DNA of 64,000 bases from Halioglobus sp. Its GTDB lineage: Bacteria > Pseudomonadota > Gammaproteobacteria > Pseudomonadales > Halieaceae. Shown here in pieces: positions 1-64,000 of the stretch (positions within the stretch are counted from its first letter, which is position 1; every line of letters starts with the position of its first letter). The translations under genes were made by a program, and so were the position numbers. The notes beneath the pieces were generated by a model that was not told the DNA's origin, searched no databases, and saw only the letters and a list, made by a program, of their open reading frames with translations. The DNA lies in NCBI GenBank assembly GCA_029246385.1, contig JAQWNG010000028.1:62001-126000 (forward strand), in the 5' to 3' direction.

Positions 1-103
1 GAGTCTCGTTGCGCTGCGTGATTTAGCGGCTAAGCAGGGGGAGCCATTATCTGTTAGTGGTAAACAGGAATGGTATGAGAACGTGATCAACCAGTATTTG
101 TAA
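1..103 (+). CDS. 3' end of an unidentified gene
   Basis: Reading from base 2 gives 33 codons, without an internal stop, ending at TAA 101-103. The C-terminal peptide ends in KQEWYENVINQYL. I do not recognise the family. It runs in the same direction as the sugar-catabolism operon and ends 26 bases before the next start, so it is probably the preceding gene of that operon. The true start lies outside the window. Confidence 0.55.
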   Translation, partial: SLVALRDLAAKQGEPLSVSGKQEWYENVINQYL

Positions 104-129
104 ATCACAAGCCGGTGTTGGAGGGGGCA

Positions 130-1287
130 ATGACTAGAATCAGGATGGGGATGATCGGTGGAGGGGAAGGTGCCTTTATCGGCGCAGTACATCGCATGGC
201 AGCGGCTATTGATGGCGATATAGAATTGGTCTGCGGAGCCTTCAGTTCAGACGCCGAACGTGGACGCCGCTCGGGCGCCGCTGTATATCTGCCAGAGGAT
301 CGTGTCTACGCTGATTATAAGACGATGATCGCTGCCGAGTCTATGCTTCCGGTAGCGCAAAGAATGCAGTTCGTCGCTATCGTCACGCCAAATGATCTAC
401 ATTTTCCTGTCGCAGAGGCTGCCCTGCAAGGCGGTTTTCACGTGCTGTGCGATAAGCCCGCCACGTTTAATTTGCAAGAGGCCTTAAAACTGCGTGACAT
501 TCTGACAGACACAGGCCTGCTCTACGGGTTATCACATACCTACACTGGTTATCCGTTGGTAAAGGAGGCACGTGCGCGCGTTGCTGCTGGTGAGTTAGGC
601 CGCGTGCGCAAGATTGTGGTTGAGTATCCGCAGGGCTGGCTAGCAGATCGTGAAGAAGATAAAGATAACAAGCAGGCCGCTTGGCGCCTCGATCCTGCCC
701 GCGCTGGGGTCAGCAGCTGTATGGGCGATATCGGCGTTCACGCTGCTAATTTGGCAGAATATGTCAGCGGCGTGCAAATTTCTGAAATTTGCTCTGATCT
801 GTCTGCATTTGTGCCTGGCCGGAAGTTAGACGATGATGGCGCGGTTCTATTGCGATTTGAGAATGGCGCACGGGGCGTGTTACACGCCAGCCAGATCAGT
901 GTTGGTGAAGAAAATGCGCTCAGCATTCGTGTCTATGGTGAGAAAGGGGGGCTGGAATGGACGCAGCAGCAACCCAATACGCTCTGGCTTAAATGGCCCG
1001 ACCGACCGACTGAGATGTTGCGAACAGGGGGGAGTTATTTGGGTGATCTTGCGACCGCCAATGCTCGCACTCCGATGGGGCACCCAGAGGGGTATTTGGA
1101 GGCTTTTGCAAATATCTACAGCGCGTTTGTTGGGCAGATTCGCGCACGGGAAGCGAGTCAGGAGCCAGATGCCCGTTCGGTCGACTGTCCCGGCATTGAA
1201 CAGGCAATTCGTGGCATGACTTTTATCGAACTGGCTGTGGCGGCAAGCGCCAGTAATATCAAATGGCATATATTTGAACAGTATTAA
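130..1287 (+). CDS. Gfo/Idh/MocA-family NAD(P)-dependent oxidoreductase
   Basis: This 385-aa protein opens with a Rossmann fold glycine-rich stretch ([13 protein letters not shown], about residues 6-18). It carries the family signature CDKPATFN around residue 120, the conserved Lys of the active-site EKP-like motif. The C-terminal half is the usual alpha/beta sugar-binding domain. Members oxidise or reduce sugars, inositols and 3-keto-sugars in the cytoplasm. ATG 130 was chosen over an upstream codon because a purine-rich GGAGGGGG precedes it. Downstream genes are two sugar isomerases, a transporter and a GMC dehydrogenase, so a sugar or keto-sugar substrate is likely. The exact substrate is unknown. 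Confidence 0.88.
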
Positions 1288-1305
1288 AACTAAGAGGTCA
1301 GTAAA

Positions 1306-2361
1306 ATGGCGATAATGAAAGGGCCGGCAATTTTCCTGGCGCAGTTCACGGGTGCGGAGGCGCCATTCGACAATCTAGAGAATATCAGTCGTTGGGCGGG
1401 AGAGCTCGGTTATAAAGGCATACAGGTTCCCACCTGGGAAGCGAGTCTAATTGATCTGCAAGCGGCAGCTCACAGCAAAGACTACTGCGATGAGTTAAAA
1501 GGCGTCTGCGCGCATAACGGCGTTGAGATTACTGAACTTTCCACGCATCTTCAGGGCCAGTTAGTGGCTGTGCATCCTGCATATGATGAACAGTTTGATG
1601 GCTTCGCACCCGCAGAAGTGCATGGCAACCCAAAGGCGCGACAAGAGTGGGCTGTTAGTCAGCTGCTGCTCGCCGCTCAGGCAAGCAAAAATTTAGGACT
1701 CAGTGCCCATGCCACTTTCTCGGGAGCACTTCTGTGGCACACCCTCTATCCTTGGCCACAGCGTCCACAAGGATTGGTGGAGACTGGGTTCAGGGAACTG
1801 GCACATAGATGGTTACCGATTCTTAACGCTTTCGATGAAGCCGGCGTCGACGTGTGTTATGAGATTCATCCGGGGGAAGACCTGCACGATGGTGTCACGT
1901 TTGAGCGCTTCTTGGATGCCACTGGAACGCACAGCCGCTGTAATATCCTGTATGACCCCAGCCACTTCATGCTTCAGCAACTTGACTACATACAATTTAT
2001 TGACTTTTACCATGACCGTATCAAAATGTTCCATGTCAAGGATGCTGAGTTCAATTCCAGCGGACGCAGCGGAGTGTATGGCGGCTATCAGAATTGGATC
2101 GATCGAGCGGGACGGTTCCGCTCACTAGGCGATGGACAGGTCGACTTCAGGGGCATTTTTAGTCAGTTTGCTCGCTATGGCTTCGAGGGTTGGGCGGTAC
2201 TGGAGTGGGAGTGCTGCCTAAAACACCCAGAAGATGGCGCGCGAGAGGGGGTTGATTTTATTAACAGGCATATCATTCGCACCACCGACAGAGCATTTGA
2301 TGACTTTGCTGCGGGCAGTACAGACGAAGCAGGCAACCGACGTATTCTAGGGCTCGATTAA
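1306..2361 (+). CDS. Sugar phosphate isomerase/epimerase (xylose isomerase-like TIM barrel)
   Basis: This 351-aa protein has the AP-endonuclease-2/xylose-isomerase-like TIM barrel. Metal-site stretches are visible: CYEIHPGEDLHD (Glu/His near 185), LYDPSHFMLQQ (Asp/His near 216) and a C-terminal AVLEWE (Glu near 299). MFHVKDAEF supplies the second His. Relatives isomerise or epimerise keto-sugars, and some act on 3-keto-glucosides. It starts 18 bases after the Gfo/Idh gene behind an AGAGGT ribosome site, consistent with one operon. Its substrate cannot be deduced from sequence. Confidence 0.85.
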   Translation: MAIMKGPAIFLAQFTGAEAPFDNLENISRWAGELGYKGIQVPTWEASLIDLQAAAHSKDYCDELKGVCAHNGVEITELSTHLQGQLVAVHPAYDEQFDGFAPAEVHGNPKARQEWAVSQLLLAAQASKNLGLSAHATFSGALLWHTLYPWPQRPQGLVETGFRELAHRWLPILNAFDEAGVDVCYEIHPGEDLHDGVTFERFLDATGTHSRCNILYDPSHFMLQQLDYIQFIDFYHDRIKMFHVKDAEFNSSGRSGVYGGYQNWIDRAGRFRSLGDGQVDFRGIFSQFARYGFEGWAVLEWECCLKHPEDGAREGVDFINRHIIRTTDRAFDDFAAGSTDEAGNRRILGLD

Positions 2362-2398
2362 ACTTTGTTACGCAGGACAGGAATAAAGGAAGAGCAAA

Positions 2399-3700
2399 AT
2401 GAGTGATCTACTGTTGCACAGAAAGCGCCTTTATCACTTAGGCAATTTGTCGATTTTTATGATTGGCCTGGGCTTTGCCGTCAGGGCTAATATTGCCTCC
2501 AATTTACAGGAAGATATCTACGATAAAATTGATCTCGTCAATTCCGCAGCCATGGTTGGCGAGGCTCTCAGTGCAACGTTTATGGGGTTTGCACTAACTC
2601 TGCTCTTTGGTAGTGCGTTGGTTGACCTGATTGGAATGAAACGAATGTTGCTGCTCTCCGCATTGGGATACATCGCCGGGGCATTGGGTTTAGTGTTTGC
2701 AACGACAATGACGATCGACAGTTCTGTTGAAACAGTGATCTGGGTGAGTCTCCTGTTAACGGGTTTGGGCTGGGGCGCGGTTGAGGCTGCCTCTAACCCA
2801 ATGGTCGCTGCTTTGTATCCTGAGGAAAAAACCCATCGCCTGAATATTCTGCATGCATGGTGGCCGGCTGGCATTGTTATCGGCGGATTAATGGGCTACA
2901 CGATAACGCGTGTCGGCCTGCCGTGGGAGCTCAATATGTTCGTTTTGTTAGTGCCGGCGCTGGCCCTGGCATGGATGGTGTCACGGGCGACTTTTCCTGT
3001 TACCGAGCGCGTCGCTGCCGGGGTTAGTTACGGTCAAATGTTTTCTGAACTACTAAAACGGCCACTATTTTGGGTATTCTGGATTTGCATGTTTTTTACT
3101 GCAACGGCAGAGCTGGCTCCGGGCCAGTGGGTCAACATCGCGCTTTCTCATATCGTTGGCATGCAGGGCATCTTATTGCTGGTTTATGTCAGTGCACTGA
3201 TGTTTGTAATGCGGCATTTTGCAGGCCCCATCGTGGCGCATATTACACCGATTGGTCTGATGTTTTTAAGCTGTCTGGCTGCTGGTACCGGCTTGTATTT
3301 ACTGAGTCTGGCTGATACGCCGATGTTAGCGTTTGGTGCAGCGACCGTATGGGGTATTGGCGTGTGCTATCTGTGGCCCACTATGTTGGCGATTACGTCT
3401 GAACGATTTCCTCGCGGTGGCGCTATGGCATTAGGCTTGATGGGCTTTGCGGGCGGCATGGCGATCAAGTTCGTACTGCCACAGATGGGTGCCATCTTTG
3501 ATACCGCGAAAGCATACGCTGCGGGCGGTGCTGACCAGTTAGCGACGTTGTCTCCAGAGGCGATGCAGGAGGTGCTTCGGTATGCATCGGTGGAATCCTT
3601 TCAATCTGTAGCCCTAGTTCCATTGTTGCTTTTGCCGGTGTTTGGGTTGATCTGGTTGTTTGATCGTCGAAAAGGTGGCCACCAGGTTGAATCGATTTAA
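2399..3700 (+). CDS. MFS transporter, FucP-like sugar permease family
   Basis: This 433-aa hydrophobic protein has about 12 predicted membrane segments. A loop after the second segment contains GSALVDLIGMKRMLL, the usual MFS loop 2-3 motif in degenerate form. The absence of a signal peptide and the two six-helix halves fit a proton-coupled inner-membrane symporter. It sits between two TIM-barrel sugar isomerases and starts behind a strong AAGGAAG site, so it most likely imports the sugar or glycoside the operon uses. Family placement near fucose/galactose permeases is from general resemblance only. Confidence 0.82.
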   Translation: MSDLLLHRKRLYHLGNLSIFMIGLGFAVRANIASNLQEDIYDKIDLVNSAAMVGEALSATFMGFALTLLFGSALVDLIGMKRMLLLSALGYIAGALGLVFATTMTIDSSVETVIWVSLLLTGLGWGAVEAASNPMVAALYPEEKTHRLNILHAWWPAGIVIGGLMGYTITRVGLPWELNMFVLLVPALALAWMVSRATFPVTERVAAGVSYGQMFSELLKRPLFWVFWICMFFTATAELAPGQWVNIALSHIVGMQGILLLVYVSALMFVMRHFAGPIVAHITPIGLMFLSCLAAGTGLYLLSLADTPMLAFGAATVWGIGVCYLWPTMLAITSERFPRGGAMALGLMGFAGGMAIKFVLPQMGAIFDTAKAYAAGGADQLATLSPEAMQEVLRYASVESFQSVALVPLLLLPVFGLIWLFDRRKGGHQVESI

Positions 3701-3740
3701 AGGTCTGGTGCCCCAAAGGGAAACTACAGGAAGTTGATTG

Positions 3741-4583
3741 ATGGATGTAAAAATTGGCATGAATATGCTCTTATGGGGAATCCAGATAACGCCGAAGCAT
3801 ATTCCCATTTTTGGGCACCTTGCTGCGGCAGGCTATGACGGCATCGAAATTCCGGTCGTTGGGCAGTCAAGCGCCGAGATCAAAACGATGGCTGCAGCCT
3901 GCGATGACCTCGGCCTAGAACGCACCGCAGTCGCTTTTGTTGGGGCCGAAGCCAATCCAATCTCTACCAATACAACCATTCGAGCAGCTGCAGTGGACAA
4001 TCTTAAAAAAGCGATTGATGACACCGCCCTTATCGGTGCGAATATACTCGTGGGCGGGATATATCAAGCACACAAGTATTTTACCGGAGGTGCTCCCACA
4101 GAGCAGGAATGGCAATGGTCTGCAGAGTATCTCCGTGACTGTGGCGAGTATGCGCAGCAATCCGGTGTGCGGCTTGGACTGGAGTTTCTGAACCGGTTTG
4201 AGGTCTATCTGATTAACACGTCTGCCGATTGCAGGCGTATGGTCGAGCAGGTAGGCCTAGACAACGTTGGCGTTCACTATGATACACATCACGCTAACAT
4301 CGAGGACCCACATCCCAGTGAGGCATTACGGTTTATTCAGGGAACAATAAATCACGTGCACCTTAGCGAGAGTCACCGTGGGACGTTAGGCACTGGCCAA
4401 GTAGACTGGGATACTAATTTCGCTGCCCTGCATGAGATTGATTATAACGGGTGGCTGGTTATCGAAGCGTTTGGCTGTTCCGATCCAGAGCTAGCGACCG
4501 CCGCTAATATTTGGCGCAACGCGTTTGCGTCAGAACAGGAGGTCTATACACATGGTATAGATTTCATTCGAGCGCACCTGTAA
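3741..4583 (+). CDS. Hydroxypyruvate isomerase/tagatose epimerase-like TIM-barrel protein
   Basis: This 280-aa TIM barrel belongs to the sugar epimerase group. Metal-ligand candidates appear in order: GLEFLNRFE (about 150), VHYDTHHANIED (about 183), NHVHLSESHRG (about 209) and LVIEAFG (about 244). This is the Glu-Asp-His-Glu set of ketose 3-epimerases. The N-terminus KIGMNMLLWG is typical. ATG 3741 is preferred to the upstream TTG because AGGAAG lies at a proper distance. It is the second isomerase in the operon, so the two could act on successive keto-sugar intermediates. Substrate is unassigned. Confidence 0.85.
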   Translation: MDVKIGMNMLLWGIQITPKHIPIFGHLAAAGYDGIEIPVVGQSSAEIKTMAAACDDLGLERTAVAFVGAEANPISTNTTIRAAAVDNLKKAIDDTALIGANILVGGIYQAHKYFTGGAPTEQEWQWSAEYLRDCGEYAQQSGVRLGLEFLNRFEVYLINTSADCRRMVEQVGLDNVGVHYDTHHANIEDPHPSEALRFIQGTINHVHLSESHRGTLGTGQVDWDTNFAALHEIDYNGWLVIEAFGCSDPELATAANIWRNAFASEQEVYTHGIDFIRAHL

Positions 4584-4633
4584 GAATCCTGCGGGAAGGT
4601 GTAAAATGGACACTACGGTATAGGAATATTTCC

Positions 4634-4891
4634 ATGCAGATATCATCGCGCCGCTGGATCATCGCAATCGCGATAGCTCTTTATTTTTATTTTCTGCTGC
4701 CAGGCACAGCACAGATTTTTTATGAGCTTTATCATCTGACGCAGATAGGACCCATCTACTGGGGCTACAGTGGCTTCAAAGCGGCTGGATATTATCTTAG
4801 CGTCTATGAGCACCGCTTTTTAGTCTGTTGTCTGGTGGCAGCCACGTTTATTGTTGTTCCCACGCTTATAAGGAAGTTCCGTGGAGCCTAA
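4634..4891 (+). CDS. Small two-helix membrane protein of unknown function
   Basis: This 85-aa protein has a strongly hydrophobic first segment (about residues 8-25, IIAIAIALYFYFLLPG) and a second one near the C-terminus (about 60-78, FLVCCLVAATFIVVPTLI). Basic residues at both ends suggest both termini face the cytoplasm. ATG 4634 follows an AGGAA site by seven bases; an upstream extension overlaps the preceding gene and looks spurious. It lies 9 bases before the gluconate-dehydrogenase-subunit-3-like gene. It may anchor or serve the exported dehydrogenase, but I do not recognise the family. Confidence 0.65.
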   Translation: MQISSRRWIIAIAIALYFYFLLPGTAQIFYELYHLTQIGPIYWGYSGFKAAGYYLSVYEHRFLVCCLVAATFIVVPTLIRKFRGA

Positions 4892-4900
4892 GAGGTCAGT

Positions 4901-5518
4901 ATGAATCGAAGAGAGTTCTTGCAGTGCGCAGCCGTTCTAATAACGGGAGTTAGTGCGTCCCAATTGGGCTTTACCCTGAGCGAGGAGCAGACCGTCTATC
5001 TCGCGACTGCACCTGACTATAACACCACTGCAGTCAATTTCTTTACGCCTGTTCAGCGCGAAATTGTAACAGCGATGTGTGAAGCTATTATTCCTCGCAC
5101 TGAGACGCCGGGGGCAATAGATGCGGGCGTACCGCAGTTCCTCGAGCTGATGGTGGCTGACTGGATGAACGCTGAGGAACGTGAAATTTTTATCGGCGGT
5201 TTACAAGACATCGAAGACCGTATTCCACTGGAGTATGGCAAGCCTTTCAGTCAATTGGACCCGCAGGAGCAACTGCAGATACTTGAAGCTCTCGAGGATG
5301 CCGCTTCGGATTCATCATGGTATGACCTAGGCAACATACAGCAGGTCTACATGAGTGATGCGCCGTTTATTTGCCATATGAAAGAACTCACTATATGGGG
5401 CTTTTTTACGTCGGAGGAGGGTGGCTCTCAAGTACTGCGATATAATCCTATGCCGATGTATTTCGACGGCGATATTCCTCTATCCTCTGAAGAGAGTAGT
5501 TGGTCCAATTCATTGTAG
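4901..5518 (+). CDS. Gluconate 2-dehydrogenase subunit 3-like protein, Tat-exported
   Basis: This 205-aa protein starts with a twin-arginine signal (NRREFLQCAAVLITG), which predicts folded export to the periplasm. The mature part has the subunit-3 signature FFTPVQREIVTAMCEAIIPRTETPGA followed by a helical domain. In characterised systems this small subunit partners a GMC-type flavoprotein, as in gluconate, sorbitol and glucoside 3-dehydrogenases, and is needed for its export or maturation. The GMC gene follows within 20 bases, supporting a complex. No cytochrome c subunit, the usual third partner, is present nearby. Confidence 0.88.
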   Translation: MNRREFLQCAAVLITGVSASQLGFTLSEEQTVYLATAPDYNTTAVNFFTPVQREIVTAMCEAIIPRTETPGAIDAGVPQFLELMVADWMNAEEREIFIGGLQDIEDRIPLEYGKPFSQLDPQEQLQILEALEDAASDSSWYDLGNIQQVYMSDAPFICHMKELTIWGFFTSEEGGSQVLRYNPMPMYFDGDIPLSSEESSWSNSL

Positions 5519-5536
5519 AAATAGTTGCGAATACCC

Positions 5537-7243
5537 ATGATTGAAACTAAGCAGTATGACTATGACGCCATCGTTGTCGGTTCTGGTATTTCTGGAAGTT
5601 GGGCGGCAAAGGAGTTAACGGAGAGAGGCCTAAAGGTGCTAGTGCTAGAGCGCGGCAAGCCATTGCAGGCGGGTAGCGGGTACCTTGGTGAACACGCACC
5701 TAATTGGAAGCTACCCTATCAAGGCAAGCCGCCACGTCAACTCTATGAAGAGGATTACCCGGTTCAAAGTAAAGTGTGGCATTCCTTTAATGAAGCAAGC
5801 CGACAGTTCTGGAATAACGATAGAGAAAATCCCTATGCAATGGACGAGGGTAAACCGTTTCTTTGGGCGAGGGCAGACGTTGTGGGCGGCCGCTCCTTGA
5901 TTTGGGGCCGCCAAACGTACCGCTTCAGCGAGCAGGATTTCAAAGCAAATGCTACTGATGGCTACGGCATCCCCTGGCCCGTGGATTATAAGGACATTGA
6001 GCCCTGGTATAGCTATGTCGAAAAATTTGTAGGTATCAATGGAAAAAAGGAGGGCCTCCCACAACTTCCAGACAGTGAATTTCAAAAGCCTATGCCGTGG
6101 TTTGAGTTAGAGAAAACAATTCAGGCACGTTTAAAGGCTAAGGCACCCGACGTGACGCTTACTAACGGTCGGGTCGCTGTCTTGACAGAAGACCTTCCCG
6201 GTAGGAAAGCCTGCCATTACTGTGGCCCCTGTTACAGAGGGTGTTCAACGGGCAGTTATTTCAGTTCACAAAGTTCAACATTACCGGCCGCGGAGGCGAC
6301 CGGCAATATGACACTCAAAGCCAACGCCGTCGTTGAACGGCTAGAGTATGACACGGAGTCTGGTAAAATCTCTCAAGTGCATGTGATCGATGCGATAACA
6401 AAAAAGCGAGAGACCTATTCGGCGAAGATTTTCTTCCTCTGTGCCTCCACCGTTGGTAGCACACAGATACTTCTCAACTCGGTAAGTGAAGAATTTCCGA
6501 ATGGGTTAGCCAACAGCAGCGGAACATTAGGCCACTATATGATGGACCATACGCTAGGTCTCAGCGGTGTTGGCGTGTTCCTCGATAACATGGATAGTTA
6601 TTACCACGGCAACCGGCCCACTGGCTTATACATTCCCAGATTCAGAAATCTTCACGGGCAGGATGACGATGCAGATTTTTTACGTGGCTACGGCTATCAA
6701 ACCGCTACAATACGCATGGATTGGATGACTGGAATCAACACTAAGGGCTTTGGTGCATCGCTAAAAGAATCATTGCGTAAGCCTGGCCCTTGGGTCTTTG
6801 CGCTTGCAGGCTTTACCGAGTGCCTGCCTCGCGAATCAAACCGTATGTATCTTAGCAAGGATAAGGTAGATCGATACGGCATTCCGCAAGTAGTGTTTGA
6901 TTTTGAGTGGAGCGACAATGAAGTCAATCTGCGACGAGACGCCCAAAAGAACGCAGATCGCTTACTCAAAGCTGCAGGGGCTGTTATCAACTTATCCGGT
7001 GAGGATGGAATGTCACTGCCGGGTGAGGGTATCCATGAGATGGGCACCGCGCGAATGGGCGATGACCCTAAGCAGTCCGTGCTGAACGCCTATAATCAGG
7101 CACACGATGTTGCCAACCTGTTTGTCACTGACGGTTCATTTATGACTTCTTCATCCTGTGTAAACCCCTCGCTGACGTATATGGCATTCACCGCACGGGC
7201 TTGCGACTATGCCGCAGAGCAAATTGAGCAGGGACTTTTATAG
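5537..7243 (+). CDS. GMC-family FAD-dependent sugar dehydrogenase, large subunit
   Basis: This protein of about 568 aa opens with the FAD-binding dinucleotide fold YDAIVVGSGISGSWAAKEL and carries GMC features: RADVVGGRSLIWGRQ, CHYCGPCYRGC and a C-terminal VTDGSFMTSSSCVNPSLT. The catalytic His is expected in the HEMGTARMG stretch and that C-terminal region. The Cys cluster near residue 230 resembles the Fe-S or structural cysteines of the glucoside 3-dehydrogenase/gluconate dehydrogenase branch. It probably oxidises a sugar hydroxyl in the periplasm with the upstream subunit, which would carry it through Tat. Neither start, ATG 5537 nor TTG 5525, has a clear ribosome site. Confidence 0.88.
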   Translation: MIETKQYDYDAIVVGSGISGSWAAKELTERGLKVLVLERGKPLQAGSGYLGEHAPNWKLPYQGKPPRQLYEEDYPVQSKVWHSFNEASRQFWNNDRENPYAMDEGKPFLWARADVVGGRSLIWGRQTYRFSEQDFKANATDGYGIPWPVDYKDIEPWYSYVEKFVGINGKKEGLPQLPDSEFQKPMPWFELEKTIQARLKAKAPDVTLTNGRVAVLTEDLPGRKACHYCGPCYRGCSTGSYFSSQSSTLPAAEATGNMTLKANAVVERLEYDTESGKISQVHVIDAITKKRETYSAKIFFLCASTVGSTQILLNSVSEEFPNGLANSSGTLGHYMMDHTLGLSGVGVFLDNMDSYYHGNRPTGLYIPRFRNLHGQDDDADFLRGYGYQTATIRMDWMTGINTKGFGASLKESLRKPGPWVFALAGFTECLPRESNRMYLSKDKVDRYGIPQVVFDFEWSDNEVNLRRDAQKNADRLLKAAGAVINLSGEDGMSLPGEGIHEMGTARMGDDPKQSVLNAYNQAHDVANLFVTDGSFMTSSSCVNPSLTYMAFTARACDYAAEQIEQGLL

Positions 7244-7446
7244 TGTCTGATTTATAGCCGAGTGCAATCTGCGCGAAGGGCCCCTTTGCCGAGCCGTTTA
7301 ACATCATTGGCGGTTTAACGACATAGACCCAGTGTGACCAAAGTATGCTTCTCAGGTAGATAACTGCCGCTGTGCTTGCCTCAATTCTATGCCTTTGTTA
7401 TCACTGGCGCTAACCTACAGTGGAATCAACTTCAGGAAGGAACTAT

Positions 7447-8550
7447 ATGTCGATATCAGATGCGGAAGACAGAGTGACAGATGGAACGGTATGGGATCAG
7501 TTTTGTGATGAATTAAAAGATGCGGGAAAAATCATCCGCAGCGCTAAGGCGCCACAGGATTCTTTCAATCAGGCGGAAGGTTACCGCTACCTATCGCGAC
7601 TGTTGCGGGGCGGGCTAGAAAGTTTTCTAGAGTTTCGCGACCCGCTGTTTCCAGAACTGCGCTGTGGTGCGCATGAGACGATTAAACTCGGTGCCGATAA
7701 TCCCGACAACCGTTATGAAAGTGCAACCGTTAGCCCTGCCCACGAATACCGAATAACAGGCCTCCGAGGGTCGGTTGATTATCTAGGCATCAGTACAATT
7801 ATCAATAAATATGCCTCTGGCGGCACGATGGAGGTCACTGGCCATATCGATGCGCGCCAGATGGAATTGGGCCCTAACGGCGAGTTAGAGATTATCGTTA
7901 GTCGCACAGAGCAACCTGGAAACTGGTTACCGATGGGGGAGGCCACCAACTCTATAACCGTGCGTCAGACATTCCAAGATAGGGTGAATGAAGTGCCAGC
8001 CGCAATGAAGATCGAACGTATTGGCGCGAAGGACGATCGTCCCAAACCACTGACGGCGGAAAAGCTCGAGCGAGGGTTACTCGGCGCGGCTATGTTTGTA
8101 AAAGGTTCCGCGACTCTTTTCGAAAGCTGGTCGGAGAGCTTTCTGCCAACTTTGAACGAGTTGCCTGCTGCAGATCAGGACTACTGTCAGTCTATCGGGG
8201 GTGACCCCAATATTTTCTACTTTCATAGTGCATGGCAGTTAGAGGACGACGAGGTCTATATTATCGAGGCGCCCGAAATTCCTGAATGCCAGACGTGGAA
8301 CTTTCAGTTAGATAACTGGTGGATGGAATCACTCGATTATCGGCATCATACGATCCACATCAACAAGCATACCGCTCACTATGAAAGCGATGGAAGTGTG
8401 CGCATCGTGGTTTCACATACTGATCCTGGCGTGCCTAACTGGGTCGAAACTGCAGGGCATAATATGGGCACTATGTGCTGGCGCTGGATTGGCGCACAAC
8501 AGCACCCCTTGTTAAAAACCCGAGTGGCAAAACTTGCGGAGCTAAAATGA
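7447..8550 (+). CDS. DUF1214 domain-containing protein
   Basis: This 367-aa protein has no signal peptide. Its C-terminal half matches the DUF1214 type, with WNFQLDNWWMESLDY and the end motif HNMGTMCWRW. The function is not established in the family, though members often sit in lipid or steroid catabolic regions. ATG 7447 follows a strong AGGAAGG site. The stop codon overlaps the start of the following sulfotransferase gene (ATGA at 8547-8550), so the two are translationally coupled and probably act together. Confidence 0.75.
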   Translation: MSISDAEDRVTDGTVWDQFCDELKDAGKIIRSAKAPQDSFNQAEGYRYLSRLLRGGLESFLEFRDPLFPELRCGAHETIKLGADNPDNRYESATVSPAHEYRITGLRGSVDYLGISTIINKYASGGTMEVTGHIDARQMELGPNGELEIIVSRTEQPGNWLPMGEATNSITVRQTFQDRVNEVPAAMKIERIGAKDDRPKPLTAEKLERGLLGAAMFVKGSATLFESWSESFLPTLNELPAADQDYCQSIGGDPNIFYFHSAWQLEDDEVYIIEAPEIPECQTWNFQLDNWWMESLDYRHHTIHINKHTAHYESDGSVRIVVSHTDPGVPNWVETAGHNMGTMCWRWIGAQQHPLLKTRVAKLAELK

Positions 8551-9713
8551 CAGATCAGGTCGCCAGTTTTATTGCAGATGAGTTAATCGCTGAGGCGAAA
8601 AATCAGACTGGGTTCGAGGATTTTGGCGACCCCCCTTATCGCGAGGGGTTAGAGGTACTACTAGAGACTTATGACCTCAACGTGAAAGACCCTGAAGGTC
8701 GTCAGCGTTGTCGCGATAGAATCGTAATGCTACTGGCAACACGGCTAAAAAGTGAGAATGCATTTAATACGATTCCAGAAATTGGAGAGCAGACGATAAC
8801 GGCGCCGATTTTTGTTACAGGTTTGCCACGCTCTGGCACATCAGCGCTATTGAACTTGTTGGTCGCTGCCCCCGATAATCGAGGCTTGCTGCAGTGGGAG
8901 GCGCAATTTCCGGAGCCCTGGCCAGACAGCGTGCCCGGGCAGGAAGATCCCCGCTATTCCTATTTGGTAAAGGCCTTAGAACAAACTCGAAATTCGGACT
9001 TCGCCAAAATGCACTATATCGACGCCGACACTCCGGAGGAGTGCGTGCTTTTGCATGCCTATACCTTAGGGGGTGTGCAACTCGGGTTCGAAATCATGTT
9101 AGAGCCGTATCGCAGTTGGGTACTGGCGCAAAACCTGGAACCCCTTTATGCCTACCAAAAACGTCAGATGCAAATGCTTAACTGGCGCAACCCCGGCGCG
9201 CAATGGATGTTGAAAGCGCCGGCACATATGCTAGGTATTGATGCCATTATAAAGGTGTTTCCGGATGCGCGATTCATCTGGTGCCATCGGGACCCTGTCG
9301 CTGTTGTCCCATCGATTAACAGCATGAACAAGTTAATAATGGCTATGTATGCCGGCGATTTTAGCCACCTTGATGCAGGTGAGCTGGGTTTAGCCGTGAT
9401 GGAATGGTATGCGAGTTCGCTGGAAAAGGGGCTAGGGCAGCGTGATGCGTTGCCTAGCGATCTATTTGTGGATTGTTCGCAGCGTAATTTTGTCGATAAG
9501 CCGATGGCCGTTGTCGAATCTGTCTATGATGCATTCGACTTATCTTTGAGCGATCAATCTCGCGCGGCAATGCAGGCACATGTCGACGCCAATCCCAAAG
9601 GTAAACATGGTAAGCACGAGTACAACCTAGCCGAGTACGGTTTGACGCGTGAATTGATTGAGGAACGTTTTGCATTTTACACCGGTGCTGGACGCTGGCC
9701 GATTTCTGACTAG
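8547..9713 (+). CDS. Sulfotransferase family protein (PAPS-dependent type)
   Basis: This 388-aa protein contains the 5'-phosphosulfate loop FVTGLPRSGTSALLNLL near residue 90. The 3'-phosphate region FIWCHRDPVAVVPSINS follows near residue 240. Both are typical of the Sulfotransfer_3 group that moves sulfate from PAPS to alcohols or other acceptors. The start is set by the ATGA overlap with the DUF1214 gene; a longer reading upstream has no support. Many bacterial members have unknown acceptors. Pairing with DUF1214 suggests a shared substrate, perhaps a hydroxylated lipid. Confidence 0.82.
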   Translation: MTDQVASFIADELIAEAKNQTGFEDFGDPPYREGLEVLLETYDLNVKDPEGRQRCRDRIVMLLATRLKSENAFNTIPEIGEQTITAPIFVTGLPRSGTSALLNLLVAAPDNRGLLQWEAQFPEPWPDSVPGQEDPRYSYLVKALEQTRNSDFAKMHYIDADTPEECVLLHAYTLGGVQLGFEIMLEPYRSWVLAQNLEPLYAYQKRQMQMLNWRNPGAQWMLKAPAHMLGIDAIIKVFPDARFIWCHRDPVAVVPSINSMNKLIMAMYAGDFSHLDAGELGLAVMEWYASSLEKGLGQRDALPSDLFVDCSQRNFVDKPMAVVESVYDAFDLSLSDQSRAAMQAHVDANPKGKHGKHEYNLAEYGLTRELIEERFAFYTGAGRWPISD

Positions 9714-10762
9714 TATTGAAGGTCAAAGGGTTCGCCTGTTTGGCTAACTACAGCGTGTTATTTCTTAGCCCTAATGTGCGGCACGAGAAGCCGGGTCAGT
9801 GTCGCAAGTAAACGCCAGACTTTGGTTATACCTATTGCAGGTGCGGGTGGGCAATGAGGGCAGTCTATCCCATGGCAGCGTAGGCGTATTTGCAACAATA
9901 TGCAGCGGATAAAGTGCTGAGTGTATTTAACATAATATAATTAGTATTGTGCTTCTTGCGTGTATTTCGTGAGGTCAGCAGGGTGAACCCTTAGCCTTAT
10001 TTATCACTGCAATGGCTAGATTTACTATTAAGACAGGGCGCAATCACAACCACTTCGGTCCTGATCAGTCGAACCCACAATCGATGGCGGCCGTGGTAAG
10101 ACGTCCACGATAAACTGGCATATCCAAATACTGAGCTGCAGCCTACGGTTTAGCTTTAGCCACAATCATGAGGCTGTTGCGGCCACCGTTAGGTACGCAC
10201 CAAGCACAACTAACAGTCGTTCGCGTGGCTGAGAAAATATCCTGGATGCTCGGCCCATTTGCCCGGATGGAGAACTCGCACCCGGAAACAAAGCCTACCG
10301 AAACTGAAACTATCGGTGTAGCAACGCGTGACGACTCAAGAATAGCGCAAAATACACTCTGGTGCCGAACAGTATTGCACTGTCAGAGACTTAGGCCCTA
10401 GACACGTCGAAGTGAAACCGAGTCCCAGCACTGTGAGTATGCCCCGTATCAGGCGCCGATTTCGCGCTGCTAAGCGTCAGCTCGAGGGTATTGAGCGAAG
10501 CTAGAAGGCCGTGACAACAGCACTAAATGCCAAGGAGGCTTATCTAAGAAAGTGGAAGATTTAGGCACAGCCAGGGTTATTATTTATGCGTATAATATAT
10601 ATTATGTTAAATCATGAAACAGTACACGTACTTACACACAGGCACCGGCCACCACAGAACCCTTGCCTCTAGAACCGATAGAAGTTACAAAGCGTCACGG
10701 TTTACCAATAGCCGCCTCCTCGTGCTGGAGACCATCGATAATTGTGGACAAAGGAATATTGC
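9714..10762 (+). other. Intergenic stretch of about 1 kb without a recognisable gene
   Basis: No open frame here looks like a protein; the longest (10168-10401) has odd composition and no ribosome site. The right part is AT-rich, with a perfect 14-base palindrome ATAATATATATTAT at 10592-10605. An AAAGGA ribosome site at 10750-10755 serves the next gene. The stretch may hold a decayed gene and the promoter of the LLM oxidoreductase. I could not reconstruct a protein from it. Confidence 0.5.
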
Positions 10763-11812
10763 ATGAAACTAGGCCTTGGACTGATTCAAACAGCGTTTAG
10801 CGCTAATCCAACGATTGATGTTGATGCAGTGCGCCTAGCTGAGGAGCTTGGTTTTCATTCCGTGTGGGCTGCAGAAGCTTATGGCTGTGACGCTGTAACC
10901 AGCGCGACCTGGTTGGCGGCGCATACCTCGAAAATAAAAGTGGGCACAGCAATTATGCAAATTCCTGCGCGATCGCCCGCTTCGGCTGCGATGACGGCGA
11001 TCGGGCTCGATGCACTCTCTCAGGGGCGCTTCATTCTCGGTCTTGGCAGTTCGGGGCCACAGGTCGCTGAAGGCTGGCATGGCGTCGCCTACGACCGTCC
11101 TCTTGAGCGTACACGCGAGTACGTCGCTATCATTCGCAAAATACTACAACGAAAAGAACCGCTGCAGCATGACGGCTATCATTATCAGCTGCCTCTAACT
11201 GGTCCCAAGGCTGCCGGTGTGGGTAAACCCCTTAAGAGCGTCGCCCATCCTAATGCCGAGCAACCGATAGTTCTTGCCTCTATTAGCCCTGGCGGATTGC
11301 GCCTAGCGGCCGAAGTTGCTGATGGCGTGTTATTGTCTTTCATCGATCCCACCGCAACGCAAGACATTGTGGATCGTCACCTCGCTGATGGCTTTGCCAA
11401 GGATGGGGCACGCTGCACGCGTGACGATTTTACTGTTAGTACTTTTGTCAGTGTTATCGTGCACGACGATGTCTCTGAGGTGCAGGAAATGATGAAGCCC
11501 ACCCTCGCTAGACAGCTAGGCGGCATGGGCTCTAAAGGAAAGAACTTTTATGCAGAATTTGCTAAGCGAATGGGCTATGTCGATGAAGTAGACCAGATTC
11601 AAGCACTGTATCTGGCGGGAAAAAAAGACAAGGCGGCTTCAGCGGTTCCCGCCGATCTCATTGACTTGACTAATCTGATTGGCCCGCCAGCACGCATTCG
11701 AGAGCGCCTTAGCATGTGGAGGGAGGCTGGGCGGCGCGGCTCACTCGATATGATGCTAATCACTTCTTCACAACCTGAAGCGTTGAATTTGATGGCTGAA
11801 GAGTTACTTTAG
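10763..11812 (+). CDS. LLM class flavin-dependent oxidoreductase
   Basis: This 349-aa protein has the luciferase-like TIM-barrel start KLGLGLIQTAFSANP and the signature RFILGLGSSGPQVAEGWHG near residue 90. It resembles the Rv3520c-like branch annotated as F420-dependent in actinobacteria. In a gammaproteobacterium FMN is the more likely cofactor. It would oxidise or reduce a small hydrophobic substrate. ATG 10763 sits seven bases after AAAGGA. It converges with a nitronate-monooxygenase-family gene 31 bases downstream. Confidence 0.84.
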   Translation: MKLGLGLIQTAFSANPTIDVDAVRLAEELGFHSVWAAEAYGCDAVTSATWLAAHTSKIKVGTAIMQIPARSPASAAMTAIGLDALSQGRFILGLGSSGPQVAEGWHGVAYDRPLERTREYVAIIRKILQRKEPLQHDGYHYQLPLTGPKAAGVGKPLKSVAHPNAEQPIVLASISPGGLRLAAEVADGVLLSFIDPTATQDIVDRHLADGFAKDGARCTRDDFTVSTFVSVIVHDDVSEVQEMMKPTLARQLGGMGSKGKNFYAEFAKRMGYVDEVDQIQALYLAGKKDKAASAVPADLIDLTNLIGPPARIRERLSMWREAGRRGSLDMMLITSSQPEALNLMAEELL

Positions 11813-11843
11813 TGTTTCAGGGCTGATAACCAAGCGCTACAGA

Positions 11844-12791
11844 CTATGCCACATAACGCCCCGCCAGCTCCTGCATAATTTCCCGAAATTCTGCTACTGT
11901 CCCAGCAATGATCTCTTTGACACTCTCCACCGATTCAATGCGTCCGGCGACCTCGCCCGACAAGGGAATAGCCGCCTCCATATCTCCGCCGAAATATAAT
12001 TCGGGTAGATTGGCCATATGTTCCATTACATTAAATTGCCCAAGCAGCGCCAAAGCCGTGGTTCGCTCGGTACGCAATGCTCTCAGTGCGGGTCGCGCCT
12101 GCTGGTTCAAGAAAACGGTATCTGTTGCCTTGGCCTGAATCACCGCCTGCTTCCAGTTGTCGTGTACCGGTGATTCTAAGCAAGACAACATACGCGTGCC
12201 CATCTGAACGCCCTCAGCGCCCATAGCGAATGCACCCGCCATCGATATTCCATCGCAGATCCCGCCTGCAGCAATGATAGGCACGTCGGTATGCGCACGG
12301 ATCATGGGTAACAACACCATCGTCGAAACAGGGCTGGGATTTTTGAAACCACCGCCCTCCCCACCCTCGACGATCAGTCCGTCAACGCCGGCATCAAGTG
12401 CCTTTATCGCCATCTCCAATGTTGGAATAACATGAAACACTTTGATGCCGGCAGACTGAAAGGCCTCTGTGCAAACATTAGGACTACCAGACGATGTGGT
12501 GACAAATTTGATGCCTTGATCGATAACGAAATCGACAATATTGCTGTCTTTCACATAGGACAGCGCTACGTTCATGCCAAAGGGTTTATCGGTTAGATCG
12601 CGCATCTTTGCGACCTCCCCCTTAATATTATCTAACTCACCTGAAGATGTTTCGATAATGCCCATGCCGCCGGCATTACTCACAGCAGAAGCCAACTGCG
12701 CGCGCGCTATCCAGCCCATGGGCGCTTGTATGATCGGATAATCAGTCCCAGTCATTGCGGTTATGCGGTTATGCATTGCGGCTTTAGTCAT
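11844..12791 (-). CDS. Nitronate monooxygenase-family flavoprotein lacking the usual histidine
   Basis: This 315-aa FMN TIM-barrel protein shows YPIIQAPMGWIARAQLA at the N-terminus and IIAAGGICDGISMAGAFAMG plus GVQMGTRML for phosphate binding. The family motif EGxEAGGH, whose His acts as catalytic base, reads EGGEGGGFKN here, so residue 149 is Phe. Classical nitronate oxidation is therefore doubtful. A reductase or a hydroxylase role like that of the steroid-catabolism member IpdC is possible. The start follows an AAGG site. An in-frame ATG six codons in is an alternative. Confidence 0.82.
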   Translation of the reverse strand: MTKAAMHNRITAMTGTDYPIIQAPMGWIARAQLASAVSNAGGMGIIETSSGELDNIKGEVAKMRDLTDKPFGMNVALSYVKDSNIVDFVIDQGIKFVTTSSGSPNVCTEAFQSAGIKVFHVIPTLEMAIKALDAGVDGLIVEGGEGGGFKNPSPVSTMVLLPMIRAHTDVPIIAAGGICDGISMAGAFAMGAEGVQMGTRMLSCLESPVHDNWKQAVIQAKATDTVFLNQQARPALRALRTERTTALALLGQFNVMEHMANLPELYFGGDMEAAIPLSGEVAGRIESVESVKEIIAGTVAEFREIMQELAGRYVA

Positions 12792-13160
12792 AGTGGCCTT
12801 ACTCTTTCAATAGCTGGTTTTTTAAGCCACGTTGGCAGGCAAACGTGACGCTGGTAATATATTGACACATTTAGTGACAAGATGTAATTGCCACCCGCTT
12901 CAATGTTATATAAAGATAGAAAATATTGTATGCACAACCCTCGCGAAGCTTTTAGCGAGGAGGTGCGCAAGTAGCGGAGATGCCAGTATCTGACGACTAT
13001 GCATATGAGATAAACTGGCGCAAGTGTTTGCCGCAGCGTATCACAGGATATTTTTTTCTGGGTCGAAGAGTATAAGAGTATTATGTCAATTGGCCTTTAG
13101 ACAGCAACACCGCTGGGTATAAGTATAGAACGTTTAGCCATCACACAAGGAGCTCTATAG
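12792..13160. promoter_or_regulatory. Divergent promoter region between NMO-family and SDR genes
   Basis: These 369 bases separate two divergently transcribed genes and hold no convincing frame. Visible elements are a repeat pair TGACA-N7-TGACA at 12863-12879 and an imperfect dyad CTCGC...GCGAG at about 12943-12962. A strong AAGGAG ribosome site lies just before the SDR start. A regulator binding here could control both genes. No promoter can be fixed with confidence. Confidence 0.4.
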
Positions 13161-13949
13161 ATGCAGATCAAGGACACTATAATTGTTGTTACCGGCGCCG
13201 GCAGCGGTATCGGTAAGGCCCTGGTGAAGAGGTTTATGACTGAAGGCGCTACCACCGTTGTTGCTGTCGATATCAATACTGAAACGGCCCAACAAACTGC
13301 AGCAGAACTGGGCTGTGTCGCCATGTCTGCAGACGTCACCAAAGAAGACGATGTTAGACGCGTTATCGAGGATACCGAAAATACCATAGGCCCGATCGAT
13401 CTGTTTTGCAGTAATGCAGGTGTCGCTGCAGGTGCAAGCGAGCAATCAGCGAACGTCGAGTGGGAACTCAGTTGGAATGTGAATGTCATGTCTCATGTTT
13501 ATGCTGCACGCCACCTCCTACCGCGCATGCTCGAACGGGGCCACGGCTATTTTCTCAATACAGCGTCTGCCGCCGGATTGCTCAATCAGATCGGTGGAGC
13601 CGCGTATGGTGTCACTAAGCATGCCGCTGTGGGCTTTTCCGAGTGGTTGGCACTGACGTATGCGCATCAAGGGATCAAGGTCTCCTTATTATGTCCGCAA
13701 GCAGTGCGCACTTCGATGACTGCTGATGCCGATGATCAGGGCACCAAGGCTGCCAGCGGAGATGGAATGATGGAACCGGCACAACTCGCGGACATCGTGC
13801 TTGAACATCTGCAGCGAGAAGATTTCCTCATCCTCACGCATGAAGAGGTGAAAACTTACATGCAACGTAAAACGGCGGACTACAACCGCTGGATAAGCGG
13901 AATGAATCGTTTATTTCAAAAGCTGACTGGCACAGCCGAGCGCGCCTGA
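13161..13949 (+). CDS. Short-chain dehydrogenase/reductase (SDR)
   Basis: This 262-aa protein is a classical SDR. It has TGAGSGIG at the cofactor site (about residues 11-18), an SNAG-type motif (CSNAGV), the catalytic Ser in NTASAAG and the YGVTK Tyr-Lys pair near residue 155. An Asp in AVDINTE at the end of the second strand suggests NAD rather than NADP. It would interconvert an alcohol and ketone. The start has an AAGGAG site. A rho-independent terminator follows directly, so it is probably transcribed alone. Confidence 0.9.
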   Translation: MQIKDTIIVVTGAGSGIGKALVKRFMTEGATTVVAVDINTETAQQTAAELGCVAMSADVTKEDDVRRVIEDTENTIGPIDLFCSNAGVAAGASEQSANVEWELSWNVNVMSHVYAARHLLPRMLERGHGYFLNTASAAGLLNQIGGAAYGVTKHAAVGFSEWLALTYAHQGIKVSLLCPQAVRTSMTADADDQGTKAASGDGMMEPAQLADIVLEHLQREDFLILTHEEVKTYMQRKTADYNRWISGMNRLFQKLTGTAERA

Positions 13950-13980
13950 GTGCTCCCCCTGCTCGCTAGGAGCACTTTTA
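13949..13980 (+). terminator. Rho-independent terminator after the SDR gene
   Basis: A perfect 8-base inverted repeat AGTGCTCC/GGAGCACT (13949-13956 and 13969-13976) with a 12-base loop is followed by TTTTA. It begins at the last base of the SDR stop codon. The T run is short, so efficiency may be modest. The opposite strand has no T run, so it should not act on the convergent acyl-CoA dehydrogenase gene. Confidence 0.65.
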
Positions 13981-13994
13981 TCGAACTTCGGCGC

Positions 13995-15146
13995 CTAGGC
14001 AGCGGCGCTACCTGCGGGAGTGTTTACGAGTGCCGAAAATAGCTGCTGGTGATAATCTGCATCGCCAAAAAGATTGTTGATAATCATCAAACGCTTCACG
14101 AAAAAGCCTATCGACAATTCGTCTGTCATACCCATGCCGCCATGTAATTGTATGGCTTCACCGCCAATCATTCTCCCTGCACGGCCGGCCATCACTTTCA
14201 GAGCTAGCAAACTACGCTGTGCATCAGCATCACCGTCCTGTGCGGCACATACTGCGCGCAGCATCAGAGATTTTACGTTTTCACAAGCGCCAAACATGTC
14301 AACCAAACGGTGCTGCAATGCCTGGAATGAGCCAATAGCGACACCAAATTGCTCGCGAGTTTTACAGTATTCAAGTGTCTTTTCATTGAGCGCTTCCATA
14401 GCGCCCAGCGCATTTGCACAAATAGCCAAGCGAGCATCGTCAATGACGGGGGCCATCAAAGCATAACCATCGCCGAGTGTTCCGATGACGGCTTCGACTT
14501 GAACATTCTTAAGGGAGAAAGTGGCGGCTTCCTGCCCGTCAGTCATGCGATAGACCGTTCGCTGCACGCCGCTGCTGGACGCGTCGATTAAAAATAAGCT
14601 AAGACCGTGCTCGTCAGATTGCTGCCCTGCAGTGCGAGCCAATACAATTAGTTTCTCTGCTGCACCACCATTGAGAACAACCGTCTTTTCACCGTTTAGT
14701 ATCCACTGCTCGCCATCCTTATCGGCACGGGTAACGACGTCAGTCATCTGGTAGCGGCTCTGACGCTCGAGATAAGCAAATGCACCCTGTAACTCCCCAC
14801 CAATAATCTGTGGGATATAGTCCGATTTAACCTGCTCACCGCCGCCTGCCTGCAGCAACGCACCAAACAGGATCACAGTGGCCAAGTAGGGCTCGGCTAC
14901 AAGCCCTCGACCGAACTCCTGCATGATAACCATAATATCAACCGGCCCACCGCCAAAGCCGCCGTATTTCTCGGCAAACGGAATCGACAACCAGCCCAGC
15001 TCCGCGAACTGATGCCAGTGCTCTGCGCTGAAGCCATGCTCCATTCCAACAACATCATTGCGCTGATCAAACATATAATTTTCTGCTACGAATCGCGCAA
15101 TACTGTCGCGAATTAGGATCTGTTCTTCACTTAAATTAAAATTCAT
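13995..15146 (-). CDS. Acyl-CoA dehydrogenase, smaller partner of an adjacent pair
   Basis: This 383-aa protein has the acyl-CoA dehydrogenase layout: an N-terminal helical domain (NFNLSEEQILIRDSIARF), a beta-barrel middle and a C-terminal FAD domain with IQLHGGMGMTDELSIGFF. It lies 10 bases after a second dehydrogenase gene on the same strand. Such adjacent pairs are known in steroid catabolism as heteromeric enzymes that desaturate ring or side-chain CoA esters. Whether this pair forms a heteromer cannot be told from sequence. The start follows AAGGGG. Confidence 0.87.
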   Translation of the reverse strand: MNFNLSEEQILIRDSIARFVAENYMFDQRNDVVGMEHGFSAEHWHQFAELGWLSIPFAEKYGGFGGGPVDIMVIMQEFGRGLVAEPYLATVILFGALLQAGGGEQVKSDYIPQIIGGELQGAFAYLERQSRYQMTDVVTRADKDGEQWILNGEKTVVLNGGAAEKLIVLARTAGQQSDEHGLSLFLIDASSSGVQRTVYRMTDGQEAATFSLKNVQVEAVIGTLGDGYALMAPVIDDARLAICANALGAMEALNEKTLEYCKTREQFGVAIGSFQALQHRLVDMFGACENVKSLMLRAVCAAQDGDADAQRSLLALKVMAGRAGRMIGGEAIQLHGGMGMTDELSIGFFVKRLMIINNLFGDADYHQQLFSALVNTPAGSAAA

Positions 15147-15156
15147 TGATTACCCC

Positions 15157-16335
15157 TTACAGGCCAAGCACATATTTAGCCGTGATATTTTTTTGTATTT
15201 CATTAGAGCCACCATAAATAGAGGAAGCGCGCCCTCTAAAATACAGCTTCTGCGCCGTGTCAGCAAAATCATGACCCAGCCCCGCAGGCGTTAGCTCGCC
15301 CTGCAATGTGCCACTGTAATAGGCGGCAACATCCATGCGCAGCTCTTGAATAGCCTGCTGCAGTTCAGTGCCCTGTATCTTTAACAACGAAGATTCCGGG
15401 CCTGGAGGATTACCTTCAGAGATTGCCGCCAATGCACGTAGTTCGGTAAACTCTAGTGCCATAAGCTCAATTTCAATGTCTGTCAGACGCTTGGCAAAAA
15501 TAGCATCATCGAGCAATGACTTGCCGCCGTTGATCTCGCTGCGCGCTTCTTCACGAACGACTGTAAGAGCTCGTTTTGAGCTTGCGACTTCTGCGATGTT
15601 AAGGCGTTCATGAACAAGCAGCGACTTAGCATACGTCCAGCCCTTGCCTTCTTCGCCGATCCGGTTCTCAATCGGAACGTGGACATTGTCAAAAAAAACT
15701 TCATTTAAATGGTGAAACCCGTCAATCGTGTTAATAGGTCTTACCGTGACTCCGGGGCTCTCCATATCGATTAATAAAAATGTGATGCCCTCCTGTTTCC
15801 GCCCTGAGCCATCAGTGCGCACAAGGCAAAAGATCCAGTTTGCGTATTGCGCATAACTGGTCCAAATTTTACTGCCATTAAGTATATATTCTTCGCCGTC
15901 AAGTTCCGCCCGCATTTTCAGCGACGCGAGATCGGACCCTGCACCGGGCTCCGAATAGCCCTGACACCACCAGTCTTCACTATTGAGGATACGAGGAAGG
16001 AATTTTTTCTTTTGTTCGTCATTACCGTAAGCAATAATTACAGACGCGACCATTGTCACACCGAACGGGAGCACCTCAGGTGCTCCGGCAGCCGCACGCT
16101 CTGAGTTATAAATAAACGATTGCGTTACGTTCCAGTCAGTACCACCGTGCTCTACAGGCCAGTGGGGCGCAGCCCACCCCTTGTGAAAAAGCCGCGTCTG
16201 CCACTCCTCGACGCCCTCTTTCATCGTCGCAATATTACCGTAAGTCGCGGCGAGATCTTTGTCCCAAGCCTCACTGAGAAATTGTCGGACTTCCGCCTGA
16301 AACACTAGATCGTCTTCGTTTAAACGTGTATCCAT
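15157..16335 (-). CDS. Acyl-CoA dehydrogenase, larger partner of an adjacent pair
   Basis: This 392-aa flavoprotein has CQGYSEPGAGSDLASLKMRA and GSKIWTSYAQYANW in the FAD/substrate region. It ends with SSIYGGSNEIQKNITAKYVLGL, the common family tail. A near-perfect AGGAGGT ribosome site precedes ATG 16335. It would catalyse alpha,beta-desaturation of an acyl-CoA, passing electrons to ETF. Transcription runs from the alpha/beta hydrolase gene through this gene to the smaller partner, and the close spacing suggests one operon. Confidence 0.88.
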   Translation of the reverse strand: MDTRLNEDDLVFQAEVRQFLSEAWDKDLAATYGNIATMKEGVEEWQTRLFHKGWAAPHWPVEHGGTDWNVTQSFIYNSERAAAGAPEVLPFGVTMVASVIIAYGNDEQKKKFLPRILNSEDWWCQGYSEPGAGSDLASLKMRAELDGEEYILNGSKIWTSYAQYANWIFCLVRTDGSGRKQEGITFLLIDMESPGVTVRPINTIDGFHHLNEVFFDNVHVPIENRIGEEGKGWTYAKSLLVHERLNIAEVASSKRALTVVREEARSEINGGKSLLDDAIFAKRLTDIEIELMALEFTELRALAAISEGNPPGPESSLLKIQGTELQQAIQELRMDVAAYYSGTLQGELTPAGLGHDFADTAQKLYFRGRASSIYGGSNEIQKNITAKYVLGL

Positions 16336-16372
16336 TATTTACCTCCTGAACCAAAAATTTAACTCCGCATCA

Positions 16373-17275
16373 TTACAGCGGAGGCGTTACTGCTGCGGCA
16401 TTAGATCCGATGAGCTTTACAAAACGTGGAATAAGTTCATCAGGCAAGTCATGCCCCATGCCTTCTATCAGCTCCAGTTTTGCGCCCGGAACAAGTCGCG
16501 CGGTATCAATTCCGCCAGAAACAGGCACTAGGGGGTCGGCTTTGCCGTGGATCACTAGCGTCGGCGCCACAATACTGGTTAGCGCCTTAACGCGGTCTCC
16601 GCCCGCCATTATAGCGACCATCTGGCGCGAATGTCCTGCCGGATAATAAGATCTCTGGTAGCTGCGACTGATCTTCTCACTGAGCGCCTCATCGGTAGGC
16701 GGATATGCGGGACTGCCAATCAGCCGCCACGTGCGCATAGCATACTCGTGCATACTTTCAGCATCTGCTTTTGCCGGTCGCCGGAGCATATGTAGTGCGA
16801 TTTTACGATCTGGTCCCGGTAAGGATTTACGACCGCTAGTCGACATAATCGATGTGAGAGACAAAACCTTGGAAGGAAAGTATCCCGCCACCAGTTGCGC
16901 AATCATGCCGCCCATTGACGCTCCCACGAGATGCGCAGCCTTTATATTCAACGCATCAAGTAATGAGACGGCGTCGTGTGCCATGTCCTCCAGAGTGTAT
17001 GGCACTGCCAAGGGTAACTTAAGCCGAGCGAACAACATAACTTTTAGCACTGCTGGCGTAGGCAACGTATCCATCTTTTGTGACAAACCAATATCCCGGT
17101 TATCGAAACGAATAACGCGATAACCTTGCGCAGCAAGACCAGCACAGAAATGCTCTGGCCACCCGATCATCTGTGTACCCAGGCCCATTATCAGCAAAAT
17201 CGCGGGATCGGCGGAATCACCAAACTCCTCGTAGGCGAGCTCAATGCCGTTGGCGTTAATATATTTCTCGGTCAT
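16373..17275 (-). CDS. Alpha/beta hydrolase
   Basis: This 300-aa protein has the alpha/beta-hydrolase fold. The oxyanion region is LLIMGLGTQMIGWPEHF and the nucleophile elbow GASMGG lies near residue 107. The acid candidate is in VIHGKADPLVPVSGG and the base His in EGMGHDLP. It hydrolyses an ester, lactone or C-C bond; the substrate is not evident. It is first in the operon with the two acyl-CoA dehydrogenases, with an AGGGAAG site before ATG 17275. An inverted repeat sits about 100 bases upstream. Confidence 0.86.
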   Translation of the reverse strand: MTEKYINANGIELAYEEFGDSADPAILLIMGLGTQMIGWPEHFCAGLAAQGYRVIRFDNRDIGLSQKMDTLPTPAVLKVMLFARLKLPLAVPYTLEDMAHDAVSLLDALNIKAAHLVGASMGGMIAQLVAGYFPSKVLSLTSIMSTSGRKSLPGPDRKIALHMLRRPAKADAESMHEYAMRTWRLIGSPAYPPTDEALSEKISRSYQRSYYPAGHSRQMVAIMAGGDRVKALTSIVAPTLVIHGKADPLVPVSGGIDTARLVPGAKLELIEGMGHDLPDELIPRFVKLIGSNAAAVTPPL

Positions 17276-17371
17276 AGATCTTCCCTACGCACCTTACCGA
17301 CTTGCAGGTGAGGTGATACAGTGTTTCAATCGTGTGCCTTAATCGAAAAGATAGCTGCTCTGCTTGAGTGA

Positions 17372-17414
17372 GGCAAAAGTTTTTGGCATTGTATATGCCA
17401 AAAGATGCTTTGCC
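17372..17414. promoter_or_regulatory. Nested inverted repeat, candidate operator
   Basis: An inner perfect repeat TTTTGGCA/TGCCAAAA (17381-17388 and 17396-17403) is flanked by an outer repeat GGCAAA/TTTGCC (17372-17377 and 17409-17414) around nearly the same centre. It lies between the divergent alpha/beta hydrolase and PhyH genes. No T run follows, so a regulator-binding site is more likely than a terminator. The regulator is unknown; none is encoded nearby. Confidence 0.5.
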
Positions 17415-17450
17415 AACATTTGATGGACTTTATTAACACCCTACCCTGCT

Positions 17451-18317
17451 ATGAATACACTCAATCAAGACCGAACTATTCCCTATATTATTTCAACTAT
17501 AGAAGAAAGTACGCGCGTTCTGCGCGAGCGGTTCAATGAATGGGGTTACCTTTACATCAAACGCTACATTCCGCAGCAGAACTGTGAGAGTCTTTTAACC
17601 GCCGTGTTACATGAATGTGCTCCATACATTTGCCGCCATTTGACTCATGCCCCCCACCTTGAGGGCGAGCCATTTTTTGAGACAGACCCTGTTTGGGATG
17701 AAATCTATCCAAAAATTCAGTCGCTTGAAGCATTTCATGCCTTCTTCCATCAGCAACACGTCCTAAATCTGATGGAAATCATTACCGAAGCTCCGCCTTT
17801 TGTTTATCCAATGAAGATGGCGCGTATCTCTACACCACGAAAGATCGGCTTCGAAACGCCACCTCATCAGGATGCACATTCGCACCATGCTGGACCGACA
17901 ATGGCAGGCTTCTGGGTACCTTTGCACGACGTTAGGGAAGCGATGGGACGAGTCAAGGTGCTGCCTAAATCACATAAGCTTGGTGTGCGCCCCGTCTTTA
18001 AAACCAAAGGAGTTGGTGGAGTTCAGTGCGAGATTTACGACAGTGAAAAAACCTGGCATGCTTCTGATGTCGAAGCTGGCGATGTACTAATCTTTCATTC
18101 CTGTACTGTCCATAAGGCTGAGCCTAATATGACGTCGGACACTGTACGTATTAGTGTCGACACCCGCTTCTGCGACCATGGTGCACCTGTATTTTCAACT
18201 AATTTAGAGCCACATCACGGTTGGAGAATAGAGGGCTTGGACTGGCCATCAATATACGGGCAGTGGCAAAACAGGCAATACCAATACTATTGGCGTGACT
18301 ATCCCGCCCTGTTTTAG
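17451..18317 (+). CDS. Phytanoyl-CoA dioxygenase (PhyH) family protein
   Basis: This 288-aa protein resembles Fe(II)/2-oxoglutarate dioxygenases of the PhyH type. The HxD pair is in PPHQDAHSHH near residue 140, the distal His in SCTVHKAEPN near 222, and the 2-oxoglutarate Arg in TVRISVD. Such enzymes hydroxylate branched acyl-CoAs, lipids or secondary metabolites. It is alone on its strand, divergent from the hydrolase/dehydrogenase operon. No clear ribosome site precedes ATG 17451, so the start is less certain. Confidence 0.82.
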   Translation: MNTLNQDRTIPYIISTIEESTRVLRERFNEWGYLYIKRYIPQQNCESLLTAVLHECAPYICRHLTHAPHLEGEPFFETDPVWDEIYPKIQSLEAFHAFFHQQHVLNLMEIITEAPPFVYPMKMARISTPRKIGFETPPHQDAHSHHAGPTMAGFWVPLHDVREAMGRVKVLPKSHKLGVRPVFKTKGVGGVQCEIYDSEKTWHASDVEAGDVLIFHSCTVHKAEPNMTSDTVRISVDTRFCDHGAPVFSTNLEPHHGWRIEGLDWPSIYGQWQNRQYQYYWRDYPALF

Positions 18318-18386
18318 CCACAGGTTTTCGCTTAAAATTGGAAAGCATAATCTATGCCAAAGGTTGAACAGTGGAGCCATAGGAAA

Positions 18387-19721
18387 TTACCGGCGCGCGC
18401 GCAGGTGGCGCTGGATAATTCTGGAAAATAACCATAGCCTATCTTGCCCCCACAATGCCGATAACTCTTTCCCTGTTTCATCGAGCAAGCGAAAGCTCGG
18501 TACGCCCCAGAGACCAGACGCGTAGAGGTCCGTGCGATTATTTTCAAGCAATTCTTCCCAACCTGATTGCCCTACTCGTTTCTTAGCTTCACTCCAGTCA
18601 AGTCCAGCCATTTCTACCATTTTTCTAAGCCCGGCATCGTTGTTCAGATTTACGGATTGAGCGAAGGCGCAACTTAGGAAGGCGCTAATTAGCGCCACCC
18701 CCTTACCCTGCTCACAGGCCCATGGGTAGAGCGAGTATCCGCGACGGGCCGGATTGCCAATAGGGTCATAGAATTTACCAAACGGCACGTCCTGTGCCTG
18801 TGCCTCCCTAGCGGCGTCAGCGAATATATACATGCCTTTCTGGCGAGTAGCAGAGACGCCACGCATCACCATTGGGAGTACTGGACGAACCACTAGGGTC
18901 ACACCTGTATCGCGCGCAAGTTTCACTACCCGATCAAAAATGACTGCCGTATAGGGGCTGCGCAGTGATGCGTACATCTCTAGCGTTAGGCTGGCACCAC
19001 CTCGCAGATGCCCAGTTTCTATTGGTGGTCGCGGCATCAACAACGAAGCGTCGCTTTGTTGCGCCAGTCCGAGCTCGCAGAGTCGTTGCTCAAGATGATA
19101 TAGCCTGTCGACACCCCAGTACCACTCTCCGCCGTAGTAAAACATGGCGCCTGAATAGTGTTTCAACTCGTTTTGGCGTCTGCTACCTGCACTAATGCAT
19201 ATCAGGGCATCCTCGCCTGAGACACAGCCAAACTCCTCAGCAAGCTCTCGCAGTGTCACCTCGTCATCAGCCCACAACGCACGCCCCACTTTTTCCGCGC
19301 ACTCAACGAATCCAGTAGTGTCCTGAGCCGCAAGTATACTCGATGCAAGTTCTACTAAATTACGTGGGAGCGGCTGGTCATGTCGTGGAAATTCCAACCC
19401 ATACTCCGGTGCCACCTGACAAGCGTCATACCGAGACAGATTGAGCAATAGCTCTGGCTCAGGTAAATTTTTATCCTGTGGCCCTGCCACGAGATGGCAA
19501 ACGATTTCTACCCCATAACGTTTGGACAGAGGCTGCAACATCTGTGCCGCCAAATGGCTGTATCCATCATCCACCTGATGAAAGTACTCTACAACGTGCG
19601 GCAGGCCTAGTTTGATGCGCTGCTGCTCGGCCCGCGCACGTCCTTTGAGCAGTCGCTCTGGTTGACACAGCCGAGTCATAACGCGTGACGTCAACCAGCG
19701 CACCATGTTGCTGGGATCCAT
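18387..19721 (-). CDS. Tandem DsbA-like/2-hydroxychromene-2-carboxylate isomerase-family protein
   Basis: This protein of about 444 aa contains two thioredoxin-fold DsbA-like domains. The first begins near VVEYFHQVDDGYSHLAAQML and the second near LEMYASLRSPYTAVIFDRV. Neither has a CxxC pair at the active position. The second has the SPY(T/S) motif and a cis-Pro GLWGVPSFRL typical of HCCA isomerases and kappa GSTs. A glutathione-linked isomerase or transferase role is therefore more likely than disulfide exchange. ATG 19721 has a GGTGGAG site, while an upstream ATG at 19760 has none. Confidence 0.78.
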   Translation of the reverse strand: MDPSNMVRWLTSRVMTRLCQPERLLKGRARAEQQRIKLGLPHVVEYFHQVDDGYSHLAAQMLQPLSKRYGVEIVCHLVAGPQDKNLPEPELLLNLSRYDACQVAPEYGLEFPRHDQPLPRNLVELASSILAAQDTTGFVECAEKVGRALWADDEVTLRELAEEFGCVSGEDALICISAGSRRQNELKHYSGAMFYYGGEWYWGVDRLYHLEQRLCELGLAQQSDASLLMPRPPIETGHLRGGASLTLEMYASLRSPYTAVIFDRVVKLARDTGVTLVVRPVLPMVMRGVSATRQKGMYIFADAAREAQAQDVPFGKFYDPIGNPARRGYSLYPWACEQGKGVALISAFLSCAFAQSVNLNNDAGLRKMVEMAGLDWSEAKKRVGQSGWEELLENNRTDLYASGLWGVPSFRLLDETGKELSALWGQDRLWLFSRIIQRHLRARR

Positions 19722-19904
19722 GGTTGCGGCTCCACCCTGCTCTTCAAATCTATCAGTCATAAAGGGACTCGCAACAATTTTTTTGTAGGGTGTCGTATCT
19801 CATACAGTCTGGGCTTTAATTCTGTAACCGCCAGCGACGCTAGCGCTGTTGTGAGCGTCAGTTTCGCCGCTGAACGGCTTAACGCCTATAAAAGTAAGGC
19901 ATTT

Positions 19905-20879
19905 TTAGGCCGCTGAAATCATTCCTGTAAGACGATCAGCAATAATCTGGTTAGCATCCACCATGATATTGTCGACCAACTGCTGGCAGGTAGGGATATC
20001 CTTTATCAAGCCTCCACACATACCCACGGTTACCATTCCCGCGTCTATATCGCCGGTGGTCCAGGCAATATCCTGATTCTTGCCCGAAACCAGCGCATGC
20101 ACCTGACCGAAATCGCCGCCGGCTTTCTCAATCTCCGCAACCTTTTGAGCGACACTGTTGGTATAGACTCTAGCAGTGTTACGAAAGCTCCGGAAGATCA
20201 AGGACGTCTGCGTTTCGTCCATCTCAACAATACGTTGCTTGATATCATTATGTATGGGTGCTTCCTGCGTGACCATAAAACGCGTGCCCATATTGATACC
20301 CTCTGCGCCCAACGCTAGTGCCGCGGCAAGACCACGACCATCTGCGAAACCACCGGATGCCACTACCGGAATTTTGAGACGCTGCACGGCAGCAGGGATG
20401 AGAACTAGACAAGTAACATCTTCTTCTCCCGGATGTCCCGCGCACTCAAAGCCATCGATACTCACTGCTGCCACACCGACTCGCTCTGCCTTGAGGGCAT
20501 GGCGCACGGCGACGCATTTGTGAATGACTTTAATATCGTGGGCGTTGAATGCCTCCATGAAAGGCTCTGGACTACGACCAGCCGTTTCAACAATCTTTAC
20601 GCCACTTTGACAGATCACGTCGACATAATCATCGTAGTTAACTTCAGTGGCTACCACACCCACGGTCAGGTTAACCGCAAATGGTTTGTCGGTCAGAGAT
20701 TGGCATTTTTCAATTTCTTGCTTGAGCAACTCAGGGGTTGGCAGTGTCAGTGCAGTCATTACGCCCAATGCGCCTGCATTCGAGGCGGCCGCCGCCAATT
20801 CAGCTGTGCCTACGCGCATCATGCCCCCGCAAATGATAGGTGTTTCAATACCAAGCAATTCAGTGAGTCTGGTTTTCAT
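19905..20879 (-). CDS. Nitronate monooxygenase-family flavoprotein with the canonical histidine
   Basis: This 324-aa FMN barrel protein begins RLTELLGIETPIICGGMM and has VVASGGFADGRGLAAALALG and GINMGTRFM for flavin phosphate binding. His149 in GFECAGHPGEED occupies the family's catalytic-base position, unlike the paralogue at 11844-12791. It may oxidise nitronates or act as a reductase/hydroxylase in ring-compound catabolism. A strong AAGGAGA site precedes the start. It lies 25 bases downstream of the LLM oxidoreductase gene, likely in one operon. Confidence 0.85.
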   Translation of the reverse strand: MKTRLTELLGIETPIICGGMMRVGTAELAAAASNAGALGVMTALTLPTPELLKQEIEKCQSLTDKPFAVNLTVGVVATEVNYDDYVDVICQSGVKIVETAGRSPEPFMEAFNAHDIKVIHKCVAVRHALKAERVGVAAVSIDGFECAGHPGEEDVTCLVLIPAAVQRLKIPVVASGGFADGRGLAAALALGAEGINMGTRFMVTQEAPIHNDIKQRIVEMDETQTSLIFRSFRNTARVYTNSVAQKVAEIEKAGGDFGQVHALVSGKNQDIAWTTGDIDAGMVTVGMCGGLIKDIPTCQQLVDNIMVDANQIIADRLTGMISAA

Positions 20880-20903
20880 ACTTTTTCTCCTTAGGCAATA
20901 TGC

Positions 20904-21764
20904 TTAAAATTTTGAGATTATGGTTTCCGCGAACTCCGTAAGACCCGCTACCGGATCTTTACCCAGTCCAAAGATCGGCAAAATGACTCTTGACGCACCT
21001 GCATCTTCAAAGGCTTTGAGAGCATCGATACCACCTTGCATATTCCACATGCATGATATTTCTATGGTGTCCGGGTCTCTCCCCTCATCTGCACACGCCG
21101 CGGCCAGTGGCATCATCTTAGTGGCTAAAGCCTCAGGGTTATCCACGGGAAGGAACCAGCCATCACCGTGACGCGCAACCCGCTCATAAATTTTACCTTT
21201 CGTGCCGCCCATTATGATAGGCACTCCAGATTTCCTGTGAGGAACAGGATAACTTTTAAAGCCCGACCAATTTATAAACTCACTCTGATGCTCCACCACC
21301 TCACCCGACCACACTTTTCTCATAGCGACAATATAATCATCAAAGCGGGCACCACGACGTTCAAAGGGAACACCCATGGCATCAAATTCTTCTTTTAACC
21401 AGCCAATGCCTGCGCCCAGCATAAACCGCCCGCCTGACACAAAATCCAAACTGGCAGCCTGTTTTGCCAGATACATAGGGTTAGCCTGCGAGACAATATT
21501 CACTCCGGTGCCAAGCAGCAACGTTTCAGTATTTACCGCAATCGCTGTCAAGGCAATCAGAGGGTCAACGAAATTGGTTTCTGGCCTGGCACCCATTTTG
21601 CCGTCCGCACTGTAGGGGTACTTAGATGCGTAGTCTTCGGGAACAATAACGTGCTCAAAAGTCCAGACCGATTCAATGCCAACGGACTCGGCTAGCTGCG
21701 AGTAAGTGACTATTTGATCTATATTTTTTCCACCGACGTTTACTGGTATTAATCCAAATTTCAT
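20904..21764 (-). CDS. LLM class oxidoreductase (TIGR03619-like)
   Basis: This 286-aa luciferase-like protein begins KFGLIPVNVGGKNIDQIV and contains GRFMLGAGIGWLKEEFDAMG, the family's central signature. ATG 21764 is preceded by GAAGGA at nine bases, and the 286-aa length suits the family. The in-frame extension to 22079 has low-complexity composition and is rejected. It presumably uses FMN to oxidise a hydrophobic substrate and is co-transcribed with the NMO-family gene downstream. Confidence 0.82.
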   Translation of the reverse strand: MKFGLIPVNVGGKNIDQIVTYSQLAESVGIESVWTFEHVIVPEDYASKYPYSADGKMGARPETNFVDPLIALTAIAVNTETLLLGTGVNIVSQANPMYLAKQAASLDFVSGGRFMLGAGIGWLKEEFDAMGVPFERRGARFDDYIVAMRKVWSGEVVEHQSEFINWSGFKSYPVPHRKSGVPIIMGGTKGKIYERVARHGDGWFLPVDNPEALATKMMPLAAACADEGRDPDTIEISCMWNMQGGIDALKAFEDAGASRVILPIFGLGKDPVAGLTEFAETIISKF

Positions 21765-22341
21765 TGTTTTTAGTCCTTCGTCAATACTCGACATTTGGCA
21801 TTCGACAATTTCTGATTGTCCTGCCGTGCGTTCTTGCTGGTGATGAATTGTAATGTCACAGGCTGAGCGAACGCGATACCGACGTGTCCGCTTGAAACCC
21901 AGCATCACGATCAAGACAGTAACACCGCCGCCCCCCACACTGTAGCGATCATTGTAGGCCGCTGAGGATGAATCGCTTTCTGCTAACAAACTAGTAAATT
22001 GATTCTGAGCCAGCAAGCGCTTGCACCAACTAGACCTATGCAAGAAACTAGGCTCGCGAGGTTGCGGGAATTTGCTCATTACCTATTGACATGTAGTGTG
22101 TCACTATCGCCAGGCGAAATCAAATTAAGCCGATAATCTGCGCAGCCTGGGCACGGCATGTAGGGCTATATATGCCACTGCCTATAAACTATACTAACCC
22201 ATGAAGATATATAGCGGTCGCCAGCGAAACTCTTAAACAGTGACTTCGGACCGATTAGAGCTGAACTTTATGCACATTACAGAATCCATATACATATGAT
22301 TACAACCGGAGCGCCCGGCGCTCATATCAGGTAGGACTATT
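21765..22341. other. Divergent intergenic region between LLM and prc genes
   Basis: These 577 bases are open in one frame as an apparent N-terminal extension of the LLM protein, but the translation does not look like a protein. An inverted repeat TGACA-N7-TGTCA lies at 22087-22103. A TATACT hexamer near 22190 could serve as a minus-10 box for prc. The AGGTAGGA ribosome site of prc is at 22329-22336. Nothing else is recognisable. Confidence 0.4.
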
Positions 22342-24486
22342 TTGAATTTATCAGACCGTACCAAAATCGCCGTTTGCTTGGCATCACTTGCTTTACTGAT
22401 AAGCATATGCTCCCCCGCTTGGAGCATTATTGAGTACACGGAACCGCAGCGAGATACCATAGTAGAAATGGTTGATAAGCTGCAGGAGCGACATTACGCC
22501 AAGCTACGCTATGGCGATGACCTCTCATCACAACATTTAGACAATTACGTTAACAGTTTAGACAGCGGGAAAATGTTTTTTACCTCAGTTGATTTAGAGG
22601 ATTTTGAGCAGTATAGATCTGTCATGGATGATCAGTTGCGTGAAGGCAAGCTTGACGCCGGCTTCACGGTCTTCAACCGTTATCACCAGCGAGTGCAGGA
22701 GCGGTTGAACAACGTGTCCGCTACCTTGCCTGAAACGGTCGCGGCCATGGATTTCACTGTTGATGAAAGCTTTCCGCTTGACATGGACGATCGCCAGTGG
22801 GCTAAAGATCAGACCGAGCTAAACGAACGGTGGCGCAAACAGTTGAAAAATCAGGTTCTTAGCCTAAAAATTGCTGGCAAGGACGAAGACGAAATAGTTC
22901 CTACATTGCAAAAGCGTTACAAAAGGCAGCTGCAGAACGTAACGCAATACAATAGCCAGGATGTCTTTCAGATTTACGCAAATGCGTTAACCGAATTGTA
23001 CGATCCACACACAAATTATTTATCTCCTCGGAGCACTGAGAATTTTAATATCAATATGAGTCTGTCACTGGAGGGTATTGGTGCTGTGCTGCAAATGGAG
23101 GACGAGTACACCAAAGTGTCAAGCCTGGTTGCGAAGGGCCCTGCCGATAAGGAAGGGGCTTTAAGGCCTTCAGATCGAATTGTCGCCGTTGGGCAGGGTG
23201 TGGATGGGACTTTAGAAGATATCATTGGCTGGCGCTTAGACGAAGTAGTGCAGCTGATTCGAGGCCCCAAGGGTACGACAGTCCGTTTGGAGGTGATCCC
23301 AGCTAAGTCTAAGTCTACTGACGAGCGTAAGGTTATCACTATCGTGCGCAACAAAGTGAAGCTAGAGGAGCAATCAGCTCAGAAAAAGGTGTTGGAAATT
23401 CCTGCCGGGGATGAAATCATAAAAATTGGCGTGATAGATATCCCCGCTTTCTATATCGATTTCGACGCGATGCGGCGCGGCGAAGATAACTACAAGAGCA
23501 CTACGCGCGATGTAAAAAGGTTACTACAGGACTTGGAAACTGCCGGAGTCGACGGAATCATAGTTGATCTACGTAACAACGGTGGAGGTTCGCTGCAAGA
23601 GGCCAATGAGCTCACGGGTCTATTTATTGAGTACGGCCCCACTGTACAAATCCGCCACTCGTCTCGTCGCGTTTGGCGTGACGGAAAACGGGCGAAAAGC
23701 ACCTACTACGATGGTCCGCTGGTCGTTCTCGTTAATCGGCTAAGCGCGTCGGCTTCGGAAATCTTTGCGGGTGCTATGCAAGATTATGAACGCGCTATTA
23801 TTGTCGGTGATGCATCTTTTGGTAAGGGTACGGTTCAAACGCTTGTCCCGCTCACTGAAGGACAGCTAAAAATCACCGAGAGTAAATTTTATCGTATTTC
23901 TGGTGAAAGCACCCAGCATCGCGGAGTGATTCCCGATGTTGAATTCCCTTCTATATATGATAGTGCAGAGATCGGTGAAAGCGCGCTGGATCATGCCCTT
24001 CGCTGGGATCGGATAAGCCCTGTGCGACATATGAACTACGATGATTTTTCTTCTGTGCTACCTTATATTCAAACTCAATTTTTAGCTCGTAGTGCGCAGA
24101 ATCCAGATTTCATCTTTCTTGAGGAGCAGATAGGCTTGGCGCAGGCAACGCGCGATATTACTGCGCTGCCGCTGAATGAAAAGTTTCGTATTGCGCTGCG
24201 TGACACGCAGAAGAAGAAGGCGCTTGAAATCGAGAATAAACGGCGTAAGGCAAAAGGAGAAGAGTTACTGACTTCACTGAAGGATGACGAGGACAAAGCT
24301 GAGGATAGCTACAGTGGTAGCCCCGAGGGTGACTCGTTGGCGGAAAGTGAGGGTGAAAAAGACGAAGAAGAAGAAGATATAACCGATGACGTGCTCCTGA
24401 TGGAAGCCGGTTATATACTGGCCGACGCTTTATTGCTAAAAAAACGCCGCTTTGCGCTGCATCATAAGGAAGAAACGGTATATTAA
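22342..24486 (+). CDS. prc: Tail-specific carboxy-terminal processing protease Prc
   Basis: This 714-aa periplasmic serine protease has an N-terminal signal segment (IAVCLASLALLISICSPAWS). A PDZ domain with GIGAVLQMEDEYTKV follows near residue 240. The Ser-Lys catalytic region comprises SASASE at about 468-473 and Lys495 in FGKGTVQ. A long charged C-terminal part is present, as in E. coli Prc. It degrades proteins with nonpolar C-termini and trims cell-wall hydrolases or penicillin-binding proteins. The start is TTG, supported by AGGTAGGA. Its stop overlaps the convergent cysG stop by four bases. Confidence 0.93.
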   Translation: MNLSDRTKIAVCLASLALLISICSPAWSIIEYTEPQRDTIVEMVDKLQERHYAKLRYGDDLSSQHLDNYVNSLDSGKMFFTSVDLEDFEQYRSVMDDQLREGKLDAGFTVFNRYHQRVQERLNNVSATLPETVAAMDFTVDESFPLDMDDRQWAKDQTELNERWRKQLKNQVLSLKIAGKDEDEIVPTLQKRYKRQLQNVTQYNSQDVFQIYANALTELYDPHTNYLSPRSTENFNINMSLSLEGIGAVLQMEDEYTKVSSLVAKGPADKEGALRPSDRIVAVGQGVDGTLEDIIGWRLDEVVQLIRGPKGTTVRLEVIPAKSKSTDERKVITIVRNKVKLEEQSAQKKVLEIPAGDEIIKIGVIDIPAFYIDFDAMRRGEDNYKSTTRDVKRLLQDLETAGVDGIIVDLRNNGGGSLQEANELTGLFIEYGPTVQIRHSSRRVWRDGKRAKSTYYDGPLVVLVNRLSASASEIFAGAMQDYERAIIVGDASFGKGTVQTLVPLTEGQLKITESKFYRISGESTQHRGVIPDVEFPSIYDSAEIGESALDHALRWDRISPVRHMNYDDFSSVLPYIQTQFLARSAQNPDFIFLEEQIGLAQATRDITALPLNEKFRIALRDTQKKKALEIENKRRKAKGEELLTSLKDDEDKAEDSYSGSPEGDSLAESEGEKDEEEEDITDDVLLMEAGYILADALLLKKRRFALHHKEETVY

Positions 24487-25868
24487 GGAGCCTGACCAAA
24501 CCAAGATAGATTCTTGTGTAGTCGCACCACGTTACCGATGATAATCAATGTAGGCGCCCTGAGTTTAGTGTCCGTTACAATACGGCACATCGTTGCAAGC
24601 GTTCCCACAAGCACGCGCTGGTCTCGTAGCGTTCCCCTCTCTACTAATGCAATAGGTGTGTCACCACATCTGCCGTGCGCTTGTAACTGCGCGCAGATGG
24701 TAGGCAAGCTCGCCGACCCCATATAGAAGACCAAGGTTTCCATTGGCGATTGAAATTGATTCCAATCGTATTCCACTGAATCCCCCTTTAGATGCCCCGC
24801 AATGAATCTTACAGACTGTGCATAGTCTCGATGGGTTAGAGGTATACCAGCATAGCATGCGGCTCCGTTCGCCGCGGTAATCCCGGGCACGACCTGAAAC
24901 GGAATCCCGAGTTTAGCTAACAGTTCAATTTCTTCTCCACCTCGTCCGAATATAAAGGGGTCACCGCCCTTAAGGCGCACGACGCGCTTACCCTGCTGCG
25001 CCAGTTCCACGAGTAATTGATTGATTTCAGTCTGCGGCAGTCTATGGTCGGATCGGCGTTTTCCGACATAAATGCGCTCTGCATCGCGCCGTGTCATATC
25101 CACAATCGCCGGAGATACCAGTCGATCATATAACACAACATCGGCACTTTGCAGTAACCGAGCCGCCTTAAAAGTCAATAGATCGGGATCGCCGGGGCCC
25201 GCGCCAATAAGATAGACCTCACCCACATGCAGCTGGCTGGTATCGATCAGCCGCGCACGCAGTTGCTGCTCTGCTCGGTCCTCCCTGTCGGCGAAAACCT
25301 GCTCTGCTATCGCACCTTCCAAGGCCTGTTCCCAGAACACGCGCCGAGGCGTATCTAGGGGTATATGGGCTTTCACCAGCTGGCGAAAACGCCCGGCAAA
25401 ATTTGCTAGCTGTCCGTACGCTGCAGGCACTAAGGCCTCTATTTTGCGACGCAGAATTCTTGCAAGTACTGGACTGCGACCGCTGCTGCTGATTGCAATG
25501 AGTAGTGGATCACGATCAACGATTGAAGGGAATATAAAAGTGCATAACTCTGGTGAATCAACCACATTCACAAGAATAGATGCCGCAATGGCGTCACGGT
25601 AAACTTGCTTGTTCGTTACGGTATCGGCTGTTGCGGCCACCACTAACGTCTTGCCGTGCAGATCAGCCTCTCTGTAGCGGCCCTGGCGCCACACCCCTAG
25701 GTGCTCGGTCAGCATTCGCTCCAACTCATTGCTTAGTGTCGGTGACACCACTGTCAGGTTTGCGCCAGCTCGCAACAACAATCGAGCCTTGCGCGTGGCA
25801 ACGATGCCACCTCCCACTAGTACCACCGGGGCGTCAACGAGCCTCAGACAGATGGGAAGAAAGTTCAA
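24483..25868 (-). CDS. cysG: Siroheme synthase CysG (fused dehydrogenase/ferrochelatase and methyltransferase)
   Basis: About 461 aa. The N-terminal precorrin-2 dehydrogenase/ferrochelatase has VVLVGGGIVATRKARLLL and SSSGRSPVLARILRRKIE. The C-terminal uroporphyrinogen-III methyltransferase has VYLIGAGPGDPDLLTFKA and VRLKGGDPFIFGRGGEE. Together they make siroheme from uroporphyrinogen III for sulfite and nitrite reductases. The preferred start is TTG 25868, giving NFLPICLRL as in E. coli CysG, four bases after the serS stop. A longer reading into serS lacks family resemblance. It is last in the serS-side operon. Confidence 0.92.
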   Translation of the reverse strand: MNFLPICLRLVDAPVVLVGGGIVATRKARLLLRAGANLTVVSPTLSNELERMLTEHLGVWRQGRYREADLHGKTLVVAATADTVTNKQVYRDAIAASILVNVVDSPELCTFIFPSIVDRDPLLIAISSSGRSPVLARILRRKIEALVPAAYGQLANFAGRFRQLVKAHIPLDTPRRVFWEQALEGAIAEQVFADREDRAEQQLRARLIDTSQLHVGEVYLIGAGPGDPDLLTFKAARLLQSADVVLYDRLVSPAIVDMTRRDAERIYVGKRRSDHRLPQTEINQLLVELAQQGKRVVRLKGGDPFIFGRGGEEIELLAKLGIPFQVVPGITAANGAACYAGIPLTHRDYAQSVRFIAGHLKGDSVEYDWNQFQSPMETLVFYMGSASLPTICAQLQAHGRCGDTPIALVERGTLRDQRVLVGTLATMCRIVTDTKLRAPTLIIIGNVVRLHKNLSWFGQAP

Positions 25869-25872
25869 CCTG

Positions 25873-27183
<1,311 letters not shown>

Positions 27184-27215
27184 CTAACAAAGTTTTGAAA
27201 ATAGTCGTTATTGCG

Positions 27216-27593
27216 TTACAGCAGAATTCGGGTCAATTGTATTGCAAGAGCCGCCATTATCACGCAAATGATGGTGCTGCCAAACATATACGCTAATGCC
27301 TGAACGGAGTCTCCGGCTTCAAATAGGCTGACTGTTTCTAAAGAGAAGGTCGAGAACGTAGTGAATGCCCCAAGGAAGCCCACAATCGATAAACCGCGCC
27401 AGTCGGAGTGGACAAGCTGACGTTCCACCAGTATTACGTAGGCGACGCCAATAGCGAAAGAGCCTACAGCGTTTACCAGCAGTGTCCCTACGGGTACTTT
27501 TCCTTCCCACATGGCATGTAGCCAGCTCGCTAGCAGATGACGCGACACTGCACCGGAGGCTCCACCAATAGCGATAAACAAAAGATACTTCAT
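27216..27593 (-). CDS. crcB: Fluoride ion exporter CrcB/FluC
   Basis: This 125-aa protein has four membrane helices and the Fluc signatures GGASGAVSRHLLASW, NAVGSFAIG and GFLGAFTTFSTFSLET (pore Phe and central sodium-site region). It forms dimeric fluoride channels that keep cytoplasmic fluoride low. It starts 15 bases after the rarA stop, so it is expressed from the rarA/lolA transcript. No room exists for a fluoride riboswitch in that gap. Confidence 0.95.
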   Translation of the reverse strand: MKYLLFIAIGGASGAVSRHLLASWLHAMWEGKVPVGTLLVNAVGSFAIGVAYVILVERQLVHSDWRGLSIVGFLGAFTTFSTFSLETVSLFEAGDSVQALAYMFGSTIICVIMAALAIQLTRILL

Positions 27594-27608
27594 AATAACA
27601 AGGCTAGC

Positions 27609-28955
27609 TCATTTATAGCGTCGAATGGTACTGGTTTTATCGCGCTCTCGCAGGTATTCGAGCTTTTCCTGAATTTTTCGCTCCAGGCCTTGCCCCACTG
27701 GAAAATAGTACTGCCGCTCCCGCAGCGCCTCGGGAAAATAATTCTCTCCGGCCGCATAAGCCTCCGGTTCGTCATGAACGTAACGGTATCCTGCGCCATG
27801 ATCCATCGTTTGCATCAACGCGGTAGGTGCATTGCGCAAATGCAGGGGCACTTCTTCAGATATTCCCTGTGCCACCTCTGAGCGGGCCGCCTTGTAGGCC
27901 ATGTAGACGGCATTACTTTTTGCGGCACACGCCAGATAAATAATGGCCTGCGCGATCGCCAACTCTCCTTCGGGGCTACCCAGGCGCTCCTGTACCTGCC
28001 ATGCTTCAAGGGCTAGAGTCAGTGCCCGTGGATCAGCATTCCCTATATCTTCACTGGCCACTCGTACCATGCGCCTGGCCACGTACAGAGGATCACACCC
28101 GCCGTCAAGCATGCGGCACAGCCAGTACAAAGCAGCATCTGGGGCGCTGCCTCTTATGGCTTTATGCAGCGCACTTGCTTGGTCAAAAAACAGGTCGCCG
28201 CCATTGTCAAATCGCCGCGGCGACGCTTGTAAAACCTCTTTGAGGGTGTTTGCGGTAATCCTGCCTTCCTCTGACAGGTCTGCCGACAATTCCAACAGGT
28301 TTAGTGCCCGCCGTGCATCGCCGTCGGCCTGAGCCGCAATTAACGCTAGGCAGCCTTCGTCTGCACCGACTCCGTTGCCCAATGCCACGACTCCGCGACC
28401 CAGAACCGACACGATTTCGTCTTGCTCTAGTGAGCGTAGTTTGTAGACACGTGCACGCGACAGCAGCGCGTTATTCAGTTCAAAGGACGGATTCTCTGTA
28501 GTGGCGCCAATAAAAATAAAAGTGCCATCCTCTACATACGGCAAAAATGCATCTTGTTGTGATTTGTTAAACCGGTGAACCTCGTCCACAAACAGTACGG
28601 TATCTTGTTCGATACGTTTGTACTTGCGCGCTTGCTCAATGGCTTCTCGGATATCCTTGACCCCGCTGAGTACGGCAGATAACTGAATAAAATGTGCTTG
28701 CGTGTGCCCCGCTGCGATTTTGGCCAGCGTTGTTTTACCAACACCGGGCGGGCCCCAAAAAATCATGGAGTGCAATTGATGGTTGTCAATGGCCTGCCGC
28801 AAAGGTTTTCCGGGGCCAAGAATATGCACCTGCCCAGCATAGTCCGCAAGGCATTGCGGACGAAGGCGCGCAGCAAGTGGTTGATATCCTATTTCTGGTG
28901 TGCAGGCCTCCTCAGCGGAGCCGGTGCTAACAGATGTGAACAGATCATTGGTCAT
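27609..28955 (-). CDS. rarA: Replication-associated recombination protein RarA (MgsA)
   Basis: This 448-aa AAA+ ATPase is related to clamp-loader subunits. It has Walker [16 protein letters not shown], Walker [17 protein letters not shown], sensor 1 [12 protein letters not shown] and the C-terminal tetramerisation part with HLRNAPT and the late [11 protein letters not shown]. It acts at stalled replication forks. The start overlaps the end of lolA by 11 bases, suggesting translational coupling. Confidence 0.95.
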
Positions 28956-29562
28956 AGTAGAACAAATCAGCGTCCGGCGATGGCGTAAAAGTGAAGTCCG
29001 AGCTGCTTAGATCGACGTCTACGTCTACGTCACTAAATTTTATTTCCACGAACTGATCGAGATTATCTTGGATTTCCATACCGCCGAGCGACGCCTGATC
29101 GATATGCAAAGTGAGCTGCTTAAATCCAACGCCGTCGGATAGCGGGGTGAGCACAAATGCATCCTCACCTTCTCGCGCGATAGAAAATTTTTCTTGTAGT
29201 TTTTCTGCATCACCACCGAGTATTTTTAGCGGAGCTATTTGCGCGTCGCCTGCCACGGGGCGACGTGTTACCGTCTCGAGATCGCGATCGTAATGCCAGA
29301 TAAACTCTGAATCGACAATAATCAACTGCTCGTCAGGGCTGAGCACTTCCCATGAAAAATAACTGGGCCGAAGAACACGAAATTCACCAATGGATTCTGC
29401 CAGTAGCACTCTATCCTGTCCAAATTGGCGTTGCGAAAAACGTCCCTGTACATGTTTAAATTGCTCCAATACCACTAGCAACGCATCGGCATCAGCATTG
29501 GATTGGGCAATTGAGAGTAGAGGCACCATGCACAGCCATGCTGCAAGTACATATTTAGTCAT
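28945..29562 (-). CDS. lolA: Outer-membrane lipoprotein carrier protein LolA
   Basis: This 205-aa periplasmic protein has a Sec signal peptide (about residues 1-19, ending LLSIAQS). It has the LolA half-barrel signatures VQGRFSQRQFG, WEVLSPDEQLIIVDSEFIWHYD and LTPLSDGVGFKQLTLHID. It carries lipoproteins from LolCDE to LolB. It sits 27 bases downstream of ftsK and overlaps rarA, the conserved ftsK-lolA-rarA arrangement. Confidence 0.93.
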   Translation of the reverse strand: MTKYVLAAWLCMVPLLSIAQSNADADALLVVLEQFKHVQGRFSQRQFGQDRVLLAESIGEFRVLRPSYFSWEVLSPDEQLIIVDSEFIWHYDRDLETVTRRPVAGDAQIAPLKILGGDAEKLQEKFSIAREGEDAFVLTPLSDGVGFKQLTLHIDQASLGGMEIQDNLDQFVEIKFSDVDVDVDLSSSDFTFTPSPDADLFYYDQ

Positions 29563-29589
29563 AGATTATCCGACTGTCTCGTTTTACAG

Positions 29590-31905
29590 CTAGGCGTCTG
29601 GCGGAGGCGGTGCAAGCACTTCGCGCTGCCCATTAGTGCCCATATCGCTAACGATACCGGCAGCTTCCATTGCCTCAATCAGTCGCGCGGCGCGATTATA
29701 GCCCACGCGTAGCTTGCGCTGCACAGATGATATTGAAGCGCGACGACTCTGTGTAACGTAAAACACCGCTTCGTCGTATAGCGCATCGCCCTCATCGTCT
29801 TGACCGGATGCCTCAGACTGAAGTTCACCGGGGGTCACCGGAGTACTGCTGCCCTCGTCGAGCAAGCCCTCAATATACAGCGGGTCACCACGACGCTTCC
29901 AGTCGGCAACAACGCGATGTACCTCCTCGTCGCTACAAAATGCACCATGCACGCGCGTTGGTACACCGCTGCCGGGTGGCAAATACAGCATATCGCCGTG
30001 GCCTAGAAGTTGTTCCGCTCCACCCTGATCAAGGATAGTGCGTGAGTCAATTTTCGAGGAGACCTGGAACGCAATTCGAGTCGGCACGTTGGCCTTAATC
30101 AGGCCGGTAATGACATCCACCGAAGGACGCTGCGTTGCAAGTATGAGATGAATACCCGCGGCTCGTGCTTTTTGTGCGATTCGGGCGATGAGTTGCTCCA
30201 CGGTCTTTCCGACGATCATAATCATGTCCGCAAATTCGTCGATTACGACCACGATGCTTGGCAGTTTTTCCAAATTGGGCGGGCTTTGCTGTTCATCGGT
30301 TTCGGCAAAAATTGGATCTGGCTTCCAAAGTGGGTCGGTCAACGCGGTCCCCGCCTTAAGCGCATCGTCGACCTTGCGATTGTAACCGGCAAGATTGCGC
30401 ACACCCATAGAAGCCATTAATTTATAGCGTCGCTCCATTTCCGCGACACACCAGCGCAGCCCGTTCGCAGCATCTTTCATGTCAGTGATCACCGGTGTTA
30501 GCAAGTGCGGAATGCCGTCATACACAGACAGCTCTAACATTTTAGGATCGACCATTATTAGGCGGACGTCTGCTGGACCAGACTTAAACAATAGACTGAG
30601 CAACATAGAGTTTACGCCAACTGATTTCCCTGAGCCTGTAGTACCCGCGACTAACAGGTGTGGCATTTTTGCCAAATCGGCCACTACTGGCTGACCGGAA
30701 ATATCATGTCCTAAAGCCAACGTCAGAGGTGACTTTGACTCCTCAAAAACATTTGATGAAAGTACTTCCCTGAAGTTGACGATTTCTCGATCCTCATTGG
30801 GAATTTCGATACCGACGACTGATTTTCCGGGTATAACTTCTACCACCCGCACACTAATGACAGACAAAGAGCGCGCCAGATCCTTGGCCAAGTTAGAGAT
30901 ACGCGATACTTTGATACCGGGTGCTGGCTGAATTTCAAACCTTGTAACAACCGGTCCAGGATAGACGGCGACTACTTCAGCAGAAATACCAAAATCGAGC
31001 AGCTTTAACTCGAGTAATTTCGAGAGGCCTTCCAGAGCCTCCTTAGAAAATCCTCTGGAGTGATCCTTTATCATCTCATCGAGCAACTCAAGGTGCGGTA
31101 AGTCACCGGTCACAGGAGCTTCGAACAATGTTTGTTGCTTTTCCCGTTCCAGTCGATCGCTTTTTTCTATAGGGCCTTTTAACGGTTTGATTTTTGGCGG
31201 CTGACGCTTCTTTCCTTTTTCAACAAATTCTGTGATGACAACCTTGCGTGCTTCGACAGCCTTTTCACGTTTGCGGGTTGCCTGGAATTCCTCAATGCCT
31301 TTGCTGAGGTACTGCTGAGCAGTGTTAAATGCAAGGATACTCCAGGCTCCTATTTTTTCTGCCGTCGTGAGCCAGCTGATATCGGTAAATATAGTCATTC
31401 CAAACAGAAAAATAGCAACCAGCATCATGCGACCCCCGGTCGCACTAAAAGCCCCCGTGAAGCCACCACTAATGGCCTGACCCAGAATTCCGCCCGTTCC
31501 CTGCGGCAAGATTGAAAAACCTGTATCATTCATTGCGGCAAGGGCGGTACCGGAGATCATCACCAGTACCAACCCGAGCACCCGAATTCCGAATGTGGTC
31601 CAGTCAAAAGGCTCTTCGTTGGCTCGCTGCACTAGGAGTATAACCGCTCGATAGGCTAGCATCAGGGGAAATAAATAGGCGGCATAACCCACTAGAGAGA
31701 AAAACACATCGGCTAACCATGCTCCAGTAGGACCGCCTAGATTACTAATGCCAGCGCCATTGCCGGTCGCCGACCAGCCCGGGTCGCTGGCATTGTAACT
31801 AAGCAGTGCCATCAGCAAATAAAGGCAGACGGCTGCCACACCGATAAACGCACCTTCACGCAAACGTGAACCGAGGAAACTGTTTGTGTTAGTACTATCG
31901 GTCAC
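29590..31905 (-). CDS. ftsK: DNA translocase FtsK
   Basis: About 771 aa. An N-terminal domain of four to five membrane helices anchors it at the septum. A short basic linker follows, then the motor with Walker [19 protein letters not shown] and Walker [13 protein letters not shown]. The C-terminal gamma winged helix ([20 protein letters not shown]) reads KOPS sites. It pumps DNA at division and activates XerCD. GTG 31905 is chosen because GAGGAAG lies ten bases upstream; a longer frame begins at 31953. The linker is short compared with E. coli, as in many other bacteria. Confidence 0.95.
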
Positions 31906-33177
<1,272 letters not shown>

Positions 33178-33188
33178 GTTATTAAGGC

Positions 33189-33902
33189 ATGCGCCCTCTT
33201 CCACGTCTGCACAGCGGCTGCGATTTCCCCCCGTCCTGTGAAGCGCTGCAGGACCCTAACGGTCTTTTGGCGGTAGGCGGAGATCTCTCCGCGCAGCGAC
33301 TAATAGCAGCCTATCGCCGCGGCATCTTTCCTTGGTATGAAGCGCCGCAACCACTACTGTGGTGGACGCCTGATCCGCGTTCGGTACTGTTTCCAGACGA
33401 GTTACATGTGTCTAGCTCCTTGCGCAAAACGTTGAGAAAGAATGCCTTCGAGCTTGCCGTCGACCAACAATTCACCCCGGTGGTGCGTGCTTGCGCAGCC
33501 TCGCGTGGCGACGGAATTGGGACGTGGATTGATACGGAAATGATGGCCGCTTATAGTCGATTACAGCAGCAGGGATTAGCGCACTCGATCGAAGTCATGG
33601 ATACGGCTGGGAAACTCGTCGGCGGCCTTTACGGTGTCTCACTGGGGCGAGTATTTTTTGGAGAGTCTATGTTCAGCGCAGTAGCTAATGCCTCTAAGGT
33701 GGCTTTTGTTGCTCTTGTGAGTTTGTTGCGTCGCGCGGATTTCCACATGATTGACTGCCAAATAGAGAGCGAACATTTAAACTCCCTAGGTGCACGCAGC
33801 ATCAAGCGTGCAGATTTTGAGCAGCGCCTTAGACTGAACATAGACCTTGAACCCGGCACCGATATATGGCGGCTACCCGCTACCAGCGGCGGCCTGCTGT
33901 GA
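33189..33902 (+). CDS. aat: Leucyl/phenylalanyl-tRNA-protein transferase
   Basis: This 237-aa protein shows the Aat signatures AVGGDLSAQRLIAAYRRGIFPWYE and WWTPDPRSVLF, and GLYGVSLGRVFFGESMFS in the GNAT-like core. It attaches Leu or Phe to proteins with N-terminal Lys or Arg, marking them for ClpAP through ClpS. Both clpA and clpS are encoded 1-4 kb downstream. Its stop overlaps the bpt start by four bases (GTGA). Confidence 0.95.
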   Translation: MRPLPRLHSGCDFPPSCEALQDPNGLLAVGGDLSAQRLIAAYRRGIFPWYEAPQPLLWWTPDPRSVLFPDELHVSSSLRKTLRKNAFELAVDQQFTPVVRACAASRGDGIGTWIDTEMMAAYSRLQQQGLAHSIEVMDTAGKLVGGLYGVSLGRVFFGESMFSAVANASKVAFVALVSLLRRADFHMIDCQIESEHLNSLGARSIKRADFEQRLRLNIDLEPGTDIWRLPATSGGLL

Positions 33903-34609
33903 CATCATCTCTGCGCGAACTCAAAGTCTACACGACATACCCCCACCGTTGCAGCTATTTGGAAGATCAGCAAGCAACCACCCTCTTCGTCGATCCTCGT
34001 CAGTCTGTCGACAAAGCGTTATACAGCAAGCTATCCCTGCTTGGGTTTCGCCGCAGCGGCGATCATATTTATCGACCACAATGTGCCCATTGCGATGCTT
34101 GCATTCCCGCCAGAATACCGGTCTGCGGATTTACGCGAAGTCGAGGACAAAGACGCATCTGGCAACGTAATCAGGATCTGCAGATGGTCGCCACGGACAA
34201 CATCAATGATGACGAAGCGTTTGACCTCTACCGAAAATATATCAGTCTACGGCATTCGGATGGAGACATGTATCCACCGGAGCGCGAGCAGTTCGAAGCT
34301 TTTCTAAGTAACGTATGGGACTGTACGCGTTATTTCCGCTTTTACGACAAGTCCGAGCTGGTCGCAGTGGCCGTTGTCGACGCGTTAGACGATGGCTTGT
34401 CTGCCATCTACACATTCTTTGACCCTGAGGCAAAAAAGCGCAGCCTCGGGGTGTATGCCATCCTGTGGCAGGTTCAGCATGCCCGTGAATTAGATCTGGA
34501 GAATCTCTATTTGGGTTATTGGATCCAGAACTGCCAGAAAATGTCCTATAAATCTGACTATCGCCCGCTACAGGTGTACATCAAAAATCGCTGGACGACA
34601 TTAGTGTGA
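33899..34609 (+). CDS. bpt: Aspartate/glutamate leucyltransferase Bpt (ATE family)
   Basis: This 236-aa protein has the ATE N-terminal cysteines (PHRCSYLEDQ and CDACIPARIPV) and the C-terminal SIYTFFDPEAKKRSLGVYAIL and YLGYWIQNCQKMSYK. It transfers Leu to N-terminal Asp or Glu, widening the N-end rule beyond Aat substrates. GTG 33899 overlaps the aat TGA, and the resulting length matches known Bpt proteins. An in-frame upstream ATG inside aat is rejected. Confidence 0.94.
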   Translation: MTSSLRELKVYTTYPHRCSYLEDQQATTLFVDPRQSVDKALYSKLSLLGFRRSGDHIYRPQCAHCDACIPARIPVCGFTRSRGQRRIWQRNQDLQMVATDNINDDEAFDLYRKYISLRHSDGDMYPPEREQFEAFLSNVWDCTRYFRFYDKSELVAVAVVDALDDGLSAIYTFFDPEAKKRSLGVYAILWQVQHARELDLENLYLGYWIQNCQKMSYKSDYRPLQVYIKNRWTTLV

Positions 34610-34699
34610 ATTTCGTGCAGTCGACAAGGTTGCTGCCGAGAGAACAAAACCTGTGGCAGATTAGGCTAGCACTAATGCTTAGATTAAGGCACACTGCTG

Positions 34700-34716
34700 C
34701 CTCGTTTTAAGCGAGG
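34700..34716 (+). promoter_or_regulatory. Leader hairpin covering the infA ribosome-binding site
   Basis: CCTCG (34700-34704) pairs with CGAGG (34712-34716), and the internal TTT/AAG can extend the helix to about eight pairs including one wobble. The 3' arm contains the GAGG of the likely Shine-Dalgarno sequence GAGGA (34713-34717), ten bases before ATG 34728. Folding would hide the ribosome site. Regulation is inferred, not shown. Confidence 0.4.
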
Positions 34717-34727
34717 ATTCCCGCCAG

Positions 34728-34946
34728 ATGGCAAAAGAAGAGCAAATTGAAATGGAAGGTGAGGTTATAGACACTCTGCCTAACACAACTTTCAGAGTCC
34801 AATTAGACAACGGCCATGTAGTCACGGCACATATTTCGGGGAAAATGCGCAAAAACTATATTCGCATTCTCACTGGCGACAAAGTGCGCGTCGAATTGAC
34901 TCCCTACGATTTGTCTAAAGGCCGTATAACTTATCGAGAACGGTAA
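34728..34946 (+). CDS. infA: Translation initiation factor IF-1
   Basis: This 72-aa protein of the S1/OB fold has the near-invariant stretches [20 protein letters not shown] and [20 protein letters not shown]. It binds the 30S A site during initiation. It lies downstream of bpt, and its stop is only nine bases from the convergent clpA stop. No terminator fits between them. Confidence 0.97.
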
Positions 34947-34955
34947 ATCACCACG

Positions 34956-37238
34956 TCAGCTTTTCTGAAGCTCAACCTCCTCCTCTTCCACCGTTACCTT
35001 CAGCGCGTTACTCGCCTTATCGAGAGACACTCGTGCAGTGCCGCCGGTCTGTGATAATGCTCCAAAGAGAATCAATTCAGCCAGCGGCTTCTTGATATGC
35101 TCCTGAATAACGCGCTCCATCGGGCGCGCTCCCATATGTATGTCATAGCCTTCTTCTACAAGCCACAAGCGAGCGTTTTTGTCGACCTCTAGAGTGACTC
35201 GCTTTTCATCCAACTGGCACTGTAACTCTGTTAGAAATTTATCGACGACAGTCAGAATAACGTGCTCACCTAAAGGCTGGAACTGCACAATGCTGTCTAG
35301 ACGATTACGAAACTCCGGGGTGAACATACGGTTAACAGCCTCCATACCATCCGAACTATGATCTTGTGTGGTAAAACCTATTGTGCGCCGACTAATACTC
35401 TCGGCGCCTGCGTTGGTGGTCATGACCAAAATTACATGGCGAAAATCAGCTTTCCGCCCGTTATTGTCTGTCAGCGTGCCGTGATCCATCACTTGCAACA
35501 GAAGATTGAATACATCCGGGTGTGCTTTCTCTATTTCATCAAGTAGTACTACGGCATGCGGGCTTTTAGTAACAGCATCAGTCAGCAGCCCGCCCTGATC
35601 AAAACCCACGTAACCGGGAGGTGCTCCGATCAACCGTGACACAGTATGCCGCTCCATATATTCCGACATATCGAAACGGATGAGCTCAAGACCTAATAAA
35701 CCGGCTAATTGCCGGGTGATTTCTGTCTTGCCGACACCAGTGGGGCCAGCTAACAGGAAGGATCCAATGGGTTTTTCGCCTCCTCTGAGCCCCGCGCGTG
35801 CCAACTTAATAGAAGTCGCGAGGTTGCTTATCGCATCGTCCTGACCAAAAACGACCAACTGCAGATTTTTCTCAAGCTTTTGCAAGGTCTCTTTATCGTT
35901 GGCGCTTACTGCCTTGGGTGGAATGCGCGCAATTTTTGCAACGACTGCTTCAATGTCAGCTACGCCAATCACCTTCTTGCGCTTGGATGCTGGCACCAGT
36001 TGCTGATAGGCGCCTGCTTCGTCTAACACATCAATCGCTTTGTCAGGTAATAGTCGATCACTTATATAGCGAGCAGACAAATCTGTTGCAACGCGCAAGG
36101 ATCTGTCCGTGTATCGCAGCCCGTGGTGCTCCTCAAATCGTGATTTCAGCCCCTTTAAAATCTTGTAGGCATCATCGGTGCTAGGTTCCATAACATCGAT
36201 CTTTTGAAAGCGACGGCTAAGCGCCTTGTCTTTGTCAAAGATTCCGCGATATTCTTGGAAAGTCGTAGACCCAATACAGCGTAACTTTCCAGACGTAAGT
36301 AAGGGTTTTAACAAGTTACTGGCATCCATGACCCCACCAGAGGCCGCCCCAGCACCAACAATGGTGTGCACTTCATCGATAAACAAAATAGCGTTATCGC
36401 GTTTCTGTAACTCAGACAGCAGCCCTTTAAAACGCTTCTCGAAATCCCCCCGGTACTTAGTGCCTGCTAACAGAGCGCCCAGATCAAGCGAATACACCAC
36501 ACTGTCTTTCAGGATGTCGGGCACATCACCATCAACTATCTTCTTGGCCAAACCCTCTACAATAGCAGTCTTACCTACTCCAGATTCTCCGACTAGTAGT
36601 GGATTATTTTTACGCCTACGAGCCAAAATTTGCGCCAGCCGCTCAACTTCATTGAGACGTCCAATCAGTGGGTCAATATGCCCCGCTTCCGCTTCGAGAT
36701 TCAGATTGGTTGAATAGCTGTCGAGGGGGGTTGCACTCCCTTCCTCACCTTGACCTTCATCACTGCCAACTTGGCCCGACTCTGAAGAATCGCCATCGTT
36801 GGAAACTCTGGAAATACCGTGGGTCATGTAATTCACCACGTCCAGTCGCGCAACACTTTCCGCCTTGAGAAAAAAAACAGCCTGACTTTCTTGCTCGCTG
36901 AAAATTGCCACGAGGACGTTAGCACCGGTCACTTCGCTTTTGCCAGATGACTGAACATGAAATACTGCTCGCTGCAGCACGCGCTGAAAACCCAGGGTTG
37001 GCTGAGTGTCGCGCTCATCTTCATTCTGCGGAATAAGGGGTGTTGTAGCGTCAACGAACTCCACCAGATCGCCACGTAGATTGCCTATATCAGCGCCACA
37101 TGCCTTTAGCACTTGCACTGCGTCATTATTGTCTAGCAGCGCAAGCAACAGGTGCTCAACGGTCATAAACTCATGGCGTTTAGCTCTGGCGCCCCTAAAG
37201 GCATCATTTAAAGTGTTTTCTAAGTCTTTACTCAGCAT
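34956..37238 (-). CDS. clpA: ATP-dependent Clp protease ATP-binding subunit ClpA
   Basis: This 760-aa AAA+ unfoldase has an N-terminal Clp-N repeat domain (ClpS docking), a first ATPase module with GESGVGKTAIVEGLAKK and a second with GPTGVGKTEITRQLAG. An acidic, Ser/Gly-rich linker occurs near residue 150. With ClpP (not in the window) it degrades N-end-rule and SsrA substrates. It follows clpS by 18 bases on the same strand, so they are co-transcribed. Confidence 0.96.
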   Translation of the reverse strand: MLSKDLENTLNDAFRGARAKRHEFMTVEHLLLALLDNNDAVQVLKACGADIGNLRGDLVEFVDATTPLIPQNEDERDTQPTLGFQRVLQRAVFHVQSSGKSEVTGANVLVAIFSEQESQAVFFLKAESVARLDVVNYMTHGISRVSNDGDSSESGQVGSDEGQGEEGSATPLDSYSTNLNLEAEAGHIDPLIGRLNEVERLAQILARRRKNNPLLVGESGVGKTAIVEGLAKKIVDGDVPDILKDSVVYSLDLGALLAGTKYRGDFEKRFKGLLSELQKRDNAILFIDEVHTIVGAGAASGGVMDASNLLKPLLTSGKLRCIGSTTFQEYRGIFDKDKALSRRFQKIDVMEPSTDDAYKILKGLKSRFEEHHGLRYTDRSLRVATDLSARYISDRLLPDKAIDVLDEAGAYQQLVPASKRKKVIGVADIEAVVAKIARIPPKAVSANDKETLQKLEKNLQLVVFGQDDAISNLATSIKLARAGLRGGEKPIGSFLLAGPTGVGKTEITRQLAGLLGLELIRFDMSEYMERHTVSRLIGAPPGYVGFDQGGLLTDAVTKSPHAVVLLDEIEKAHPDVFNLLLQVMDHGTLTDNNGRKADFRHVILVMTTNAGAESISRRTIGFTTQDHSSDGMEAVNRMFTPEFRNRLDSIVQFQPLGEHVILTVVDKFLTELQCQLDEKRVTLEVDKNARLWLVEEGYDIHMGARPMERVIQEHIKKPLAELILFGALSQTGGTARVSLDKASNALKVTVEEEEVELQKS

Positions 37239-37256
37239 AGTTGACGCTCCCGGGGC

Positions 37257-37580
37257 TTATCCCTCTAAGGCCTCGATTTCACAAAGCAGCGGGTGTTCTT
37301 GCTCCCGCCCATATTGATTCACTTGCGCAGCTTTAGTTTCTGCGATGTCACGAGTGAAAATACCGCATACTCCTTTACCTTGCGTATGGACCGTAAGCAT
37401 AACATGGGTGGCTTGCTCTCGATTCATACGAAAGAACATTTCTAGCACCTCTACGACAAATTCCATTGGCGTATAATCATCGTTGATCAAGACCACTTTG
37501 AACAACGCAGGCTCTTTGAGCTCAGGCTTTGATTCGTCGAGAACGAGTCCTCCGGCAGAATCCTCTTTGTCCTTGGTCAT
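37257..37580 (-). CDS. clpS: ATP-dependent Clp protease adaptor ClpS
   Basis: This adaptor of about 107 aa carries [22 protein letters not shown], whose Asn-Asp-Asp and hydrophobic pocket bind N-degrons. [19 protein letters not shown] follows. It delivers proteins bearing N-terminal Leu, Phe, Tyr or Trp to ClpA. Start choice is uncertain: ATG 37580 gives a usual length, ATG 37619 would add 13 residues, and neither has a clear ribosome site. A longer frame to 37727 looks non-coding. Confidence 0.9.
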
Positions 37581-37868
37581 ACGTGATTGACGGGGCTGAT
37601 GGATCACATTCACTAACATACGCTGGTTACTGCCTATTACGCTATTACTATTGATGACACCTATTATACGATTTTTCAAGAGGGTGAAAAGCTGAGGTTT
37701 GCCGCAGCCGCCAAACAATAACGGCATAATGCTTCAACCATTGGTGATTTTGAGGAAATCAAGGAAGCTTTGTTGGACTTTTCCCTTGGATAGCAGTTTG
37801 TGTGGGGGCCGATGGTTAGCTGCAATCTCACCGATTGCAGCTGTACATATCATCAATAGGCTTGGATA

Positions 37869-37898
37869 ATAAAAAAAGGCCCGTGTCACCACGAGCCT
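37869..37898 (-). terminator. Rho-independent terminator of icd
   Basis: Read on the minus strand, a stem GGCTCGTG/CACGGGCC (eight pairs with one G-T) and a GTGA tetraloop are followed by seven T residues. It begins about 20 bases after the icd stop, so it ends icd transcription. On the plus strand the A run precedes the stem and no T run follows. Confidence 0.85.
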
Positions 37899-37918
37899 CT
37901 GATTATCTCAGCGGGAAG

Positions 37919-39172
37919 CTACATCGAAGCGACAATCGCCTGACCAAACTCAGAGCAGCTCAGTAAGGTTGCTCCTTCCATTTGACGTTCAAAATCATAT
38001 GTTACCGTCGCTTTTTGAATGGCGCCGTTCATGCCCTCAATGATCAGATCCGCCGCTTGATTCCAACCCATATGGCGCAGCATCATCTCTGCAGAAAGAA
38101 TCAGTGAACCGGGATTAACCTTGTCCTGCCCAGCGTACTTAGGCGCAGTCCCGTGGGTGGCTTCAAAAAGAGCGATATTGTCTGATAAGTTCGCTCCTGG
38201 TGCGATACCGATGCCACCTACTTGTGCCGCTAATGCGTCAGACAGGTAGTCGCCATTTAGATTCAGAGTGGCGACGACACTGTAATCCTTAGGGCGAGTC
38301 AGTATCTGCTGCAGCATAGCATCCGCAATCACATCCTTGATAACAATTTCACTGCCATCTTTGGGGTTTTTAATAGAAACCCAAGGACCGCCATCTATCA
38401 ATTCACCATCAAACTCCTGCTGAGCTAATTCGTAGCCCCAATCACGGAAGGCACCCTCAGTAAACTTCATGATGTTGCCCTTATGAACCAATGTTACAGA
38501 AGGCAGATTCTGGTCGATCGCATACTGGATGGCTTTGCGCACTAGTCGCTGGGTTCCCTCTCGAGAAACCGGTTTGATACCAATGCCAACATTAGTAGGA
38601 AAGCGAATTTTAGTCGCGCCCATTTCGTTGATCAGAAAATCAACGACCTTCTGTGCCTCAGGCGTTCCTGCCTGATATTCAACGCCTGCGTAGATGTCTT
38701 CGGAGTTCTCACGGAAAATCACCATATTGCAGTCGCCGGGATTCTTAACCGGCGAGGGCACGCCTTCAAACCAACGCACGGGTCGCAAGCAGGTATATAG
38801 ATCTAACTCCTGACGTAATGCGACATTTAATGAGCGAAAACCACCACCGACAGGCGTCGTCAGCGGCCCCTTGATGCCTACTGCATATTCTTTGATGGCC
38901 TGCAGAGTTTCCTCGGGAAACCAATCACCATCGTAAAGCTCAGCCGCCTTTTCACCAGTATAAATTTCCATCCATGAAATTTTCTTCTTGCCGCCGTAGG
39001 CTTTTTCTATAGCGGCATTGACGACCGCTATCATAACGGGACTAATATCAACGCCTATTCCATCCCCCTCGATGAAGGGAATAATAGGATTATCCGGGAC
39101 GTTCAGGCTGAAATCTTCATTAACCGTGATTTTGTCACCTTGCGAAGGAACCTGAATATGCTTGTAGCCCAT
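37919..39172 (-). CDS. icd: NADP-dependent isocitrate dehydrogenase
   Basis: This 417-aa enzyme has the Icd signatures [33 protein letters not shown] (phosphorylatable Ser region) and [19 protein letters not shown]. It converts isocitrate to 2-oxoglutarate in the TCA cycle. It is transcribed alone, ending at a clear terminator, and is divergent from rluE. If the ethylmalonyl-CoA genes in this window replace the glyoxylate shunt, competition with isocitrate lyase would not be an issue, but that enzyme could lie elsewhere. Confidence 0.96.
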
Positions 39173-39315
39173 AAATTACTCCGTTGCTGCGGGTCCATAG
39201 AACCCAGAGGGTGGTATAGTGTGTGTCTAATAAAACGCGTGACACTATACCACGATTGAATTCTCACTGCTGCCGTGGTGACTCGTATTTTTTAAACTAC
39301 TGAGCGGCTTTTTAT

Positions 39316-39903
39316 ATGCCCAACATCATCCTATTCAATAAGCCGTTTAACGTGCTAAGCCAGTTTACGGATAACGATGGGCGCCCTACCCTTGCTGATT
39401 ACATAACGGCCCCGGGGTATCGCGTAGCAGGCCGGCTCGATTTCGATTCTGAGGGCTTATTAGTACTGACGGATAACGGTCGTCTGCAGCAAGAAATTGC
39501 GAGTCCAGCGCACAAGCGCTGGAAAAATTATCTGGTGCAGGTAGAAGGTGATCCTGACGACAAGGCTGTCGAGCACCTAGTAAAAGGCGTACTATTGAAG
39601 GATGGACTGACTCTTCCTGCCAAGGCCAAAACGATCGCGCCGCCAGTCCTCTGGGAGAGGGTTCCGCCCATCCGCAAGCGCAAGACCGTCACCGATTCGT
39701 GGTTGGAGATCTCAATCCGTGAAGGTCGTAACCGACAAATCAGACGTATGACCGCTAATGTCGGATTTCCGACCTTGCGTCTGGTGCGATTCGCAGTGGG
39801 AGAGTGGACCATTGAAGGCCTCGCTCCAGGTCAATTGCGTGCCATCTCAATGCGGACGCCAGTGCCGCGCGAAACGTCCAGCCGGCCTTCAAAAAAGTTT
39901 TAG
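39316..39903 (+). CDS. rluE: 23S rRNA pseudouridine(2457) synthase RluE
   Basis: This 195-aa protein is an RsuA-family synthase without the S4 domain. It has the catalytic motif VAGRLDFDSEGLLVLTDNG (catalytic Asp near residue 40) and EGRNRQIRRMTANVGFPTLRLVR. RluE isomerises U2457 in 23S rRNA. The gene position upstream of nudJ-mnmA-hflD-purB matches enterics and related species. An alternative among small RsuA-like synthases (RluB, RluF, RsuA) is less likely because of length. Confidence 0.88.
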   Translation: MPNIILFNKPFNVLSQFTDNDGRPTLADYITAPGYRVAGRLDFDSEGLLVLTDNGRLQQEIASPAHKRWKNYLVQVEGDPDDKAVEHLVKGVLLKDGLTLPAKAKTIAPPVLWERVPPIRKRKTVTDSWLEISIREGRNRQIRRMTANVGFPTLRLVRFAVGEWTIEGLAPGQLRAISMRTPVPRETSSRPSKKF

Positions 39904-40079
39904 GTGCAGCAACGGTCACAGCGTCATCTTGCGCCGCTGCCGCAGCGAGGCACTGTGCGCTTTAGCGTCATGGTTAGCGATGAACACAACTTGGTTCCCT
40001 TTTACTGACACCGCTTGTTTTGTTATTCTGAAAATTAATTGAAAACCGGATCACCTATTGTCCGAAGGTCACTCGCACC

Positions 40080-41369
40080 ATGACTAGACACTTATCAGCG
40101 CGCCTGTATCGTGTGATGGGCATCGTCTCTCTCGTCATGGCGGGCGAAGCAATTTTCTCCTTGCCTTTTCATGTAGTGCGTTTTTTTCGCCCCACGATGT
40201 TAGAGGTATTCCAAGTCAGCAACTTGCAGATTGGCCAGGTTCAGGCCACCTATGGCATCGTGGCAATGCTTTCTTATTTTTTAGGTGGACCATTGGCCGA
40301 CCGCTTCGAGGCTCGAAACCTGCTTATCGTCGCCTTGTTTGCCACCGGCATAGGCGGCTTATATTTTGCTCAAATCCCGGATCTGCAAGGGCTGTATTAT
40401 CTATATGCCTTTTGGGGCTGCTCAACGATATTGCTATTTTGGGGCGCTCTTATTAAAGCAACACGCGACTGGGGTGGACTGAAAGAGCAAGGTAAAGCCT
40501 TTGGTTTTCTCGAGGCTGGGCGAGGTCTTTTTGCCGCCATTCTGGTCTCGTTGGCTATAGCAATTTTATCTTTTGCACTGCCCACCGACTTAGACCAATT
40601 AGTGTCGGGGGAACGGCGTCAGGCTATGCAGCAAATCATTTACTTGTATGTTGCTACGACGCTACTTGCTGGCGTTTTTGTCGCGCTCTTTATTCCGATC
40701 CAAAATCACGTCAAAAGATCAAAGGCACCTGCCTTTATTTTACGAAGCGGACTAAGAAGAGTGCTGAGTAATCCGCTTATCTGGCCGCAGATGCTTATCG
40801 TGATGAGCGCCTATGTTGCCTATAAAGGGGTTGACTATTACGTACTTTATTCGACACAGGGTTACGGTCTGACTGAAATTGAAGGCGCCAACATTGGTGG
40901 GCTTAGCAGTTGGATTCGTCCGATTGCGGCAGTATTAGCTGGATTATTAGCCGACCGCTATAGACCCTCTAAAGTCGTTATCGCCGCGTTCGGCCTACTA
41001 ATCATTGGTTATTTTTTGTTTGCGTTTTTGACACCTGCAGCCGGGCTGTACTGGGTACTGGTGATCAACGTCGTTATTACTAGTGTTGCTGTATACGCCT
41101 TGCATGCGATTTACTTCGCGCTGGTGGCAGAGTCAAAAATACCCATAGCAGTCACCGGTACTGCAGTTGGCGTCATCTCCGTCATCGGCTTTACTCCAGA
41201 TATATTTATGGCACCGGGCATGGGCTGGTTGCTAGATAACAATACCGGTATTACAGGACACCAAAAAGTGTTTTCGGCATTGTGCGCTTTTGCCATACTA
41301 GGCTTTGTATCAAGCGGATTTTTCATCCGACGATTCAGGCGAGGGATGGCGGCAGGTTCACAAACATGA
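40080..41369 (+). CDS. MFS transporter, substrate unknown
   Basis: This 429-aa protein has about 12 membrane helices and the MFS loop motif GGPLADRFEARNLLI near residue 65, with a related motif LLADRYRPSKVVI in the second half. It carries no signal for a specific substrate. It stands between rluE and nudJ, where the conserved gammaproteobacterial block usually has no transporter, so it is probably an insertion of accessory function. An AAGGT site lies before the start. Confidence 0.8.
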   Translation: MTRHLSARLYRVMGIVSLVMAGEAIFSLPFHVVRFFRPTMLEVFQVSNLQIGQVQATYGIVAMLSYFLGGPLADRFEARNLLIVALFATGIGGLYFAQIPDLQGLYYLYAFWGCSTILLFWGALIKATRDWGGLKEQGKAFGFLEAGRGLFAAILVSLAIAILSFALPTDLDQLVSGERRQAMQQIIYLYVATTLLAGVFVALFIPIQNHVKRSKAPAFILRSGLRRVLSNPLIWPQMLIVMSAYVAYKGVDYYVLYSTQGYGLTEIEGANIGGLSSWIRPIAAVLAGLLADRYRPSKVVIAAFGLLIIGYFLFAFLTPAAGLYWVLVINVVITSVAVYALHAIYFALVAESKIPIAVTGTAVGVISVIGFTPDIFMAPGMGWLLDNNTGITGHQKVFSALCAFAILGFVSSGFFIRRFRRGMAAGSQT

Positions 41370-41581
41370 CTTGTTACCAATATCTCCATTGGTTAGACAT
41401 CGCGCCACACCATTGGTTTTTTCAACGCCTTTGGGCTTGCCGCACACTCTGAGATGTTGTCGCTCATTTTGGTCACAGTTGCCAACTGGCGTGAAATAAG
41501 GTCGCTTGGCATGTAACGCGATATAATTACCCGCATTCGTGCTGGCAACATCAGCTGTAACCATAGAACAGAATAGGAATT

Positions 41582-42082
41582 GTGATAATTAAAAAGTTTA
41601 TAGGGGCCCCAGTTAGACCAGCATCGGACAATAACGAGTGGCCGCCACACCTCACCGTCGCGTGCGTCATCCAAAAAGAAGGTAAATACCTTATGGTGGA
41701 AGAACGCGACAAAACCAGCGGAGTGATGGTGTTCAATCAACCGGCAGGTCATGTCGAGCCGGGTGAATCTCTGACACAGGCTGCTCTTCGGGAGACGCTC
41801 GAAGAAACCGGCTGGAACATTGAATTGATAGGCGTGCTGGATATTGCACTCTACTGCGCACCGACTAATGGCGTAACGTATTATCGCACCACATTTTTAG
41901 CTAAAGCTGTTTATCGGGTTAAGGACGCCGTCCTGGACCCAGATATTCACGCGGTACACTGGCTCGACTATGACGCAATTCTCGCTCGATCTGCTAGACT
42001 ACGCAGTCCTTTGGCGCAAAAAGTGATCGACAAACAACGCCAAGGCATTTGTTATTCTCTCGACCTGATTAGTCATCCATGA
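41582..42082 (+). CDS. nudJ: NUDIX hydrolase NudJ-like (phosphatase NudJ)
   Basis: This 166-aa protein contains a Nudix box spanning [20 protein letters not shown] and then TGW, with [20 protein letters not shown] before it as in E. coli NudJ. It hydrolyses HMP-pyrophosphate and nucleoside di/triphosphates. The assigned GTG start has a close AGGAA; a few residues may be missing or extra. The stop overlaps mnmA by four bases (ATGA), and nudJ-mnmA is a conserved pair. Confidence 0.88.
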
Positions 42083-43179
42083 AAAGTGTGAACAGCGCCA
42101 GCAAAGTTATCGTCGGTATGTCCGGCGGTGTCGACTCCTCGGTCGCTGCTCTTCTATTGCTGGAGCAGGGCTACCGGGTGGAAGGTCTGTTCATGAAAAA
42201 TTGGGAAGAAGATGACGGTACTGAGTACTGCACGGCCAAAGAAGATTTTGCCGATGCGCAGGCGGTCGCGGATAAATTGGGTATCGTTCTCCATGGCGCT
42301 AATTTCGCTGCAGAATACTGGGACAATGTATTCGAGTATTTTTTAGCGGAGTATAGAGTTGGTCGTACGCCCAACCCTGATGTCTTGTGTAACCGCGAAA
42401 TTAAGTTCAAAGCATTTCTCGAATATGCAATGCAGCTTGACGGTGATTATATTGCAACCGGGCACTATACACGTCGCGGCAACTCAGACGGCAAAGCAAC
42501 ATTGCTCAAAGGAGTTGATGAAAACAAAGACCAGAGTTACTTCCTGCATTCAGTTGGACACTCCGAATTAGAAAAAACGCTGTTTCCGATCGGAGAGATC
42601 AAGAAGCCGGAAGTGAGACGCCTAGCCCTAAAATACGGCCTTGCCACTGCAGAAAAGAAAGATTCAACCGGTATTTGCTTTATTGGCGAGCGTCGTTTTA
42701 AAGACTTCCTTCAGCAATATTTGCCTGCGCAGCCCGGAGAAATTCATGATCTTGAAGGCACGACGCTGGGTACCCATCAAGGCTTGATGTATCACACAAT
42801 TGGACAGCGTCAGGGCTTAGGTATTGGTGGGCTTGCGCGGCGGAAGGAAAGCCCCTGGTATGTCGTAGACAAAGATTTAGCACGCAACGTGTTACTGGTC
42901 GCACAGGGCAACGAGCACCCTGCTCTGTTTAAGTCTAGTCTATTTCTCACCGAGGTCTATTGGGTGTCAGAAGAGTCGCCGCCAATGCCCTTATCATGTA
43001 CAGCTAAAGTGCGTTACCGACAGCCAGATCAGGCTTGCAAGCTATCTGACTCAGGTCAGTGCAGCTATCGCGTAGATTTTGATAAACCTCAGCGGGCGAT
43101 AACTCCCGGGCAGTCCGTGGTGTTTTATAAGAATGACCTTTGCCTGGGCGGCGGTGTCATTGAAGCCACGGTGACTTAG
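42079..43179 (+). CDS. mnmA: tRNA-specific 2-thiouridylase MnmA
   Basis: This 366-aa PP-loop ATPase has [16 protein letters not shown] near the N-terminus. The catalytic Cys is in [16 protein letters not shown] and the second Cys in [17 protein letters not shown]. It thiolates U34 in tRNA-Lys, -Glu and -Gln using sulfur relayed by TusE. It is translationally coupled to nudJ, and hflD starts on the base after its stop. Confidence 0.96.
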
Positions 43180-46368
<3,189 letters not shown>

Positions 46369-46467
46369 CAGTCGTGCTGCGCTCCGTCTCAGTTATCGAG
46401 TTCCCGCTTGTGTTTTTACTCAGCCCGGGCTGCCTATGTAGTGGGGGCACAGCGCACTGCTGAAAAG

Positions 46468-47343
46468 TTATTCGCTTGATTGGGCGATCGTTGCAGCCAG
46501 TGCGATTTGCCGCTTCGCTTCTTCAACATGCAAGTTTTCGACTAAACGGCCGTTAACTACGACCACGCCCTTACCCTGCGCCAGAGCTTCGTCGAAGGCC
46601 TCTATAATGCGAGTCGCGGCAATAATATCGGCATCACTGGGGGCAAACACCGTATTGGCGGCGGCAATCTGATTGGGATGAATAAGGCTTTTTCCATCGA
46701 AACCCAAATCTCGGCCCTGCTCACACGAAGCGTATAAAAGTTCATCATTTTCAAGGTCGAGTTGAACGCCATCGATGACTGTTAAGCCGTAGGCTCGGGC
46801 TGCGTAGACACAGAGGTTCAGAGCAGCAATGAAACCCAGCCTGTCCGGCGTATGACGCACACGCGTATCCTTTGAAAGGTCTGATGTTCCCAGTACCATG
46901 CCACGCAGGCGAGGGTGTGCGCCAGCAACCTCTGCTATATTCAAGATACACAAAGGTGTTTCGGCCATGATCCACATGTCTACCGTTTCAGGGCACCCTG
47001 CACTGTCAAAAGCCGCAATTGCATCAATAACATCCTTCGCACAATCAATCTTCGGAATCAAGACAGCATCAGGTGCCGTGGGAAACTTGCAGATCGCCCT
47101 AATATCCTCAGCGCCCCACTCTGTCGATAGCGCGTTTATGCGCACGATCAATTCTCGATGACCATATCCACCCGTCTCTAGAGCTGCAGCAATCTGTTCC
47201 CGTGCCAGTGACTTAGACTCCGGCGCAACAGAATCCTCCATATCAAGAATCAGACCATCCGCAGAAAGAGAACGTGCCTTATCGAGAGCACGCGGATTAG
47301 AGCCAGGCATGTACAGCAGCGAACGACGAGGTCTAGTGTTCAT
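46468..47343 (-). CDS. mcl2: (3S)-malyl-CoA thioesterase-like CitE-family protein (Mcl2)
   Basis: This 291-aa HpcH/HpaI-CitE TIM barrel has RSLLYMPGSNPRALDKARSL, LILDMEDSVAPE, the metal Glu in IMAETPLCILN and the metal Asp in MVLGTSDLSKD. It ends with GFDGKSLIHPNQIAAAN and a helical lid. It resembles Rhodobacter malyl-CoA thioesterase, which hydrolyses malyl-CoA to malate in the ethylmalonyl-CoA pathway. Citramalyl-CoA lyase is the alternative. ATG 47343 has AGGA upstream. It is divergent from mcd across 271 bases, so both may share regulation. Confidence 0.8.
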   Translation of the reverse strand: MNTRPRRSLLYMPGSNPRALDKARSLSADGLILDMEDSVAPESKSLAREQIAAALETGGYGHRELIVRINALSTEWGAEDIRAICKFPTAPDAVLIPKIDCAKDVIDAIAAFDSAGCPETVDMWIMAETPLCILNIAEVAGAHPRLRGMVLGTSDLSKDTRVRHTPDRLGFIAALNLCVYAARAYGLTVIDGVQLDLENDELLYASCEQGRDLGFDGKSLIHPNQIAAANTVFAPSDADIIAATRIIEAFDEALAQGKGVVVVNGRLVENLHVEEAKRQIALAATIAQSSE

Positions 47344-47614
47344 TGAATGAGTCCTATGCAAAGCGTTGATGACCAATAGCCGCTAAGGATACAGGCGCGT
47401 ATAGCGTGTGAGCAAGTATCACTGACGATTCGGACAAATTGCGATGCAGTGAAGTGTCATAGAGTCCATCAAGCGCTCAAATATGATTTGATGCTTGTTT
47501 AACAGGGGGCAAAGCTCTAAAATCGTTCCGTCGAAAGATACACCTGCGATTCGCTTTCGCGAGCGCAGACTAATTCCATAAAATAGCTTTTATTATCACT
47601 CAGTAGGATGAACT

Positions 47615-49294
47615 ATGTCTGACGTTTTTTCTGGTCTTGAGCAATCGCTGCAGCAGGCTAACACTGCTCTTGCCACGACTATACAGCTGATCGACAAGGC
47701 GCTGTCGGCATTAAAATCTCGAACCACGGACGGAGAGCGTGTGTCTCCGACGAAATTAGACGAGCACCAGCTCGCCTCATATGAGCTGTCGGTGAGTTGG
47801 TCAGAATGCACTGCTGCTCGATTCCTGACTGCGCATGCTCTGCAACTTGCTGCGCATTCAGTGTCGGAGAATACATTGACGATACAGCTCTCCAACTTGT
47901 TCTGTGCAGAGTCTATAACCAACACAGTAAATCGTTTGCGAGCGCGCCCGAAAGACTACGGCATAACGCATGCAGACATTGTCACCGATGCGTTGACAGA
48001 AGAGTTCCTGTCAACACAACTTGCAGCGCAGAACGTTACCGCAATTGGTCAGGCCGTATTAGAACGAGATGGTGATCTAGGACCGGATTTACTATCCGAA
48101 CATCACACCATCATGCGCGATACATTTCGTCGTTTTTCTGACGATGTCGTTGCGCCGCTCGCCGAGTCAATTCACCGCGAGGATCTCATCATTCCAGCCG
48201 CTATTTTGGAGCCACTAAAAGAAATGGGGATGTTTGGGCTGTCTATCCCAGCTAAATATGGCGGCCTTCAGGAAGACGATAAAGAAGATACTCTCGGCAT
48301 GATTGTCGTCACCGAGGAGCTATCACGGGGCTCAATCGGTGCTGCTGGCAGCCTTATTACGCGACCGGAAATCCTTGCGCGCGCGATACTTAAAGGCGGC
48401 ACCGAAGAACAGAAGCAATATTGGTTGCCGCAATTGGCCTTTGGAGATCCGCTGTGCGCAGTCGCTGTCACAGAACCAAACTACGGATCCGACGTTGCAG
48501 GTGTTCGCCTCAAGGCTACCAAGGCCGAAGGTGGTTGGGTGCTGAATGGCGCCAAGACCTGGTGCACTTTCGGAGGTAAGGCGGGGCTATTACTAGTGCT
48601 TGCACGTACAAACCCTGACATGACTTTAGGACATCGTGGGCTGTCAATGTTTTTGGTAGAGAAACCGTCTAGTGATGGTCACCACTTTGAGGTATCGCCT
48701 GACACGGGCGGGACACTGACCGGACGCGCCATTGCGACTATCGGGTACCGCGGCATGCATTCGTTCGAACTTTTTTTCGATAATTTCTTTGTTCCCGAGA
48801 CAAATATGCTAGGAGGCGCTGGCGGAGAGGGAAAAGGGTTCTACTATGCAATGGCAGGTTTTTCTGGAGGCCGCATACAAACAGCGGCGCGCGCTATAGG
48901 CGTTATGCGTGCTGCGTTCGAAAAATCTCTTTCCTATGCGAAAGATCGCATTGTTTTTGGAAAATCGATTGCACAATATCAATTGACGCAGGTTAAGCTG
49001 GCGCGCATGGCGTCACTGATCCTTGCATGTCGCCAGATCACCTACGAGGTTGCGCACTTGATGGACGGCGGTACCGGTGACATGGAAGCTAGCGCAGCCA
49101 AGTTGTTTGCCGGCAGAGCTGCCGAATGGCTGACACGAGAAGCCTTACAGATTCACGGCGGTATGGGCTATGCTGAGGAGACGCCGGTCAGTCGTTATTT
49201 TGCTGACGCTCGCGTCTTGTCTATATTCGAAGGCGCAGAGGAAACACTGGCTCTCAAAGTGATAGGGCGGTCACTGGTAGAAAACGCAGACTGA
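47615..49294 (+). CDS. mcd: (2S)-methylsuccinyl-CoA dehydrogenase
   Basis: This 559-aa acyl-CoA dehydrogenase has an extra N-terminal helical region of about 150 residues, the hallmark of methylsuccinyl-CoA dehydrogenase. The core has IPAKYGGLQEDDKEDTLGMI, VTEELSRGSIGAAGSLITR, VTEPNYGSDVAGVRLKAT and IHGGMGYAEETPVSR. It oxidises methylsuccinyl-CoA to mesaconyl-C1-CoA, passing electrons to ETF. It is first in a five-gene run mcd-mch-ecm-meaB-mcl1 with gaps of 8-39 bases. The start follows AGGA. Confidence 0.87.
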   Translation: MSDVFSGLEQSLQQANTALATTIQLIDKALSALKSRTTDGERVSPTKLDEHQLASYELSVSWSECTAARFLTAHALQLAAHSVSENTLTIQLSNLFCAESITNTVNRLRARPKDYGITHADIVTDALTEEFLSTQLAAQNVTAIGQAVLERDGDLGPDLLSEHHTIMRDTFRRFSDDVVAPLAESIHREDLIIPAAILEPLKEMGMFGLSIPAKYGGLQEDDKEDTLGMIVVTEELSRGSIGAAGSLITRPEILARAILKGGTEEQKQYWLPQLAFGDPLCAVAVTEPNYGSDVAGVRLKATKAEGGWVLNGAKTWCTFGGKAGLLLVLARTNPDMTLGHRGLSMFLVEKPSSDGHHFEVSPDTGGTLTGRAIATIGYRGMHSFELFFDNFFVPETNMLGGAGGEGKGFYYAMAGFSGGRIQTAARAIGVMRAAFEKSLSYAKDRIVFGKSIAQYQLTQVKLARMASLILACRQITYEVAHLMDGGTGDMEASAAKLFAGRAAEWLTREALQIHGGMGYAEETPVSRYFADARVLSIFEGAEETLALKVIGRSLVENAD

Positions 49295-49305
49295 GGGGTT
49301 CGAGG

Positions 49306-50478
49306 ATGAGTGTTTCTTTTACGCTGACACCTCAGACGGAGATATCCGCTGATGTAGCGATTGACTTGGCAAAAACACGTCAGCCACAGTATGGCCGCTA
49401 CCTTGACGAATTGGAGCCCGGTCAGGTGTTTGAACACCCGCGTGGCTTCACTTTTACACGGACTAATATGTTGGAATTTGCCCGCACCTTTATGCAGGCC
49501 AATCCGCTGTACCTCAACCGGCAGTATGCTCGCGATATAGGGTTTCCAGACCTGCTTGCCAGCCCACAGATGGTATTTAATGTCACTCTATCCCTAGGCG
49601 TGCAAAATGATTCAGAAAAAGCCATCGCCAACCTAGGCTACTATCAGGTTCAATTCCTAAGGCCGGTGTACGCGGGTGATACCCTGCGCGCATTTACTAA
49701 AGTATTGGAGCGGAAAGACCGTGGACCGGATAAGCCGGGCATCACACTGATTCGCACCGTTGGGGTGAATCAAGATGATGCTGTTGTACTCAAGTATGAC
49801 CGTAAGATTATGGTTGGGTGGCGTGGGAATCGGCTGCCCACGACACCTGCGCCAGAGATCAGCGTTGAATTCCCCTGTGATCAAGCTGCGTTGGTTGATC
49901 TGCCATTAACCGGTGCTAGAGTTGCACCCGGACTCACTGGGCCCAACACTTATTTTGAAGACTTCGCGCCCGGCGATATCATCGTTCATGCCAATGGACG
50001 CACTATCACAGAAGAACATATGGCATTGACCTATGCTGTTGGTAACAGTCATCCGCTGCATTTTGATCGCGTTTTCTCCGGCGCGTTATCTGGAAAGATG
50101 AGCGGAGAACCTATCGTTTATGGGGGGCTTGTATTTGCATGGCTAGAGGGATTAGCCAGTCGAGACGTTAGTGAACACGCAGTATGGGAATTGGGCTTTA
50201 CCGAAGGCTATCACACACAGCCTACTTTCGCAGGTGATACCGTCGCGGCCCTGTCCCGCATTCTTGCCGTAGAGGATGTCCCCGAATTGGAAGCGCATGG
50301 CCTGGTCACGCTTCAGTTGATTGGTGTGAAAAATATTTCCGCTGCACAGGCACTAAAAAAATACGGGGCAGAGCTGTTTTCTAAGGAAGATACAAAGCGC
50401 GCTCTCGGCAAAGAAAAGATTACTGATAAAATTTTTGAAATCGAGCGCCGACTACTAATTACGCGCCGCTCTAGCTGA
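49306..50478 (+). CDS. mch: Mesaconyl-C1-CoA hydratase (MaoC-like double hotdog)
   Basis: This 390-aa protein has two hotdog domains. The second has the hydratase-2-like stretch TYFEDFAPGDIIVHANGRTI and NSHPLHFDRVFSG, with the active-site pair near the His/Asp there. It would hydrate mesaconyl-C1-CoA to beta-methylmalyl-CoA, the substrate of the downstream lyase. It lies 11 bases from both mcd and ecm. Sequence alone cannot exclude another branched enoyl-CoA, but the operon makes the call strong. Confidence 0.85.
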   Translation: MSVSFTLTPQTEISADVAIDLAKTRQPQYGRYLDELEPGQVFEHPRGFTFTRTNMLEFARTFMQANPLYLNRQYARDIGFPDLLASPQMVFNVTLSLGVQNDSEKAIANLGYYQVQFLRPVYAGDTLRAFTKVLERKDRGPDKPGITLIRTVGVNQDDAVVLKYDRKIMVGWRGNRLPTTPAPEISVEFPCDQAALVDLPLTGARVAPGLTGPNTYFEDFAPGDIIVHANGRTITEEHMALTYAVGNSHPLHFDRVFSGALSGKMSGEPIVYGGLVFAWLEGLASRDVSEHAVWELGFTEGYHTQPTFAGDTVAALSRILAVEDVPELEAHGLVTLQLIGVKNISAAQALKKYGAELFSKEDTKRALGKEKITDKIFEIERRLLITRRSS

Positions 50479-50489
50479 GGACCGCTGCC

Positions 50490-52490
50490 GTGAGCCAGGA
50501 CACTGCAAAAAGAGACCGACCATGGTTAATGCGCACCTACTCGGGGCATTCGTCGGCGCAGGCTTCCAATCAGCTTTATCGCACGAACCTCAGTCGCGGA
50601 CAGACTGGACTGTCGGTGGCCTTTGATTTGCCAACTCAAACGGGTTACGACTCTGACCATCCATTGGCAAGAGGGGAAGTCGGAAAAGTGGGCGTGCCCA
50701 TTAATCATATCGGTGATATGGAAGCCCTATTTGATCAAATACCCCTAGATCAAATGAATACCTCAATGACAATCAATGCAACCGCGCCGTGGCTGCTCGC
50801 TCTGTATGTTGCAGTTGCCGAGCGTCAAGGGGTTGATCCTTCTACGTTACAGGGTACCACTCAAAATGATGTCCTCAAAGAATACCTGTCTCGCGGCACT
50901 TACATTTACCCACCCGCCCCCTCTGTACGTCTCACGACTGACCTAATCGCCTACACCGTAGCCAATATTCCGAAGTGGAATCCAACTAACGTCTGCAGCT
51001 ATCACTTGCAGGAGGCAGGAGCAACGCCCACGCAAGAGTTGGCTTATGCGTTATCTACGGCAATCGCTATTCTGGATGCAGTAAAGGCTTCAGGACAAGT
51101 CTCCCAGGATTGCTTCCATGATGTCTTTGGCCGCATTTCTTTCTTCGTTAATGCTGGCATTCGTTTTGTTGAAGAAACCTGTAAATTGCGAGCGTTCGGC
51201 CGCATGTGGGACGAGTTAGCGCAACAGCGTTATGGGATCGAGAATCCAAAACAGCGCCGCTTTCGCTATGGTGTTCAGGTGAACTCGCTGGGTCTGACAG
51301 AATCCCAACCGGAGAATAATGTTCAGCGTATTGTTCTGGAAATGCTTGCGGTGACGCTGTCCAAGAGTTCACGGGCAAGAGCCATACAATTGCCAGCCTG
51401 GAACGAGGCCTTAGGGCTACCTCGCCCTTGGGACCAACAGTGGGCCCTGCGAATGCAACAGGTGCTCGCGCTGGAAACCGACCTACTCGAATACGGGGAT
51501 TTATTCGAGGGCTCTCATGTAGTCGAACGTAAAGTGCAGGAGTTAATTTCGGGTGCTCGAGAAGAGATGTCGCGGGTGGAGTCGCAAGGCGGCCTCGTGG
51601 CCTGTATTGAGACAGGATATGTAAAGAGCGAGTTAGTCCGGAGTCACACCCTTCGCATGCGCAATATAGAAAGTGGTGAGCTACAAATCATAGGCGTGAA
51701 CTGCTTTCAAGAGACCGCTGAATCACCGCTCACGGCTGGCGAGGAATCTGGCATTATGAAAGTGGATAAGAAAGCTGAAGAGGAGCAGATCGCTTCGCTG
51801 CGATCTTTCCGCTTGAATCGTGAGCACAGTAGAGTAGAACAAGCATTGGAACTGTTGCGCACAGCAGCAACTAATGGCAACAATATCATGCCGCCGTCAA
51901 TAGAGTGCGCGCGTGCTGGTGTAACTACGGGAGAATGGAGTGAAGTATTGCGGGAGGTCTTCGGTGAATATCGTGCACCCACGGGTATTGATATTACACC
52001 GTTAAGTGAGAGTGAATCTGAGGCTCTTGTTATAGTGCGCGAGCGCGTGCGCAATACTGGCAAGGAGTTAGGGCGCCCGCTCAGATTATTAATTGGCAAA
52101 CCCGGGCTTGATGGGCACAGTAATGGCGCCGAGCAGATCGCGGTCAAGGCGCGTGATGCGGGATTTGAAATTGTCTATGAGGGCATTCGTCTCACACCGG
52201 CGCAAATCGCCCGTGCCGCGCAGGAAGAAGGTGTACATTTGATTGGGCTTTCTATTTTATCCGGAAGCCATATGGAGTTAATCGACGATATTTTTATCGA
52301 GCTCAAGAACATTGGTGCAGCAGATATTCCTGTCGTCATCGGTGGTATCATTCCCGAAGAAGACGCAGAACATTTATTGCAGAACGGTCTAAAAGCAGTC
52401 TTCACGCCGAAGGACATGGATATGAATAGTATAATGGATGCCATGGTGACCATTATTCGTCAGGCTCATGGCCTAGAGACCTCGACCTAA
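50490..52490 (+). CDS. ecm: Ethylmalonyl-CoA mutase (B12-dependent)
   Basis: This 666-aa protein combines the acyl-CoA mutase barrel with a C-terminal cobalamin domain: Asp541-Gly-His543-x-x-Gly546 (DGHSNG), then GLSILSGSH and VVIGGIIPEEDAE. The substrate region reads AFDLPTQTGYDSDHPLARGE and WNPTNVCSYHLQEAGATP, as in Rhodobacter Ecm/MeaA. Methylmalonyl-CoA mutase at 56452-58608 instead has [14 protein letters not shown]. It converts (2R)-ethylmalonyl-CoA to (2S)-methylsuccinyl-CoA. The start is GTG. It is followed eight bases later by its own MeaB-type gene. Confidence 0.9.
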   Translation: MSQDTAKRDRPWLMRTYSGHSSAQASNQLYRTNLSRGQTGLSVAFDLPTQTGYDSDHPLARGEVGKVGVPINHIGDMEALFDQIPLDQMNTSMTINATAPWLLALYVAVAERQGVDPSTLQGTTQNDVLKEYLSRGTYIYPPAPSVRLTTDLIAYTVANIPKWNPTNVCSYHLQEAGATPTQELAYALSTAIAILDAVKASGQVSQDCFHDVFGRISFFVNAGIRFVEETCKLRAFGRMWDELAQQRYGIENPKQRRFRYGVQVNSLGLTESQPENNVQRIVLEMLAVTLSKSSRARAIQLPAWNEALGLPRPWDQQWALRMQQVLALETDLLEYGDLFEGSHVVERKVQELISGAREEMSRVESQGGLVACIETGYVKSELVRSHTLRMRNIESGELQIIGVNCFQETAESPLTAGEESGIMKVDKKAEEEQIASLRSFRLNREHSRVEQALELLRTAATNGNNIMPPSIECARAGVTTGEWSEVLREVFGEYRAPTGIDITPLSESESEALVIVRERVRNTGKELGRPLRLLIGKPGLDGHSNGAEQIAVKARDAGFEIVYEGIRLTPAQIARAAQEEGVHLIGLSILSGSHMELIDDIFIELKNIGAADIPVVIGGIIPEEDAEHLLQNGLKAVFTPKDMDMNSIMDAMVTIIRQAHGLETST

Positions 52491-52498
52491 TTGCCCGC

Positions 52499-53476
52499 AT
52501 GCAACAAGCTAACTTTAAAACCTCTGTGGATCTCGCTGCTGCTGTTAGCGAGGGAGATAGAGCAGCATTGGCCGCAGCCTTAAACTTGTTGGATGACCAG
52601 CGGGCATCTGTTCGCAGTAAAGCCGCAGAGCTGCTCGCCCAGCTGCAGCTCACCCAAGAGTTTCCGGATAAACACCTTGTTGGCATTACAGGTCCACCGG
52701 GGGCGGGGAAATCGACACTGTGTGCTGCCTTAATTTCAGTGTGGCGAAAGCGAGGCTTACGCGTGGGGGTACTAGCAGTTGATCCCTCTAGTCCAATTAG
52801 TGGTGGCGCATTCCTTGGCGACAGACTGCGAATGCAAACAAGCTATGAAGATGATGGCGTATTTGTTCGGTCATTATCTAGCCGAGGCCAGTTCGGTGGT
52901 CTAAGTGCTGAGGTCTGGCCTATGAGCGTTGTCATGCTGGCAGGCTTCGATATTGTTCTGATTGAGACAGTAGGCGTTGGTCAGCGGGAAGCGGATATCG
53001 CCCGTCTGTGCGATACCACTTGCTACGTTGCGCAGCCTGGTTCTGGGGACAGTGTACAATTTTTGAAAGCCGGCATTCTAGAAGTGCCGCACATTCTGGT
53101 CGTTAATAAAGAAGATATGGGGGATGTCGCTCGTCGCACGTTGGCAGAGTTGAGAGCCGCACTTAACCGAGAGCATCCTGATGGCGACTGGGAAGTGCCG
53201 GTGTTACCCACGAGTGCAACCAAAAATGCAGGAGTTGAAACACTAGCAGACGTTATTCATCAACACCACAATACGCTCAAGGCACAACAAAAGTTGGTGC
53301 CGCGGCGCCGTCGCTATCAGACCTATTGGATACATAAGCGCTTGCAGGAAGAGTTCGGTAGCTTTGGCATCGAACAACTCGGCGGAGAACAGCTGCTACT
53401 GACCCAGCTCGAAGAAAACGAAGTGGACCTATTACAGCACTATGAGTCACTTCGAGTTCACTTAAATAAAAGTTAA
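52499..53476 (+). CDS. meaB: MeaB/ArgK-type G3E GTPase, mutase chaperone (Ecm-associated)
   Basis: This 325-aa P-loop GTPase has Walker A GITGPPGAGKSTLCAALI, SPISGGAFLGDRLRMQ (switch region), VLIETVGVGQREADIA and the base motif VVNKEDMGD (NKxD). MeaB proteins gate cofactor loading and protect B12 mutases. It is diverged from the second MeaB at 54665-55624: the segment after Walker B reads LCDTTCYVAQPGSGDSVQFL rather than the classical MVLMLPGGGDELQG. Its position directly behind ecm suggests it serves Ecm specifically. Confidence 0.86.
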   Translation: MQQANFKTSVDLAAAVSEGDRAALAAALNLLDDQRASVRSKAAELLAQLQLTQEFPDKHLVGITGPPGAGKSTLCAALISVWRKRGLRVGVLAVDPSSPISGGAFLGDRLRMQTSYEDDGVFVRSLSSRGQFGGLSAEVWPMSVVMLAGFDIVLIETVGVGQREADIARLCDTTCYVAQPGSGDSVQFLKAGILEVPHILVVNKEDMGDVARRTLAELRAALNREHPDGDWEVPVLPTSATKNAGVETLADVIHQHHNTLKAQQKLVPRRRRYQTYWIHKRLQEEFGSFGIEQLGGEQLLLTQLEENEVDLLQHYESLRVHLNKS

Positions 53477-53515
53477 TTCGGTACTTAATATTAAATAACC
53501 CTATTGGAGTTAACC

Positions 53516-54565
53516 ATGCGTAGTCCCCGTGATTTTTTTCGTCCTCTGGCGCTCGGTGCGCCGCCTCCAATGCGAGACCTACCTGTTCGGCCCTCGCGCA
53601 TGATTCATTTTTTTGATCCCAGCAATCCCCGAATGGTGGAAAAGGCCCCAAGCATTGCAAAAAAAGTTGATATTCTCCTAGGCAATCTTGAGGACGCTAT
53701 CGCCACCGAAAATAAAGAATCTGCCCGTGATGGCTTTATCAGCATAGCGCGTGACAATAACTTTGGGGATACTCAGCTGTGGACGCGTATTAATAGCCTC
53801 GATAGCCCTTGGTTCCTCGACGATATCACCCGCATCGTGACCGAGGTGGGTGACAAAGTCGACGTTATCATGCTGCCAAAAATCCAGGGAGCTTGGGATA
53901 TCCACTTCGCCGATCAATTGCTTGCACAGCTCGAAGCGAGGGCTGGACTGCAAAAACCTATCCAACTTCACTGTTTGCTAGAAACCGCCCTCGGTGTAGC
54001 GAACGTTGAAGAAATCGCCAATGCCAGCCCACGAATTCAGGGTATGAGCCTAGGACCTGCCGACCTAGCTGCGTCGCGGCGCATGAAAACAACTCGAATA
54101 GGCGGGGGTCACCCCGGCTATCTCGTGCGTGATGATCCCGATCCGGAAAATGCACAAGCGGCTCGCCTTACTCATCAGCAAGATCTATGGCATTATACTC
54201 TGGGCCGCATGGTGGATGCTTGCGTCAGCGTGGGGGCCCTTCCTTTTTACGGTCCTTTCGGTGCGATCGACGACCCACTGGCCTGTGAGGACCAATTCCG
54301 CAACGCCTTTCTAATGGGGTGCGTTGGAGCTTGGTCTCTGCACCCCAGCCAGATAGAAATCGCAAGGAATGTATTCAGCCCACCTGCTAATGAGGTGGCC
54401 TGGGCCAAACGCGTACTGGAAGCATTACCCGATGGCAGTGGCGCAGTGATGGTAGACGGCAAGATGCAAGACGACGCTTCCTGGAAGCAGTGCAAAGTGA
54501 TGGTCGATCTAGCACGTTTGATTGCAGACAAGGATCCGGATCTGAAGAAGTCGTACGGCTTCTAA
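53516..54565 (+). CDS. mcl1: L-malyl-CoA/beta-methylmalyl-CoA lyase
   Basis: This 349-aa HpcH/HpaI-type lyase has metal ligands Glu156 ([10 protein letters not shown]) and Asp183 ([11 protein letters not shown]), plus [18 protein letters not shown] and [18 protein letters not shown]. It closely recalls the Chloroflexus aurantiacus malyl-CoA lyase from the N-terminal [20 protein letters not shown] onward. It cleaves beta-methylmalyl-CoA to glyoxylate plus propionyl-CoA, and can condense glyoxylate with acetyl-CoA. ATG 53516 follows a GGAG; an upstream TTG is less likely. It is last in the operon. Confidence 0.9.
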
Positions 54566-54664
54566 CTACTTGAAGCGATATGCACAAAAAGCGTGCGGAC
54601 TACGCTACACATGTCGTTTTATTAGCGAGAAAAGCAGGCTTATTGTATCGGGTATTAGTTACCG

Positions 54665-55624
54665 CTAGAACTGCTCCGTTAGTTGCCGTACAGCAGCAAA
54701 CGCTGTGATTTCTTGGCGCTGCACTGCCTCTTCAAGCGCCGGGAGCAGCGCCTTTACCTTTGCGCTGCGAGACAGCTTCAGTAACAACATTTCATTAAGT
54801 AGCTGATGCATCCAGTCTAAGTTTTGTTGAATCCGCTTGCTGGAAAACGCCTCAAGCTCCAAAGACTTGAAATAGTACTCCAGAATCATGTCCCACACGG
54901 TATCGATGTTGACTCGTGTCAATGCGGAGCATGTGAGCGCTCTGGGCGTCCAGAAACTGTTATGATGTAGCAGACTCATCGCGCTTTCGTATTGACGCTG
55001 CGTTATGGTTGCCAAAGTTTCACTGGGGCCGTCTGCTTTATTGATCACAAGCGCGTCTGCCAGCTCCATAATGCCTTTCTTGATCCCTTGCAACTCATCA
55101 CCGCCACCGGGTAGCATTAGCACCATAAAGAAGTCTACCATTGCTGACACCTGATACTCTGACTGCCCTACGCCAACGGTCTCGACTAGAACAACATCGT
55201 AGCCAGCCGCTTCACACAACAGCATAGTTTCCCGCGTTTTTTGTGCAACGCCGCCCAGTGTACCGGACGCAGGTGTGGGCCGAATGAAGGCTTCCTTCTT
55301 CCTCGATAAGTCTTCCATGCGAGTCTTGTCTCCGAGGATAGATCCTCCCGCAATAGGTGAACTTGGATCAACTGCGAGCACGGCAACGCGCTTCCCCTGC
55401 CTTATCAAATACAGACCAAAGGCTTCAATAAAAGTGGATTTTCCCACGCCAGGGACACCGCTAATCCCGATACGAATACTCTTGCCACTGTGTGGCAGCA
55501 CTTGTTCCAGAATGGCTTGAGCCTGCTCCCGATGCGAGTCTAGCGAGCTCTCTACCAAGGTTATCGCCTTAGCCAAACCACGGCGGTCACCGCGCAGGAG
55601 GTCTTGTAGATTAAATTTCGTCAT
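54665..55624 (-). CDS. meaB: MeaB-type methylmalonyl-CoA mutase-associated GTPase (classical)
   Basis: This 319-aa G3E GTPase has Walker A GISGVPGVGKSTFIEAFG, SSPIAGGSILGDKTRMEDLS, VLVETVGVGQSEYQV and ALVINKADGPSE. The C-terminal helical dimerisation part is present. It matches classical MeaB/MMAA more closely than the paralogue at 52499. It is downstream of the methylmalonyl-CoA mutase gene on the same strand but separated by about 830 bases holding a decayed gene, so it may have its own promoter. Confidence 0.92.
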   Translation of the reverse strand: MTKFNLQDLLRGDRRGLAKAITLVESSLDSHREQAQAILEQVLPHSGKSIRIGISGVPGVGKSTFIEAFGLYLIRQGKRVAVLAVDPSSPIAGGSILGDKTRMEDLSRKKEAFIRPTPASGTLGGVAQKTRETMLLCEAAGYDVVLVETVGVGQSEYQVSAMVDFFMVLMLPGGGDELQGIKKGIMELADALVINKADGPSETLATITQRQYESAMSLLHHNSFWTPRALTCSALTRVNIDTVWDMILEYYFKSLELEAFSSKRIQQNLDWMHQLLNEMLLLKLSRSAKVKALLPALEEAVQRQEITAFAAVRQLTEQF

Positions 55625-55944
55625 CAGTTCTATGGCTACATTCTTGTTGTCGTGTCAGTGCCCTGTTGCCGCCAGTATAGCGGCAATTAGTCTTATTCCC
55701 TTCATATTTATCACAGCGCAACGCGAAAAATTCTTGGCTATCCAGCGGCGCTTAACTGGATATCAAATAAACGTGGGGCCTCAGATCAACCTCCCTCACC
55801 GTTTTTTAGGTTGATCGCACAAGCGAGCAGTATAACCTTACAAATCTCTGGCTCAGATGAACCTAATGATATGTCCGTCTGCGCTCCCAGTCGTTACTTA
55901 ATTTGGATAAGTGAACAATCATAAATCATGCTTGATACTAGCAG

Positions 55945-56273
55945 TAGCGCGTCTTTGCGCTTAAGCGAAGCTGGAGTGAAGGTGAGGAATTCAGCCAGGG
56001 CAAGGCTACGGGACGGCTGCGGGACGAGATTTTTCATAATCTTTCGTCTATCACCTCAGAAAATCCAGACTTGCCCGACGATAGTATGGATATGGTTTTC
56101 TTGCTGGCTGTTCTTGAGCATGCCCGAAGGCCTCAGACTTCCTCGATGCGTTTAGTGCCGCAGGCTTTGAAATAAGAAGTGCCGATTTCATCGACGCTCC
56201 GGTGCCCTTAGACATTGAAAGGGACTGCGACACAGCGAAGATAATTATTGAGTCTGAAGCCTCAGTCTCGTGA
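55945..56273 (+). pseudogene. Decayed class I SAM-dependent methyltransferase gene
   Basis: Two reading frames carry coherent protein sequence. One, from about 55948 to 56130, gives a stretch ending PDDSMDMVFLLAVLEHA, which matches the motif II/III region of class I methyltransferases. The next, shifted frame (about 56133-56273, stop TGA 56271) gives DFLDAFSAAGFEIRSADFID and a normal-looking end. The roughly 60-70 residues expected between them are missing and the frame changes, and the first frame is closed upstream by stops. It is therefore a fragment with a deletion and frameshift. The remaining 55625-55944 has no recognisable gene. Confidence 0.5.
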
Positions 56274-56451
56274 CTGTAAGATTGTTGCACCTGGGTCACT
56301 GAGGAACACCGGCTATGTTTGTGTCGTCATTTTCTGAAAGATCACTGCATGACCTGTCCGTGCTATCTATGACGCTATTGCTGCGTAAACCGCAGTAATT
56401 TTAGCGCTGGACTCTGCCCACGTTAGCGAATATTCGCGGCTACGAGCAGCT

Positions 56452-58608
56452 TCAACCTTGCGCATTCTTTACGGCCTCAAGAACCTCGCGGGCACACTGG
56501 GGTATCGGAGTTCCCGGCCCAAAAATACACTTTACACCGGAATTGTAAAGAAAGTCATAATCCTGTTTGGGAATAACGCCACCGGCAATAACCACAATCT
56601 CACTAGCGCCCTGCTTTCTAAGTTCCTCTACCAACAATGGCACCAGCGTCTTATGACCTGCCGCAAGAGAAGAGGCGCCAACAACGTGTACGTCGTTTTC
56701 AATCGCCTGACGTGCCACTTCCTCGGGTGTTGAGAACATCGGCGACAAATCGATGTCGAATCCAACATCTGCAAAGGCTGTTGCAACGACCTTCGCACCG
56801 CGATCGTGGCCATCTTGACCCATTTTACATACCAACATACGCGGTCGACGGCCGTAGTGCTCAACGAAAGCATCGATATCTTTGCTGATACCTTGCCAAT
56901 TTTCATCTTGCTTAAACGCTGCACCATAGACTCCTGACACGGTCTGAGAGTTTGCCTTAAAGCGACCGAATTCACGTTCCATAGCGAAAGAGATCTCTCC
57001 TACCGTGGCTCGCCTTCGAGTGGCCTCGATAGCTAGCGCCAAAAGATTGCCTTGTCCACTGACCGCGCATTGATAAATCTCCTCTAGTATAGCCTCAACC
57101 GCACTATCATCACGACTGTTGCGAATTATGTCCAATCGAGCCAGTTGAGAATCACGGACGGCGTCGTTGTCAATGTCGAGGATCTCAATGTCGTCTTGTT
57201 CATCAAGTTTATACTTGTTGACTCCAACGATAACATCTTCACCGCGGTCAATGCGCGCCTGCTTTTTGGCGGCAGCTTCTTCAATGCGCATTTTGGGCAT
57301 ACCTGTTTCAATGGCCTTGGCCATACCGCCTGCAGCCTCAACTTCCTCGATCAGTTCCCATGCCTTGTCCGCAATATCTTGCGTCAGGCTTTCCATCATG
57401 TAGGAGCCACCCCAAGGGTCGATCACATTGGTTATGCCGGTTTCTTCCTGAATAATCAGCTGCGTGTTTCGGGCAATGCGAGAGGAGAAATCAGTAGGTA
57501 AAGCGATCGCCTCATCCAGCGCGTTCGTGTGCAATGATTGTGTTCCACCGAACACAGCCGCCATCGCCTCAATCGTCGTGCGCACGACATTGTTATAAGG
57601 ATCTTGTTCCGTAAGAGACCAACCCGACGTTTGGCTATGAGTGCGCAGCATAGAACTTTTAGGATTCTCAGGGTTGAACTCAGAAACAATTCGCGTCCAG
57701 AGTAGGCGTGCTGCACGCATTTTAGCAATCTCCATATAGAAATTCATGCCGATGCCCCAGAAAAAAGAAAGCCGCGGCGCGAATTGATCGATGCCGAGTC
57801 CTGCTGCGATCGCTGTGCGGATGTACTCTTTACCGTCTGCAAGTGTGTAAGCGAGTTCTAATGCAGCGTTCGCGCCCGCCTCTTGGATATGGTACCCAGA
57901 GATAGAAATAGTGTTAAAACGCGGCATATTGGTCGAGCAGAAAGCAATGATATCGCCGATGATTTTCATGCTGGGCACCGGCGGATAAATATATGTATTA
58001 CGCACCATAAACTCTTTAAGAATATCGTTTTGTATAGTGCCTGCCAACTCCGCCTGCTCTACACCCTGCTCCTCTGCAGCTACGATATAACCCGCGAGAA
58101 TTGGCAGTACAGCACCATTCATAGTCATAGACACCGAGACATTGTTCAATGGAATGCCGTCGAACAGAACTTTCATATCTTCAACAGAGTCGATGGCCAC
58201 ACCGGCCTTACCAACATCCCCTGCAACACGGGGATGATCGGAGTCATAGCCTCTATGCGTAGCGAGGTCAAAGGCAACCGAAATACCTTGGCCGCCAGCG
58301 GCTAATGCTTTGCGATAGAAGGCGTTGGACGCCTCAGCGGTCGAGAAGCCTGCATATTGCCGAATGGTCCATGGCCTGCCGGCATACATCGTCGCCTGCG
58401 GGCCGCGCAAATACGGTGACATGCCCGGCATCGTATCGATATACTCAAGTGCCTCCATGTCAGCTGCTGTGTAAAGCGGCTTAACAGCGATATCTTCTGC
58501 CGTGTGCCAAGTCAGGTCTTCAGGAGTCTTACCTTTTGATTGCTTGGTCGCAAGCACATTCCAATTTTCAGGTGTGGAGTCAGCTTTATTGTAAATGTCT
58601 TCACTCAT
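56452..58608 (-). CDS. scpA: Methylmalonyl-CoA mutase, single-chain
   Basis: This 718-aa protein has the mutase barrel ([54 protein letters not shown]). The C-terminal B12 domain has Asp599-Gly-His601-Asp-Arg-Gly604, [12 protein letters not shown] and VVIAGGVIP. It converts (R)-methylmalonyl-CoA to succinyl-CoA, finishing propionyl-CoA assimilation. It follows the epimerase gene by ten bases in the order carboxyltransferase, biotin carboxylase, epimerase, mutase. A 12-base palindrome GCGAATATTCGC lies at 56426-56437, just past its stop. Confidence 0.95.
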
Positions 58609-58618
58609 ATGCTACGCC

Positions 58619-59029
58619 TCAATGCCCCTCGGCCGGTTGACTAATTTCGATCAGTACTCCGTCACAGCTCTTGGGATGTAGAAAAATAACCCTGGCGCCA
58701 TGCGCTCCAGGCGTCGGCGCATCCCCGAGAAACTGATAGCCCTTCTCGCGCAGTCTCGCCACGTCTGTATCGATATCGTCAGAGCGAAAACACAGATGGT
58801 GCAAACCACCGCCCTTTTTCTCCAAATACGTCTTTACCGGACCCTCGTCATTAAGGGGGTGCACCAACTCGATACTTGTGGGAGGCAAAGGCAAAAAAGC
58901 GGCGGTCGTTTTCGCTTCCAACACGTCTTCTTGGCCGCCCAGTGGGAGGCCAAAATCGCTAACAAAACGTTGTATGGCTTTTTCCAGATCAGGTACGGCA
59001 ATGGCGATATGATCTAAGGCTGTAATCAT
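58619..59029 (-). CDS. mce: Methylmalonyl-CoA (ethylmalonyl-CoA) epimerase
   Basis: This 136-aa vicinal-oxygen-chelate protein begins ALDHIAIAVPDLEKAI with the first metal His at residue 7. It has KKGGGLHHLCFRSDDID for the second His region and a C-terminal GVLIEISQ with the metal Glu. It interconverts (S)- and (R)-methylmalonyl-CoA. In organisms with the ethylmalonyl-CoA pathway the same enzyme also epimerises ethylmalonyl-CoA, so it could link both blocks here. It lies 13 bases after the biotin carboxylase gene. Confidence 0.93.
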   Translation of the reverse strand: MITALDHIAIAVPDLEKAIQRFVSDFGLPLGGQEDVLEAKTTAAFLPLPPTSIELVHPLNDEGPVKTYLEKKGGGLHHLCFRSDDIDTDVARLREKGYQFLGDAPTPGAHGARVIFLHPKSCDGVLIEISQPAEGH

Positions 59030-59042
59030 CTGTGATTCTCCT

Positions 59043-61859
59043 TTAAAGGTGTTGCAGGAAATTATTGGTCACGGCCATACGCTTTTCCGCGACATCCTCG
59101 GCAGATACTTGGACGGCAATTTCGTCGGGAATAATCTTAAAAATGGGCTGTCCCTTGCTAATTATACTGCCATCAGTTTCAACGAGCACTTTTGCAATAG
59201 TGCCAGAAAATGGCGCATAGACCTTATTAAACATCTTCATGACTTCGACAATAAACAAGGGGTCTCCAGCACTGAAGTGATCGCCCTCGCTGATATATAC
59301 GTCATGTGCCGGCGTTTCACGCGAGTAAAACATTCCACCACTTTCTGAAAGGATTTCATCTGAACTAGCCACTGGCGGCGGGACTAGTACTTTTGCCATT
59401 CTCGTCTGCAGTGTTTCCTCGGCGAGCCGCTCCGGAATATGGATACTAAGGTCAAGGTTGACCGTAAGATCATAAAAACGCGTTGCCTCTGCGATACTAG
59501 GCAGCAAGGCAATAATATCGGTGCCAGCCTGAAATCCCTCATGGGAGCCTCGCACGCTGTGCCAGAGGTCAGCTTCTAGGCCATTGGGCGGCTCATTACT
59601 GTCGAGAATTGAGCATAGTTCCAACCAATCTTCAGAGCCGATACGTGCGGCGAGTTCAGCATAAAATGCCAGCGCGTTCTGCAAAATTATATTGTCATGA
59701 TCCCATATCATTACCGCGGCGGGAGGGCTGTCCCCACAGACATAGTCCATATTAAGAAAATGATAAGTTTCGCTGAGCAATTCGAGAGGGTTTTCGTTCC
59801 AACAGATTCTGCCCTCAATCACCGAATAACAATCCCGGTTGATGCTGAGCCAGCCACTGAGCATGTGAGGCTCTTGAAGCAGCTCCTTCAACGGTCGCAG
59901 CAGCAATGACTCTTTGCGCTGCAGCGCCTCCGCAGCAGCAGTGCGAGCGTCCCCTTCAACGCCCTCTAGGGCTGCGCGGCAAATATGCCTGTACGCATAA
60001 TCTATATCTAGATCATTAGCGCGCTCTTTAAGCTCGCCGACCGCAGTCAAATAAGGCACGATGAAGCGCGTCGTTGGTCGGGCGTTTATATTCTGACCGA
60101 TAAACCAATTCACTAAGCCGTAATGAAATTCAAGATTAGTAGCCAGGTCCCTACCCCGCATCCGAGTCTGACGAATTGTTTCTGCCATTCTTTCGTATGT
60201 CTCAAGTCGGGTGTCCCCCACCGTCAGCAACAGGGCGATATTTGAATCATAAGCACCTGCAAGCGTGTACTTCATGAACACATCCGTATCTGGATTATGC
60301 AAGCTAATGCCCTGATCATCACGAATCTCACCCTCAATGGCGTCGCTCCAGGATTCAATGACGCCGCCAGCGTGAGGCTGCAAAGACTGATTAGTTGCAT
60401 TGAGCCTTGCCTCAACACTGTCATTCATTCTTGTGATGCGCTCAGGCCTAGGCAGCTTTTTCGCGTGGGCCGCGATTAAAACCATAGCTTCGACTAGCGA
60501 CTCGACAACAAAATAGTCCTCTGCATCATCCGGATTGCTGAATTTGAGCGAATAACACAATTCCGTCACGCGATGCTCAACTTGAATTCGAGTATTCATT
60601 TCCATAAAAAAATGTCTGTCGCGGTCTACTATGCATTCAAAGGTTGACACAGAGTCAAGCCCGACAGCCTCTCCGAACACTTCCGCCTCTTTCTCCATTG
60701 CTGTCAACGTTGCTAGGTCCTGCTTCAATACTTGCGTCTCTTGCGCATGACCGCTGACCTGTGACTGTTCAATGGCCCGTTTTAATGACTCAACGGTAAC
60801 CGAGACTTCGAGTAGTTTCTGCTCATGCATCTGTAATGAGCAATCACGACCACCCATGGACATACACCACTGGCCATTACCGATCACCTGTATTTCTTGG
60901 TGGCGTGTGGTCTCAATGTTTAACTCAACTAACACATTTTTGTTGTCACCAACCCCGGTAGTCTTAACCTCATTAAGAATCTCTCTGACCAACTCTGCGG
61001 TGCGAGCGGATTCACCGACACCGAGAATGCGCTGCCCCTTACCGCCGCCACCACCGATTGCCTTCAATCGCACACGGTTGCTTGGATAATCGGCCGTCAT
61101 TTTCACAACAGCCTCTGTAAGGGTTGCGCACAGCTCATCGACCGTATAGAGGTCAATGCCGCTTTTATACGAGGCGCCAAGCACAAGATCGGCCTTATCC
61201 TCCAAGCTGACTGAAGTATCGGACAGGATGGCGGCGTCGACCGCGAGCTTGTGTTCCGCGACAAGAGTTTGCAAGGCATTCACGTCGGCATGTTTTTTGA
61301 GAAGCGTCAAAGCAGTGCCATTATCGATGCCCGGCGTAACGGACACTCCGCATTTCAGCGCAGTTCGTTTGGCCTCATCTTTAAGCCCAGCGTCGTGCAC
61401 CGTCCGCGAGCAGGGACCGATGAACGTCAGCCCCGCGGCTTCCATGGCTGCCACCATTGCTTCGTCTTCGGCCATAAAGCCATAACCTGCAAAGATAGCG
61501 TTGTAGTTATTGTCGCGAGCAATATTGATGATCTGCTTAATGCGCTGCTCTCTTTCCTCTTTGTCGACACCACTATAATCAGGCACGCGATGAATTCGGT
61601 CCGGATGAGTCAGCGAGCGCAACTCAGGCGCAATAGCATTCCGATAGACAATAGAGTCCTTCTCTGACAACAATATGCCGAAATGTGTTATGCCCATTTC
61701 AGCAAAAACATCCATCGCTTCTTTGCGAATAGGGCCGCGGCAAATAATAAGAGGTTGGAGATCAGTGCAGCTAAATTGTTTCGCCCATGCAGAGGGCATA
61801 TCCCCCAACCTGCGATCACGGTGGATTAGCGGGTTACTTAGGTAAAATTCGTTAGACAC
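59043..61859 (-). CDS. Long acyl-CoA carboxylase alpha subunit (biotin carboxylase plus biotinyl domain)
   Basis: This 938-aa protein has a biotin-carboxylase N-terminal fold (LIICRGPIRKEAMDVFAEMG), ATP-grasp loop LKAIGGGGGKGQRILG and catalytic EMNTRIQVEHRVTELC. A long middle region of about 350 residues follows. The biotinyl domain has Lys875 in EVMKMFNKV, then about 63 further residues. Ordinary PccA is about 660-670 aa and has AM(K)M near the end, so this is a divergent long form with inserts. With the carboxyltransferase upstream it likely carboxylates propionyl-CoA. Acetyl- or butyryl-CoA are possible alternatives. Confidence 0.85.
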   Translation of the reverse strand: MSNEFYLSNPLIHRDRRLGDMPSAWAKQFSCTDLQPLIICRGPIRKEAMDVFAEMGITHFGILLSEKDSIVYRNAIAPELRSLTHPDRIHRVPDYSGVDKEEREQRIKQIINIARDNNYNAIFAGYGFMAEDEAMVAAMEAAGLTFIGPCSRTVHDAGLKDEAKRTALKCGVSVTPGIDNGTALTLLKKHADVNALQTLVAEHKLAVDAAILSDTSVSLEDKADLVLGASYKSGIDLYTVDELCATLTEAVVKMTADYPSNRVRLKAIGGGGGKGQRILGVGESARTAELVREILNEVKTTGVGDNKNVLVELNIETTRHQEIQVIGNGQWCMSMGGRDCSLQMHEQKLLEVSVTVESLKRAIEQSQVSGHAQETQVLKQDLATLTAMEKEAEVFGEAVGLDSVSTFECIVDRDRHFFMEMNTRIQVEHRVTELCYSLKFSNPDDAEDYFVVESLVEAMVLIAAHAKKLPRPERITRMNDSVEARLNATNQSLQPHAGGVIESWSDAIEGEIRDDQGISLHNPDTDVFMKYTLAGAYDSNIALLLTVGDTRLETYERMAETIRQTRMRGRDLATNLEFHYGLVNWFIGQNINARPTTRFIVPYLTAVGELKERANDLDIDYAYRHICRAALEGVEGDARTAAAEALQRKESLLLRPLKELLQEPHMLSGWLSINRDCYSVIEGRICWNENPLELLSETYHFLNMDYVCGDSPPAAVMIWDHDNIILQNALAFYAELAARIGSEDWLELCSILDSNEPPNGLEADLWHSVRGSHEGFQAGTDIIALLPSIAEATRFYDLTVNLDLSIHIPERLAEETLQTRMAKVLVPPPVASSDEILSESGGMFYSRETPAHDVYISEGDHFSAGDPLFIVEVMKMFNKVYAPFSGTIAKVLVETDGSIISKGQPIFKIIPDEIAVQVSAEDVAEKRMAVTNNFLQHL

Positions 61860-61897
61860 GCCGATTTCCTTCTAAAGTAGTATTGCCGTGAACCGGC

Positions 61898-63631
61898 TTA
61901 GTGAAATTCGCGCTGCACATCCTGCAGCGGCTGCGCCTGATAGCGACGTAGATAAAACGCCATGTTCTCGGCCAATACTTGCCGCAAATCTGATGGCATC
62001 ACAATTTGGGAGATCGACCCGAGGCTCAAAGCCTCGTTCGGATTCATCAACTCTCTGGTATAACGTTCCGCTAACTGCGCTTCTTCAGATTTGACCCAGT
62101 CATCGACCAACTGCTGCGCCGCTTGCTTGGCCTGCTCTTCAGACAGGCCGGCTTTGATTTGAGCTTGGGTTTCCTTATCTATTTTACCTGAGATTGACCC
62201 ACGCATTTTTCGCAGTTCATCTTTATAGACATACTCCACACCTGCCGGACCCATCACCGCCACGCGCGTAGTTGGCAGGGCTATGACAAAATCAGCACCT
62301 ACAGGGAAACTATTAAATGCGGCATAGGCGCCGCCAAAGGCATTGCGCACCAGTACCAAAAATCGCGGTGTGCGCAAGTCGACAATGGCATCAAGAAGAG
62401 CCCGACCGGCTTGGATTATGCCGCCACTTTCCTGATCTTTGCCGGGCAAAAAGCCAGTGGTGTCTTCAAGAAAAATAACCGGAATATTGTAAAGATTGCA
62501 AAAACGAATAAAACGCGCATTCTTGTACGCTGCGTCAATATCGATTTGTCCAGATGAAACTGCAGAGTTGTTCGCGACAAAACCGATGACATTCCCGCCC
62601 ATGCGTCCCAATGCAGTAACAGTGTTTCGTGCCCGGTCTGGCTGAACCTCAAGGAAGTCTCCGTGATCACACAGTTGTTGAATTAAAATTGTAATATCGA
62701 TGGGCGTGTTAAAGCCAGTGGGAGAGTTGAAGGCTTTCTTCAACAAAATCTCAATATCCCAGGTCTTACGATCGATCGGATCGGAGCTCGCCTGATGCGG
62801 CGCAAGCTCACCGTTGAAGCTAGGCAAGTAGTTCAACAAGGATCGTACTTTGCGCAGAGCTGCGACTTCGTCTTTGACCACAAAATCTGTAACGCCGGTT
62901 TTGCTGTGAACACCTGGGCCTCCCAATTCATCCGGCGTAACATCTTCACCCAACACCGATTTGACAACTCCAGGCCCCGTCAGACCGAAGAAGGTTTCGT
63001 TAGGTTGAATCAGAAAGCTTCCCTGACGTGGAAGGTATGAGCCACCGCCAGCGTTGAATCCAAACATGCACATGATACTGGGCACGATACCGCTGATGCG
63101 CCTTAGCGCAGCAAACGCCTCTGCATATCCATCGAGTCCGCCCACACCGGCCGGAATAAATGCGCCCGCACTGTCATTGATTCCAACAACAGGAATTCGC
63201 TGTTTTGCTGCCAGCTGGAATAAGCGCGCTAGTTTAGCGCCGTTGGTCGCGTCCATTGACCCTGCCCGGACAGTAAAATCATGGCCATAAAGCGCAACAT
63301 CGCGGCCATTAACTTTGATGATAGCGGTCACCAGTGACGCACCATCGAGATTGGGTCCCCAGTTTTGGTAAAGCACGATTGGCGGCTCGTCACTGAGATA
63401 GCGAATGCGCTCCCAGATCGTCATGCGATTCTTCTGGTGCTGGCGTTGTATATTCTTGACACCCGCGATCTGGCGCGGGCGCTGCTGCAGCTCCCAACCG
63501 GACTGAAGCGCGTCTTCGTAAGGTCCCGGTTCGGATGCCAACTGGCCAGGAACGCCGAAATTTTTCTCCTCACGCTTCGCAAATGGATTGTCCAGAGAGG
63601 CGGTCGGAGCGTTGCTATTTTTAGTTGTCAT
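61898..63631 (-). CDS. Acyl-CoA carboxylase beta subunit (carboxyltransferase)
   Basis: This 577-aa crotonase-fold carboxyltransferase has both halves. The N-half contains [20 protein letters not shown] and [17 protein letters not shown]. The C-half contains [41 protein letters not shown] and [21 protein letters not shown]. It transfers carboxylate from biotin to the acyl-CoA. Within the propionyl-CoA operon it is best read as the PccB partner of the long alpha subunit. [20 protein letters not shown] is typical of this family. It is the first gene of the operon. Confidence 0.87.
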
Positions 63632-63959
63632 ATTTCTCGATCCAAAGATTTCTCTTCAAAGAACTATAAAAGGTCAGTATCACTCACCCAAAGAGTGCAT
63701 GCTGGTTGCAAGTCGTGGCGGTCGGATTTAGGATGCAAATCTGCTAAAATCAGGGATGTAACAGTAGTTTGCCGGCCAGAAAAAGTCAATTCAGCTAGCG
63801 CCTACATTTCTTGTCTTTTCAGCGCAAATGCGCGTTGTTTCGCTGCAGATCAAGACTTTGAACTAATGTCCGATTGCTGCGCAGACCGCAGAGTTTCAAT
63901 GACCATACAGCGTAAGTTTAGCGCGCAGGAAATATTATGATTCAGGCTGGCAGATAGAG
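63632..63959. promoter_or_regulatory. Promoter region upstream of the propionyl-CoA carboxylase operon
   Basis: The 328 bases between the carboxyltransferase gene and the possible gene at the right edge contain a perfect inverted repeat GCGCA-AA-TGCGC at 63822-63833. Several TGCAA-containing words (near 63690 and 63735) are also present. These could be operator elements for the carboxylase operon. No gene is convincing here; a long plus-strand frame covering it is an antisense shadow. Confidence 0.35.
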
Positions 63960-64000
63960 ATGAGTAAGTCGGTCCATCTCGAGGAAATTCGCTATTTTCA
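63960..64000 (+). CDS. Possible 5' end of a gene, cut by the window edge
   Basis: ATG 63960 opens a frame of 13 complete codons, MSKSVHLEEIRYF, running off the end. The LEEIRYF tail is loosely like the N-terminus of LysR-type regulators, but 13 residues are too few to decide. Only a weak AGATAGAG precedes the ATG. It would be divergent from the propionyl-CoA operon, a common place for a regulator. Confidence 0.3.
   Translation, partial: MSKSVHLEEIRYF

Follow-up and report, generated by a model that had tools for sequence, protein, structure and literature searches.

In propionyl-CoA, 3-methylcrotonyl-CoA and geranyl-CoA carboxylases (PCC, MCC and GCC), the alpha and beta subunits are taken to be joined by the BT domain. 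The window analysed here, a stretch of 64,000 nucleotides from Halioglobus sp., encodes an acyl-CoA carboxylase alpha subunit of 938 aa with a GTG start (59043..61859 (-), where (-) denotes the minus strand), and raises the question of what the additional residues are and whether they change the way in which the two subunits are held together. The protein is 271 residues longer than 6ybp_G (667 aa), which agrees with the excess of about 270 given in the preliminary description of this DNA. Phmmer blocks against 6ybp_G distribute this excess over five sites: the N-terminus (+44), the junction between the BC N-domain and the ATP-grasp (+64), the BC core (+42), the region from BC to the biotinyl domain (+92) and the C-terminus (+29). 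Calling the protein unusually long holds against textbook PccA but not within its own family, given that 73 of the 77 complete homologues among the listed loci of the genome scan measure 900-1030 aa, with a median of 954 for the 77. The GTG start aligns with the starts of four of 13 homologues (L020, L034, L037 and L039).

The alpha subunit is composed of a biotin carboxylase (BC) part, a predicted helical domain and a biotinyl (BCCP) domain, and its full-length AlphaFold model, for which 58 full-length sequences were used as input, has a pLDDT of 89.2 and a pTM of 0.88. An N-terminal extension of aa 1-28 (61776..61859 (-)), with a boundary set here from the VIA rows, most of which begin the BC fold at aa 27-33, precedes the BC fold of approximately aa 29-607 (60039..61775 (-)). 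This fold matches E. coli BC (3g8c) with a VIA Z of 40.2 and an rmsd of 2.7 over 432 residues, and contains an insert of about +64 between the BC N-domain and the ATP-grasp, located at aa 179-262 (61074..61325 (-)) by phmmer blocks and alignment. The BCCP domain spans approximately aa 833-912 (59124..59363 (-); PF00364 at aa 851-909, E 3.7e-14; model strands at 835-911) and carries the biotinyl Lys875 (59235..59237 (-)) in EVMKMFN, with M874-K875-M876 invariant in 58 sequences. The BC and the biotinyl domain with its MKM lysine therefore share one chain. As previously described, 63 residues follow Lys875, and they include a C-terminal tail of aa 913-938 (59046..59123 (-)), which forms a helix at 920-937 in the full model.

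The protein had also been called divergent, and this is borne out by the three Pfam BC domain models, which score just 27.5 to 61.8 bits. Pfam recognizes a partial Biotin_carb_N, the ATP-grasp domain, Biotin_carb_C below the cut-off and the biotinyl domain, while among NCBIfam models the cut-off is reached by none of the best 25 of 26 that match. Most of the best 60 of 89 solved relatives fall into three classes: BC proteins of ~450 aa, alpha subunits of 600-730 aa and carboxylases with 1090 aa or more. No BC-BCCP chain of 900-1000 aa is found among these 60. The CT family is absent among the Pfam matches of the 938-aa alpha subunit, CT being a separate gene, which distinguishes this pair from the single-chain long-chain acyl-CoA carboxylase (4rcn), where BC, BCCP and CT are in one chain.

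The positions that we take to be the functional residues of E. coli BC, in numbering as well as in role (K116, K159, H209, Q233, K238, E276, E288, N290, R292, Q294, V295, E296 and R338), were mapped onto the alpha subunit via the AccC of the same genome (numbering +2). In the family alignment, the mapped catalytic positions are invariant in all 58 sequences, with the exception of one site where His is replaced by Glu. This site lies in QMHEQK (aa 343-348, 60816..60833 (-)), where Glu346 occupies the place of the ATP-site His of canonical QRRHQK; it is Glu in 57 of the 58 sequences and Asp in one, and the two arginines of the canonical motif are replaced by Met (58/58) and mostly by His (53/58). 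The changed grasp loop GGGGGKGQRI reported for this protein is indeed present at aa 269-278 (61026..61055 (-), sequence and alignment). Its unusual residue is Gln276, which is Met in the AccC, MCC-like and GCC-like proteins of this genome and is invariant in the 58 long-form sequences, whereas Lys274 is ordinary and also found in the MCC-like alpha subunit of the genome. Judged from sequence, Glu346 and Gln276 are read as hallmarks of the family and not as signs of decay.

In the known alpha subunits covered by the available text of PMC4673880 and PMC10148081, BT is a long helix in a beta barrel located between BC and BCCP, and its hook touches the beta subunit; in GCC, the helix lies within an eight-stranded barrel (PMC4673880). 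At the BT position of the window alpha subunit, AlphaFold models and profiles place an all-helical domain of approximately aa 608-825 (59385..60038 (-), boundaries set here). Folded alone from 64 sequences, aa 586-832 give a pLDDT of 94.4, with eleven helices of at least four residues, one beta hairpin and a two-residue bridge, and in the full alpha model the hairpin at 678-687 provides the sole strands of at least three residues within aa 571-834. The all-helical layout is the same in the two AlphaFold runs (64 middle regions and 58 full-length sequences, with overlapping inputs).

Profiles of canonical BT domains were obtained from 19 of 20 canonical-alpha stretches, those with a usable ORF (L181 was without), together with two genes of the Halioglobus genome itself. 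Between the profiles of the MCC-like (14) and of the other (7) alpha subunits there is a match with a probability of 92.8% and an E of 3.9e-7, and neither of them, nor both joined, is matched by the middle-region profile of 64 sequences (probability 0.1-0.3%, E 0.23-0.42). By models and profiles, the predicted middle region differs from the long helix in a beta barrel that BT forms between BC and BCCP. The ordinary BT linker, which the preliminary description had put forward as the alternative, is found neither in the predicted fold nor in the profile comparison, the control of which worked. On these predictions, the helical domain very probably stands in place of BT. The long helical region that had been noticed from the sequence is thus predicted by the models as well, but with approximately 92 net extra residues it is, in the modelled structure, more a replacement of BT than an insertion.

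Relatives of the domain were sought by sequence and by structure. The best match of the middle-region profile in the PDB has an E of 0.32, which is not significant. Foldseek with the middle model gives a best E of 0.63 against the PDB, without a carboxylase among the best 50 of 126 matches, and of 0.39 against viral models. At E <=0.01 Pfam matches none of the 64 members in the middle region, and the single NCBIfam match (one of 64, E 0.0022) was taken as chance. In VIA-align, 8qv2_F (75 residues) and 2vjh_B (125 residues) tie at the best Z of 3.6, and no carboxylase is present among the best 50 rows. Phycobiliproteins account for 8 of these 50 rows with Z of 2.4-3.6, a similarity too weak for kinship with them to be claimed. 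For eukaryotic ACC, considered for its central domain as a possible source, no chain is found among the best Foldseek and VIA rows. Matches this weak to the PDB do not show that the fold of the modelled domain is novel. A global alignment pairs one middle-region helix with the BT helix, and a remnant of BT could still be contained in the middle region.

The full-length long alpha subunit is present in 42 of 57 related genomes, this one included. Partial cases among the 57 are pieces at contig ends in two genomes (G003 and G032) and a 740-aa short form (L036, G053), which was found in one genome only and which, used as a query, matched two of 321 genomes drawn from the class, that of the window included. 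Relatives with 45-81% identity occur in Desulfuromonadia, Myxococcota, SAR324, Leptospirales and one Acidobacteriota bin. Of 341 genomes sampled from the order, 114 match the middle-region profile alone, and the sole match to this profile among 398 sampled from the phylum is the Halioglobus genome. The family signature DDQGIxxxNPDT (aa 514-525, 60285..60320 (-)), a pattern present in 37 of 40 loci, was the basis of a genome scan at the DNA level that retrieved at least 119 stretches among species genomes. The matches listed include Halieaceae and Geobacter, each with relatives, Myxococcales, SAR324, Leptospiraceae, bacterium HR30 and one Acidobacteriota bin. An ORF bearing the signature is found in 118 of the 119 listed loci and is complete in 77, where counts refer to loci and not to species, given that some loci come twice from one genome (e.g., L027 and L054).

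In a tree of the 58 long forms and the short form, made with FastTree only, 25 of 29 labelled gammaproteobacteria are in one starred set. Its neighbour (support 84, unstarred) is a starred set with 10 of 10 Desulfuromonadia and 5 of 7 Myxococcia, Leptospiria and SAR324 are together in a third set, and the short form sits on a long branch. Among the variants, N-terminal fusions were considered for the frames of >1100 aa in L085, L101, L135 and L142 and rejected, because the additional sequence lies over the beta gene, read in a different frame. In L053 and L060 the frame is split. A separate observation is that L137 has 376 C-terminal residues without a Pfam match. No relative of the long alpha subunit was found in viral contigs, and the 1008 plasmid records that match it are all below 60% identity, none having one place that covers 80% of the query.

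The beta subunit of 577 aa (61898..63631 (-)) is a PCC-beta-like carboxyltransferase (PF01039, E 5.4e-106), with 305 bits to PCC beta 1vrg versus 131 to MCC beta 3u9r. Of the 119 listed scan loci, 97 have at least 400 bp upstream, and in 88 of these 97 beta lies directly upstream of alpha, separated from it by -1 to 156 bp. In two more (L041 and L053) it is next to an alpha frame that is split, and in seven of the 97 (L048, L065, L077, L112, L116, L146 and L149) the family beta is not directly upstream. The window beta is extended at its N-terminus, where it carries the motif LDNPF at aa 13-17 (63581..63595 (-), from the sequence), and the guideline in the available text of PMC4673880 is a PCC beta without an extended N-terminal helix. 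In the 87 loci (not species) with a beta ORF intact at the start, the tail follows a strict pattern in 80 and a looser xNPF or xNPL in 5 more, giving 85 of 87. Of the remaining two, L063 has its start called too far downstream for a decision, and L036 is without the tail. The fact that this L036 beta is the partner of the alpha subunit without the helical domain provides one natural control.

The position of the domain, its fast divergence and the paired xNPF tail of beta suggest docking, and we lean slightly towards the helical domain being an alpha-beta docking module. Less likely, the domain would be mainly regulatory or ligand-binding, with the alpha-beta contact made elsewhere, by the beta tail, the BC inserts or the C-terminal helix. 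A few invariant positions (K649, R655, H665, W719, D722 and H773) are scattered through a domain that is variable elsewhere and resemble a binding site, and the L036 short form is still paired with a beta that has the common QREF C-terminus despite the absent helical domain. On the other hand, with 12 of 218 invariant positions versus 130 of 579 in BC in the family alignment, the domain evolves fast, as BT reportedly does (PMC4673880, available text). Its distances also track those of beta with an r of 0.89, versus 0.85 for BC and 0.90 for whole alpha over 40 loci (shared phylogeny included), which is weak evidence because the alpha domains and beta share one phylogeny. Docking by the helical domain is retained as the preferred reading, and the earlier proposal that the extra residues set holoenzyme architecture is plausible and strengthened by the domain at the BT site, the beta tail and the one control. 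The second half of that proposal, that they set acyl specificity, is unsupported. The acyl pocket of biotin-dependent acyl-CoA carboxylases sits in beta, and specificity should be better sought there, at the aligned pocket position Ala437 (Asp407 in 6ybp, Ile in the 6ybq variant).

The genes that follow alpha point to the substrate. Methylmalonyl-CoA epimerase (58619..59029 (-); TIGR03081, 143.8 bits, cut-off 114.95) and methylmalonyl-CoA mutase (56452..58608 (-); NF006944, 1283.8 bits, cut-off 876) are immediately downstream, and the mutase-associated GTPase MeaB is at 54665..55624 (-) (NF006958, 467.9 bits, cut-off 329). The genome has four biotin carboxylase matches, namely the long alpha, an MCC-like and a GCC-like protein and a stand-alone AccC-type protein of 448 aa. 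The beta of the MCC-like pair, which HMG-CoA lyase adjoins, has 872 bits to MCC beta 3u9r and also 858 bits to 9tps, named propionyl-CoA carboxylase beta, so that its name is uncertain; the GCC-like beta has 626 bits to geranyl-CoA carboxylase beta 5ikl. There are seven carboxyltransferase matches, two of them short, and the full-size genes C22 and C42, with no biotin carboxylase on their contigs, could pair with any alpha. The window pair is the only carboxylase alpha/beta pair of the genome that is neither MCC- nor GCC-like, and no other PCC-like alpha/beta pair was found there. Given that this sole pair is beside the epimerase and the mutase, it is the natural candidate for the propionyl-CoA carboxylase, and conserved residues and gene context make it highly likely that it is an active acyl-CoA carboxylase using propionyl-CoA.

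The link to mutase operons proposed for the long form holds in 14 of 15 larger stretches, chosen for diversity among the related genomes matched by alpha, where a mutase is in the same stretch and the 15th stops at a contig end. It does not hold everywhere, given that among the 34 listed scan loci with at least 3.5 kb downstream a mutase-like ORF is found in 20 and not found in 14. In the Geobacteraceae loci L061 and L091 the gene order is alpha, a thymidylate-kinase-like gene, mutase and epimerase, and in L079 and L159 (Geobacter) alpha is directly before the mutase with no gene between. The available texts describe GSU3299 as a carboxyl transferase domain protein (PMC2825233) and GSU3301 as a second putative thymidylate kinase (PMC2700814). 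A 2026 study proposes that GSU3299/3300 carboxylate propionyl-CoA, and a pathway gene set including GSU3302 scores higher on propionate in it (PMC13274346). The order in L061 and L091 fits GSU3299-3302 and supports propionyl-CoA as the substrate, and by this order GSU3299-GSU3300 and Gmet_3248-3249 of Geobacter probably belong to the same family. The available portions of PMC13274346 do not discuss the architecture of GSU3299-GSU3300. For propionate, the available texts propose a different carboxyltransferase in G. bemidjiensis (PMC2996986) and the methylcitrate route in G. metallireducens (PMC13274346, PMC2700814).

A main substrate other than propionyl-CoA, such as butyryl-CoA feeding an ethylmalonyl-CoA-type mutase nearby, is improbable. 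The second of the two mutases of the genome, both of which are within the window, is a mutase-like gene of this type (666 aa, 50490-52490), and the beta pocket has Ala437 at Asp407 of 6ybp, with GGAYA in 121 of 127 beta ORFs or fragments of the collected loci; nonetheless, the genes immediately downstream are the epimerase and mutase of methylmalonyl-CoA, both above their NCBIfam cut-offs, and the genome yielded no second PCC-like pair. Still less probable is that the middle region is an ordinary BT that diverged past recognition or was mispredicted: the sequences of BT domains show little conservation (PMC4673880, available text), the two canonical ones of this genome do not align with each other as single sequences, and some VIA ranges of alpha against whole PCC/MCC chains extend beyond BC into the middle region (3n6r_G 33..910, 8zux_A 16..716), but a BT barrel needs many strands where both AlphaFold runs give helices, and the canonical BT groups find each other by profile while the middle region finds neither of them, nor any carboxylase among those best Foldseek matches.

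As a probable propionyl-CoA carboxylase in which BT appears exchanged for helices, the window pair resembles the alpha6beta6 PCC (3n6r, 6ybp and 7ybu) in having BC and BCCP in alpha and a separate PCC-like CT beta, in its conserved BC catalytic residues and in its location beside epimerase and mutase. It differs from PCC in the predicted all-helical domain instead of the BT barrel, the BC inserts and the extended C-terminus of alpha, and in the N-terminal xNPF tail and the Ala at the acyl-pocket position of beta. The layout of two subunits, BC-BCCP plus CT, is shared with 3-methylcrotonyl- and geranyl-CoA carboxylase (3u9r/3u9s and 5ikl), from which the pair is set apart by its PCC-like beta and by the separate MCC-like and GCC-like pairs in the same genome. 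According to the available text of PMC3199775, acyl-CoA carboxylases with AccE lack BT and make up for it in another way, but AccE is a separate small subunit, whereas here a domain of ~218 residues is inside the alpha chain. In searches of the open PMC literature, no carboxylase alpha with a helical domain for BT was found described.

The pair 61898-63631 and 59043-61859 would thus be an ATP- and biotin-dependent propionyl-CoA carboxylase that supplies the adjacent epimerase and mutase. As the conserved residues and gene context suggest, BC would charge the biotin on Lys875 using bicarbonate and ATP, and the biotin would then swing to beta, where propionyl-CoA would be carboxylated. In the predicted structure, BT between BC and BCCP has been swapped for the all-helical domain, which would dock alpha to beta, probably jointly with the xNPF tail of beta, and this docking would lead to a different arrangement of the holoenzyme. 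Taken as a whole, a working PCC with the helical domain for BT, docking by this domain and an altered holoenzyme seems reasonably probable. A bolder version, in which the BT hook-and-barrel contact is lost and a helical domain with a fold unseen in the PDB, held by the xNPF tail of beta, makes a third kind of holoenzyme that serves as the PCC of Halieaceae, relatives of Geobacter and other groups, is possible, if tentative.

On the modelled structure, the long alpha subunit with its helical domain is a new form of two-subunit acyl-CoA carboxylase. The naming of these genes would be corrected, given that each of the best 25 of 26 matching NCBIfam models scores below its cut-off on alpha and that the middle domain has no Pfam model. 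A widespread and genetically consistent family with another domain for the task of BT would mean, if true, that the joint between the subunits can be swapped, and a swapped joint would then be a second route for carboxylase engineering. The helical-domain form, common to many marine, iron-reducing and other bacteria, may assemble unlike the textbook enzyme.

The carboxyltransferase beta subunit encoded in the window (61898-63631) differs from the PCC structure 6ybp at the acyl pocket, where an Ala occupies the position held by an Asp in 6ybp. This Ala is common to 121 of the 127 beta ORFs or fragments among the loci collected, as judged by a pattern match, to which the other six did not conform. 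The MCC-like beta found elsewhere in the same genome (L169:6714-8447) matches PDB chain 9tps, named propionyl-CoA carboxylase beta, with 858 bits. This match suggests that either the name of the chain or the usual PCC/MCC naming merits checking.

A shorter cousin of the alpha subunit is found at L036:3547-10152, where an alpha of 740 aa, with 38% identity to the window alpha and with the helical domain absent, adjoins a mutase and a 905-aa ORF with a partial match to MeaB. The neighboring beta has 519 aa and is devoid of the N-terminal tail. In two Geobacteraceae bins, a thymidylate-kinase-like gene (PF02223; L061:1494-2192 and L091:2665-3300) separates alpha from the mutase, and the Polyangiaceae alpha of L137 carries 376 additional C-terminal residues (5155-6285) for which Pfam gave no match. 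For six loci (L048, L065, L112, L116, L146, and L149), which by their titles belong to two SAR324, one Leptospiraceae, and three other bins, a beta of the family was not found immediately upstream of the long alpha. A long alpha/beta gene pair is also held by the record CAMAXE010000001.1, the Klebsiella pneumoniae title of which is probably wrong.

The window contains a divergent gene cluster (49306-54565) that encodes a RipB-like hydratase of 390 aa, a CitE/malyl-CoA-lyase-like protein, a further copy of MeaB, and a second mutase-like protein, of 666 aa, whose score falls short of the cut-off for methylmalonyl-CoA mutase. This cluster resembles a portion of an ethylmalonyl-CoA pathway.
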